A DNA stretch of 64,000 nucleotides from Panorpa germanica (Eukaryota > Arthropoda > Insecta > Mecoptera > Panorpidae). Positions within the stretch are counted from its first letter, which is position 1; every line of letters starts with the position of its first letter. Below the pieces are notes generated by a model. That model was not told the origin of the DNA and did not search any database. It worked only from the letters and a program-made list of their open reading frames with translations. This document shows, piece after piece, positions 1 to 64,000 of the stretch. Where the stretch lies: assembly GCA_963678705.1 (NCBI GenBank), contig OY783204.1, forward strand, positions 8,214,654 through 8,278,653. Reading direction: 5' to 3'. Both the position numbers and the translations under genes were made by a program.

Positions 1-232
1 TATTCGAAAGTCAGAATATCATTTACTGATATTTTCCTTATACTAAAAATGTATTAAAAACTAATTAAGTCTACTCTTTAATATACGAGACTAATATCAA
101 TCGTTTAAATGTATTTTAATTAAAGATACTTAAAATAACTTTTCTATTACAAAAATCTGTTGTATTTTGTTTAGAGTTTGTAAATATATTTAATATAATA
201 TAAAAATGTTTAAAACAAAAATCAATTTAATT

Positions 233-420
233 TTAATCCAGTAATCCTTTTTGATCAAATTCAATTAAGAGTCTTTTAATAATGTTATGATATTTCGGAT
301 TATTGAAAAGCATATTAAGTAGCTCATTAGATTCAGGCCCTTGAAGCAGCAGGTCAGCGTCCACAGCGTCAGAAAATTCCATTATAACAACCGGATATTT
401 AGTAAAGGCCATAATAACAC
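233..420 (-). pseudogene. EcKL exon 5 (C-terminus)
   Basis: The acceptor TTTGTTTCCAG precedes base 420. Joined to exon 4 it gives EFYGVIMAFTKYPVVIMEF, then LNMLFNNPKYHNIIKRLL and the typical family ending EFDQKGLLD followed by a stop at 233-235. The phase fits exon 4 exactly. Confidence 0.85.
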
Positions 421-921
421 CTGGAAACAAATATACGAGTATTATTTGTCTATTTGCACGTAAAGATATATTGTACAAAGTGGCCGTCACTCTAACTGAT
501 ACTAATTACAAATGCTGTACTTATATAGATTATGAAACTGTTTATTTAATATTGTAAGAACAATGTTGTAGATGCATTGGTGCAATGATGACTTCCGAAT
601 CGACCAATCCCGTTGAAACTTTATCGGATTCAATGTTGACGAGATTGTAGGGCACTGTTGTGAAGAACCGAACTTGCAAAACGTCGTACTTTAAAAGAAA
701 TTCATGCAGCGTGCAATATTTTCATCAGAAGACGTGATGCCATATCGAATAGTGATATGCTTATCATGAAAAATAACGTATTTTCAACATTGTATTCAGA
801 TTTATAATTGATGGAACTGCAGCATTTGTAATTGATAATATAATTTCTGCATTATACTAAATTTTATTTGTAGTTCCCCAGGATCATTTTTCAAGAAAAC
901 TCTGTTCAAATATTCTTGCGT

Positions 922-1517
922 AATGGGCTTGTGTCCTATGTCTTAATTTCTATAAAAGTGTACTATATATTGATAAAGTGGGTTACTAGAACCTCAAATG
1001 TTCAATTATTTTTTAATAACTCCCTATGTGTTGGGAGATATTAGCAATTAAAAAAGTAATTTTGTCTCTTTAATTATTAAAGGGATTCAACGTTGTACAC
1101 ATTCCAAATGCATGTGACATCACAATCCTTGTGTAAGGCTACCAACCTTACAGCTCATAAATCTCTGCTATATGTATTTGTATATCAAAATATCAAATAT
1201 TATTTACAGCTATTTCAAGGAACAATAAAATTTCAATATTAAGTCTGCCTTAGCAGGGTTAAATAAAATAAAAACTTATTATTCTTTGATTTGACTTGAT
1301 TATTTGACTACCAACAGCTACAGAACATTACCACAGCATTGACCTACTCAACAAATAACTATCTAGCGCTAAAACTACAATTCAAACTTTTAATTGCTAT
1401 ATCTCCGTCAATATTTAGATATTTAATAAAATAGACACGCCAATACACATTTATTAACATCAATTTCAATCAACAATTGAAATATCGACCTCTATAAAAT
1501 GAGGACACAAGTCCATT
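922..1517 (-). mobile_element. Short DNA transposon (MITE), copy A
   Basis: A non-coding unit of about 600 bp in the last EcKL intron. It has terminal inverted repeats AATGGGCTTGTGTCC and GGACACAAGTCCATT. It is the inverted counterpart of the copy at 4987-5576 over its whole length. It has no transposase, so it is non-autonomous; the superfamily is not clear because no target duplication stands out. Confidence 0.8.
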
Positions 1518-1542
1518 ATCATTATTAGCTGAGACTTTAAAA

Positions 1543-1588
1543 CGACTACTACCGTATTTCCGACCTTAGGTCAAACATAGTCATTTAA
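1543..1588 (+). repeat. 46-bp direct repeat, copy 1
   Basis: It matches 2801-2846 with a single difference. It contains the palindrome GACCTTAGGTC. It lies beside MITE copy A in the last EcKL intron. Confidence 0.8.
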
Positions 1589-1670
1589 CTGTAATTAAGG
1601 TCGGACGTCAATTTTCTTAAGAAAAACTTAAAGAATATTCCCTTAAAAAGTAAACAATTTAAAACCGAAC

Positions 1671-2037
1671 CATAGAATTCTTTCTTCAGTATTTCGACAT
1701 GCAAATCCAACAAATTCATGACATATCCGTTGTAATTCATTTTCTGTAGAGTTGTTTTTAAAACCCGGTGATAATATTGGACTAGCTCCCGCTGATAATA
1801 AATTCGAACTTCATCACTAGGGGTGGTGTACAGAAAATGTAGCAAATCTATTGCAGGACAACCCCAGAAACTCATTGAAAAATCTTGAAGGTGGGCATCT
1901 TCCAGAATTCCATCGTCGGTATATTTGAACAGGATGTTTTCAATCGAAAAGTTTCCGTGGTTCAAGACGTTGAATCCATCAACTTCAGGACTTGCAAGTT
2001 CTCGACCTCTTGATAATATTTTATCTTGTAGGTTGAT
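1671..2037 (-). pseudogene. EcKL exon 4 (catalytic loop)
   Basis: It lies between TTTTCCTTCAG and TATG|GTTCGG and opens INLQDKIL. It contains GFNVLNHGN followed by NILFKYTDDG, then LQDFSMSFWGCPAIDLLHFL. In active EcKLs the loop is HGD..NN and the metal-binding motif is DFQ; here the Asp of HGD is Asn and the Gln of DFQ is Ser, while the first Asp of the DF motif and the W/G-x-P-x-DLL block are kept. This would abolish or alter phosphotransfer. The 1-base overhang joins exon 5 in frame. Confidence 0.85.
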
Positions 2038-2800
2038 CTGAAGGAAAATATTCTAACTTTATTCATTGCGTCAAAGTTAGCGTAAGTATTTTAAAATGGA
2101 ATCAAACAAGAATTATTTAATATTATTTATATACATAATTTCTATCTTTAAGGTTTGACAAATCAACCATAGATCATCTACCGTCACAACAGTGTTTCCA
2201 AATAATCCAAAATTTATGTTCAAAACCAGTAATATGTTAAAACACTTATCGCGCATTTCGTGACGTATACATAAATTGACATAATAAGCAATACATTTTA
2301 GCAGCGGAAAATCTAAAAACGGCTATTCTTTCATTATAGCAGACTAGAAAAAACGGACAAATTAACTTTTTAGAGCTATACTTCTCTAGTGTATACTTCT
2401 TCGAAAACGAAACAGGCAACATGGATCGATATGATAACAGATTATTTCTATAGGGAGGACAGATATGGACGATTTGTGATTCCAACAATTTGGTCTACGT
2501 GTCACACTCAGGCAGAATTAATCAATTTATTCAAAACAAAGTTCGGAGATTGTATTAAAGAATGGTTAAGTTGTACAGTGGACTGACTTGTAGGATCTTG
2601 CCATTTACCACCTTAAGACTATTTTTGTAAGCTATTATTTTACATTTGAGGGGTAACAGTACGTCATAGTACAAAAGTTAAATGTAGGTGGCAACTTTTC
2701 TTTAACATTTAAATGTATTTACAAAAACGTACTGGCTAACCCTGTTTTCTTGTGTAAAAACCTTAATAGCTCGGTTGTTCAAGACGAAAAAAAAGTAAAT

Positions 2801-2846
2801 CGACTAATACCGTATTTCCGACCTTAGGTCAAACATAGTCATTTAA
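2801..2846 (+). repeat. 46-bp direct repeat, copy 2
   Basis: Second copy of the 1543-1588 sequence, in the same orientation, inside the intron between EcKL exons 3 and 4. Confidence 0.8.
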
Positions 2847-4555
2847 TGTAAAAAGTGCTGCAGATATCTTGTTTCCTATGCTTTAAATGACAGTTAAGAG
2901 TTATTGGTATAGTTATATAAAATAACATTACATTCTTTCGTGTGATCAACTCTTCCCGATTTATAGCGCGGGGAGTGCAAGCCGCGCATCCGTGTATTGT
3001 ATAATAGAGGGACCATGCAAGTTAATACTGCACTTTCTGATAGAAATGTGAAATTCGGTACAATGAAAGAGATAACTTTTAGATTTGGAGCCACTTAAAT
3101 TATATTTTATGGAAGATTCTACATGCTGGCCACCACGATTGTATAAATTGCAATATTTAAGGAACCGTTTTGATATTTAATTTACTGTTTTTTTTTAAAT
3201 TGTAATCTAGATTTCAGGTTCTCGTTTAAGCATTCATTCTCACATTTGTGTTTTAGTTTAAGTTTAGTTAATTTAGTTGGTGCGTATGCATCGTTAGTAT
3301 ATAAATTTTGACAGTTAGACATAACTGTATGTAAAATAATTAAAATTGCTATTTTTAATAACAATTAGTAATAGAAATTGTTTTCACTTCTATTTTTTTC
3401 AAAAACTGACATTAAACTTCTTTTAAAAGTAAGTCCTACTGCATTTTGACAGATGTCAAATTTTGGAGGTTATAATATAATATAGTTTTCCTTAATTTAA
3501 TATTTTAAATTTAAAACATTGAACCTTGTAAGGTTCTAAAAAAACTAAGAAAACTAAAAAATAAATTAAATTAAAAATGGTACTGTGAATGACTACGCGT
3601 ATTGCCATATGCTAAACAATTTAAATTAAATACAAAATTAAATTAAAGCAGTGAGTGAAGTTAAAACTTTTTTTTAATTTAAAAAAAAAATTGATTATAG
3701 GTTAATACGGTTTACAAGTTTAAAAAGCTCAATTACGGAATTTATTACGTAACTATGAACAAACCTTGCTTATTTTATTGTTTATTGTTAGGTTTATTGT
3801 TATTGATAGATACTTTATAAGTTCTTCAAAATATCTCAAATAGCTTATGCCTTACTGTTTGGGGAGTTTGGACCTTATAGAGATCTATAGGCTGGCTAGG
3901 GCGTATCTGCGATCTGTCGGCGGTATCCAAGTTTTCGAACGGCAAATGTCGCTCAGTTCCTTTCAATAGCTTAGGGTGCGCACAATTTGTTATGAAGGAC
4001 CTTTTTGTTATTAACTAATTAATAGCAATTTTTTATTTATATCAAAAGACACAGCAAAACATCAGAACTTTTTTAGATTACATTTATTTTAAAACTACAC
4101 TATTGAATTACATACATATAAATTGATTAAATATTTTAATTGATTAAAATACTAGTTACGACACTAAGTAAATGTAACTCGCGGTTTTAGTTATGTATAA
4201 TAATATGTGTAATTATTATTTTCTGTTTATGCAACAAAAGATTAAGCGTGCTGTTCGATTAAAAGCTGAGTTAATAAGACCGAAATACGTAGAACATATG
4301 CGTAGTGTCGTCTAGTGGCAATGGATCGTGAAACAAAGGATGTTTACATAAGCAAGATTAGGGCTTGCCCACATAGAGAAATATATATGTGTGTATATAA
4401 AAACAAATAGGCATAAAATATAAATGAATTAAAACAACGAAATCTTAAAACTAACATTAATTAAAAATAAAGGCAAGATATTGATATATAAATATGAATA
4501 TTGCATGCATTTATGAACACTTACCCTATACTTAAATATCATATTTAGAAATATA
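2847..4555. other. Intronic sequence with no gene recognised
   Basis: This is the rest of the EcKL intron between exons 3 and 4. It is AT-rich with a GC-richer patch at about 3840-3970. Short open frames here resemble nothing I know and have no supporting start or splice context. Confidence 0.6.
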
Positions 4556-4559
4556 TTAC

Positions 4560-4706
4560 CAATTTCTCAGCATAGATTTCATATCCTGCCCAATTAGAAA
4601 TGACTTTAGATATAGTCTCTAAGCATTTTTTGTAGTAGCGGTCAAACACAGAATATCTTTCATTTGAAAACGGGCTGCATAGGTAGAGGCCGTTAAAAGA
4701 CTCTTC
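4560..4706 (-). pseudogene. EcKL exon 3
   Basis: This is a 49-codon phase-0 exon between TTGTTGCAG and TTG|GTAATA. It reads EESFNGLYLCSPF and ends NWAGYEIYAEKL; the last block is the family motif W..FE.YAEKL that precedes the catalytic loop exon. Its first bases (TTGCAGGAAGAG across the acceptor) repeat the last bases of exon 2, probably by chance. Confidence 0.8.
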
Positions 4707-4986
4707 CTGCAACAAAAATAATCAATATTATACACCAAATTAATTTTTTTTAAATATTTAAGGCTTAATATATTTTTAATCTGTTTGTATAGGGTATTTA
4801 GGATTATCATAAGCTATTATCACTACATAAGCCTTGTGCCTTGTGCTACCAATGTTCAAAAAATAAAAAATCATCTTCCTTTATCATTGCAACTTAGTAA
4901 AAAATAATTCAACTTTATCAATATATGTAGTGCAGTTTTACAGAAATGAAGACTGGGTTCATAAGTTCGTTAAAATATAAAAGTAT

Positions 4987-5576
4987 AATGGGCTTGTGTC
5001 CTCATTTTTTAGTGGTCGATTTTTCAATTGTTGATTGAAATCGATGTAAATAAATGTGTATTGGTGTGTCTATTTTATTAAATATCTAAATATTGACGGA
5101 GATATAGCAATTAAAAGTTTGAATTGTAGTTTTAGCGGTAGAAATAGTCGGCCATATTTGTCAGTTATTTGTTGAGTAGGTCAGTGCTGTGGTAATGTTT
5201 TGTAGCTGTTGGTAGTCAAATAATCAAGTCAAGTTAAAGAATAATAAGTTTTTATTTTATTTAACCCTGCTAAGGCAGACTTAATATTGAAATTTTATTG
5301 TTCCTTGAAATAGCTGTAAATAATATTTGATATTTTGATAGACAAATACATATAGCACAGATTTATGAGCTGTAAGGTTGGTAACCTGACACAAGGATTG
5401 TGATGTCACATGCACTTGGAATGTGTACAACGTTGAATCCCTTTAATAATTAAAATGACTTTTTTAATTGATAATATCTCTTAACATATAAGAAGTTATT
5501 AAAAAATCATTGAACATTTGAGGTTCTAGTAACCCACTTTATCAATATATAGTACACTTTTGGACACAAGCCCATT
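4987..5576 (+). mobile_element. Short DNA transposon (MITE), copy B
   Basis: Same element as copy A, in opposite orientation, inside the intron between EcKL exons 2 and 3. The terminal inverted repeats are AATGGGCTTGTGTCC and GGACACAAGCCCATT, perfect over 15 bases in this copy. The two copies look roughly 90 percent alike by eye. Confidence 0.85.
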
Positions 5577-5589
5577 GAATGTTTTTAAT

Positions 5590-5946
5590 GCCGGTTTCAC
5601 ACCAGAGAGACAGTTTTGAAAACAGTTTTGTTGTGAAAAAACAAAACAAAAACATATTTTGTTTTATTTTAAAACAGTTGTGCTTTCACACTGAACAGAC
5701 TGGTTTTGTTTTAAATGTTTTTCTGTGTGTCCCATAAAAATTATAAACATGATAAACAACAACTGACAAGCGCAAATGTTCACAAAAAATAAAACTGCGG
5801 GTTCAAACCGAGCAGACTAAAAAACAACAACAAACTTGTTTTCATTTGATCTTACCGACTCCAGATGGGAATGTGTTTTGTTTACTAAAACAGTTTTTAA
5901 AGACAAAAACGTTTTAAGAACTGTCTCTTTCGTGTAAACATTGGTG
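5590..5946. mobile_element. Second MITE-like element
   Basis: A non-coding block of about 355 bp, rich in AAACA/TGTTT runs, bounded by imperfect inverted repeats (GGTTTCACACCAGAGAGACAG at the left; the complement of ATGTTTACACGAAAGAGACAG at the right). It lies almost directly beside MITE copy B. It has no coding capacity. The ends suggest a hAT-like non-autonomous element, but I see no clear target duplication. Confidence 0.5.
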
Positions 5947-6047
5947 ATTTTGTTCTTAAAAATATTATACTGTAGAATGGTTTGCATATGCATCAGGGGC
6001 TAGATTCTTGAAATATTGTCTGATGTATAATAAAACAAAGTAATTAC

Positions 6048-6226
6048 CTCTTCCTGCAAAACAACGGATGCTGCGTGCATCTCAGCCAGCTTAATCAGAG
6101 CTAGCTTACATTGCTCCAGAGTGAGTCCATTCCTCCTGTTGGCTACAACATACCCTATGGGTTGTTCATCCTCCATTATGATGGTGATTGATTGATTTTT
6201 CATTACTCTCACTTGCATAATAGGCA
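6048..6226 (-). pseudogene. EcKL exon 2 (hinge and N/C-lobe junction), frame-shifted
   Basis: The acceptor CGGTAG precedes base 6226 and the donor GAAGAG|GTAATT follows base 6048. The 3' part reads IIMEDEQPIGYVVANRRNGL and LAEMHAASVVLQEE, matching the family hinge (LEDL..LGF..ADR..GL) and HAAS helix. The first bases read AYYASESNEKS, which fits the usual CYYAS segment, but in another frame. An ATCAATCAATCA run lies at the switch, so a 4-base tandem duplication is the simplest explanation. Confidence 0.75.
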
Positions 6227-6536
6227 CTACCGAATAATGTTTTTAAATTACTTTATTATCTTATAACTTTACTTTATTATGCAACTGTTGACCATGGCAT
6301 AATGCTGTACCACGTAAATTTTCATCTTACAGAAGAATTTTGCAAAAAGATGAATAAGTTATACAATGACCACTGTACTAAGGGATCCTCCATAACTTAG
6401 ATCACACAAATTTCATGACTTTTTAACCGCACTACCTCGTCTTTTCACACATTTGGGTAAGGTGGGCTGAAGATAGAATGATATATATATTTTTTTTTTG
6501 TATGTGACTACTATATATATATATACTAGAGTTTAT

Positions 6537-7125
6537 CCCAGTCGCAAGCGACGACTGTCTTTTATGTGTGAATTGAATTTTATTTCATATTTTAATTCCA
6601 TTTTTAAATTAAAATGTTCAATTCGTTTTATATATATTTTACATATAACAGCAAATAATTTTTCATATAAACTGACTAAAAAAAATATTTTTTTCAATTT
6701 GTTCATTATTTGACCAACTTTTTTTAAAATTTGATTTTTTTTTGATTTGTAAATTAGGTACCAAAGTTAGTTCATATATAAAATTTCAACTTTCTAGTTC
6801 AATTTTTACTCTCGACTCAAACCGCCCTTGTGCCCCCAAATAGAATTCTTGAATTAAATTTTTTTTGTTAATATCACATTCAATTATTACATAATCTAAA
6901 ATTTGAGTTTTCTCCAAAATTTTCTACTGTGCTCCCTAAGTTTTTCAACACCTCCCTTTTCAATTTTTCAATTTTTCAATTTCAAATTTCAATTTTCAAA
7001 AAATGTTTTACGAATTTAAAGTTATAGATCAAATAGTAAAAAGTTTTTTTTAGTTTTTCTAAAATTACGGTTTTCCAGGAAATTCAAGGAAAAATCCGAG
7101 GACACCAAAAGTCTTAGAATTTTTT
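6537..7125 (+). repeat. Dispersed repeat, copy 1
   Basis: It matches 15985-16640 in the same orientation at roughly 80 percent by eye, including shared blocks around GATTTGTAAATTAGGTACCA, GTGCCCCCAAAT and CCAAAAGTCTTAGAATTTTT. It is non-coding and sits in EcKL intron 1, just right of a (TA)n run at about 6510-6525. It is probably part of a retroelement tail of unknown family. Confidence 0.7.
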
Positions 7126-7316
7126 TCTTCCAACTTATTACTTAACAATAGCCGAGAGTTTTAGGTTCTATAATCGTTAACGCCAGATGTAACCATATCA
7201 AACATGGACACGTTTTCAGTGGAATTTAATTTGTTTTGAACATTGTCTTAAATATTAAGTAAAAGGAGGACTCAGCATCTACATAGAAATCATAAACGAC
7301 ATCTTTGAATGCTTAT

Positions 7317-7663
7317 CGGCCATTGAGCTTCTTGGTGTCGCTTCCTCGTCTAAGGATGCTCATCAACTTCGGTAGAATCCGCATCAGCATATCGCTTTCC
7401 TTCGGGAACACCTGGAACCTCCGCAGCAGGTCAACACGATGTTCTTCAGCAGGCATCAATTTAGCCAAGAGCGATATTTTACCCTGCCGTTTCTTGGATG
7501 TGTACGTGACGGATATCTGCTCATACTCACAGGAATTGTAGCTGCTGCTACAACTTTTTGCAGGTCGAATTAAAACAGACGATATTTTTAACGATGTGTC
7601 ATTTTCTTTTTCTTGAAGTATTGGTTCCAAGAAACTGCTTGTTATCCAATGTTCTGTTGTCAT
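7317..7663 (-). pseudogene. EcKL exon 1 (N-lobe)
   Basis: It encodes the family N-terminus: WITSSFLEPIL, then ISVTYTSKKRQGKISLLAKL (the beta strand with the ATP-binding lysine region) and ILPKLMSILRR. The start codon at 7663 sits directly after TTATTTTCAG, so the coding start coincides with an exon start. The natural exon end after AATGGCCG is followed by ATAAGC instead of GTAAGC. No in-frame GT follows before the stop, which suggests a lost donor. Confidence 0.75.
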
Positions 7664-7824
7664 CTGAAAATAAATTCAGTCGTATTTTAATGGCTGCACG
7701 CAATAAAGAGTCCATCCGAACACATTTTGAGAAAAATAATTGCAGTCTAAACTTATTTACATTAAATTAATTAAATTAATAATAATTTTAAAATTTAATT
7801 TGTTTAACATCAGCCTATTTCCGA

Positions 7825-8599
7825 TGTTGTAAAAATAGGTCGTATTCTCGTTCTAGAAGGAGATTACTCAGCTTGCTAATACATTCCGCAGGGATGCTAG
7901 TTTCTGGTAGTAGATTCTTCTTATGACGATTTCCAACAACCAATTACAGTAGATAAGAATTAACTCTTTTAAGATGATTAACAGGATTCTTGTTAAGACG
8001 GTGTATTGTTGCAATTTGAGAATACTTGAGCGGCCTAAAGTATAACCTCGTTGCAACATACGACGGTTGAACAATTAGTATCTTTTAAATACTATTAATA
8101 CAAACACTTTTATTAAAATATATCATTTATTCGTTGTAATATTATATCTGCATACTTAATTACAATAGTATTTTATTAGATTAATAAAGATGTCAGATAT
8201 AAAACAAAATGTAATTCTTTAGTGTTATAATTTGATTAATAGTTAAAGCGTGCTTACAACTGAATACTTTGATGTTACAATTGGAGTAATTGCACGAACG
8301 AAGTTAAAATTCGTAAACACTTGGTTGAGACTCAGGAGAAGACTGGCTTTCTGACTAGCGTACAGATTAATATATAATAATTTATTTCACATCACAATAC
8401 GCCAATACTGGGTTACCAGTATTAAAACAATATAAATCTCCACAGACCAGAGACAATATTTATAAGCGCTAAACTTAAACAATTATTTATTACAATATTA
8501 ATACTAAAATTAAAGATAACATAATATAATTTTTATAAAATAAATAACATTTATATTAAAAATAGAAAGGATAAGTACGACTTATGCGTACTTACAACA
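7825..8599 (-). repeat. 3' LTR of Gypsy element 1
   Basis: It begins TGTTGTAA and ends TTACAACA, with CCGA directly before it. It matches the LTR at 12444-13219 almost base for base, apart from a cluster of differences in the first 35 bases. A purine-rich stretch lies internally next to it on the minus strand. Confidence 0.93.
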
Positions 8600-8839
8600 C
8601 CCTTCAACCCTAGAAAAGGAACGCATATTAAACAAAACATATGCGTTTCTTTCCAAGAAAAAGAAAAAGGAAGATAGGACGATATCGTACTACCACAACA
8701 CCCCCTTCCAAAAAAAAAGGGACACGTATAAAAACAAAATATACGAGTTACAATTCTGGAAAAAAAACAAAAAGAGAAGCAAAGTGTCGACAACGATTCT
8801 GATCCCATCGTATAGAGTTAACACTGCTTCACAAAACAA

Positions 8840-10090
8840 TCATCCCTGACAAAATCCATTTAACACGTCAAGGTTTTGTTGATTGGTACAAAATCTCTTT
8901 AATCTATTCCTATTAACTACCGTATACTTTCTAAGTGAAAAAAAAGAATTGACCCTTTTATCAAGATTTAGTTTAAATTTTGGTTTATTACTAGTAAATT
9001 TATTTGTAGCTAAATCAATCGTAGAAGAATATTTTGCACCACTAAGTTGGTCTAGTATGTCAAGTACGAGGGGCAAAGGATAAACATCACTTGTCGTCTG
9101 CTCATTAAGTTTACGATAATCGATTACAACGCAAAATTGTTTGTTCCCCGACGCATCTGCTTTTTTAGGTACCATTAACAGAGGTGCGTTAAACTGTGAG
9201 TCGCATTTTTCAATAATGTTGTTAGCCAACAGTTCTTGAATATGCTTCTCAACAATTTCTTTATGCGCATGAGGTAATCTATGCGGCTTAATGTTTACAG
9301 GGTTAGGTGAGTCACTCAGTGCACTCGCACAAGATAACTTATCTACCGGGAAAAAAAATATGTTATTAAAATTATTACAGATTTCCATTAAATCTGTTAA
9401 GTATTTTGAATTAACATTTGAAAAATCTATATTATTAAATAAAAGATGTCGTAAGGATCTTTTAGGATCGTTAGGATTTCTTTTCAAAAAATGGTAAAAA
9501 TTAAATTTATTTATTGGAATAATATCTGGTTTAAAATTGTCAAGTATTACATCTTTCGCTGAGGAATTAGTTATAGATATATAAAAAATATTATTGACAG
9601 GATTAATTAATGCGTTGGCTAAAAAAACTTCAGGTAGCAATTCCTTGGCTACACAAACTCCTACCGTAGAACCCGACATAGGAATTAATTTCCTAGTACG
9701 TGCTGGAACTATGATAATACTGTTTATGTTCAATAATGGGAATTCAAACATTTTGCCATGTTGTGAGAATTGTACGCTGTTTGTTTCCAAATTAATTACT
9801 GCTTTAAATGTACGTAAAATATCTAATCCTATAATTCCATCATGCTGAATGGGAAAGTCCTCTGATACAACCTGAAAAGTATGTTTCGACCTATAACTAT
9901 CTAAAATTATAGAAGTTTTAAGTGAACCTAAAGTATAAGGCGTCCCTTCAGAAATTCCCTTTAACAAAATTTTAGATGTACTATCTATTTTGATATTATT
10001 ATTTAAAATATTTTGTTTAATCAAGGAGATTTGAGAACCAGTATCTAATAAAAATGATACGGTTTTAGCTTTGGCTGCGACTATCTTGAA
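8840..10090 (-). pseudogene. Gypsy element 1 protease/reverse transcriptase region
   Basis: Read on the minus strand it starts with the aspartic protease signature LLDTGSQISL and a dimeric-protease-like domain with HDGIIGLDIL. It continues into the reverse transcriptase entrance (VEKHIQELLANNIIEKCDS, then VPKKADASGNKQFCVVIDY), typical of Gypsy pol. Most of pol is absent from this copy. It is closely related to the region at 44585-45800. Confidence 0.85.
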
Positions 10091-10573
10091 TTGGACAGTG
10101 TCAGCTGTTTGCTTAGCCTTAACATTTTTATTTTTACTGTCAAAACTTAGAATATTATTAGTATTTTGTTTTGTATTTTTAGTAAAAGATACTTGAGGAC
10201 AATCAGATTCAAGATGTCTCGATCTTTTACAATAAACAGAAGGTTTTGAAAATACCGTAGCTCCCCTACAAATATTAATTTGCGCGACAGGATTTACCGT
10301 ATCCGCACTTTCCTTCTTGATAAAACAATATTTCTCTAAATGACCATTCTTTTTACAATGGTTACAAAAAAAAGTTTTAAATTTTGTTTCGACTTCGTTA
10401 GCAAATTGTTCACTTGAAACTGGTTCACTACTAGAAATAGAATGACTGTATCTGTTTTAACTTCAACATGCCTTCTTCTTTCTAGAGTGCGCCACCGTGT
10501 TTCAAGAAAATTCGTAAAATCATTTAAGGTTGGTAATTCAGAAGTATTTCTGTTTTCCCATTCCTTTAATGTG

Positions 10574-11347
10574 TTAAAATCTAACGTCTAATCTAAAAGT
10601 CTTTAAAATATGTATAAAAATAAAATCTGAATGATTAGAGTATATTCCTAACTCGGTTAGAGCTCTAATCGACTCATTAATTTCATCTAAAAAATTTTTA
10701 ATATTAGTTTCTGATTCTAAACGTATAACATTGTAGTTTATTAAATTGTTTACACAGGTTTCAATAAGTGCTACCTTGTTATCATAACGTTTACAAAGGA
10801 TGTTCCAAACAATTTCATAATTATCGTTTGTTAAAGGATAATTCTTTATGAGTTTGAGTGGTTCTCCTGTCAAATTTAATTTTAAATAGTGCATTTTTTC
10901 AATGCTTGATAACTTACTATTATTACGAATTAAATTTGTAAATAATTCCATGAAACTTTGCCAATTAGTATATTCTCCATCAAAAACGGTTAGTTGCATT
11001 GGACTTAAGTTTAAATTTCTTATTGAATCTATGCTTTTTGAGTCATCCACAATATGTGTATCATTCTCAAATGTTTGCTTATAATTCAACAAGTAAATAA
11101 GAGTGTCGTCATAAATACTTTCAACTTCCATAGACTTACTAACGGTAGCCGAAGCTTCTTCATTTTTTAGAGTTGGAAGCAGTGCTTCTACGATACTATT
11201 ATATTTGACCCAAGCCTTTTCTAAGTTTTTGATTTTTAATTCAACTATCGTTAAGGATGTTGATTGAACTTCTAAATTTTTTGAAAACTCATTGATTAGG
11301 TTGATTGTATTCTCAACTAATGTGAGGGAATGAACGCTCGGTGCCAT
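10574..11347 (-). pseudogene. Gypsy element 1 gag region
   Basis: It starts MAPSVHSLTLVENTIN. The middle contains FDGEYTNWQSFMELF, then KMHYLKLNLTGEPLKLIKNY and WNILCKRYDN, which matches the DUF1759 type of gag usually seen in BEL/Pao elements. A CCHC-like knuckle remnant lies downstream near 10330. Its sibling is at 45819-47072. Confidence 0.8.
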
Positions 11348-11639
11348 AGTACTTAATTAAAGTTATATATAATATACAGACTAAAGATTATTTTGTACCA
11401 ATAAACGACTCTCCGAAAGATAGGATTCTGACAAGGAAAAATTGTTAGCGAAAACAGTAACTCACAGGAAATTTCCGATGGGGCTCAGACGTTGCAGTTG
11501 TAACAGGAAGGTAGTCTCTCTGATTGAACAGACTGCTATCTAACTGCTTCAGCTCTTTGCTTTTCCTTTTCAAAATTCCCTCTCGTTCAAAAAAATGTGG
11601 TTCTAAAAAAATATTAAACATCAATTAGTATAATTGTGG

Positions 11640-12005
11640 AAACAATTATAAAAAAATATTATAGTAAATATGCAAAAGTATTGGATATAATATTAAAAAA
11701 AAATTATAACCACGTTAATAATGATGCTAATAAAAAAATACTTGGATTATAGCAAATATTCAAAAGTACTGAATATAATACTAAAAAAATTAATAGCTTC
11801 AATGACAAACAATGATGCTACAAAAAAAAGTTAGGTTATAGCAAATATTCAAAAGTATTGAATATAATACTAAAAAAAAATTATAACCACGTTAATAATG
11901 ATGCTAATAAAAAATACTTGGATTATAGCAAATATTCAAAAGTACTGAATATAATACTAAAAAAAATGATAGCTTCATTAATAACGTTGCTATATAAAAA
12001 AAATA
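11640..12005. repeat. Tandem array in Gypsy element 1 leader
   Basis: About four imperfect units of roughly 85-90 bp, each containing AGCAAATATTCAAAAGTA and ATAATACTAAAAAAA. The array lies between gag and the 5' LTR, so it is in the untranslated leader. The same array with more copies is in element 2. Confidence 0.85.
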
Positions 12006-12443
12006 TAATTATCAATTTATAGTAATAATTATATACAAAAAAAAAGATACTGTTCTATTATACTTAAAGATTTTCTTATCAGTGATTATGATCTATACAC
12101 AGCTGTGTGCGGAATTCTGCACGCGACCAACATCGATTTAGATTATTCCAAGTGTTCTAGAAGCATCCATCCATTCCCGGGGCGGCAAAAGATTTCTTTT
12201 TCCAGGTTCAGCTGGCTGTAGTTTTGCATCCGCCGATACTTGTAGAAAAATTATGTGAAATACAGATGAAATGACGTTCTAGCTCGTACTTTTCAGCAAT
12301 TTTGGAAATAATCGATCGGCGTAGTGGTATCCAGATTTAATTGATTCGCATCCAGGTGTAGAATATATAGAAAAAAATTTTTGGGCGTACCTCTTGGATA
12401 TTTATGTGTAGGAATATCTCTTCGAGACCCCACCTGACACCAA

Positions 12444-13219
12444 TGTTGTAAATTGGAGTCGTATTTGTCGTTCTAGAAGGAGATTACTCAGCTTGCTAAT
12501 ACATTCCGCAGGGATGCTAGTTTCTGGTAGTAGATTCTTCTTATGACGATTTCCAACAACCAATTACAGTAGATAAGAATTAACTCTTTTAAGATGATTA
12601 ACAGGATTCTTGTTAAGACGGTGTATTGTTGCAATTTGAGAATACTTGAGCGGCCTAAAGTATAACCTCGTTGCAACATACGACGGTTGAACAATTAGTA
12701 TCTTTTAAATACTATTAATACAAACACTTTTATTAAAATATATCATTTATTCGTTGTAATATTATATCTGCATACTTAATTACAATAGTATTTTATTAGA
12801 TTAATAAAGATGTCAGATATAAAACAAAATGTAATTCTTTAGTGTTATAATTTGATTAATAGTTAAAGCGTGCTTACAACTGAATACTTTGATGTTACAA
12901 TTGGAGTAATTGCACGAACGAAGTTAAAATTCGTAAACACTTGGTTGAGACTCAGGAGAAGACTGGCTTTCTGACTAGCGTACAGATTAATATATAATAA
13001 TTTATTTCACATCACAATACGCCAATACTGGGTTACCAGTATTAAAACAATATAAATCTCCACAGACCAGAGACAATATTTATAAGCGCTAAACTTAAAC
13101 AATTATTTATTACAATATTAATACTAAAATTAAAGATAACATAATATAATTCTTATAAAATAAATAACATTTATATTAAAAATAGAAAGGATAAGTACGA
13201 CTTATGCGTACTTACAACA
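12444..13219 (-). repeat. 5' LTR of Gypsy element 1
   Basis: It has the same ends as the 3' LTR and is followed by CCGA. In element orientation it is the upstream LTR; it should carry promoter and polyadenylation signals, which I did not map. Confidence 0.93.
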
Positions 13220-13299
13220 CCGATGCTGAGTCCCATCACCGACGATGTCATACTATGTTAGCAGTTTTTGTGGTGTCGCGGCCTTATACATGAGTATTA

Positions 13300-13440
13300 T
13301 ACCTCTACCTAATAAGTTTATGACTATTTATGTGCATAATAAATTTAACTTGATAACAACCAAACCCAGAAAATATAATTGTGGTCTGAGGATCGAACCC
13401 GCAAACACACTCTACTGTGTTGTTGATTTTTTTTTTTTAA
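13300..13440 (-). mobile_element. Possible tRNA-derived SINE fragment
   Basis: On the minus strand the sequence GCGGGTTCGATCCTCAGACC contains a perfect RNA polymerase III B box (GGTTCGATCC), followed by the kind of AT-rich body seen in insect SINEs. A poly(T) run on the plus strand at about 13429-13438 is nearby. I do not see a convincing A box or target duplication. Confidence 0.4.
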
Positions 13441-13573
13441 TAAGTTACAATTTTAAAGAAAATATTAACAATGGACTTGCGAATTAATTTTTTAGGGGTT
13501 TTTAAATTTTTTTTATTGAAATATAGAACCGTTATTGCTTGTTGGTGAAAGGAATTATTTATAACTTGTTACT

Positions 13574-13680
13574 ACGTTTTAACGAGTAGGAGCGTCGCAG
13601 TGGTGTGCGCAGAAGGATCTATTCGAGAGTCTGCCTAGAGCCTTCACCGGTGCAGATCTTGGTGGCAGTACCAAATGCTA
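13574..13680 (+). rRNA. Degraded 28S rRNA fragment
   Basis: The stretch AACGAGTAGGAGCG followed by GTCTGCCTAGAGCC, then TCACCGGTGCAGATCTTGG and TGGCAGTACCAAAT follows the order of a conserved 28S segment (GAGTAGGA...GCCTGCCTGGAG...ACCGGTGCAGATCTTGGTGGTAGTAGCAAAT). It has several differences and is only about 100 bp, so it is a stray nuclear copy, not a working rRNA gene. No rDNA context surrounds it. Confidence 0.75.
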
Positions 13681-14329
13681 TATGTATATTAGCGTTTCTA
13701 TTATTTTTAAATGTCCAAAAGTTGATGGAGATTTAGATATTTAAAATTTGAATGTCTATGTTGTCGCTTAATTTTGAACCGTCTTTTAACACATATAGAT
13801 TAATAAGTAAACAATTTTATTGTTCTTTATTCACAACGTTCATAATTTAGAGATTTATGTGTTACTCGAGACAGCTGTATGAGACAGGGCAATGAACCGA
13901 ATATAATGACCATATAGACGTGTAACGACAATATTTTGATGTAGAATATTAAATAGAATCAAAATAGTTTTTTATTTTTAAAATATTTAAATTACATCCA
14001 GTAGTACAATTGGATTGATACCGATTGATTAGATTGAGTCAGAGGACTGCGAATTCGGATGGCGTAGAGTGGATAGTCAATATCCCCAAAGATCAAATTA
14101 ATAAAAAATAATGTTATGCATTCAGAAATTAATTGGGCATATTTGACAATGTTATGCAAATTTGAGGAGGGAGGGGAACTTTAGTACATGCGGGGTATCC
14201 AAAAACAGTGATTTAAAAAAGTTAGAAAGCTATAATTTGTAAAGAGTTATTGTTTAGAATATGCAATTTTAGATACGAGCAAAATGAATTTCTGTGCCCA
14301 AAGTTTGACAATTTCACTTCAGTACCGTA

Positions 14330-15110
14330 TATAAAAGTGGAGACTAAATAGCAATTACAAATATGAAATTTAGTATATTAGTTTACAGTGTAGTATTAAT
14401 TATGTAAATTCATTACTGTAGTATCGAATTGGAAGTACATGATAGGGGGGAGGAGCGGTTTGGCTCAGTACACTAAGAGGTTGTTGCACTCAGAGTAGGG
14501 GCTATAAGGGCAGCGCAGTAGAGCAAGTGCTGAGGTGCTGAAAGTAGAAGCGGCCGTGCAGTGGAATTAAATTGAAAGTGCGGGTAGGGAACTAATTATG
14601 AGTGGTGCCGCTGGGTTGGGGATGATTAAAAACGAGGCGCTGGGCATTGTTCAGTACAGAAATTAATTAGAGGTAGGTTTAAAGTGAAATATGTGAAAAT
14701 AAATTTTAACCAACATTTACCGCAGCTATCCATTATTTAAAAACAATTTACATATATGAATGAAATTTGCTATGTAGGATTACAGAAAAATATTAATTTT
14801 GAAAATGAATTGCTAAGAGATTTATATAATGCATAGGGTTATTTTATTAAAAGTACAGGAATGGGGCGCTGACAGTGCTCTAATGGGCGACGGCGCCCGG
14901 AGCAGAAGCGATAAAGGGCTGCAGAGCGTGTGCCGTGGTGTTGGAAGTGTGCGAAATTGGAATAGCGGAAACGATAGAAAGCTATGGTGTCAAGAGGGGA
15001 TATTTGAGATTTAGGGGCGAGGCACTGGACACTGTACAATACATAGCTTTATTAGGGTAAATGGTAGGTTTAGAGCAAAATGGATGAAATAAATTTAAGA
15101 AAACATATAT
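14330..15110 (+). repeat. Imperfect tandem duplication with GC-rich core
   Basis: Two modules of about 380 bp, each with an AT-rich first part, a GC-rich core (about 14450-14650 and 14850-15030) and a shared end: GTAGGTTTAAAGTGAAATAT versus GTAGGTTTAGAGCAAAATGG, then AAATAAATTT. No coding frame is shared between the two cores. It could be a diverged satellite dimer; the origin is unknown. Confidence 0.5.
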
Positions 15111-15876
15111 TTTAGCGAAAATATCTTAACAATAATATTCTACAATTTAAAAGTAAAATTTAACAAATACCTTTAAATTTATTTACAAATATTATATACA
15201 CGTCGATTTGCGACGGGTCAAAACACTACTCAATTTATAGTTTTAACTATACAAAAATGAATACATGGTACAAACAGATTTAAGTTATATTATTCAACTT
15301 ACTTTTTATTATATTAGACTTTTCTCTTCTCTTTGCCGAACCAGCGATAAATTAACTAAACAAACAAACTAAATAATTAGCCGATATTTTTAATGAAATT
15401 GATACAACAGAAATCAGAGTCAGAGGTCACAATCGCAGATAGCTTTAAAGTAATTAGATTAACTGCAAAAAAAAAGTCTACTGACGACTGACAGTTGTGA
15501 CGTTTAACTAAATATGAGAGTGACCTGTTATTATTGTGGACAATAAAATATCCTGAAAGATATAAAGAAACCTGAAATAAAGGTTTTCAATGTTTTTTCT
15601 TTTATTTTTACAGGTGAGTTAATCTTTTGTAAACAGATAATAGTTAAGAGGTAATTGCTTAAAGGTTAGAAATACGTATTGTCAATAACGTCATTCCGAA
15701 TATCTGGTGGTTCGTAAGATATGAGACATGTGCTTATTCTTATTTCTACATATACAATATATTAATACACAGATAAAAAAAATATTAGTTAAGGGAATAC
15801 GTCAACAAACCGTGCATTTTGGGTAGGCAGTAATTTTTTTGTTTCAATATATAAAATTTCAAACCTGAATATATGT

Positions 15877-15985
15877 ATATATTTTTTTTTTAATATTTAT
15901 TTACTTATTTGCCTTGACTTTCTTTCGTCATAGCCACCATCAAACATTTTTTATAAACCTTTTATAATTTATAATTCAATTGATG
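15877..15985 (-). mobile_element. I-type LINE 3' tail fragment
   Basis: It matches the 3' end of the LINE at 47346-52797: poly(T) on the plus strand, then GCCTTGACTTTCTTTCGTCA and TAGCCACCATCAAA. Only the tail is kept, as in a heavily 5'-truncated insertion. It runs directly into dispersed repeat copy 2. Confidence 0.85.
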
Positions 15986-16640
15986 TTCAATGAGATGTAG
16001 TTAATTATTTCTATTTTTAAATTAAAATATTTAACTCTCTCAATAATAAAATAATTTTTCATATAAATCAACTAACAAAACAAAAAATATTTTGAATTTA
16101 CTCGTTATTTGACCAACTTTTTTCAAAATTTGGGATTTTTTTTTCGATTTGTAAATTAGGTACCAAAGTTAGCCCATATATAAAATTTCAACTTTCTAGC
16201 ACAATTTTTACACTCGAGAAAAACCACCCCTGTGCCCCCAAATAAAATTTTTAAATTTTGAAATATTTTTTTTTAATAACATATTTCATTACTAAATAAT
16301 CCAAAGTTTGAGTTTACCACAAAGTTTCATACCGGGCCCCCTAATTTTCTCAACGCCCCCTTTTCCAATTTTTTAATTTCTAATTTTTAAAAAATGTTAG
16401 CATTGAACACCGTAATACACATGCCAAATTTCAATTTTCTATCTTTTACGAATTAAAAGTTACAGAGCAAAAAGTAAAAAAAAATATTTTTGTTTTTCCA
16501 AAATTACGGGTTTCCAAGAAATTTTGGAAAAAATATGAGGACGCCAAAAGTCTTAGAATTTTTTAAGGAATTTAAGGAATTTTTTAAAAACATCGCCTTA
16601 GCCGTTTTCGAGCTACCATACGAATCGCGTAAGCATATAA
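15985..16640 (+). repeat. Dispersed repeat, copy 2
   Basis: Matches 6537-7125. It extends a little further right and ends near AAACATATAAACAAATAAAC. It is joined on its left to the I-type LINE tail. Confidence 0.7.
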
Positions 16641-17481
16641 ACATATAAACAAATAAACATACAGTTGGAACATTATATTTAAAGTAATACTTCGTAATTT
16701 AAAGTAAAGTAATACTTAAAGATTTAAAGTAATACTTCGAAAAGTTAACCGATGTAACTCTGTTAATTTTCTGTAAATCTTATAAGTTGAAGCATTTTGA
16801 ATTTGGCGTTCTTTTCTTCCACTATCTTTTATTATTTTCTACTGAATCAGAACTGGCAACACTAAATATTTCTTGATAGCGTCTTGCAGTGTTTATGTCT
16901 GACCACGTTAAACATTCAATAATGGTGATTGTGTCATATTACGCGTTGTATTAAGTTTACTATTTTTCTGTTTCTAACATATGATTTGTAGATTTATTAA
17001 TTACACTTGGTGCATATGTATTTACTGGATCTTTTATGGATAGATTAAATGTAAGGTATAGTTAGTTAATCGTAACGCAAATATCACAAATACGTTTGAT
17101 ATCGTTTGCGAGATGTTTTATTTTGCTTATTTTACAATGCATTGTTCAAAAGACTGATTTATTTATAAATGAATGTATTTAAAATAGTTTATTTGTTAAT
17201 TTAACTTGTTGGTTGACATCCACATTAAATAATGAAGTTGCGTTATAATTTATTTGTGGAGCTAACATATGTAGAAATACTTTGATATACCGCCATCGTT
17301 ACGATGTTTGTGTTATTAAGAGTTTAACTTTTTTTTACAATAATAATAATGTTTGATTTTTTACCTTCCAGAATCGCGAAGAACTTTGTATTGTTCTTCT
17401 AAAATCAAACAGTTGGACAAATCGAAATTATTGAGTATTGATGGATTAATAATGTAGAAATGGAGAGTTTCATTAACATAG

Positions 17482-18307
17482 TGTTGTAAGTACGCATATG
17501 TCGCACTTACCTTTTATTTTAATAATATTAAATGTTAATTATTACATAAGAATTATATTATGTCAACAGTTTTAGTATTAGTATTAATATTGTAATGAAT
17601 AATTGTTTAAGTTTAGCGCTTGTAAATATTGTCTCTGGTCTGTGGAGATTTATATTGTTTTAATACTGGTAACCCAGTATTGGCGTTATGTGATGTGAAA
17701 TAAATCATTATATATTAAACTGTACGACACTCAGAACGCCAGTCTTAAACTGAGCCTCAAAGTGATTACGAATTGTAACTTCGTTCGTACAATAACTCCA
17801 ATTGTAACATCAAGTGTACTAATGTAAGCACGTTTTCACTATTAATCAAATTATAACACTAAGAATTACATTTTGTTTTATATCTGACATCTTTATTAAT
17901 CTAATAAAATACTATTGTAATTAAGTATGCAGATATAATATTACAACGAATAAATGATATATTTTAATAAAAGTGTTTGTATTAATAGTTTTTAAAAGAT
18001 ACTAATTGTTTCAACCGTCGTATGTCGCAACGAGGTTATACTTTAGACCGCTCAAGTATTCTCAAATTGCAACAATACTCCGTTTTAACAAGAATCCTGT
18101 TAATCATCTTAAGAGACTTAATTCTTATCTACCGTAATTGTCCATTGGAAAATCGTCATAAGAAGAACTACATTCAGAAGCTAACAACACAACATGGTGC
18201 ACTAGCCCAGCTGAGAATCTTCCCTTAGAACGAGCATATGTTAATCAATAATATAATTGATTATCAGAAGTAACGTCCCGGCGATAATCCAATACCAATT
18301 CACAACA
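17482..18307 (+). repeat. Solo LTR of the Gypsy family inside an exon
   Basis: An 826-bp LTR with ends TGTTGTAA and CACAACA, in the opposite orientation to the two larger Gypsy copies, with a perfect ATAG duplication on both sides (17478-17481 and 18308-18311). It is closest to the LTRs of element 2. It splits a putative 187-base exon. Solo LTRs arise by recombination between the two LTRs of a full element. Confidence 0.92.
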
Positions 18308-18875
18308 ATAGATATCTGCATTTGACAATTTTGAAGCATAATTTTAGATTTTATTCGAAATTGACACAAATTCGTTTTGATTACGAAGGTAAGTTTTTTT
18401 TAATATTTACTGTATACTAATTTATACAATTTGATGTTACAGTTGTTGATTAGATGTTGACAGATGTTACATTTTCATATAGTTCATTAAAACTTCAGAT
18501 ATATGTCTAAATATGTATGTACAAATATATGTCTTCCTCTACAAAAATTGGAGATGTTTGGGCTTCAAAGTGTAAAAGGAAAAATACTTTAATTATTACA
18601 ACTTTCATTCACGTTCTTGATTGTATCTGATGTACCTCTTAAATTGTATTTATAGTCTAAAGAATACCATTTCTGGAATCTACTTGACTCAAAACAATTG
18701 TTTTGATAATAATGATTTTTTGTTATGTATTGTTACAAATAGAACAATTACTTATTTATTAAATTAATAATAGTGCAAGGTCATGAATATCAAAATTACA
18801 AACTTTTCATTCTTTCCATTAAATTGTAATGAAGTGTAATAATATTAAGTAATTAATATTTTGTTCACGTTGCAG

Positions 18876-18979
18876 CTCATACGTCTGCAGCTGCCTACAA
18901 AAATGCATGGGGCCTGAAGAAGCAATTTAAACCTCACGAAGACAAATGCCATGGTGCATTCTAAAAGAAAGGAAACCAG
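18876..18979 (+). other. Putative exon A of a duplicated exon pair
   Basis: It begins CTCATACGTCTGCAGCTGCC after CACGTTGCAG. One frame reads AYKNAWGLKKQFKPH, slightly reminiscent of the helix of a C2H2 zinc finger but without the paired cysteines, and stops within the exon. Compare 19841-19900. Confidence 0.45.
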
Positions 18980-19387
18980 GTAAAGAGAGGGTTCTACACA
19001 TTCCTATATAAGAACGAAATAGAAAATGTACGATTTATTCACAATATAAACGATGTGTTATCTTTGTTTTGTAGATTAACCTGCTGGACTCAGAAAACTT
19101 GTGAATTTTCTTGAACTTTTCTGGATTTGCAGAGAGATTCAAATATAATATTTGACGTCAAACAACTTGTGATTTTCAGTAATGTTGTAATCGCTAATTA
19201 CTTATTTGTGGTGCATCTACGAAAGTAAAAATCGTAACAAAAGGTAAACATCATTTCTTACATACATTGTAATATAAATTTTACAAAATATATTAATTTT
19301 ACATATAATTTATAAATATATTTTGGTATGCATTGATTTAGATTCGCTTAAAAAAATTAATATTCACTGGAATAGCTCTAATCTGTT

Positions 19388-19665
19388 TTCTGTTAAATTT
19401 AGACGTTTGTAAATTATGATTTATGCATTCACTTATAATATGATCTAAAGTTCCTAATGTTTCATACAGGCAATTTATCGTCACTTTTAAGATTGATTTT
19501 AAAAATGTGAACTGGAATTTTGCAATTTTTTAAACGCTTGAAGAATCAGTTATTATAATAGAGTTATTATTATTCATATCTTCGTCAAGGGCTTTTAATA
19601 TAACTCAATTTTTAGCAGTATAAGCATATACTTTGTTGTTTACTTTAAATTTACTTATTTAATGA
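19388..19665 (-). mobile_element. Degraded I-type LINE fragment (RNase H region)
   Basis: It matches two separated parts of ORF2 of the LINE at 47346-52797 (about 47550-47690 and 48075-48205). Shared blocks include AATTTATGCATTC-type sequence and the TTAAAGAATCCGTTATTATT-like block, here CTTGAAGAATCAGTTATTAT. The middle is deleted. It sits between the two copies of the duplicated exon. Confidence 0.75.
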
Positions 19666-19840
19666 GATAATAAAGTTATGTGTAAAGTGCGAGGCAGGAA
19701 TTTCAAAATTTCACACTTTTCTTTCTATCCATTCAATTCAATTCAACTTTGAAAATAGTAAAATTTTGGTGAAATGTAATAATAAAAATTAATTAATTAA
19801 TAATAATACATAATTAATTAATATTTTCTGCTCGTTGCAG

Positions 19841-19900
19841 CTTAAACGTCTGCAGCTGCCTACAAATATGCATGGAAACTGACAAAGCAATTTAAACCTT
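19841..19900 (+). other. Putative exon B of a duplicated exon pair
   Basis: CTTAAACGTCTGCAGCTGCC after CTCGTTGCAG, about 965 bp right of exon A and very similar to it. The upstream intron is also similar, so the unit was duplicated in tandem. A donor GTAAAGAG follows, the same eight bases as the donor side of exon A. Confidence 0.45.
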
Positions 19901-20599
19901 GTAAAGAGAATCCCGTTGTGCATAAAATAATACATTAATAAAATAATTTATTACACTTGATTTAGTATTTTTGGTGCGTGAAATATACAGTATATGATGT
20001 TGGTGCTGATTACTTTAATAATACTTATTCCATTGTGTTTTCAGAAAAATGTTTGAAGACTAATTAATGTTTGCTGGTTGGATGTGAAAATAAAATGAAT
20101 CTACGGATGAATTTCGAAAGGATAGTGAAGGTAAATATATATCATGAAATATACAAATTCACATAAAAAGAAACTGTGCGAATAATAACAATTTAGCTTT
20201 CTTTTATTTTTATTTTATTTTAGTTTCACTTCAGTGGAAATGTATTTATCAGGGATGTATAAATTCTTGTAAAATGTGAGGAAAATGTGGTGTTCTAGTG
20301 CTCAAGTGTTCTAGTTCTCTAGTGCATTCACAAACTGTTCTGAATAACGAAAGATCTCTCAATGAACTTGTTGTAACTCTTCATATAATTAATACTTGTT
20401 TGCATTTCAGAACATCTTTGTGCTGATGTGGGTGGTGGTTTGTATAATGCAATATTCTTAGAAGATAGACTAGTGCTGTCTTTAAGGTAAGTGCTCTTAG
20501 ATTTACATTTTCTTAAATGATGTAGTTAAAATATTCGTAAGTGTCACATTATCACAAAGAAGAACTTGATATTAACGCAATGGTTTTACTCTAATTAGA

Positions 20600-21330
20600 A
20601 AACGAAGTAAGTTTTTTTTATTGTAACGATTTTTAAACATTTTATTCTTAAGCTATTGGGCTCAACTTTCCACACTAGCTGTTTGTAGTTAACTATTGAT
20701 TTAGTTAAGAATGTGATTATTTTTTTTCATTAGTAGTTGATTTGTGGTTACAGTATAATAGATGAGACATATATATCGTATTTTTTGTTTGTGTTTAGTT
20801 TTTTTTTATGAAATGGAAAGTTTTATTTGATAAAAAAATGATTTTTAAAGATTGAATGAAAACATGTTCTGTTTAAAAAATAAATATGCATAAAAGAATT
20901 AGTGCAAAAGTTGAATATTGAAAGACGTGAGCCTAAATGATCGTCCTAGTACGTTTCCGACAGCAAGTTACTTTTAGTACGTTTTCGTTTGAAGTTTTGA
21001 GAATACCAAGTAACTAATAATGAGTTTTGTGAATAAACAATCGAATCGACATAACATAAGCTATATAAGAAGATAAATACAGATATATAAGTTAAGACTT
21101 TAAGTTAAGTTGATAGTTAAGACTTTGGTAACATTAGTTGTTGGTATTGTAGTATTCAACAACCTTGTATTATTATTATTATTATTATTGTGTTTCTAAT
21201 TAGGTAAATAAATTTTTATATTTAGTGAAAAGTGTGTACCATTTTAAATCTTACCATAGAATGGGATTGAGATTTTACATTGTATATATATAAGTTCGTT
21301 TATTTTTTTCCAATGCGCCACACGCTTTTA
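20600..21330. other. AT-rich sequence, no gene recognised
   Basis: No coding frame or RNA gene is seen. There is an (ATT)n microsatellite at about 21170-21190. Confidence 0.5.
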
Positions 21331-21333
21331 TTA

Positions 21334-21700
21334 TTTTTTTTTTTTTGAATTTATTTTTGAGTGCATCAACTATTGGTAGTTATTAACACTTTAAACCAAT
21401 ATTACATTTTACATACATTTTTTATAACACATAATTTATACAATATATTATAATTATTTTCTATATTTCAATCAGTGCTTCTCTAATTACTTCTTTATCC
21501 ATCGTTCAATATCCTCATGACGTGATATTTCAGCATCGCGATCTGATACGGGAATCGCTTCAACCATGATGTCTCCCATTCCATCCATCTCTTCTTATAA
21601 AGCTGTTTTTTTCTTCTTTTTTCTTGAAATTCTTGTTATTGAATTGAATTGAGTTCTCAACGGATACGAATAAAACACTGCATTTTAAATAATTGGTTCA
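21334..21700 (-). pseudogene. Retroposed mRNA-like fragment with poly(A) tail
   Basis: On the minus strand AAAAATAAATTC (an AATAAA signal) is followed directly by a run of about 14 A, like the end of a reverse-transcribed mRNA. Upstream, a small frame (21588-21487, 33 codons) starts MDGMGDIMVEAIPVSDRDAE and ends DIERWIKK before a stop; it looks protein-like, but I do not recognise it. The 5' limit is uncertain. It could instead be the tail of an unknown LINE or SINE. Confidence 0.4.
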
Positions 21701-22900
21701 CTAGTTAATGAATATTTCTTAATCTATATTAATTAAAAACAATAGAATCTTTGAATGATCTTCCTTACAAGTTTTAAATAAAGATGGTTGCTGAATGTTT
21801 CTGAACAAATTTAGCAAATTTAGCAAATTTAGCAAAAAATGTAGCCTGGTGTAAAAAATCAACGGTAAACAATGCGTGAAGAAAATTATTGTATTGCAGT
21901 TTATAAATTAAAACAAGTTATTTTAATTGTAAGTAGAAGATATTTTAAGCAATGTTAAAAGAATTTTGAGCTAAACAGAATACAATAAAACAATATAATG
22001 TTGATTGTTTAAAGCTAAGGATGGTACAATTTCAGTGTATGCTATGTTGATGAAATTTGCTGGGTGTAAGCTGAACGCGTAAGAGAGCGTATATAGCATA
22101 AAGCGCTATGATATGTAACAAGTGTGATGTATATTCGTTAGCTAATCGTGAGAAAATGGTTTTTTGAAACCATATGGTACAGTAATTAGTAAATATCTAC
22201 ATACATGAGGTGATGCAGATAAATCGGAATGAAACTATCACGTCAGCAGAGTTATAAACCAACACCACCTAGATACAAAGCCTAACAACGAATTTATGAC
22301 GTCACGCATTGTAGTCCGGATATACAACTAAAATGTATTGTATGTATCAATATCCATATAAAAAAATTGTAATTTTAATTTAAACAGTCTAATCGTTATG
22401 CATATAAAGATTTGTTTGCAAAGTATAATGAAAAATTAATAATATTAAAGTTAACATGTATGATAATCCTTTTATATAAGTATATTAATATACTCGTATG
22501 TTTTTAAATATTAACTACGAGAATTTACAAGCTATCAACGTAATGATATATAAAAATTAATATAGAAATCATAATTAAGAAAAAAACAATGGATTGAAAT
22601 ATATATTTATTTTATTAAAGTAAATAATTTTCTTTTTCTTGATGGGTTTTCAATAACATAAATTATTTTACATTATATTGGTTGATATCCACACTGTCCT
22701 TTTATAGTACATATGTTATAATTACACTATGGTAGCAATCTAATTTGTCTTCCCAGAGCAATTCTCTTATTTCCAATACTTTTATAGTTTGATTTACTTG
22801 TCTATTGGTATTTTTTGTTTACACTGACCTCATTTAAGTTTTTTTAACGCAGCATGTCAGGTAATAATATTTCCAGTTGCTATTTCTGCATCTTGTTTAA
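21700..22900. other. AT-rich sequence, no gene recognised
   Basis: I see no coding frame, RNA gene or complete element here. The left arm of a long inverted repeat lies at 22261-22284. Confidence 0.5.
22261..22284 (+). repeat. Left arm of a 24-bp inverted repeat
   Basis: It pairs with 23539-23562 at 23 of 24 positions (core ACCACCT-GATACAAAGCCTA). A third related copy, ATGTATCTAGGTGGTGTT, lies at 25703-25720. The arms could be the ends of a DNA element of about 1.3 kb, but no target duplication is visible. Confidence 0.7.
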
Positions 22901-22924
22901 GAGCGTAACAACCTATTACAGGTC

Positions 22925-23166
22925 TTAGTTGCCTGGACAGGACGATTCTTCCAAGTCAATCGGTCCAAAGCAACTCTTTGCCGGTTTTTTACTTTCAAAG
23001 TTTTGATGTCCTCTACTGTGTCGTCCAGCCATCTTGTTGGTGTTTGTCCTCGAGTATCGGATCCCGCAGGGTTGTTAAAGGTGTATATTCTAGTAAGGTT
23101 CTCTTCAGGGGATCTCCAGACGGGGCCGAGCCATCTCAGCCTGTTACTTCGGATGACCTGTGCAAT
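22925..23166 (-). mobile_element. RTE-type LINE C-terminal fragment
   Basis: The minus strand reads VIRSNRLRWLGPVWRSPEE, then RGQTPTRWLDDTVEDIKTL and VKNRQRVALDRLEE before a stop. This is the characteristic basic C-terminus after the reverse transcriptase of RTE-like LINEs (RLRWLGHV...GRPRTRWLDDV..D). The rest of the element is not recognisable. It lies inside the 22261-23562 inverted-repeat interval. Confidence 0.8.
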
Positions 23167-23538
23167 TTGAGGTTGTTTATAAAGTCCATATAATTAAAAA
23201 TTATATCTGGTTCGCCAGCATCCTTGTTCTTTAACCAATGATGTCTATATCGATTTCTGCATCAGTAACATTAATTATTTGATGTTTAATTGGTGAATCA
23301 GCGATTATTCTTGTATACCTGTAGTTTTTAAATTGTCTGAATATTCTAATTTGTGCAAAGGAACCATGATGCAATAGAATTTTCGTTCTAGTTACAAAGT
23401 TGTTTGCAGACGTAATTTTTTTTGCACATTCAAGTAATTGCCGCATTGAAATATTATACTACGCACCAGCAAACTGTCTGTATTTTCCAAACCTGTCTTC
23501 AAGGGCATCAGTTTGAAACTTTCCTTGCAAGATATATT

Positions 23539-23562
23539 TAGGCTTTGTATCGAGGTGGTGTT
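23539..23562 (-). repeat. Right arm of the 24-bp inverted repeat
   Basis: Complement of 22261-22284 with one mismatch. Confidence 0.7.
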
Positions 23563-23599
23563 GCCCTAGCTCCGCTAATGAAAGAGTAACAATAATTTA

Positions 23600-25690
23600 A
23601 ATTTGAAAAATTCCCGCTGGACACCCTTTACAAACAATAATTTACTGTACCACAAATGTGGCACTGAATTCAAATCAACGTCACAATATTAAGAGAGGGA
23701 GAGAGAGATAATTGTTTTAACATACTAGAGTTTCGTCGAATATAATACAAATATCTCAAATAATATTTTTAAAAAAAATTAAAGAAACTTATATCTATTG
23801 TGACGTTGAATTTGGCGGTATTTCGCTGGATTTCGCGGCACAATCAAACAACAAACGTTTTTCATAATTTTTATTGTATTTTAGTACCGTGTCTCACTGC
23901 AGTTACCCTCTCTCTGAATATGCCTCGGTAATAATCGGGGTTACCGAGAGTTACCGAGTGCTTGTCACATTGAGCACAAGCTGCAGTGAGAACAGAGAGT
24001 AGTTGAAAGGCAGTGAAACAACGAACACAAGCAAGTGGATTAACAACTGGAAATTATGATTAGATTCATACATATTTGGTGATAAGGCGTTTTATAATTT
24101 TATAATATTTATCAGTTTTTATGGTTTTTTTATGCAAACTCCTTTGATGAGTTTTGGTTACTTAAATGTAATTACAACACCGGGCACGGTTGTATTAAGT
24201 GCGATGGATTTTTAGTTTTATATTGAATAATGATGTTAAAAAAATCTTTTGCATCGATGATATTTCTGCTAGTGGATAAGTTGTGCTTTTTTTGGGTATG
24301 GATTTTACCTTTTTACAGTGCAGTATTCATAATTTTCTTTTGTTAGCTCATTCCACTGTTTTATTTTTTATGGTTTGTCATCTGTGCAAAGGGATCTATT
24401 GTTTGGATTATTCAAGTAGTTTAGACTGCATAAAAAATATTAGATCGAGTTGCCCAAGTGTATTATTTAATTTATAATTTAAACCAATCCATGAGATATC
24501 TGATGCTTTGTACATTTATTTTTACTGTTTTAATTAAATATTTTATCTTTAAATAGATTTATTGTGTGTATTTTTTCTATATTATTTATTATTATTATTC
24601 AAATGTATTGAAGGATTGCATTACCAAGATTTCTTCGTTACACTATCTAAGCTAACATCTTATATTCTAATCCTACTTATAAGTACACTTCACTGTCCTA
24701 TAATATAATTTTAGTTTTAACAATTTTACACAGTACCATATAATATTTGCTCTCGTTTTTTCGCTAACATAGCTGAATCTTGTGTTGCCAACGTGACAGC
24801 ACTTCATACAGCATGTTTGCAACTATTGGTTTAGAGCTAATACTTCTTATTGATGAATCTCACTTAATTTACGGCTATTATATCAAGTTCTATCTCGACG
24901 GGAATGTGTCGACTTGGAAATGGATCATTAACACAAAATCTTAATTGTTAAGTACATAATCCTCAAAAAAATAAAATTAAGTTTAACTCTCAAAAATCAA
25001 TACAATTTTATTTTTCAAAATTAGCTCTCACAAATAAAATCTGATTCATTTTATATATTTCCTTGTTGTTCATTGACTGATGTTGGATGTTGAATATTTA
25101 TTATATTATTGAAGTGTTTGGTTTGAGATTGGGAATTAAAAACAAAAAAAAAATTATAAGAAATGACTAAAGAAAAATACTGAAGTTGTGATATGAGTTT
25201 TAGAAGTCTGATATTAGAGACTTACCATCGTGTTTGATTGTATCAGCCGGCGTTGTCCGTATGTGTTAAATTTAGTTAATAAGTGTGTAATGTGAGTCTG
25301 TTGTAACAAAATTAATCGAGCGCGAATGTATTAATTGATTTGTTTATTTAATTTAATTATATATTTTTTATTTTATAAATCTCTATCTGGGGAAATTAAC
25401 GAATGTCAGCTTAATACAATATATCTTAAACGTTTACAGTATGAACGTATAATTACAACTCCAATTTTAAAAACTTAAAACTAACAAATAATATACTTTA
25501 AAACAATGTACAATGGAAGAGGCCGTAGATAACAATGTGTAAGAATTTCTTTTCTCTTGCGAACAATTATAAATACTATGTAAACGTTTCGTTTCGTGCA
25601 CCAAACGTGACGTTTTCGCCACGACCACAACGACTCTGGTCGCCATGTGGAACGGTAGAATGATCGTTTTAATCGTTGTGAACGCTTAGT
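23600..25690. other. AT-rich sequence, no gene recognised
   Basis: A short (GA)n run lies at about 23694-23711, and an interrupted inverted repeat around CACTGCAG/CTGCAGTG lies between about 23895 and 24000. Short open frames here have no recognisable content. Confidence 0.5.
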
Positions 25691-25763
25691 GGAACGCGCC
25701 CTATGTATCTAGGTGGTGTTGCATAAACACGGAAATATATTTGAGTTAGGAAAGCATCCGAAT

Positions 25764-25815
25764 CAAAGCCGACTGACAGACTATATACGATTGCAAGAAA
25801 CGTTTCTCTATATCT
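25764..25815 (+). repeat. Degenerate repeat unit, copy 1
   Basis: It contains GAATCAAAGCCGACTGACAG and CGATTGCAAGAAACGTTT. Related units are at about 32160-32200, 32340-32375 and 33175-33235. With the LTR insertions removed they would lie about 135-200 bp apart. Confidence 0.6.
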
Positions 25816-25899
25816 GCCAACTACTTAATATACTGTTCGTAATATATTTCATTATATGAGTGACGAGAATATGCCTCAAATAATGAATGCATTTGAGTA

Positions 25900-26146
25900 T
25901 GTACGAAATAAAACATGCGAGAGTTATTTTAAAGAATATTTATTGAATATTCAAACTTAAACAATTTAACAATTTTCTTAAACAATGGTAGTGCACTCAT
26001 GACACAGCAAGAAAAAGAATTCATGACAATCTGTCTTGCCATATGTGTGTGGCTTCTACTCCAATATTAAAATGTTGCCATATGTGTATGGTTTCTACAC
26101 AAATATTGAAATGTTGCCACACACATTTTATGTTCTGTATTGAACA
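25900..26146 (-). repeat. 3' LTR of BEL/Pao element
   Basis: 247 bp, preceded by GAGTA. It contains an internal near-duplication around AATGTTGCCA. Confidence 0.92.
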
Positions 26147-26232
26147 TAAGTTGCGGGGCCAAAGGAAAAATTGATGACCGCACAACCATTTTCAACAATT
26201 ATATAAAATTACATAAAAATATTATAGACTTC

Positions 26233-27651
26233 TTAATTTAATGGCAATTTACATAATTTTGTGATAGGTCTATTGTATACCTTATCACCAATTTTTACTT
26301 CTGCCACTCTCACCTTGTCATCTTTCCCAGAAAAGACCTTTGTAATTCTGGCCATCGGCCAACTTAGTGGAGGTGAGTTTAAATGTTTCACAATAACTAA
26401 ATCACCTTCTTTTAAGTTTTCATTAGCATATTTCCACTTGGGACGGCTTTGAAGCTGTGTGAGGTAGTCTTTTGACCACGCTTGCCAAAAGTCTTGTTTT
26501 AATTTTTTGACAATATTCCAAAACTTAAGACGATTGACTGGTACATCTGTTAAGTTAACATCAGGGTAATCAGTCAAAGCAGTGCCAACTAGAAAATGCC
26601 CTGGAGTTAAATATTTATATTCATTTGGGCTAAGTGAAAGCAGTGGTCGAGAGTTCAACACTCCTTCAATTTGGATAACAACAGAATTTAATTCCTCATA
26701 AGTTAATGTCAAATTTCCAACTACTCTCTTAAGGTGGTGCTTCACACTTTTCACCCCTGCTTCCCATATACCACCAAATTCAGGAGCATAACTAGGTATA
26801 AACATAAATTTAATATATATATTATTACAAAAGTTTATAACAGTGTCTCTATGAGACATATTGCTCTGTAGATTATACAATTCCTTTAATTCATTAGCGG
26901 CACCCTTAAAGGTTTTAGCATTATCACAGTAAATTTTAGTGGGCATGCCGCGTCTAGAAATTAAACGATTAAGACATGCCAAAAATGTTTCAGTTTTTAA
27001 ATCAGAAACTACTTCCATGTGTATGGCCTTTGTTGAAAAGCAAACAAATAAAGAAATGTAGCCTTTGGTAATCAATGGTTTGCGTATGCGAGCTATCTTT
27101 ATATTAAAAGGTCCACAAAAATCTACACCTACATGCTGAAATGGTCTCGTAGCTGTAACTCTGTCAGGTGGTAAAGAACCCATCAATTGTTTAGCAGATT
27201 CAGCCTTCAATCGCGAACATATAACACATTTGTGAACCACCTTTTTGACCTCACGTATGCCATTGATAATCCAGAACCTTTGTGACAAGGAGCTGAGTAC
27301 TAATCTAGCACCAGCATGGAGCAAGCGTAAGTGCTCATTTTTAATTATCATAGAAGTAATATTGTTAGCCTTTGGCAGTATGACTGGGTGCATTTTGTCT
27401 TTTGCAATGCCTGCATTTTGCAACCTCCCACCAACACTAATCAAGCCAGAGCTGTCCATGAAAGGACGGAGACTACCAATACCAGATTTGATATTTGTGT
27501 CACTTAAGAGGCATTTTATTTCTTTAAAAAATATTTGTTTTTGGACTGAACGAATGATAACTAATAGGGAATCATGAAGTTCTTTTGGAGATAAATGCCC
27601 ATTTAATTTGTCACTGTTATTCTTCTTACAGTTATTAAAAAATCTGTACAT
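26233..27651 (-). pseudogene. BEL/Pao integrase region
   Basis: Integrase zinc domain (HAGARLVLSSLSQRFW ... CVICSR), catalytic core with HVGVDFCGPF, YCDNAKTFKGAANEL and PEFGGIWEAGVKSVKHHL, then a DUF5641-like tail (FWQAWSKDYLTQLQSR, GDLVIVKHLNSPPLSWPMAR). This is the C-terminal end of the polyprotein. Confidence 0.9.
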
Positions 27652-27711
27652 GTAAGCTAAGACACGCTGTAGTTTATTAATGTTAGAAAATTTTTCAAGT
27701 AAATCCAGCGG

Positions 27712-29557
27712 TTAAGGTGCTTGTTCTACCTCAATGTTACAAGCATTACAGTTAATATCTTCACCTTGTGATGGAAGTACTGTATTTAAATCATAAGAAT
27801 GATTATGTTTAAAATCACAATCTGATAAATATTGAGGACCATGCCACCAAAGAGACTGATCCTTTAAATATTGTGGTTCTACACCACGAGAAATTAAGTC
27901 AGCCGGGTTATCACCTGACTTTACATAGTACCATGAATTTTTATCAGTAAGTTGTGTAATTTGCTTTACCCTGTTATTGACATAGGTATTAGCCTTTATT
28001 TTTTCAGTTTGAATCCAAGCAAGGACTATTTGGGAATCACTATACAAGAAAACTTTATGTTCAAATCTAGGCGTAAGTATTTTACTGACTCTAGATGAGA
28101 GCTGCGCCAGCAAGACTGCGCTATTAAGTTCTAGTTGGGGTATTGTAAGTACCTTATTTAATGGAGCCACACGAGACTTGGAGCAAATTAATTTTGTTTT
28201 TATTTTGCCATTTGCTGTAACAGTTCTCAAGTAAAGGTTCTCAACACCCGTACGCTTTCATGGATGCGTCTGCATAGCCTATCAACTCTGCACTCACAAA
28301 ATTTTCTTTCTTTATAAGTCGATCAACTGAAATACTGTCTGCTGTTTTAAGACCATTGAGGAACCTTTCCCACATCTGTAGTTGTTTGGCAGGCAGCAAT
28401 GCATCCCATTTTATTTTTAAGAACCAAAGTTCTTGCATAATTAACTTGGCTACTACTATGATAGGACCAATCAAGCCTAATGGATCAAATAGAGTTCCAA
28501 TAAAACTGAGTACTTTCCTTTTAGTATTCAAACTATCACCATTGGTGTCAGGACACTTAAAAGTAAATGTGTCTGAAATAATATTGTATTTCAAACCTAA
28601 TGTCTTAATAATGTTTGTTTTATTTAAATCCAATTCTTCAATATATCTTTTATCACTAGAGATGTCATCGAGTACTGAGGGATAATTGGAAGACCATTTG
28701 TGCAATTTAAAATTACCTAAGTGCAATAAATCAATTAATTGAGCCTTTAATTCAAGTAATTATTCCACATCATCACACCCACCTATGACATCATCAACAT
28801 ACGTATTGTAGAGCATTGCTCTTGCAGCAAGAGGATATTTATCTTTGTAGCGATGGGCAAGTTCTATAAGACACCGTGTGGCCAAAAAGGTAGAAGACTT
28901 TAGTCCGTATGTTACTGTCTGTAATTGCAAACAAATGATGGGCTTAGGCTTACCTGGATCGTCTCTCCATAAGATATTTTGTAAGACCTTGTAAGTATCA
29001 TTTATTAGGACACAGCGGAACATTTTTTCTATGTCACAGATTATTGTAAACATATAAGTTCTAAATAATATGAGAATATCCAAAAGCTCACCCTGAACCA
29101 CAGGACCATTCAGCATGACATCGTTAAGCGAAACTTTGTTTTTAGAATGCATACTTCCATCAAAGACCACACGCAATTTAGTAGTCTTGCTGTCATTATT
29201 GGTTACTGCATGATGCGCTAGAAAGTAATTAGGAGCATTGTAAACATCATAAGAACCTATATCAATTTCTATGGCATGTCTCATCTCTACATATTGATCA
29301 ATAAATTTCTTTTAGACCTCCAATAGTGAAGGATTTCGTTTAAATCTCTTCTCTAACACATAAAATCTTTGTAAGGCAACTGAGAAAGAATCCCCCAATT
29401 CCAGTTCATTTACTGGGCTAACTAATGGCAAATCAACATTAAAAGTATTGTTTTTAAGTACTACTGAATTTTGAAAAATATTTTCAGCTTTTAAATATTC
29501 CTCAGAACACCTATCTGTATGCTCTGGGACTTTCTCAGTCGTCCAAAATTGTTCCAT
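27712..29557 (-). pseudogene. BEL/Pao reverse transcriptase and RNase H region
   Basis: Reverse transcriptase motifs: LRVVFDGSMHSKNKVSLND, then NTYVDDVIGGCDD (the YVDD box of BEL/Pao). RNase H motifs: GYADASMKAYGC and FLYSDSQIVLAWIQ. Order and spacing are normal for the family. Confidence 0.88.
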
Positions 29558-29569
29558 AACATTTTCAAG

Positions 29570-30541
29570 TTATTTGTGGTCACAAATAGCAAAATTAGAT
29601 ACAATATTATCATATGAATTATTACTTTGATTGTGCAATTTGCCTGCAACCACATATCCAAATGTAGTGTTTTGTAAAACTGACCCATTATTTAACTTAA
29701 TACAGCCACCTAATAGAATGGCAAAGTATACATCAGCTTCCAATAGCAATGATATTTTCGACGGTACATTGTACTGCTCATCAGCTAGTGTAATATTTTT
29801 GGGAAGAATAACCTTAGATGTATCAATCAAAAATTGAGGCAAAGTAGTGGTGATAGACCCAACTACATGACAGTTCACATTGTATTTAATATTGTTGTTA
29901 TGATAGGACTGTATGTTCAAAATTGCTGACTGGTATATTTTTGTGGCTTTATTACCTATACCAATAATGTTACTACATTGAGTAGTTGTGTGTAAACACA
30001 ATTTTTCTAAAAGTTCAGTAGTCACAAATGACGCTTGGCTACCACTGTCGAGCAATGCACGAACTAGGAACTTGCGACCAAATTTGTCAACGATTTTAAC
30101 CTTTATAGTAGGCAGCAATATGGTACCACCCAAATTATCATTGCTAGAGCACATTACAACTGGAGTTTCAGTTTTATCACATAACAAAGTGTTATGTAGA
30201 CCCTTACAAGTTTTACATTTAAATTTAAAGCAACACTTGTCATTATGGGCATTCAAACATAGCGAACATAATTTATGTTCTTCAATAAAGGATTTGTGAG
30301 TCTCTATAGGGACCATTTTGAATTTTGGACATTTAAAAATTCCATGTTCCATATCACAATACCTACATGCTACATTGGAGCGAGTAGTGACATTGGAAAC
30401 TTTTGAGTGTGAATTTTCTTTATAACTTTTGTCATGTGACATATTTTTATAAGGTAAACTATCTTCAAGTGCAACTGCGCGTTTTTCTAAAAAGAAAATA
30501 AATTCTGCCATAGTAGGCAGTTTTTCCAAATTTCTTTCCAT
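29570..30541 (-). pseudogene. BEL/Pao protease region with zinc knuckles
   Basis: Cysteine/histidine motifs (CRYCDMEHGIFKCPKF and CSLCLNAHNDKCC) precede the aspartic protease site ALLDSGSQASFV. It is part of the same polyprotein as the gag region upstream. Confidence 0.87.
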
Positions 30542-31298
30542 ATGGAGTATACAGATCTAACTTCCTGCCTAAAATTGATATTAAAAACATGTCCCATTTA
30601 TCAACAGGCTCATCAAGATTTTTTAAAGCTTGCAATTGCTGTTTAACTTGACATAAAAAGGTCCTTATAGAGGCTGCAGTACCTTTTTGCATGTGTGGTA
30701 TATCAAGTAGTATGTTAATATGATTAGAGATTAAGCGTGCTTTCTTATCATAGCGCGTTAATAATAAATCAAGTGCCTCTTTATATGAGCTGTTCACAAG
30801 CGGCAGATTTATAATTATTGAAAGAGCTTCATCAAGGAGATACTTTCTCAAATAAAAGAGCTTTCGAACATCTGACAGTGAAGTATTATTATGAATAACT
30901 GCTTGGAAAAGCTCATAAAAGGGCTTAAATTTAGTTATATCCTTGCCATCAAAGGTTGGAATTTCCACTGCTGGAAGTTTCGATGAAACTAAGTTAGCAC
31001 ATGTAGGCTTATTAATTTCTTTTAATTTAGTTATACTAGCATTTAATTTGGCTAGACTATTAAAGTATTTTTCCTCAACTTCATCTATATCTTCATCATC
31101 CTGCTCATCAATCTCTAAAATACTTGACTGCGTGAGCTCATACGATTGATATGTAGTCAGCATTTTTTCTTTTTTGGCCTCTAACAACTCCACAGTACCG
31201 GATTCGAGACCTCTTGAGTCGTTAACGTAGTTGTCTATCCTAGATATTAAACCTTTCGCTATTGTTCGGGCAGTTTTAAGCTTTTTCAGTCCCTCCAT
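30465..31298 (-). pseudogene. BEL/Pao gag region
   Basis: It starts MEGLKKLKTARTIAKGL; an acidic stretch near residue 90 (DEQDDEDIDEVEEK) is followed by the DUF1759 core (VEIPTFDGKDITKFKPFYEL, KLFYLRKYLLDEAL, LLLTRYDKKARL). This is the capsid-like part of the BEL/Pao polyprotein. Confidence 0.88.
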
Positions 31299-31849
31299 TA
31301 TTCTTACGTGATAATACCGTACTAATAATATTACGCACTTTCTCTTATAAGCCTTTTAACACTGATTTGATAAGGTAAATTATCTTTTATGATAGACGAG
31401 ACATAGATGACAGACCGAATTCAGGCAACTTAGGAAGCTGTGAATATTCTGGAACTTGTAGGTAGTAAAAAAAATTGTACCTTGCTGCGTAAAAGAATAT
31501 TTTACCCTGTTGCAGCGTCCTTGTATGCCCTTTCCAAGCTGATATTGCACTTTTCTCTTGAAATGTAAGTATGTACTATCCAAACTATGGGTTGAATAGG
31601 TATCAGCGGCCAAAATGTATGCGCAGGTAATGACGCCGAATAGCAGCCCTTGCGCTTTCCTTCGATGAATCGTCTGTGTTCCGTTTAAATAAAGCGTTGA
31701 ATCACCCAATCAATGGCATTGGATGACTTCCCGAGCCGCTATGGGCTAACTCAAGACACCGGTACACGTGTCGGTTACAATATGGATGTAACTCTAAAAC
31801 ACAACGAATACACTCGCGGTTACTATACGGATGAAGGACCAACTTCGCA
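31299..31849 (-). other. BEL/Pao leader between gag and 5' LTR
   Basis: Untranslated internal DNA of the element; no additional open frame of interest. Confidence 0.6.
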
Positions 31850-32096
31850 TGAACGAAATAAAACATGCGAGAGTAATTTTAATGAATATTTATTGAATAT
31901 TCAAACTTAAACAATTCAACAATTTTCTTAAACAATGGTAGTGCACTCATGACACAGCAAGAAAAAGAATTCATGACAATCTGTCTTGCCATATGTGTGT
32001 GGCTTCTACTCCAATATTAAAATGTTGCCATACGTGTGTGGTTTCTACACAAATATTGAAATGTTGCCACACACATTTTATGTTCTGTATTGAACA
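31850..32096 (-). repeat. 5' LTR of BEL/Pao element
   Basis: 247 bp, followed by GAGTA. On the minus strand the internal DNA next to it starts with TTGGTCCTTC, the likely primer-binding region. Confidence 0.92.
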
Positions 32097-32381
32097 GAGT
32101 ATATGAAATCATGCGACGATAATACAAATTACACCACGAGAATAGTAAGAATGCAAATATATTGGAGCCAGAGCCGATGATAGGCTATGAAACCCGTTCC
32201 CATATATATGTCACTACTTACTACTAATCGTAATATAAGAAATTACAAATAGTATAGATGCAGTACATAAAATAGTGTGAAATAGTGAAAATATTATAAT
32301 AATAGTGCGCATGTAAAAATATTTGATAATAGAAAAACGGATGAATCAAAGCCGCTGATGGACTATCTGTGGTTACAAAGT

Positions 32382-33087
32382 TGTTGTAATTGAAATGGAC
32401 GGATGCTCGTTCTATGTGGAGATTTCTTCATCCAGCCTATTAAATCCCGCAGGGTTGCTAGCTTCTGAATGTAGATTCTTCAGTTGACGATTATCCACCA
32501 GATAATCACAGGATAAGATTTGTTCTTTTAAGCTGGTTTAATAGATTTCTTGTTCGAAGAGTATTGTTGAAATAGAGACTACCTTGAGCGGCTAAAGTGG
32601 CCTTGCATCTAACATACCTTGTCGAAGAATTAATATCTTTGGTACTATTAATTGAACACTTTTTTATTAAAATAAGTAATCAATTAGTTTTATTTAGTCA
32701 TCTAGTTACTTAATTACAGTAGTATTTCACTTAATTAAAAAGGATGCTAAATATTTAACTTAATATCAATTCTTGTATAATATTTAATTAATAGAAAAAC
32801 GTGTTCAACAAATATAATAACGTATGAACACTTCTATTTCTAGAACCACACTGTTCGTTGGCTCCCGCCTCGAGAGCTGGTAACACTGAACAGAGTGTTG
32901 CCAAAACACAAAATACATGACATGTGCTCGAAGACCAGCGCCAACGTTTACAAGCGCTTAATTTAAATAAATAATTTGTTACACGTTTAATATTAAAATT
33001 AAAGCTAACATAATACAATTCTTGTATATTAATAACATTTATATTAAAAATAAAAAGATAAGTACGATATTGTGCGTACTTACAACA
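32382..33087 (-). repeat. Diverged solo LTR of the Gypsy family
   Basis: A 706-bp relative of the Gypsy LTRs (TGTTGTAA ... TTACAACA) with a perfect AAGT duplication (32378-32381 and 33088-33091). It is more diverged than the other three copies, so it is probably older. It interrupts the degenerate repeat array. Confidence 0.9.
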
Positions 33088-33174
33088 AAGTAAACCCGTT
33101 ATTTGAAAATCTGTTAATCTATAATATGGATTGAGCTAGTAAGAAGTTGTTCATGCAAATATATGTAAGTTAGA

Positions 33175-33235
33175 GAAACGTTTGAATCAAAGCCGCTGAT
33201 GGACTTATACGATTGCTAGAAACGTTTTCCTAAAT
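33175..33235 (+). repeat. Degenerate repeat unit, copy 4
   Basis: It contains GAATCAAAGCCGCTGATGG and CGATTGCTAGAAACGTTTTC. Best match to copy 1, on the other side of the BEL element and the solo LTR. Confidence 0.6.
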
Positions 33236-33599
33236 TGCAAATACAACTTAAAATGAGTTGAGGTTAGCATCAAAACGCAGATGGAATGTAAGGTCGCAAC
33301 TATTAAACGAAACAGTACGACTTTCAACATAGAAAAGAAATCCTAAAACACGAGTTTAGAACTTGCGATGAATGAACAAAAATTAACAATCTTTGATAAA
33401 ACGCAAATATGTAACATATAATATTGGTTGTAAGGCAATAGTAAGATAGGGAGATTTAAGAAAAGATAATAGAGCTATTTACCATAGGCCAACAAATCTT
33501 CTGTCACGTGAATGCAACGCTTAGCTGGTCTGGTATCAGTTCTGAAGAGTTGTACTCTAGCCGTCTTTCTTGCGTGCGATTGTATCAAGATGTTCTTAG

Positions 33600-34830
33600 A
33601 AATCACATGGTCGTTGATGCTGTATTCCTATGAATGTTCTCAGCAGAATGTTACAGCTTTGGATGATCACTGATGCAGACTTTCTCTTTGTGTTTTTTGA
33701 AGAATCTTCACTTTACTCGATGGAAAATCAGGGTAAGGATCAGGTACAAGATCATTATTGAGCTTGTCAAGAGCCAACATATTTTCTGATGCGTTAGTTG
33801 ATAAAATCCATTTATTTCATCAGGCACAAATTCATGCATGCTACATTGTGTGTGATCTAAGGATACACTGCATGCTGTGGTGTTCTGTGGGTCATTGTTG
33901 GTAAAGAACTCCACCAGCTGGTCAACTCTGCCTGTTGGTGTTGATGTACAGCCTTGCCGGCTATTCTGGATAGCTCTTGGCAGCGTTGCGCTATCTTAAC
34001 TGCCTAATCGTTACGTTATACATGTTAATTCTTGAATTTGTAACAGTTCCAGCTAATGTTAACTGTTTCGCCTTTATAAGCCTCCTTTTATCTGAAATCT
34101 ACTTCGCAGATTTGGTTGGTATTAGCTTAGCTAATTCTGTGTTTATATTCTTAACGTTTGCCAGACGTTGAAGATTTGCCATCGGTGTTTGGACTTCCTC
34201 ATCAGACCATTTGAATAGTCTCTTAGTTTGCGGAGGGACAGGACAAGTTCCTGCTAGCCTATGCGTGTTACGCACCTCGGGATGGGCATGCTTAGCATGC
34301 TGACTTAGTCCTCGTTGAGTCTTGAAAGACATCACGCAGACTTCGCATTTAAATTGTTCCTCAGGCACCATTACAGGCCCCTTACAATGCGTTAGATGTT
34401 GGATCATCCCTTTGTACGTTTTGTACACTTTCCGACACCCGTTATTACAGATAAATTCTAAGGTGAACGTGGGGTGGTCCAACGAGAGGTGTCTGTTGGC
34501 CTCTGGTAATCCCACACATAACGTATTCGAGCTTCGTAACAGACATATTGGGCAGTACAAATTCTCGTATTTACCTGAGACGAATATTGCTCAGTTACTT
34601 CTGCTTTTCTGCTGTTCTTTGTGCTTTTTTCGCAATCTTTTATTTTTGAAGAGTTTGCGGAGCTTCCTCACACCTGACTTTGTAGCCCCGACCTGACCTT
34701 TGCTTCCATCCTCGGAGACCAATGTGCATATGTTGGCGTGTTTGGTGCTATATTTAACGATATTCACATTTTGGAGGACTTTAAGTAACCTCACTAAGGT
34801 TCTCTTTACTTAAAGGCAATGGCAGACTAA
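33600..34830 (-). mobile_element. R2-type LINE, N-terminal fragment
   Basis: The minus strand encodes three zinc-finger-like units: YCPICLL...H...H, then FICNNGCRKVYKTYKG...HLTHC, then FKCEVCVMSFKTQRGLSQHA. They are followed by a WSDEEV...LA block and an IPTKSAK/SDKRRL-like segment, the order seen in R2 proteins before the reverse transcriptase. Three fingers suggest the R2-A type (inference). A basic stretch lies upstream at 34794-34591. The part after about 34100 is broken up. The element is truncated and does not sit in 28S rDNA. Confidence 0.75.
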
Positions 34831-35369
34831 ATATGTGATGCCAACAAACTAAATGCACCAGTGTGACTGGTTGACATAAAGCATGTTGCCTTTTCTTTTG
34901 TCAAGGCACATAAACATAAATGTTGAAATTATATGTTAGAAGTAACGCATGTATTATAATTTTTTTTAAGTATTATTTTAACAACATTCTTGTTTGGAAT
35001 CATGCTTATTATCTAGTAGAAACATCTTAGAATTGAATAAATACATACAATAATTGCTCTAGCCTACCCTAGGAGTAATGATCTACTACGATTTCAAATA
35101 AATCAAAATTTTACTAATAGTGACTAGAATGCATACCACTAATGTAATGAGATGTGACTTTAGTAATGAAAAGGTGACTGCCATTAATGTAGGAGACCTT
35201 CTTTTAACGATATGGTTTCTAGCTACTACGTTGAACTTTATCTTAGCAACAATATATTGAGTAAGAGAACGCGAACACATGCGCAGACGTCGTCTGGTCT
35301 TGGACATAACGATTACGACATATTTAGTGACGACATTTCTTGTTCGGTAAAAGGCTCCCAAATATAGGT

Positions 35370-35990
35370 GAATCTTGAATTCGGATACCCCATCGCTACT
35401 CTTTCATTTCCGTTGGCTCCTACTCCGTCCAGAACCTGTTGCGCTACACGGTTCCTATTCTTACTCAATACTGCCGCAATAGGGATGGGTTCCTCTTCTT
35501 AATTTTTCTGCCCAATCGACGGCGATGACTACGTGTCGCTAGTGTACAGTTTGTGGCTGCAATAGTTACTGTCGAACACCGAAACATTTGCATTGCTCCC
35601 GCTTGCTAGCTAATATTACATCCTTCCAGGGCCTTAACACAAGCTTCACGAAGGCTCTGAACTAAAAAACCCTCTCCAGGCTTAGTTGTCTCACTAAGCA
35701 GTATCTCAATTGTCGATTGTTGATCGGATGATCACCTTTTCCGTCATTTATCTCACTGCCATTGGGATTTTGTTCTCATTTTGTTTTGGGCAATGATCAG
35801 TTGTTTGTAGACAAACTCTTCGCTTGAGTCCTTTCCAAAGTGCAATATAACGTTGTACATCTTTCGGTGTAGTCTTTGTCGATGGCTTTAACTTTGATGG
35901 TAACAGCTTTGCAAGCCAGGCATCTTTGATGAGTTCCATAAACGAAGTCTTCAGAGCACACAATCGCTGGGACATTCATTTAGCACTGCG
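35370..35990 (-). pseudogene. Degraded coding-like stretch, unidentified
   Basis: Several consecutive minus-strand segments look protein-like in shifting frames: VPAIVCSEDFVYGTHQRCLA, LLSETTKPGEGF and SLREACVKALEG. The GC content is higher than in the surroundings. I do not recognise the family; a transposon protein is likely given the neighbours (an R2-type fragment on one side, another LINE on the other). Confidence 0.35.
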
Positions 35991-35999
35991 CTACCTATT

Positions 36000-37340
36000 C
36001 TACGAACACTTGCTCGATTATAGTCGATGAATTGAGGAATGTAAGTGTAACCCTTGTGGAGTTGCTTGTATTTATCTGCTGGTTGAAGAACAACTCCGGT
36101 AGTTTGTTACTTGGTATAATAAGTGAGTCAAGTTGGTATAATAAAAAGGTTAGTTAGTTTGTAAAATACAAAAATAATACAGATATTACAAAATAAAATT
36201 ATAATACTTTATTTTTTTCCAGTTATTTATATCTTCACCCCTTCAACCCTTTTACCGTAAAGATATCCTCATTATATCTTGTTCGTCTACATTTTTCAAT
36301 TTCACTTCAAAACTTTCTATCCTTCGCATACTCAGTGTAATCTGAAAGTGTGTATCTGATCATTGACTCGATAGGCTACTCTTCAAAATCAATCTCTTAC
36401 GGCTCAATATTGTCCTATGTCACTCCTCTCCCACTGTTAGTTGTTGTCATAGTTATGATTGCCAGATCTTGTTACTGATCAGTCATGAAAAGAATATATT
36501 AACGTCAGGTTTACTTAAATAAATGATAAATTTCTAATAAAAGCAGCTGGTATTTTATTATTTTGGTAGCAACAATTTTTATTGCATAATACATTGGTCT
36601 ACACAACAAAATGTAAAATTTCTCAAATTATAATTTTTATTGTTAATTAAAAGTACATTTTAATGTGTGTAGTTCAACCATCAAACAATAATGATGAGAC
36701 TGTATACAGCAAAACATGAAAACTGTACTAGTGTAGTTATTCAACAATTTATGTCGGCATACCATTGTTAAAAACATGATACTGATTACACTAAGACCAT
36801 TTTAATATTCTCAACTTTATTGTTAGAAATTATTATATAGTCAACTAACCAAACAGATATTTAGAAATTGTTAACTGGTGGTTCAAATTATAATTCCTTT
36901 CTTCGCAGAAATGTAAAAACTTGATTAATTTTAAAAAATAGGTATTTGGAAGTAGTTTGTACCATCATAAATTGCATCAATAACTTGACATTTGACGTTT
37001 GACATTCAATTACAAAAAGTTTAGTTTGAATAGATTAAACCTGATAGGTCATTTATTAGGCTTATGTCGCACTTTAAATCGAATTGAAGAGCCATCTACC
37101 AACGTACGCTAGAAATCTAGTCTGCATTATCATCCACATTATTCAAAAAAGATTGGGTTTTATATTATTCATAAAGTAGAGTCGGGTACAAAGGCTGAAT
37201 GTAATTATGAATTAAAGTTTTTGTCATAAGCTTAGTAAATGCTATCCTGGACCATTATGTAAAATGTTACGACAGTTTCAAAAGTGTATATGTACTAAAT
37301 GATTGACGAAATGTAAATTAAAAATGATTATTTAAAATAC
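36000..37340. other. AT-rich sequence, no gene recognised
   Basis: No coding frame, RNA gene or repeat could be supported. Confidence 0.5.
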
Positions 37341-37479
37341 AACGTAATACTAATTTTGAATATTGCGAATTAGAGCAAAGTGCAGAATGTAATTTTGAGA
37401 TTGGGAACGAGGTGACCTGCTGCAAAGGAGGTGCTGAAATAATGAATGGGATTTTTAAAAGTAAGATGGATGACATTTG

Positions 37480-38460
37480 GCCGGAGCACATTAGAGTACT
37501 CACAGACGGGTCAAAGCAACGGCAACGGGGTCCGGGGCGAGAGTAGTGACGGAGTCTATTAAACAGATAATAGTTTTACCAGAAGAAATTTCAATTTTTG
37601 ATGCGAAGCTGGTAGCTGTCAAAGAAGCTATTTCTACAATTGAGAAAAATAGATGGTCGAAAGCTGAAATATGCATAGATTCAAAAGCAGTGGTGGAAGC
37701 ATTGGGAGAGAATGGGATTACCAGGAAAGCGGGAAATATATTTTATGCAGTAAGAAGAAATATAAATAGAATAAAGATGAAAGAATTCGATGTACCGTTA
37801 GTGTGGATTCCTGCTCACAAAGGAATCACAGGAAATGAAAAAGCAAACGACGCCGCACAACAAGCAGCTAGAACAGTAGCCAGTGTAGCCAGTAACCATT
37901 CAATATGAAGTGGATTTATTGGCAAAGAGCAAAAATGAAGTGAAAGAGAAGTGGCAGGGTATGTAGAACAATTCTGAGAAAGGAAGAAAATTTATCAGTT
38001 TACAGTCTTCGGTGTGAGGACGTCGTTGGTGGTGGAAAGCCCAAGGTCCGAGAAGAGTGTTATCATTTATCTCGAGACTGAGGGTAGACCATACAGGGGC
38101 ATTGGCACATCTGAAAAGAAATCCCTTGGTAGAAGATGATATGTGCAATTGTGGAGAAGGGGTAGCAGATCCAGCACATTTGATTTTCCAATGTACCGAA
38201 ACGGAGACCTGCAGAAATAATTTGTACAGAGTTTTGGTAAAAAATGGAGTAGTGTTGCCAACGAGTATAAAGGAACTACTAAGATATCCGAGGTGGCCAG
38301 TGTGCTTAGTGATAGACAGGATATGGCATAAAGCACGGTTAAACGTTTAGATAGTAATAATAATAAAGAAAAGTAAATAGGTACAATGTAAGTAAAATGA
38401 AGTAAGAAGGGCGAAAAAAGGACCGTGGTCCTAAGAAGCCTGTGAAGTATTATTAAAAAA
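37480..38460 (+). mobile_element. LINE fragment with RNase H domain and 3' end
   Basis: 5'-truncated plus-strand copy. RNase H motifs: RVLTDGSK, then FDAKLVAVKEAIS, ICIDSKAVVEALG and WIPAHKGITGNEKANDAA. After a frame change near 37908-38057 comes the C-terminal motif MCNCGEGVADPAHLIFQC seen downstream of RNase H in I/R1/LOA-like LINEs. The coding part ends near 38350, and an A-rich end lies near 38455. It is a different family from the LINE at 47-53 kb. Confidence 0.85.
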
Positions 38461-38519
38461 AATTATATATAGTTTACGATTTTAAATAATATAAAAAATT
38501 AAAATTAAAAAAAAAAATC

Positions 38520-39690
38520 ATTAAATCGGATTGGTTTCTGAGGGCTTCCGAGAAAAAGACTTCATTGACGCGACTAAATAGTTAATTTAAAAATAAAAGT
38601 GTCTGAAAGATGTAATATTTTTCCCGAGAATTTACTGATAGTCATTTTAAAAATATGAATACCAAACTAAATGTCCACTTCTGCCAAGTGTGCTTGAATG
38701 TTGATGTGTATGAGCCTTTATAATTAAAGCTAGTTGACACATCTATCTCCGGAGACCCATAATGCACTGTTTGCTGGCTGCCTGTAATGCATCGGTGACC
38801 TACAAATTGCAGACAAACGAACACGATGCGGTATATGTGATACCCTTTCAAAAATACTAACAGCGACGTAGGAGTGTTCGCGCGATTACAACTAACGTTG
38901 ACGCTTTCTCGATGTAACAAACCAATATCTACTTATAACGTGTGCGCTATGTGAAATGTCATGTCGCGTAAAGAATTCAATATCAATCGATCAAAACTGC
39001 AATTCCAATAATTCCACACACAAAAAGTGATTCTCTATTGTTCATCAATTGCCCGAGTATCGAATAACGTCACTAATCGAATATCGTAACGGTTTTTGTG
39101 GAAAGAAACTCCTCTCTGTAGCAGTGCGACGGTGCTCTATCAACGGTGCTCCTTAAAAAATTCTCCTTGTGTAAGAGGAAGTCTGAGTAATCATTTAATA
39201 AGAATTAAAGAAATTGCAGCAAGATTAGATTTTTCGAAATCAACGATAACTACTATTTAACTATTCAAGATAGTCTTTAAATAAACAAAGAGCATCAAGC
39301 GTGGAGAAGAACATCTATCTTCATACTATCAAGAACATCTTACAAAGGAACAATAACAAAGAAAATATTCGTACACACTGGAAAACCCACGAATTGAAAT
39401 TAAATATTAAATCTTATTGATATTATCACCTTGCTGAATGGGCAGATCTGATACTGGGTTGACTAGTTCCTCAGAGTGTTTCATTAGTACAGGTGTGGTA
39501 ATATAATAAATTGGACAAACCTAAAAATGAATATTCATGATTATTAAATAACTAATTATGTTAAGAAGAAGTGTTTTACTAAACTATATCGACATTACGT
39601 AGATCTCTATTTACAGTGGGCATTAAGACATTAGACCACTTAGAAATAATGAAAAATATAAGAAATAATTACAATGCAGTACATAGTTAC
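38520..39690. other. Sequence with no gene recognised
   Basis: A plus-strand segment near 39195-39240 reads RIKEIAARLDFSKSTI, which resembles a transposase helix-turn-helix, but it is short and followed by a stop, so I do not call an element. Confidence 0.45.
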
Positions 39691-39724
39691 CTATTAGTAG
39701 GCTAGTGAAACGGTTGAAATAAAT

Positions 39725-39965
39725 TTACTAACAAAGAAAAAAAAATTAACAAAGAAATCAAAAAAGAAATTAAAAAAGAAATCCAAAAAGAAAACAAAGA
39801 ATAAATCAAAAAAGATATTAAAAAACAAAAAGAAATAAAACAAAAAATAAAAAAGAAATAAAACAAAAAATAATAAAGAAATATAACAAAAAATAGAAAA
39901 AAAGGAACTGAGTAGAAGGAATAAAAGTAAAAAAGAAAAGAGAAAAAACAAAAAATAGGAAATAA
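39725..39965 (+). repeat. A-rich low-complexity tract
   Basis: Irregular (AAAAAGAAAT)-like sequence of about 240 bp. It produces a long phenylalanine-rich frame on the other strand that has no biological content. Confidence 0.9.
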
Positions 39966-40269
39966 GAACCCTTGTTTTGTTATTAAGTTTACTTGTTCTT
40001 AACGTAATACAAATATTTGTCTTGTTTAAATACACAAACTCGTCCTGTAAGTCAGTAATTTTATATATCTGTGACAGAAATGTATTTAAAAATTGCCCTT
40101 TTTTTTTTGTTCGTCTTATTGTAATTTGAATTCATAATAAAACATCAGAGTAAGTATAACCTGGAACTCAGGATAATAAACTATCAGCTGTCTTTCTTCA
40201 AATTTTCATATTGCAAATATAATAATGTCATGAAAAATTAGTACGTAAACATGGACATTAATAATAACT

Positions 40270-41181
40270 TTTTGTTTGGATTTCAATCTTAAGGAGTTTC
40301 CCAGGAAGAGGATTTCTCCAATTTCGGTTAGTAGACTTGGTAACGGGGTTGTCCTGAAAGCGCCAGTAGCCAGTATTACATTTACGATCAGTAGATGCGT
40401 TTTTTGATGATGCTATTGCTTTTAGTACATTTAAAGATTGTTAACATTTTGCCTTAATTTTATCAATATCTGGTTTCCAAGAATATTTGTTGTAAAATAT
40501 TAAACCTAAGAAGGAGTGTAAGTGAGTCTGGGCTATTCGTTGGTTTGCAAGATACATGTTCATATTAGCTCTATTAGATCTATTGATAAATATTATATAT
40601 TTAGTTTTTTCATTTAAAAAAGTCAATCCGTTTTTGTTAGACTACAGAATCAGGCTATTAAGGACCTGTAATTTTTGTTCTACTATCTTTATGTTAGATG
40701 ACCTAATGTTAAAAAGCAGGATCGTGCGTATTTTCTGCACTGCGCTTAGGGTGCGCTTAGGTTCTTGAGGTGCAAGCACAGGAATTAAAGATCTTCAATT
40801 AATTTTAATATAACAATTCACTTGTTTATTTGATCAAATATAAATCACAAGTTTTAATAACAATAACTATGATTAACACTAAAAATATAACAAAGTAGCA
40901 AAGTAGTAACAAAATAGCACCCAAGAACATCGGTTGTAATAACTTTTAAGAGGTAATTACTAGTCAGAGATGTTAATCGTTATAAGGTTGAAAGACTTCT
41001 GCACCAAAAGGGTACGGATTAAAAACTGCAATAGAAAAAAAGTAGCTGGCTATAAATAACCAGGTCGTTAGCATACAAATTGGCTTTTACAGGATAAGGA
41101 ATATTTTGAATAATATCGTTGACAGTCATATGGAAGTGGATATCAAAGAAAACCGCAATAACATACTCTTTGCATATTATG
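40270..41181 (-). mobile_element. Jockey-type LINE fragment, distal half
   Basis: The minus strand reads VIAVFFDIHFHMTVNDII, then PVKANLYANDLVIYSQ (the FADD box read as YAND), then SNIKIVEQKLQVL, NKNGLTFLNEKTKYIIF and HSFLGLIFYNKYSWKPDIDK. This is the palm and thumb of a LINE reverse transcriptase with a deletion between motifs A and C and an unrelated insertion at about 40710-41040. It continues on the far side of Gypsy element 2 (54599 onward). Confidence 0.8.
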
Positions 41182-41185
41182 ACGT

Positions 41186-41962
41186 TGTTGTAAATTGAGG
41201 TTAGGTTGTCGCCGGGACGTTACTTCTGATAATTAATTATATTATTAATTAACGGATGCTCGTTCTAAGGGAAGATTACTCAGCTGGGCTCGTGCACCAC
41301 GTTGTGTTGTTAGCTTCTGAATGTAGAATCTTCTTATGACGATTTTCCAACGGACAATTACGGAATGTTTTCAATGATAAGAATTAGCGTCTCTTCAAGA
41401 TGATTAACAGGATTCTTGTTTAAACGGAGTATTGTTACAATTTGAGAATACTTGAGCGGTCTAAAGTATAACCTTGTTGCAACGTACAGCGTTGGAACAA
41501 TTAGTATCTTTTTAAAATACTATTAATTCAAACACTTTTATTAAAATATATCATTTATTAGTTGTAATATTATATCTGAATACTTAGTTACAATAGTATT
41601 TTATTAAATTAATAAAGATGCCAGATATAAAACAAAATGTAAATTCTAGTGTTATAAATTGATTAATAGCGAAATGTGCTTACAGTAGAATACTTGATAT
41701 ACTCTGGCTCAAGTACAGCTCGGTATATTACGATTTATTTTTAATATTCACATCGCATAACACCAATACTGAGTTACCAGTATTAAAACAATATAAAATA
41801 TCCACAGACCAGAGTCAATGTTTACAAGCGCTAAATTTAAACAATTATTTGATACAATATTAATACTAATACTAAAGTTAACATAATATAATTCTTATGT
41901 AATAATTAACATTTATTATTATTAAAATAAAAGGTAAGTGCGACATATGCGTACTTACAACA
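41186..41962 (-). repeat. 3' LTR of Gypsy element 2
   Basis: 777 bp, preceded by ACGT. It is slightly shorter than the 5' LTR. The subfamily resembles the solo LTR at 17482 more than element 1. Confidence 0.93.
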
Positions 41963-42246
41963 CTCCTCAACCAAAGAAAAGGAACGCATATAAAACAAAA
42001 CATATGCGTTTCTGCTCTAAGGAAAAGAAAAAGGAAAAATGAGATAGGGACGATGTCGTACATATCACAACACCCCCTTCCAAAAAAAAAGGGACACGTA
42101 TAAAAACAAAATATACGAGTTACAATTCTAGAAAAAAACAAAAAGAGAAGCAAAGTGTCGATAACGATTCTGATCCCATCGTATAGAGTTGACACTGCTC
42201 CACAAAACAATCATCCCTGACAAAATCCATTTCACTCGTCAAGGTT

Positions 42247-45200
42247 TTATTCATTGATACAAAATCTCTTCAACCTATTATTATGAACTACCGTATGTTT
42301 TTTACCAATTAGTATTTCTGTATTAACAGGGGATATAATTTTAGTAATTTTATACGGCCCTACGTATAAGGGTAAAAGTTTTTTTGACTGTCCTTTGGTT
42401 GGTAATTGTTCACTTCTTAATAAAACTAATTCGTTTATTTCAGGTGTGAAAAGAGAATTGACCCTTTTATCAAAATATAATTTTGCTTTTTCTTTGTTTT
42501 TAACCAAGTTAAACATAGCAAATTCTCTCGCTACTTGTAACCTGTGTTTGAGTTCTACTATAAAATTATTATAAGTATTTACCTCGATTGGTTCTTTATA
42601 AAAAATTGAAGGCAGATTTGCCTTATGTCCATAAATTAGTTCGAAAGGAGTAAAACCGGTCGCGGTATGCGGAGTTGTGTTATACACGAACATTGCATAG
42701 GGAACCCAATTTATCCAATCATCATGTTTATTACAAAAATTCCTTAGATATTCAGCAAGGGTTCTATGAACTCTTTCTAAGGCACCGTTGGTTGCTGGTC
42801 TAAACGCCGTTGTTTTTAATTGTTTAATTTTTAACAACTTGCATATATCTTTAAAAACTTTCGACATGAAATTTGTTCCTTGATCTGTTAAGATCATGTT
42901 AGGAACCCCGTATCTACAAATGACGTTAGTTACTAATGCTTTCGCGACAGTATTTGCCTCCTGGTTTATAATAGGAATGGCTTCCGTAAACTTAGTAAGG
43001 TCGTCTTGTATTGTTAGTAGGTATTTGTATTTGTCGTCGTCGTCTTTCTTGGGAAGATATACTATGTCCAAAGCCAACCTTTCGAAACTATGTTTCGAAG
43101 TCGATGTAATTGTTAATGGACATTTATTTAATTTGCACACTTTATTCTTTTGACATGATTCACATTGTCTAATAAATTTTTTGACTTTTCTAACCATACT
43201 TGGAAAATTAAAGTGTGATTTTAATCGTCTAATTGTCTTAGAGACTCCTAAGTGTCCTGCTGTGGGATTAACATGAAATTCCGAAATTACATTGTTTATT
43301 AACTCGGGGTCACTAATTTTAAGTATAGTGTCATTATAAATGTGTACTGTTATATTTGTTTTATTAAAGATATGTCTGAGCATAGTTCGTATCTGAGCGA
43401 AATCTAATTTAGTTAGTTCAGATTCGAACCTGTTCATGGCAATATTAGTAATTTTATGTGAAGTACAAAAATTTTTTAAATTTACTAATGCCAAAAATAT
43501 TTCTTTATAATTTGGTAGATTAAAATGAAATTCCTTAATTATTAAACAGATAATAAATCTAGTATTAATCTCGATGTATGCAATTTCTGATACTTTTTTC
43601 TTTTGTATTAGAAATGCATCAATATTACTAAATTTATTGATTAATTCAGGACAATTTCCAATTGAGTTCTTAAAATCTTTTGATACGAAATCTACTAATG
43701 AAAATGACGTCGGTGCGTCATATAAACTTTTATCATGTTCAATTACTTTACTGTTTATGATAATTTTATTTTTAATTATTTCTAAATAATTTTCGTATGT
43801 AACATCCATTGTATCAACCTGAACTGAGTATACGCGACTTAGAGCATCTACGTGTGGAATCGAACTACCTGGTCCATATATTACTTCGTAATTATATTCT
43901 TCTAGTTTTATCCGCCAACGCATAAGTCTAGAACTCGGGTCCTTAATACTCATTAACCAAGTCAAGGCTTGATGGTCTGTTACGATACTAAAAAACTTTC
44001 CGTAGAGATAGGGTCTAAAATGAGCAACTGCCCATACTACTGCTAATAACTCACGTTCAGTAGTTGTATAATTTTGTTGTGCCTTATTTAGAGTTCTTGA
44101 AGCATATGCTATCGGGTGGCTTTCCTTAATAGTACCTTGTGAAAGGACTGCACCTATAGCATATTTACTTGCATCCGTGGTTACAACGAAATTTTTACTA
44201 AAGTCCGGGTATTGCAAAACAGGTGATACGGTTAATTTATTTTTTAAAGTTTTAAATGATTCATCGCACTGGTTTGACCATTCTAACACTTTAACATTAC
44301 TGTTTGCTGCATTATATAGTGGTTTGGCTATCTCTGCGTAATGCGGTATATGCCGACGATAATAGCCTGACATACCCAAAAATGTTTTTATTTGTTTAGG
44401 ATTGTTTGGAATAGGGAAATTCTTTATCGCTTCTACTTTAGAAGGATCTGGTAGAATACCCGTTTCATTAATAACATGACCTAAATAAATCAAATCTTTA
44501 TGAAGAAAGTTACATTTGGATGGTTGGAGCTTCAAATTATGTTCTCGTAATTTGGAAAATACGTTTTTTAATCTTTGGTTGTGCTCAGAAATGTTTTTGC
44601 CAAAAATGACTACATCGTCCAAATAAATTAAGCATTCTATTCCTTGCAAACCTGTGAGAACATGAGACATAAGTCTCTGAAACATGGGGGGGGGCTCCTT
44701 TAAGTCCGAATGGCATTCTTATAAATTGATAATGTTTAAAATTCGCACTAAATGCTGTTTTCTCTTTATCTTCGGGAAGCATAGGGACCTGGTGAAAACC
44801 GCTTGCTAAGTCAAGCGTAGAGAAAAATTTTGCACCGCTAAGTTGGTCCAGTATATCATGTATAAGAGGCAAAGGATAGGCGTCACTTGTTGTTTGCTCG
44901 TTAAGTTTACGGAAATCGACTACTACGCGAAATTGTTTGTTTCCCAACGCATCTGCTTTTTTGGGTACTACTAATAGAGGTGCGTTATAGGGTGAGTCGC
45001 TTTCTTCAATGATGTTGTTAACCAACAGTTCCTGAATATGCTTCTCTACAATCTCTTTCTGCGCATGGGGCAATCTATACGGCTTAACGTTAACAGGTTT
45101 AGAAGAATTAATCTTTATCTTATGACTTAATGCGCTCGTACAAGATAACTTGTCTCCCGGTAAAAAAAATATGTCATTAAAACTGTTACAGATTTCTATT

Positions 45201-45800
45201 AATTCTGTTACTAGTTCTGAATTGACATGTGAAAGATCTAAATTGTTTAGTAAAAGTTCCTTACGGTTGTTAGGATTTGATTTTGAAAAATGGTAAATAT
45301 TAAATTGATCTATTGGTATGATATTCGGTTTGAAATTACTAAGTACTATATTTTTTATTGAAGAGTTTATTATTGATATATAAAAAATATTTTTGACGGG
45401 CTTGATTAATGCATTAGCTAAAAAAACTTCAGGTAGCAATTCCCTGGCTACACAAACTCCTACTGTAGAACCTGACATAGGAATTATCTTCCTCGTACGT
45501 GCTGGTAAAACGATATTGTTTATATTTATTAGTGGGAGCTCAATTATTTTGCCACGCTCTGAGAATTGCTATCTAAAATTATAGAAGTTTTCAGTAAACC
45601 TAAAGTATAAGGCGTGCCTTCAGAAATACCCTTCAATAGAATTTTAGATTTATTGTTAATTCTGATATTGTTACTTAGAATATTTTGTTTAATCAAGGAA
45701 ATTTGAGAGCCAGTATCCAACAAAAATGATACGGTTTTAGCTTTGGCTGCGACTATTTTGAATTGGACAGTGTCAGCTGTTTGCTTAACCTTAACATTTT
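42247..45800 (-). pseudogene. Gypsy element 2 pol region
   Basis: Protease, then reverse transcriptase (FRVVVDFRKLNEQTTSDAYP, IRMPFGLKGAPP, CLIYLDDVVIFGKN), RNase H (FVVTTDASKYAIGAVLSQG, YTTTERELLAVVWA, FSIVTDHQALTWLM) and integrase (GHLGVSKTIRRLKSHFNFP with the HHCC finger, then ILTDQGTNFMSKVF and RPATNGALERVHRTL). The YLDDV box and domain order are Gypsy. This is a full-length domain set, in more than one piece. Confidence 0.93.
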
Positions 45801-45818
45801 TATTTTTACTGTCAAAAC

Positions 45819-47072
45819 TTAGAATATCATTAGTATTTTGTAAATTACCCGTATTAATCTCATCAAAATCATAAAAAGAACATAATTCATTATTTGAATT
45901 GTGTTGTGTATGTTAGTAAAAGATGCTTGAGAACCATCAGATATAAGATGTTTCGATCTTTCACAACAAGTAGAAGGTTCTGATAAAATTGTGGCCTCCC
46001 TACAAGTATTAACTTGCGCGATAGGGTTAACCGTATCTAGATTTTCCTTCTTAATAAAACAATATTTTTCTATATGACCATTTTTCTTACAATGGTTACA
46101 GAATAAATTTTTAATTTTTGTTTCGACCTTGTTAGGAATTTGCTTGCTTGAAACTGGTTTACTACTAGAATTAGAATGGCTTGGATATGTTTTAACTTTA
46201 ACATGCCTTCTTCTTTCTAGATTGCGCCACCGTCTCTCCAGAAACTCCGTAAATTCATTTAGGGTTGGTAATTCAGAATTATTTCTGTTTTCCCATTCCT
46301 TTGATGAATTAAAATCTAATTTGGTCTTTAAAATATGTATTAACATAAAATCTGAATGATTAGAATATATTCCTAACTCGGTTAATGCTCTAATTGATTC
46401 ATTAATTTCATCTAGAAATTTTTTGATATTGATTTCCGACTCTAAACGTATAACATTGTAGTTTATCAAATTGTTTAAACAGGTTTCAATAAGTGCTACT
46501 TTGTTGTCATAACGTTTACAAAGGATGTTCCAAACAATTTCGTAATTATCGTTTGTTAAAGGATAATTCTTTAGGAGTTTGAGTGGTTCTCCTGTCAAAT
46601 TTAATTTTAAATAGTGCATTTTTTCAATGCTTGATAATTTACTATTATTACGAATTAAATTTGTAAACAATTCCATAAAACTTTGATAATTAATATATTC
46701 TCCATCAAAAACGGTTAGTTGCATTGGACTTAAGTTTAAATTTTTTATTGAATCTATGCTTTTTGAGTCATCCACAATATGTGTATCATCCTCAAATGTT
46801 TGCTTATAATTCAACAAAGAAATAAGGGTGTCGTCGTATATACTTTCGATTTCCATAGACTTATTAACGATAGCCGTAGCTTCTTCGTTTTTTAGAGTTG
46901 GATGCAGTGCTTCTACGATACCATTATATTTGACCCAAGCCTTGTCTAAGTTTTTGATTTTTAATTCAACGATCGTTAAGGATGTTGATTGGACTTCTAG
47001 ATATTTTGAAAACTCATTGATTAGGTTGATTGTATTCTCAACTAATGTGAGAGAATGAACGTTCGGCGCCAT
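45819..47072 (-). pseudogene. Gypsy element 2 gag region
   Basis: It starts MAPNVHSLTLVENTIN. A DUF1759-like core (FDGEYINYQSFMELF, KMHYLKLNLTGEPLKLLKNY, NILCKRYDNKVALIETC) is followed by a basic linker and one CCHC knuckle, CNHCKKNGHIEKYC. Gag cores of this type are typical of BEL/Pao; here it precedes a Gypsy pol. Confidence 0.9.
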
Positions 47073-47436
47073 AATACTTAATTAAAGTTATATATAATAT
47101 ACAGACTAAAGATTATTTTGTACCAATAAACGACTCTCCGAAAAATAGGATTCTGACAAGGAAAAATTGTTAGCGAAAACAGTAACTCACAGGAAATTTC
47201 CGATGGGGCTCAGACGTTGCAGTTGTAACAGGAAGGTAGTCTCTCTGATTGAACAGACTGCTATCTAACTGATTCAGCTCTTTGCTTCTCCTTTTCAAAA
47301 TTCCCTCTCGTTCAAAAAAATGTGATTCTAAAAAATATTAAACATTTTTTTTTTTTTTTTATATTTATTTTCTTCTTTGCCTTGACTTTCTTTAGTCATA
47401 GCCACCATCAAATAATTTTTTAACATCTTTTATAAT

Positions 47437-50400
47437 TTATAATTCAATTTTACACATTTCTAAATATTTCAATAATTCACTAATTAATTTTGTATCACTT
47501 AACAAAAATTTAGTATTAACAGGAAAAGTTTTAATCACATCTAATATACCACTATTCAATTTTGATCTTTCTAAACTATAATTTATGCATTCAAATATAA
47601 TATGATCCAAATTTCCTTCTTCACCACATTGACATCTATCGTCAGATTTAATATTAATTTTGTACAGATGAGCTGGAGTTTTGCAATGATTACTTTTGAT
47701 TCTGATTATAGTTGATATAATTTTGCGGGACTCATTTCTAAACCATCTCTTCTTACTTAAATTTGGATGCAACATATAATAATCTCTTCCTTTTAACTGA
47801 CTTTTGTTAATGAAATCTGTGTTTCTTAAATTGAAGTAAAATTTTTTGATTATATTAAAAATTTCATATGAAGGTAATTTCACTCTCATCTCAATTTCCA
47901 AATTTATTGATTCCTTTGCTAATTTATCCGCAATTTCGTTTCCTCTTATTCCACAGTGTCCTGGTATCCACATAAATTTTATGGTATTATTCCTATTTAT
48001 TATATTGAAATACATCTTCTTAATTTTGCATGTTAAAATATTATTATTTGATTTGTTATCATTTGAATTTAAATTTTTTAAAACACTTAAAGAATCCGTT
48101 ATTATTATAATTTTATTATTGTTGATATTTTCATTAATTTCCAATGCTTTTAATAATGCTAATTTTTCTCCAGTGTAAGAGCAAACTTTGTTATTTAATT
48201 TATATTTATAATATCTTAAATTTATCTGTTCATATATAGCAAATCCTGCTTTATTTCTTTCTAAATCAATGGATGCATCTGTATATATTATTTTTGTAAA
48301 ATTTATATTAAATTGATGCATTATATTTAAAAAAATTTCATTATTTATCGCATTATTAAAAGATTTTGACAATAATTTTGTGTTAATATATATATCCATA
48401 GGTTTAATTAATGATTCAAAAGGAATAGAGTATATAGGCGATTTCGAATTTCTTTGTAGATTTAGATCCTTTAATTTCATGTAACTATTTATTAAAATAG
48501 GTTTATCCTTTTTGATCCAGTAAGAAGAGTTTTGAATATATGTAGTTAATAATTTAATTTTATCAATAATTTGGAATTTCGATAATGTTTCACATTTAAC
48601 ATAAAATTTATCACTAAGCAGTTGGTTTCTAAATTGTAATGGAGCTATATTAGATTCAGCTTGAAGTATATGAGTTGGAGTTGAAGTCATGCAACCTAAA
48701 GCGATTCTTAAGCTTCTGTATTGTATTCTATCCAATTTTAATAATCTTGATTTGGAAGCTGTACTAATTAATATACTTGAATAGTCTAAATGTGAACTTA
48801 TAATTGCTTGATAAATTTGTAGTAAAGAAATAGGATGAGCTCCCCATTTACTTCCTGCTAGACTTCTTAAAACATTTATTCCTCTGTTGCATTTAAGTAT
48901 AATTTTATCAATTTCGAAGCTCCAAGTAGATTTACAATCAAACCAAATACCTAAAAATTTTGCTCTATTTGATATAATAATATTTTTGTTATTATATATT
49001 ATCCTCGGACTTGATATAATTTTGTGTCTAGTAAAAATGACAGCTTGAGATTTTTCTACTGAGATTTCTAATTCAATTTTGTCTAATATATCTCTTAATT
49101 TGCATAATTTCTTGTTAATTCTCTTCCTTAAACATTCTATGGATGGGCCAATACTATATAAAACAATATCATCTGCAAATTGTAAAATAAATGTGTGATC
49201 GTCTTTTAATTTAGAAATGTCTTTAGAATATATTGTGTATAAAAGTGGACTAAGAATAGATCCTTGAGGTAGGCCTTTATTGCAGGTAAATGGTCCTATT
49301 AAATTTTTTTCATTTCTTACATAAATGGATCTAAATTCAAAATATGACATTAACCAATTTGTAATTTTGCTGGTTATTCCAATTTCTCTTAATTTCAGTT
49401 GTAGGTTAGGATATGTAACTGCATCATAAGCTCCCTTAATATCTAAGAACACAGCTAGCATGTATTTATTAGAGCTGTACGTTTTTTGAATGTCCAGATT
49501 GAATATATTTAAGCTGTCATGCACACTTCGATTTTTTCTAAATCCAAATTGCGAATCTGGTAATTTATTGTTGTGTTCTAAATACCATTCTAATCTGTTT
49601 TTCAAAATATTTTCCATTGTTTTGGCTACGCATGATATTAAAGTAATTGGTCGATATGATGATGCTACTTCAGGATTCTTTCCAGATTTTAAAATAGGGA
49701 CAATAATATGATTTTTCCAATCACTAGGAATTATTCTGGTATTAAATATATTATTAAAATTGTTAATTAGGGCAATTTTGGCGCTTTTAGGTAAGTTTTG
49801 GATCATTTCATATGAGATTCTGTCAATACCAGTACTTGTTTTCTTGTTATGATTTAAACTGTAATTTAATTCTTCTAACTCTATTGATTTATCTAAAAAT
49901 TCTACTACTTTAAAATTTTGAATATACGGCCTTGAAATGATATTGTAGTTACCACAATAATTTCTAGCAAACTCTTCAATCCAATCATTATTCATACTTC
50001 TGGTGTTCTGATTTATATTCGGTCTTGATAATTTATGCACTACTCCCCAAATTAATTTAGCTGGAGTTTTTGGCTTAATATTTTCACAAAATTTCTTGTA
50101 TTCCTCCTTCCTTCTTATCCTAAAATACTTTTGTGTGTTTGCTTGTTCCTTTTTAAAATTTAGATAATTTTCCATATTAGAATTTCTATTAAATTTAGTT
50201 AAATCTAATCTTCTTTTAGCAACCATTTTATTACAATTGCTGTCCCACCATAGGGGTTTTTCATGTTTTGGGTCCTTATTATAAATTTTAGTGCATGGAA
50301 TACTTTCCTCCGCTGACTCATTCATGGTATTAATTAAATGCTCATAGCTGATATATAAATTTGAACCATTATCGAGTTTATTGGATATAATATTTTGATA

Positions 50401-51192
50401 TTCATTCCAGTCAGCTTTTTTGAAATTTCTTCTAGTGATATAATTCCTTGTTCTACCTATGTCAACATTATTTGAATTTGTTAAATTAAAAAGTATGGGA
50501 TAATGATCACTCCCCATGCTGTCATTTAATACCTTCTAGTCTATTAACATGTGCATTATTCTAGGATTAATAAGGGTTAAATCCAAGATACTATCTCTTC
50601 TATAAGGATGGTGTACTCTTGTAGGACAATCATTGTTAGCTATATGAAGAAATTCTTCATCAATAAATTTATTCAATTCTTGTCCTTCGTAATTTATTAA
50701 GTTGTTTATATTCCATGATGGATGAAGTGAATTAAAATCTCCCGTTAGTATCACTGGTAATTTAATTTGTCTGTACATTTGTTTCCATTTTAAACTGTCA
50801 ATTTTGTGTCCTGGAGGAACGTATATTGATGTAATACATATTTCAATATTATTTAATTTTGTACTAATTGCAGTGAGTTCCATATTGTTTACTGGTTTAG
50901 TAATATGTAATCTTTTATATCTTATACTTTTATGTATAATAATGGCTGTACCCCCATGAGGATTTGTTCTTCCAATTTGTATTCTATCATCCCTTTCTAA
51001 ATTATATCCTCTTATATTAAAATTTATATTTTCTCCCAAAAATGTTTCTGAAATCAAAGCTATATGAATATTTTGCGTTTTTAATAAATTTTGTAGATCG
51101 TCTTTTTTGTGTCTAATGCTCTGTCCGTTCCACTGTATAATATTTACTTCTTTAATTTTGTTGTGGAAAATATCAATTTCTACAAGAACTTT
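47437..51192 (-). pseudogene. LINE ORF2: APE endonuclease, reverse transcriptase, RNase H
   Basis: A frame of about 1,250 codons. Endonuclease: VNIIQWNGQSI, ALISETFLGE, VILTGDFNSLHPSW, GSDHYPI. Reverse transcriptase: SSYRPITLISCVAKT, AVFLDIKGAYDAV, GLPQGSILSPLLYTIY, LQFADDIVLYS. RNase H: IIYTDASIDLERNKAGFAIY, IIITDSLSVL, WIPGHCGIRGNEIADKLAKE. A C-terminal CQCGEEGNLDHIIFEC follows. One in-frame TAG (50536-50538) splits the endonuclease just before GSDHYPI, where relatives usually have Trp, so TGG to TAG is likely. No ATG lies between the frame opening and the first endonuclease motif, so the start codon is lost or unconventional. Confidence 0.92.
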
Positions 51193-51279
51193 TTAACAAA
51201 TAAACGCTACTTAGAAATTATATTTTTATCTGATCCTCTAATATGTATGCTGCTGTATTATTTTATATTTATAATTTCG

Positions 51280-52599
51280 CTATGTTTTTCTTCTTTCTAT
51301 ATCTTCAAATATAGAAAATTTATTTGAATCCGTCATGAATTTATTCCTGTCATCATTTTTATTTTCATTAAAATTTTGGTTTACCAATAATTCAGTGTTG
51401 TGTTGAATTTTTGGTACTTTTATGGACCTCTGAGAATTGTTTTCTGTTTGTTCTTCTTCATTATCTTTTTCATTTTTTCTGTAATTGTTCCTTGTATTAT
51501 AAGTTCTAGGTGTAGAATTTGTAATATAATTAATGAAGCTTTGTTCTTTCTCATTCTGTTTATTTTCAATTTTATTATCATTCATATTATTTTGTTTTTT
51601 CATATTTTTCGTTTTACAGTTTCTATCTAAATATGTTCTTTTCCTAATGGGTGCTGGCTTATATGATGGTATACTATTTTCACAACTTGTTAAATTTTGA
51701 GGAAAGTCCTTGTCATAATTAGATAATATATCAAATCTATTTTTTGTAGTTACCGCATACGAATTTTTGTCTTTCCAAATTTGAGGTATTTCAATAGCGG
51801 CTTCTTGATAACTAAGATTTCTGTTTCCCATTAAAATTTTTATTTCTTGTTGCCTTTTTCTTTCTTTGCAATTTTTATCAGTCGCATCATGTTCTTCATC
51901 ACAATTTACACATTTTATAATTTCATTTTTACATAAATTTAGCGTATGTTCATTTGAACCACATTTGCTACATCTACTTTTTCCTTTGCATTGATTGGCC
52001 GTATGGTTATATCTTAAACATTTATAACATTGTCTCGTATTTTTAATAAATGGTTCACAGGGTAATTTAGCATTCCAAATATAAATATATTGGGGTAAAT
52101 TTTGCCCTTCAAAGAAAATGATTATATTTCTAGAGTCCTCATACTTAATTTCATCTTCAAATTTCATTCTTCTTTTTAATCTCCTTATGGAGTGAATTTT
52201 ATAAGGGTAACTATATATATTTTCTTTTAATTCTTCCTCCGAAAATTCAATATCTACATTTTTTACAATTCCAATTCTTGTAGTCCAAAACATTGGTATA
52301 AACATATCAACTCCTGATGTTATCTTATTATTCAATTTCACTAACATATTAGCTGATTTTGCATTTTTGCATTCAGCCATTATTCTATTTTTCCCTATTT
52401 TTTTTATTTCTGAAATATCCTTTCCAAATTCTGAATGATATAACATTTTTGCAGTTTTTAGTGTACTGATCCCAAATTTTTCGTTTGTTATATCTTCTTT
52501 TTGAATCATAATTTTATAAGAAGATAATGATAAATTATCTTCATTATATAAATTTATATTGGGGTCAACTCCCACTTTCCCCTCAGAGTTCAAATTCAT
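51280..52599 (-). CDS. LINE ORF1, nucleic-acid-binding gag-like protein
   Basis: 439 residues, intact. The N-terminal 185 residues have no motif I can name with certainty (an RRM-like fold is usual in this group). Three CCHC knuckles follow: CYKCLRYNHTANQC (191-204), CSKCGSNEHTLNLC (210-223) and CVNCDEEHDATDKNC (230-244). The C-terminus is rich in N, K and E and is probably disordered. ORF1 proteins coat LINE RNA and help form the retrotransposition particle. The start is a clear ATG 198 bases from the element's 5' end. ORF2 opens 87 bases after its stop. Confidence 0.92.
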   Translation of the reverse strand: MNLNSEGKVGVDPNINLYNEDNLSLSSYKIMIQKEDITNEKFGISTLKTAKMLYHSEFGKDISEIKKIGKNRIMAECKNAKSANMLVKLNNKITSGVDMFIPMFWTTRIGIVKNVDIEFSEEELKENIYSYPYKIHSIRRLKRRMKFEDEIKYEDSRNIIIFFEGQNLPQYIYIWNAKLPCEPFIKNTRQCYKCLRYNHTANQCKGKSRCSKCGSNEHTLNLCKNEIIKCVNCDEEHDATDKNCKERKRQQEIKILMGNRNLSYQEAAIEIPQIWKDKNSYAVTTKNRFDILSNYDKDFPQNLTSCENSIPSYKPAPIRKRTYLDRNCKTKNMKKQNNMNDNKIENKQNEKEQSFINYITNSTPRTYNTRNNYRKNEKDNEEEQTENNSQRSIKVPKIQHNTELLVNQNFNENKNDDRNKFMTDSNKFSIFEDIERRKT

Positions 52600-52829
52600 T
52601 TTAAAAATTCAGAAAAAATTTGAATATTAAAATGATAATAATTTAAATAATACAATTTTACTTTTACTTTAAATTTACTTTTTAAATAATTTATATATAT
52701 ATATATATATATGTATTTAAAATTATTAATTCAATTAAATTATTTTTAGGAAAAAGACAAAACACGTCTATCACGTATCGAATGACTACTCGATACCTAT
52801 TAAACATGAATTAGTATAATTGTAGAAAC

Positions 52830-53330
52830 AATTATAGAAAATAATATAGTAAATATTCAAAAGTATTGGATATAATACTAAAAATGTTGAACAATGATGC
52901 TACAAAATAGTTAGGTTATAGCAAATATTCAAAAGTATTGAATATAACACTAAAAAAATGATAGCTTCAATGATGGACAAAGATGCTACAAAAATACTTA
53001 GATTATAGCAAATATTCAAAAGTATTGAATATAATACTAAAAAAATGATAGCTTCAATGATGGACAAAGATGCTACAAAAATACTTAGATTATAGCATAT
53101 ATTCAAAAGTATTGAATATAATACTAAAAAAATGATAGCTTCAATGATGGACAAAGATGCTACAAAAATACTTAGGTTATAGCAAATATTCAAAAGTATC
53201 GAATATAATACTAAAAAAATGATAACCTCGTTAATAATGATGCTATTAAAATACTTAGATTATAGCAAATATTCAAAAGTATTGAATATAATACTAAAAA
53301 ATGATAGCTTCATTAGTAACGTTGCTATTA
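52830..53330. repeat. 87-bp tandem array in Gypsy element 2 leader
   Basis: About five to six units; the central ones are almost identical (AGCAAATATTCAAAAGTATT ... GACAAAGATGCTACAAAAAT). 87 is a multiple of three, so one frame stays open as a hydrophobic repeat peptide, which I treat as a by-product. Confidence 0.9.
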
Positions 53331-53772
53331 AAAAAATATAATTATCAATTTATAGTAATAATTATATACAAAAAAAAGATACTGTTCTATTATACTTAAA
53401 GATTTTTCTTATCAGTGATTATGATCTATACACAGCTGTGTGCGGGACTCTGCAAACGATTAACATCAATTTAGATTATTCCAATGTTCTAAAAACATCC
53501 ATCCAGTTGCGGGGGGGCAAAAGATTTCTTTTTCCAGGTTCAACGGGCTGTAGTTTTGCATCCGCCGGACTTGTAGAAAATTATGTGAATTACAGATGAA
53601 ATGAAGTTCTAGCTCGTACTTTTCAGCAATTTTTGGAAATAATCGATCGGCGTAGTGGTATCCAGATTACTTGATTCGCATCCAGGTGTAGAATATATAG
53701 AAACATTTTTGGGCGTACCTTTAGGATATTTAAGTGTAGTAATATCTCTTCAAGACCCTCGCCTGACACCAA

Positions 53773-54594
53773 TGTTGTAAATTGAGGTTAGGTTATCGCC
53801 GGGACGTTACTTCTGATAATTAATTATATTATTAATTAACGGATGCTCGTTCTAAGGGAAGATTACTCAGCTGGGCTCGTGCACCACGTTGTGTTGTTAG
53901 CTTCTGAATGTAGAATCTTCTTATGACGATTTTCCAACGGACAATTACGGAATGTTTTTAATGATAAGAATTAGCGTCTCTTCAAGATGATTACCAGGAT
54001 TCTTGTTTAAACGGAGTATTGTTACAATTTGAGAATACTTGAGCGGTCTAAAGTATAACCTTGTTGCAACGTACAGCGTTGGAACAATTAGTATCTTTTT
54101 AAAATACTATTAATTCAAACACTTTTATTAAAATATATCATTTATTAGTTGTAATATTATATCTGAATACTTAGTTACAATAGTATTTTATTAAATTAAT
54201 AAAGATGCCAGATATAAAACAAAATGTAAATTCTAGTGTTATAAATTGATTAATAGCGAAATGTGCTTACAGTAGAATACTTGATGTTACAATTAGAGTT
54301 GTTGTACGATCGAAGCTTGAACCGATAATCATCCTCTGGCTCAAGTACAGCTCGGTATATTACGATTTATTTTTAATATTCACATCGCATAACAACAATA
54401 CTGAGTTACCAGTATTAAAACAATATAAAATATCCACAGACCAGAGTCAATGTTTACAAGCGCTAAATTTAAACAATTATTTGATACAATATTAATACTA
54501 ATACTAAAGTTAACATAATATAATTCTTATGTAATAATTAACATTTATTATTATTAAAATAAAAGGTAAGTGCGACATATGCGTACTTACAACA
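53773..54594 (-). repeat. 5' LTR of Gypsy element 2
   Basis: 822 bp, followed by ACGT. Internally (minus strand) it is followed by TTGGTGTCAGGCGAGGGTCT, the likely primer-binding region, very like that of element 1. Confidence 0.93.
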
Positions 54595-54598
54595 ACGT

Positions 54599-55430
54599 TT
54601 TGAATGTCAGAGTCCAGTGCCACTAAATTGTCATTTGTCGAGCGATGTGGTCTGAACTCAGTTTGGCAAGAGTTTAATAGATTACGACTTTCTGTCATCC
54701 AAGTTAGTCTTTTGGCAACCATTTTTTCTAATAATTTCATTATGTTGATTGTTCGAACCGCGATTAGTTTACCGCGACTATTTTATGCGATGATTTATAG
54801 TATCGCTCTGATTGCCAATACTGCGATGTTGTACGCCGAAATTATGTGAAAGAACCACGTGAATGTTTTTCGTTTAAAAATTGAATTATTAAAAGACTAC
54901 AAGCAACTGTACAGTGGTAGAATGCCTTTGATTGTCGAATATAACAGTTGTGAAGAATTAAAATAACACAAGTCTAGTAGAAATCCAAATTAAAATGTTA
55001 TTCGTACAAACTTTAAACTAAGAATGATACAAATTGTTTACAATGAATTGACTTTTCTAACAAAAAAAAACTAAAATTACAGAACCGATGAGAATCCATC
55101 AGCTGATCACAAAATTGTCATTGCACCCCAATAAAACGCCACGGGTGTACAATTTTTGTAATTCACACTAAGGGATTTTCGTCAGCTACTGTACACTATC
55201 ATATTGCTAAAATCTGTCTTAAATATTTAAGTGGTTTGGTCCTGCCTATTAAGGCTTATAGTACGCAACATTGCTGATAAATGAGAATGGACGGTAACTA
55301 GACACCTCTTCTTTGTTTTTATCCGGTTTAAATATAGGAATAACTAAGCTATTTTCCAGATATCTGGGATACAGCTACTGTTCCAGATGTTATTAAATAG
55401 TTTCACTATATACTTTTTTGTTTTGTTTGT
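54599..55430 (-). mobile_element. Jockey-type LINE fragment, proximal half
   Basis: The minus strand reads LFNNIWNSSCIPDIWKIA and PDKNKEEVSSYRPFSF, then, after about 480 bp of unrelated DNA, LLEKMVAKRLTWMTE followed by TEFRPHRSTNDNLVALDSDI. These are reverse transcriptase motifs 0-2. The next residues (VIAVFFDI) lie at 41181 and below, so Gypsy element 2 with its ACGT duplication landed inside this LINE. Confidence 0.8.
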
Positions 55431-55439
55431 TTGTTTTTT

Positions 55440-56140
55440 GACAATCTCGATTAAACACTCATCCAAATAGTACAAGAATTTAAATCTTGTTCGTCAGTTC
55501 CCCGATTCATCCGAAGCACCCACGGGTTGACTTAAGAAATAATAGCTCAATATTGCGGGACTAGTCCGAGTTCGTGCAGTTTACTGTCACGGAGTTATAT
55601 TTCACCAAGATATAACCGCTTGCGGGACTTCGAGCAGTTTCTGTCACGGTACTTGTTAGGCAGAGCCATGGAGTTCGTAGGCACACAGCCACCTTTGCTC
55701 AGGACGGGATGCAGTTTAAGGTCCGTACCATTCTCTCGCCATTTGGCATACAAAAAGCAATATGCTTATAAATACGTAAACGGCGGCAGCTGGTACATAT
55801 TGCCCAGGACCTTAAAATAAGATAAGCCCTTTTAACATGTTTATTTTTCAGAATTCACCTTAACAGTTCTGGAACATAAGGGCCGGTGACTAGCCACATG
55901 CTTCTTACAATTGGACGTACCATGATAAATAAATGTATAACTTAAACAAGCTAGAATGTAACTCATTAATCTAAAAACTTATATGTATAACCTCAAAGCA
56001 CTAAGTGCCCTCATATGTTTACATAAGTATAAAATAATGAAGTTGTTCAGTAGTATGACAAAATTATATCTGGAACAATCCATGAAACCTCCATGGCTGG
56101 GATGTTGGGCGCCCCTGTAAACACAGACGGCTGGATCTCC
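55440..56140. other. Probable 3' untranslated part of the R2-type LINE
   Basis: Between the R2-type stop and the T-rich run at about 55406-55440 (an A-rich end on the minus strand). It contains a partial internal repeat (GCGGGACT ... CAGTTT.CTGTCACGG) at about 55553-55597 and 55622-55650. The assignment is by position only. Confidence 0.4.
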
Positions 56141-56144
56141 GCCC

Positions 56145-57745
56145 TCACCTTTCCGAAGAAGCTCCTCTCCGCGGTCTCGTCGTGGTCATCTGGGAGAATC
56201 TGGTGAAGTTCGTGTGGCTCCCCTGTAAAGCCCTGGTTATGAGGCTTCTTAGTGTGCCAGGGGGAATCCCAAAAGACAGCAGGTCATTGTACGATTTTAT
56301 TTACCATACACCTCTCCATGAAAGAGTACATGTAGTATAGTACACCGTTGCTGGGTCGATCTGAAATAGACAGCTCTGTATTAAAACCCGGTGTTTTGGG
56401 GTAGTATGCTGCCTTCTGACGATGCTTGCTATCAAGGCTGCCCGCGCTGCTAACAACTTGGACATCGATGACATTGCAGCAACCGTCTCTGACCGCAACG
56501 ATGGCTGGTTTCCGCATCCCCGCTTGAGATGGAATATGCGGTCCAGCTGCCACAGAGTACCCTTTTTTGACTAGTGCTGTGTTCAATCTACGAGCGATGG
56601 CGTCGTGTCTAAGCACTCTACCTTCATGCGTTTGGAAGCACTTCTGTACAGCATGTGCCCCAGTTTCCACATCTGAGTAGCCGGCTCTGCAGCGGACATT
56701 CCTGCCCGCTCTGCGCGACCTTCTTGATGTTCTAACTGCAGTTGGCAGACAGTTCACTTGCACGTGGACATGTTGTACGAAGTCACGTCCTGGTATATGG
56801 TGGGAATACCGGTTCATCCACTCAGTTGATACAGGCACCTTGGAAGATTCCACAAGTTCACTCCCATCCACTGAACTATGTAGTACATTGGCCCAAAACC
56901 GCTAACGGTCAGTAGCAAAGTTAGACGCTACACCGAGGTTGCGAAGGACCGCCGTACACCAGGAAACCTTTTGTTGCACCCTTAAAGTTCAGAATGCCGC
57001 GACGGCTACCTCGTTAGTAGACCCCGCTAGGCGGGCTAGCCTCGCTATCGTGATCCCTGGTATTGTAGTGACAAACGCAGCAATACCCAGGCCTCCGTCC
57101 TTTACTGCAGCGTAAAAGTACACGCCGGACACATCTTTAGGCAAGCGCAACCACTGCCTGATATGTTTGCGAACCGACTTATCCAGCTGCAGTAAACGGC
57201 CTTTTGTCACATTCCCTAGCACAAGCGCATGAAAAAATTGTGGTATCAGGTACGTCCTTAAGAGGACCAAACGTTGTTGGGGCTTTAGTGGAGCTTTCGA
57301 GATGCGAAGCAACGCTGTGGAAACATATGTTTCTACCGTCTTCGCTCCCTTCACACTAAAATTTACTGCCAAACACCTCCACTCTGCTAGGGATGTTACT
57401 GCTTTGATTCTCTGGGTATTTTAAACTCCGCATCGACGATCTTGATCTTCTTAGCCTTCCCTGCTGGCATTAGGGAATTGGCCGAAGATTTTTCCACATT
57501 AAACGCCAGGTTCATACTGGCAGCCTTCTTTACGATGTCTCGAAGGGCAATCTTCATCCCTGCTGCTGTGGAAGTCACAACAACAAGGTCGTCAGCGAAT
57601 GCTAAGCATGACACCTTTTGTCCTCCTAGCATAAACCCAACCTCCTGTGGAATAGCGGCTATCACTGCGTCCATTGCCAAATTAAAAATGATGGGTGACA
57701 ACGGATCGCCTTGTCTAACACCTCTGTTAACAGCATACACTTCAC
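56145..57745 (-). mobile_element. R2-type LINE, reverse transcriptase and endonuclease half
   Basis: Minus strand: reverse transcriptase NRGVRQGDPLSPIIFNLAMD and LAFADDLVVVTSTAAGMKI; then LLRISKAPLKPQQRLVLLRT and FYAAVKDGGLGI, typical of R2 after the palm; then a zinc motif in which CRAGYSDVETGAHAVQKC has lost its second Cys; then the restriction-like endonuclease KPAIVAVRDGCCNVIDVQVV; then the tail LSWRGVW, FGIPPGTLRSLITRALQGSH and TNFTRFSQMT. It is 5'-truncated just upstream of the RGVRQGDPLSP box and has several frame changes. The flanks are not 28S rDNA. It is not the missing half of the 34-kb fragment: on the minus strand the order would be wrong. Confidence 0.88.
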
Positions 57746-57752
57746 TTAAACC

Positions 57753-57806
57753 GCGCCCTACTTTAAAACGGCATATGACGACTTTAAAGCGCCCTACTTT
57801 AAAACG
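57753..57806. repeat. 18-bp direct repeat at the R2-type 5' junction
   Basis: GCGCCCTACTTTAAAACG occurs at 57753-57770 and 57789-57806, exactly where R2-like similarity stops. A third shorter match (GCGCCCTACTTT) is near 58654. Confidence 0.8.
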
Positions 57807-57929
57807 TTAAAAAAACTTACATATTTTATAGTGTGAATATACTATTTTTATTACCCCAGTATAAAAAACGTGCTACAAGAAGGAGCATATTATTTTATGA
57901 TTTAAATTGTGTCTTAGGTAAAACTTAGC

Positions 57930-58180
57930 ATTTTAAGACTTTTATTATACTTGTAAAAAATTCAAGTTTCATATAAAATTTGTGAAATAATTTACAAAAA
58001 GGTTTTTAATAATTGTACATTCGAACTTCTTGTTATGAAATTGTTCCCCGATTTATGAAATTTATTTTATGAAATTTATCAAAAGTTTGAGTATTATATA
58101 TAAAACCAAGCAATCTAAGACTTTTATTATATTTGTAAAAAAAAATTGTTTTCATATAATTTATTTGAATTATCGCTTAA
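57930..58180. repeat. Imperfect tandem duplication of about 183 bp
   Basis: AAGACTTTTATTATACTTGT near 57934 recurs as AAGACTTTTATTATATTTGT near 58117, each followed by an A run and TTTCATATAA. The motif TTATGAAATT recurs at least five times between 58035 and 58255. It is non-coding. Confidence 0.6.
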
Positions 58181-58947
58181 AATCTATTTGGATTTTATTT
58201 ACTTATTTTTCATGTTATGAAATTCTTAATATATCCTTCTCACGTTATGAAATTTTAAAAACTTAACATGCGACATTATTATTCTGTTTTATTGAAGTTT
58301 TAATCATCTGTATTATCTCACTTTATGAAGAATTGTTTTTGTAAAAGGACACTTTTTGGTATTAAAATGCCTTTGTGTAGAGAGATGTATGTAAATGTTA
58401 TAAATTAATATATGAAGTTTAATTTATTTGTACAGCGGTATACCCCGATTTATGTAACTTGCTTAGGCGACCATTTTTTTTCGGGTCATAGTCCATATTA
58501 ATGGCTCTTTCCAATCGTTATTTTAGTCATTTTTCATAATGTGAATGATAAGCTAAAAGTTGCGAAAGGCACTAAAAAAATTTTTAAATCGTAACTTTCC
58601 CCCTTTTTTTATTGTTAGTCCATTTTAAAACTTTTTCGCATTTTCAGTCTTTTTGCGCCCTACTTTTTGCACGGTACTAAAATAATACTGTTCTGTATTA
58701 ACACTTGTGGCTGTTTAACGCAAAAAAAATTAATTATTTTTTGAGAATAAACCATTTCCGATACAAATTAATGTATCAGAGCAGCGGTTTAAGATTTATT
58801 TAAAAGTATGTCACTCCGAAAAGACAACTGGACCGTACTTTTAGTTATATTACCCCGACAGTGTCATATATACTATACAAATTATAAATTTTCCACGTAC
58901 GTTTCGGGTGTTATGGTATGGTTACAATAAAAAACAGATATTTTTTT

Positions 58948-59014
58948 ATAATATTTTTTTGCGCGCAAATCCAGACACACACAGATCCTTTATTACAACA
59001 AAAAAAATATTATT
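58948..59014. other. Stem-loop H1 with shared loop motif
   Basis: Arms ATAATATTTTTTTG (58948-58961) and its complement with one extra A (58999-59013). The loop holds GACACACACAGATCC (58974-58988). Confidence 0.7.
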
Positions 59015-59076
59015 ATATCCGGTAGATTCAAACAATCTCAAATACACACACTTTTTAAAAGTATTTTTATATATAT

Positions 59077-59950
59077 TGTTACGGATTTGCGGGCGTCTGA
59101 GCAGACAAAAGGTATAGTTATAAAATAATCACTGGAATTAGCAGAAAAGGTTGCGTATCCCTGTACAAATATCAAGACATTTTAATTACGAAGCTGTTTA
59201 CTCGTTGGCGCATAACTGATACGCGTGTTCTTGGACATAACATAAAGAACTGCATACCATGCACTTCTGTTATTGTTTACATGTGATCTTTCTAGAATCA
59301 AATACTACGCGTATGGAGTAGAACGTCATAGAAATAGTCGGAAGGTCAAACAGCGTATCTGAACAATTATAGGAATATTCTGGAAAGTCAGAAGTGTCGA
59401 GACTAGGGGAATTGTACTGCGTAAACCGCTAATATAAAAGGAGCAAAACATCGCGTCGCGAGGCAGTCTGCAAACAAGAGTCAGTCCGCGAGAATAAGTC
59501 AGTCAGAATAATTAAGTGAAATAATAAAGAGTAATTGTAAATAGTTGTTAATTGTTGTAATTGTTTTGTGTGAATAAATAAAGTCTGTAAAAGTGTAAAT
59601 CCTTCTTATTATTTTAATTGTGGCTATTCATTAATTATTAAGTTACAACGCGACTAAATAGTGTAAACAATTGCATCCGCTCGGCAATCAACTAAAAGAA
59701 CCCAGTCGCAGGCGTAATACGGCGTATATTTAGAAGGTTCGAGAATCCTAGTCTCCCTTCCCTTAATCCTCGCTCGCATATACAAATTTGTACCTTTGGC
59801 GTCCTAGAAAGTTACAGAGCCAGACTCCCTTCATTCCCCCTTTACGCCCTTACAAGTTTGTAACATTTGGTGTTAGAAGCTGAAGAGGATAGTTGCTACG
59901 AGCACACGTCTCGTCGTCTCCCCGCCGTCGCCATTGTGAAAATTGTAACA
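59077..59950 (+). repeat. 5' LTR of element 3
   Basis: TATA box TATAAAAG at about 59433-59440, a TCAGTC initiator-like motif near 59480, and an AATAAATAAAG polyadenylation region near 59572. About 85 bp before its end it already contains GTAACATTTGGTGTTAGAAG, a near copy of the LTR end plus primer-binding site. Confidence 0.92.
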
Positions 59951-60213
59951 TTTGGTGTCAGAAGTGGGATAGCCTCAGTAACGACCGCTGCAGAGAGAAT
60001 TTCAGGAAGAAAAACAGGAGAGTCTGAAACTACGTTTCCAAAGAGACTTCCAGAAACTTCTAGTCGGGATTTGCAGCAAGAAGGATTTTCCGAAGAGCAA
60101 GGTTCGAGAAAAACAGAAATACTGACGTCGAAGAAACTCCATAAAGTTCCAAAACCTTTCAGAAAATTCTAGAGAAACTTTTAAAACAATTTACAACACA
60201 ACACGCAACAAAT

Positions 60214-61038
60214 ATGGAGAAATTATTAAAAGAACTTAAGGAAATTATGCTAGTGCAAGTTGCAAAGTCCGAAAAACAAAATGCTGATTTAAGAGAGATG
60301 AAAGAAGAGATGTTCGAGAAAATTCAAGAACAGGCCGAAAAGTCTAAAGAAGAGAATGTTGAATTAAGTAGAGGAATGCAAATAATACAAGAACAAATAG
60401 AAAAGTCTAAAGAAGAAATATTCGAGAAGTTTCAAGAACAGACAGAAGTATTACAAAAGCAGAATGAAGCATTCCAAGCGCAAATGCAAGCTGTAGAAAA
60501 AGCTTGCGGAGGATCTAAAATGGAACTAGAAACGCGTAAAGATAAAATAGAAGAAAATGTGGCACAAGGTCTCCAATTAGTGACAATACGACAAGAGTTG
60601 GTGGAGACAAAAATTGAAGAAATAGAAAAACGCGTTGAAATCGTCCAAAAGAACAGTAAGCAAGCTACAGAAGAAAGATCAGCGGACCTAGTGACTGACA
60701 TCGAACGAGTAGTAAACCGTGCTGCAGGTAAAGCCCCCAGATATTTCACGAACGCAGTACGAGAGCGCAGAATAAAAGGGGCCATATTATTTATCAAGCT
60801 TAAGAACATTAATGAAGCCATAATACAAGTTCCTGAAGTGAACTATGCATGGAGCGCCTTCAATGCATTCTACCCCCTACAAGCTACTCCGGCCATGGAC
60901 AAACAACAGAATATGGATCAAGGAAATGAAAACATAAGCCGTGGTAATTTAAGAAAAAGAAGAAGAGGACCTCAATGGCCTTACGACAGGGGCAGAAAAT
61001 CTACTGCGAATGGCGCAACTTCCCTCAACACTAACTAA
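60214..61038 (+). CDS. Element 3 gag-like coiled-coil protein
   Basis: 274 residues. Residues 1-170 are a highly charged coiled coil with recurring EQAEKSKEENVEL and EQIEKSKEEIFEKFQEQTE units. A short region around FTNAVRERRIKG follows, then a basic end NLRKRRRGPQWPYDRG. There is no capsid core or zinc knuckle. It looks like the front of a gag joined to a short unrelated tail. It is the only sizeable frame in the element. Confidence 0.7.
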   Translation: MEKLLKELKEIMLVQVAKSEKQNADLREMKEEMFEKIQEQAEKSKEENVELSRGMQIIQEQIEKSKEEIFEKFQEQTEVLQKQNEAFQAQMQAVEKACGGSKMELETRKDKIEENVAQGLQLVTIRQELVETKIEEIEKRVEIVQKNSKQATEERSADLVTDIERVVNRAAGKAPRYFTNAVRERRIKGAILFIKLKNINEAIIQVPEVNYAWSAFNAFYPLQATPAMDKQQNMDQGNENISRGNLRKRRRGPQWPYDRGRKSTANGATSLNTN

Positions 61039-61052
61039 CAATAGAAGGGAAT

Positions 61053-61237
61053 GGGTCCAAACAGGTAAAGACCTAAAAAGCTCCCTCGTGGGTCCAAACA
61101 GGTGAAGACCTAAAAAGCTCCCTCGTGGGTCCAAGCAGGTGAAGACCGAAAAAGCTCCCTCGTGGGTCCAAATAGGTGAAGACCTAAAAAGCTCCCTAGC
61201 AGGTCCAAGCAAGTGAAGACCGAAAAAGCTTCCTAGT
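61053..61237 (+). repeat. 37-bp tandem repeat, five units
   Basis: Each unit runs GGGTCCAAACAGGTGAAGAC then CTAAAAAGCTCCCTCGT with small changes; unit starts at 61053, 61090, 61127, 61164 and 61201. It lies right after the gag-like stop. No direct role is visible. Confidence 0.95.
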
Positions 61238-61379
61238 ACGATTTAATGAGGTGAACATTTCCCGACACATGCAACCCTACAGAAGATACGGCAGAAGTTG
61301 TACATTAGTGAAACGATGATGTCACATACACTGTGAGGACACCTTCCGAAGAGTACTGCGAAACCATGGCGCAAGAACT

Positions 61380-61740
61380 AGAAGAAGTCCACCCGTTTTC
61401 GTAAGAACGCCGTGAGCGATGGATCGCTACATAAAGCGTTACGATCGTGGCAAACTAAGTCAGCGCTTTTGCAAAGGTGATACGGTATGGCTTAATTATC
61501 GTAAGAAAAATAGAAGACGAAGCACTAAGCTGTAAACCGGAAAGGAAGGATCGCATTTGAAATTAGCCGTAAGTTGGGACGTGATCTACAACGTGCAGAG
61601 GTCAGCCCGAGGGAAGATGCATTAACGTTCACCGAGACTGGTGCGATAATGAAGGAAGATGAAAAATGCTCCGGATTCATAACCAGCTGATTTAGCCGCC
61701 CGATGAAAATTATAAGCACTCGAGACGAGCGCTTTTTAGG
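61380..61740 (+). pseudogene. Element 3 integrase-end remnant
   Basis: A plus-strand frame reads RYIKRYDRGKLSQRFCKGDT then VWLNYRKKNRRRS, matching the C-terminal SH3-like part of Gypsy integrases (YD.......GD.VWL). It is only a remnant. It abuts the polypurine tract before the 3' LTR, which is its normal place. Confidence 0.65.
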
Positions 61741-61750
61741 AGGGGGAAAG

Positions 61751-62624
61751 TGTTACGGATTTGCGGGCGTCTGAGCAGACAAAAATTGTAGTTATAATAT
61801 AATCACTGGAATTAGCAGAAAAGGTTGCGTATCCCTGTACAAATATCAAGACATTTTAATTACGAAGCTGTTTACTCGTTGGCGCATAACTGATACGCGT
61901 GTTCTTGGACATAACATAAACAACTGCATACCATGCACTTCTGTTATTGTTTACATGTGATCTTTCTAGAATCAAATACTACGCGTATGGAGTAGAACGT
62001 CATAGAAATAGTCGGAAGGTCAAACAGCGTATCTGAATAATTATAGGAATATTCTGGAAAGTCAGAAGTGTCGAGACTAGGGGAATTGTACTGCGTAAAC
62101 CGCTAATATAAAAGGAGCAAAGCATCGTGTCGCGAGGCAGTCTGCAAACAAGAGTCAGTCCGCGAGAATAAGTCAGTCAGAATAATTAAGTGAAATAATA
62201 AAGAGTAATTGTAAATAGTTGTTAATTGTTCTAATTGTTTTGTTTGAATAAATAAAGTTTGTAAAAGTGTAAATCTTTCTTATTATTTTAATTGTGGCTA
62301 TTCATTAATTATTAAGTTACAACGCGACTAAATAGTGTAAACAATTGCATCCGCTCGGCAATCAACTAAAAGAACCCAGTCGCAGGCGTAATACGGCGTA
62401 TATTTAGAAGGTTCGAGAATCCTAGTCTCCCTTCCCTTAATCCTCGCTCGCATATACAAATTTGTACCTTTGGCGTCCTAGAAAGTTCCAGAGCCAGACT
62501 CCCTTCATTCCCCCTTTACGCCCTTACAAGTTTGTAACATTTGGTGTTAGAAGCTGAAGAGGATAGTTGCTACGAGCACACGTCTCGTCGTCTCCCCGCC
62601 GTCGCCACCGTGAAAATTGTAACA
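61751..62624 (+). repeat. 3' LTR of element 3
   Basis: Same layout as the 5' LTR, including the internal copy of the LTR end plus primer-binding-like motif near 62534. It is followed by ATATAT. Confidence 0.92.
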
Positions 62625-62630
62625 ATATAT

Positions 62631-63120
62631 TCACTCTTGCTCGGAAACAAGTGAGGTGATGCAAGTTTTTTTTTGGTTTATAGGGCGCCACATAGGAGCG
62701 TTTAGTCTTAGAGACGTAAGCCCGTGGCAATGCTGTTCGGTATGGTGGGGTTTATCTATTTATGTTCCACATGTTAATTATTTTTCATTATAAGCTATTT
62801 ATTTCACACGAGCGTAATATAAATCAGACCACAAATAATTACTAAATAATATAGGGAAATCCCGTTGCCTTGATAGAAAAGTAAATACAGGTTCTCTTTG
62901 AATAGTTAACAAAGCCACGTATATTAGGACAGTGAATAACTCGTTTCTGTACTTGTTCCGTAACTTAAACGTACTTTTCCAGTGCCGGTGGGACAAAATC
63001 TCTACACCGAATTCCTTCTCCGAGATCAACCATATTTTCGTAGTATACTTTTACCAAGGACTTTTATTTTTTGTTGTAATGTGCGGGCTATAGAGAAGGG
63101 TACTACTACTCTTTAGTTTG
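62631..63120. other. Sequence with no gene recognised
   Basis: Moderate GC patch at about 62690-62760. I see no coding frame or RNA gene. Confidence 0.45.
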
Positions 63121-63131
63121 TGGTTAAGGTA

Positions 63132-63173
63132 ACACAACACAGTGGCTAAATTTAAAGACACTGTGTGTTGTGT
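63132..63173. other. Strong stem-loop (CA-rich stem)
   Basis: ACACAACACAGTG (63132-63144) pairs with CACTGTGTGTTGTGT (63159-63173), with a 2-base bulge and a 14-base loop. Confidence 0.65.
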
Positions 63174-63518
63174 CTCCACACACAACAACCATTAAGAACA
63201 ACACGATGGTATTTTGTTATTCTGTCAGAAAATATATTGTTTGCGATCACATCATCATACACACAAACATTAATAATATATTTTCCCCGAAACGAGCAAT
63301 ATCATTCATAAATTTAAATCATCACAACACTTTGTAACCACTTTGAAACATAGATATATATTCGTATTTCCACCATTTCAATTGTACCATCCTTATACTT
63401 GAAAAAAAATAAAATATATATAATATTTATTTTTTAGTGGAGTGAAGATTATTATTGCTCGTCTCTGAAGCAGTTTATTATACAGTCTTACTCCAGGACT
63501 GTTTTAATATTTGTGTGT

Positions 63519-63568
63519 GTATTTTATATTCTATCTCGGACACACACAGATCCCAAAACATAAAATAC
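63519..63568. other. Stem-loop H2 with shared loop motif
   Basis: Perfect 9-bp stem GTATTTTAT / ATAAAATAC. The loop contains CTCGGACACACACAGATCCC; the shared 15-mer lies at 63539-63553. Confidence 0.75.
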
Positions 63569-63660
63569 ATTGAGTTATATATACAATTCATCCGTCTATT
63601 ACTACTACTTGGTTCGTCACTCCAAGAAAATAGACATCATTCATGTATTATTATTATTAT

Positions 63661-63681
63661 TATAGAAAATATTTTTCTATA
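63661..63681. other. Perfect 9-bp stem-loop
   Basis: TATAGAAAA pairs with TTTTCTATA around a 3-base loop, directly after an (ATT)n run. Confidence 0.6.
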
Positions 63682-63685
63682 TTTT

Positions 63686-63740
63686 TTATTTTATATATTG
63701 TTGTATCTCGGACACACACAGATCCCACAACATAAAATAA
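63686..63740. other. Stem-loop H3 with shared loop motif
   Basis: TTATTTTAT/ATAAAATAA (9 bp) and GTTGT/ACAAC (5 bp) separated by a one-sided bulge. The 22-base loop holds the shared 15-mer at 63711-63725. Confidence 0.78.
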
Positions 63741-63814
63741 TTTTTAATTTCATTCATTTATAAATTTTTTTTTCATAAATCCACCTAATGGTGATTTAGT
63801 AAGGGGTAGTAGTC

Positions 63815-63846
63815 CTTATAGATAAACTGTGATTATTATCTATAAG
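63815..63846. other. Perfect 11-bp stem-loop
   Basis: CTTATAGATAA (63815-63825) pairs with TTATCTATAAG (63836-63846) around a 10-base loop. Confidence 0.75.
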
Positions 63847-63852
63847 TTTACA

Positions 63853-63919
63853 CACAATTAAGGTTTTTGTACCAGACACACACAGATCCGTTAGTTACAC
63901 AAAAACCGAACTAATTGTG
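63853..63919. other. Stem-loop H4 with shared loop motif
   Basis: Outer stem CACAATTA/TAATTGTG (8 bp) and inner stem GGTTTTTGT/ACAAAAACC (9 bp). The 28-base loop holds the shared 15-mer at 63875-63889. Confidence 0.8.
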
Positions 63920-63922
63920 GGT

Positions 63923-63983
63923 GCAATTACAACTAATTGCAAATAACCGGACCTACACAAGAGTGTACATACAGTTGTCCGGT
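63923..63983. other. Two further stem-loops at the window edge
   Basis: GCAATTA/TAATTGC with a 4-base loop, then ACCGGAC/GTCCGGT (63946-63952, 63977-63983) enclosing a small ACAC/GTGT hairpin. The series may continue beyond the window. Confidence 0.65.
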
Positions 63984-64000
63984 GGTAGAGAGAAGACGGT

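Follow-up and report, generated by a model that had tools for sequence, protein, structure and literature searches.

What role could a 15-nucleotide sequence play that returns unchanged between arms that differ from copy to copy? The question is raised by a stretch of 64,000 nucleotides from Panorpa germanica (contig OY783204.1, here C1, positions 8,214,654 to 8,278,653), referred to here as the window. Within it, GACACACACAGATCC occurs at 58974, 63539, 63711 and 63875, always on the + strand and exactly where a preliminary description of this DNA had placed it. These 4 sites are also the sole matches in the window when up to 2 mismatches are allowed, for a chance expectation of 0.02. The 464-Mb genome of 249 contigs holds 179 exact copies of the 15-mer, and 0 copies of the reversed sequence used as a control. 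The features of the window that matter here are the following:

58935..59022 (loop 58974-58988), - strand (rRNA sense): hairpin of type f; homologue in cluster L018 at 2196 nt past the LSU 3' end
63518..63569 (loop 63539-63553), - strand (rRNA sense): hairpin of type g; L018 homologue at 1130 nt past the LSU 3' end
63686..63740 (loop 63711-63725), - strand (rRNA sense): hairpin of type h; L018 homologue at 949 nt past the LSU 3' end
63853..63919 (loop 63875-63889), - strand (rRNA sense): hairpin of type i, the strongest stem; homologues at 787 (L018) and 792 (L017) nt past the LSU 3' end
62628..63500, - strand: spacer core of about 870 bp, between g and the f (or e to a) side; aligns wholly or partly in 15 of 19 other clusters
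57892..59073, - strand: AT-rich spacer, partly internally repeated, common to other rDNA clusters
59077..62626, + strand: LTR element with two direct copies, in the spacer between f and the core and outside the hairpin system

That the arms change from site to site and yet pair around each loop, as had been described, was seen both in the sequence of all 4 window copies and in their folds. The stem at 58974 is A/T-rich (CAGATA..ATATCCGG), and in the C139 unit hairpin f is adjoined by tandem repeats of 178 bp and 348 bp. The arms are TGTATTTTAT and ATAAAATACA at 63539, TTATTTTAT plus GTTGT and ACAAC plus ATAAAATAA at 63711, and CACAATTA plus GGTTTTTGT and ACAAAAACC plus TAATTGTG at 63875. When the fold at 63539 is left unconstrained, the loop itself pairs with upstream GTGTGTGT, in its own arm. 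The spacer core contains a long hairpin of its own, ACACAACACAGTG..CACTGTGTGTTGTGT at 63132-63173, without the common loop.

Placement in the rRNA gene spacers

Three pattern searches split by the next letters (47 + 76 + 55) listed 178 of the 179 genomic copies, and these are confined to 8 of the 249 contigs: C1, C2, C5, C7, C8, C77, C139 and C241. Seven of these contigs, with 165 of the 178 listed copies, carry a 5.8S match; the remaining 13 copies lie on C241, for which no 5.8S was among the matches scored. Around the copies, 20 clusters were fetched, whose rRNA units are N in places, which leaves the unit maps partial. On C139, the N blocks have both ends at multiples of 2500 and are therefore probably masked rRNA sequence and not assembly gaps. 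Rfam matches to SSU, LSU or 5.8S lie beside the hairpins in 14 of the 20 clusters, on the strand opposite to the motif in 14 of 14. The other 6 clusters (L011, L012, L016, L019, L023 and L024) have spacer sequence in common with these 14, and 3 of the 6 contain N. The copies thus sit in the spacers of nuclear rDNA, on the strand opposite to the rRNA genes, and a pre-rRNA would therefore read GGAUCUGUGUGUGUC. This setting is the point that the preliminary description missed. Its suggestion that the loops are the signature of an unknown, interrupted element is not supported: the hairpins are parts of rDNA spacers, and what interrupts them is an LTR element that inserted there. A new mobile element was rejected likewise, because the listed copies follow the rDNA and are not scattered outside it.

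The most complete view comes from L013, where the SSU has a full-length Rfam match (3090-5016, minus strand). Six loops lie upstream of its 5' end, at 82, 162, 234, 293, 377 and 439 nt, and two lie beyond its 3' end, at 698 and 780 nt. The 5.8S of this unit (C1:8293074-8293228) is 4.4 kb on from the SSU, which makes the ITS1 there about 4.4 kb long and places these two copies within it, where they would be transcribed in an active unit. The ITS1 of the German cockroach is 661 bp in the available part of one report (PMC7650587). Copies past the SSU 3' end were found in L009, L010 and L013. All four window types recur past the LSU 3' end in L018 (at 787, 949, 1130 and 2196 nt), and types i and g do so in L017 (at 792 and 1123 nt), where one mismatch is present in the loop of g. 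From this layout, the right end of the window corresponds to the 28S-18S spacer, read from right to left, and the 28S should start only after base 64000, in sequence given as N in the genome record. Hairpins f, g, h and i may be outside the transcript. Overall, the hairpins share one orientation and recur at repeatable places in the spacers: ahead of the 18S, within ITS1 and beyond the 3' end of the 28S.

At the family gathering score, Rfam 15 gave no match in the window, and all matches in the loci that were scanned belong to rRNA families; among them is a broad, gapped LSU match in L014 that spans the e to a hairpins. The 15-mer did not occur in the literature searched, which leaves most subscription papers outside, and matches to its 13-mers on either strand were confined to 3 papers on zebrafish or Prader-Willi work. 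Nor did keyword searches of that literature on spacer hairpins and nucleolin elements turn up such a loop family, and the 18-mer loop had 0 matches in viral contigs.

The direct copies of the LTR element, whose right end was placed by eye, are 98% alike over 300 nt with a spacing of 2674. Its interior is short, and the ORF at 60145-61038 gave no Pfam match above the cut-off. L017 aligns unbroken with the right half of the element and the spacer beyond, which probably reflects a duplication of the spacer after the LTR insertion.

Pairing of unlike arms

The copies were sorted by their flanks into types a to j plus two sub-types. When cognate arms were compared with swapped arms across these 12 types, only 1 in 100,000 permutations paired as well, in a set of 12 representatives that includes two related pairs. 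Within the fetched stretches, 85 exact copies have full flanks and correspond to 66 distinct contexts. Copies lying mostly outside inverted repeats, the outcome that the preliminary description had named as speaking against its reading, were looked for and not seen: the flanks pair at -8 kcal/mol or better in 51 of the 66 contexts, compared with 30.8% of 6878 background positions from the same spacers (Mann-Whitney p 8e-17, for contexts that are not independent). Most copies are thus held in hairpins, with weak stems in 15 of the 66 contexts. At 13 chosen sites in three loci, the median rank was 9% of spacer positions (KS p 6e-7), and in this ranking the stem of type c is no better than background.

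Could such pairing arise without selection? Under a neutral scenario, duplicates of a single ancestral hairpin within the spacers would have spread through gene conversion and unequal crossing over; the loop would simply have been copied along, and AT-richness would account for the pairing of the arms. The spacers are indeed AT-rich and repeat-rich, types a and b are near-identical upstream of 18S and in ITS1, and short tandem copies of type i are found on C8 (L026 6978, 7041 and 7104). Compensatory change within types, which the preliminary description had proposed as a check, is also weak overall. When own arms were set against crossed arms, it was evident in type a (22 to 5 for own arms), type f (11 to 1) and type g (5 to 1), but not in types b (70 to 55), c (2 to 3), e (16 to 16), h (15 to 15) and i (0 to 4); the count for type d is 1 to 0. 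However, types f, g, i and j combine an identical loop with mutually unlike arms, and the arm-swap result also speaks against this scenario. We regard neutral spread as rather unlikely, also in view of the substitution and strand data below.

Substitution in loop and arms

Rates of change were compared in 121 realigned copies whose arms are at least 75% alike, reduced to 118 after 3 rows that are non-homologous at the loop were dropped. In these 118 copies, changes affect 41 of 1770 loop positions and 273 of 4484 arm positions, a 2.6-fold difference, and the 35 copies with arms 75-90% alike show 13 changes in 525 loop positions against 178 in 1330 arm positions. With the dropped rows put back, the counts become 70/1815 for the loop and 299/4598 for the arms overall, and 42/570 and 204/1444 in the 75-90% class. 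The gap is small among copies 90-100% alike (24/825 against 95/2090, p 0.05), and the p values of these rates are too good because the copies are related. Two other rate counts gave a loop rate equal to or above the arm rate, which we put down to N-masking and non-homologous rows.

The excess of change in the arms is not the same throughout the genome. Outside C8, the ratio of loop to arm rate is 0.23, or about 4-fold less change in the loop, whereas it is 0.62 in four C8 loci. This contrast may be affected by the choice of reference copies for the rates, all from outside C8, and C8 copies are more diverged overall. Loop changes are carried by 21 of 34 C8 copies and by 12 of 85 copies elsewhere. 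The C8 rDNA is, to judge from its sequence, degenerate, with eight 5.8S matches at 70.9-100.7 bits compared with 119 bits for the best copies. Along C8:0.02-2.8 Mb, a long stretch of scattered, decayed rDNA units with more loop changes is apparently a dying rDNA region. A loop that changes less than the arms at the same sites, and least so in degenerate rDNA, is at odds with neutral spread. The state of the loop may also tell live from dead rDNA units within one genome.

Loop changes occur in both halves of the loop, which bears on another possibility, that of contacts between loops. The self-complementary GGAUCU would allow kissing contacts between hairpins, by which the spacer is compacted without any further partner; the 18-nt loop gives a 6-bp self-duplex of -6.4 kcal/mol, read as GGAUCU/GGAUCU, and each unit offers many copies. 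Such contacts leave the conservation of the UGUGUGUC half unexplained, and changes spread over both halves fit them poorly, so that we give this possibility very little weight.

Strand preference and proposed role

If the hairpins act as RNA, their stems should be considered in both senses. For 10 of 11 types, whether an arm length of 25 or 35 is used, pairing is stronger in the rRNA-sense stem than in its antisense counterpart; the exception, type c, is stronger in antisense. Spacer background shows no such preference, the sense being favoured at length 25 in 54% of all 4091 positions and in 48% of the 1141 positions with a stem (p 0.006 for the hairpin types against background). G-U pairs are often behind the stronger sense stem, and since such pairs aid only one of the two possible RNAs, the bias favours selection on the pre-rRNA. 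It is not expected under neutral spread. Together with the arm swap, the rank against background and the conservation of the loop, it upholds the earlier view that a kept loop on changing stems reflects selection for structure.

The strand bias also counts against a DNA-level element, in which the site, comparable to the mouse Sal box, would be bound as duplex by a Pol I factor and act as a terminator, an enhancer or a fork barrier. The hairpins would then be incidental or extruded as cruciforms. Pol I terminator boxes (mouse Sal box/TTF-I, yeast Reb1) are short conserved motifs repeated past 28S and upstream of 18S, and the sites studied here, of fixed orientation and with a conserved 15-mer, share both positions. 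Unlike these boxes, they also occur within ITS1 and are embedded in paired arms. Indeed, L013 copies lie between SSU and 5.8S, inside the segment that must be transcribed and where a terminator would cut the transcript; other copies are found between LSU and SSU. Moreover, duplex binding offers no role for unlike arms that pair with their cognates. An element of this kind is improbable.

We consider it probable, if well short of certain, that the copies are RNA hairpins of the pre-rRNA spacers whose loop is recognised by one trans-acting factor, a judgement that rests on the arm swap, the strand bias and the placement. Roughly twelve hairpins of different build that show one 15-letter loop look like a putative repeated docking signal for a ribosome-making factor. 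Upon transcription of the unit by Pol I, the UG-rich loop GGAUCUGUGUGUGUC would stay unpaired in each hairpin. A single factor, most likely an RNA-binding protein and less likely a snoRNA, could bind these loops on either side of the 18S segment and assist in folding or cleaving the small-subunit precursor or in keeping it together. UG-rich RNA is bound by animal RRM proteins such as TDP-43 and CELF. A stem that serves to present the loop is free to drift in sequence as long as it stays paired. It is quite possible, if somewhat less likely than not, that this represents a lineage-specific recognition code of pre-rRNA, in which a dedicated factor reads the 15-nt UG-rich loop on at least 10 unlike hairpins flanking 18S while insect spacers, usually regarded as free to drift, preserve the repeated site by re-evolving stems around it. 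Functional parts are difficult to recognise in the rapidly evolving transcribed spacers of rRNA genes; a stable loop on changing stems marks likely functional sites and provides a bait for the partner.

Several nucleolin recognition elements (NREs) are present in the vertebrate 5' ETS. Like the hairpins described here, the NRE is a stem-loop recognised through a short motif in its loop, with pre-rRNA among the targets, as stated in the available part of the source (PMC12293987). There, the loop motif is given as (U/G)CCCG(A/G), whereas the loop found here reads GGAUCUGUGUGUGUC followed by UGG or CGAG, with no CCCG. As in NREs, the motif lies in a hairpin loop, type c excepted. The NRE is the nearest working analogue, but its loop differs and the hairpins are not filed as NREs; by analogy, the best reading is that they may act like nucleolin recognition elements without belonging to them. 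Other insect spacers offer partial likenesses, within the available parts of the two reports concerned. In the Anopheles barbirostris group, the ITS2 is enlarged by hairpin-folding repeats of about 110 bp that are thought to have one ancestor (PMC3994965), whereas here unlike arms carry one loop, at sites upstream of 18S, in ITS1 and past 28S. The Bag530 repeats of a stick-insect IGS-ETS are likewise repeated elements of an insect rDNA spacer for which a role was proposed (PMC2590618).

Among candidate RNA partners, U3 snoRNA was rejected, its 5' part having no special complementarity to the loop (31% of shuffled loops pair as well), as was RNase MRP RNA, which has at most 6 letters in common with the loop complement. 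A search for U17/SNORA73 gave no match in this genome, nor in the controls, and a box C/D-like pattern (loop complement plus CTGA) gave 0 matches. Just beyond hairpin e upstream of 18S, nine letters are identical to the U3 hinge (L013 5505, L014 2865 and L010 5188, in motif-on-+ coordinates). This match is a candidate U3 pairing site and suggestive only, as 52 of 1000 shuffles are as good and these loci contain further matches of 9-10 letters at other positions. The genome has 19 U3 snoRNA matches of 143-150 bits, scattered over contigs C1-C4, C10, C12, C15, C16 and C18.

Some further observations concern the window and the genome at large. Window ORFs 34099-34590 and 56284-56901 look like zinc-finger and endonuclease ends, presumably those of an R2-type retrotransposon; Pfam gave zinc-finger-type matches for the former and none for the latter. 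The ORF at 1585-2052 encodes an EcKL (ecdysteroid kinase-like) domain (E 5e-27), which fits an arthropod. Contig C249 is mitochondrial, and the mitochondrial piece has the order I-Q-M-ND2-W-C-Y-COX1-L-COX2-K-D, which we take to be the ancestral insect order. COX1 is matched at 19 further places, many of them interrupted by stops, which resemble mitochondrial DNA copied into the nucleus.
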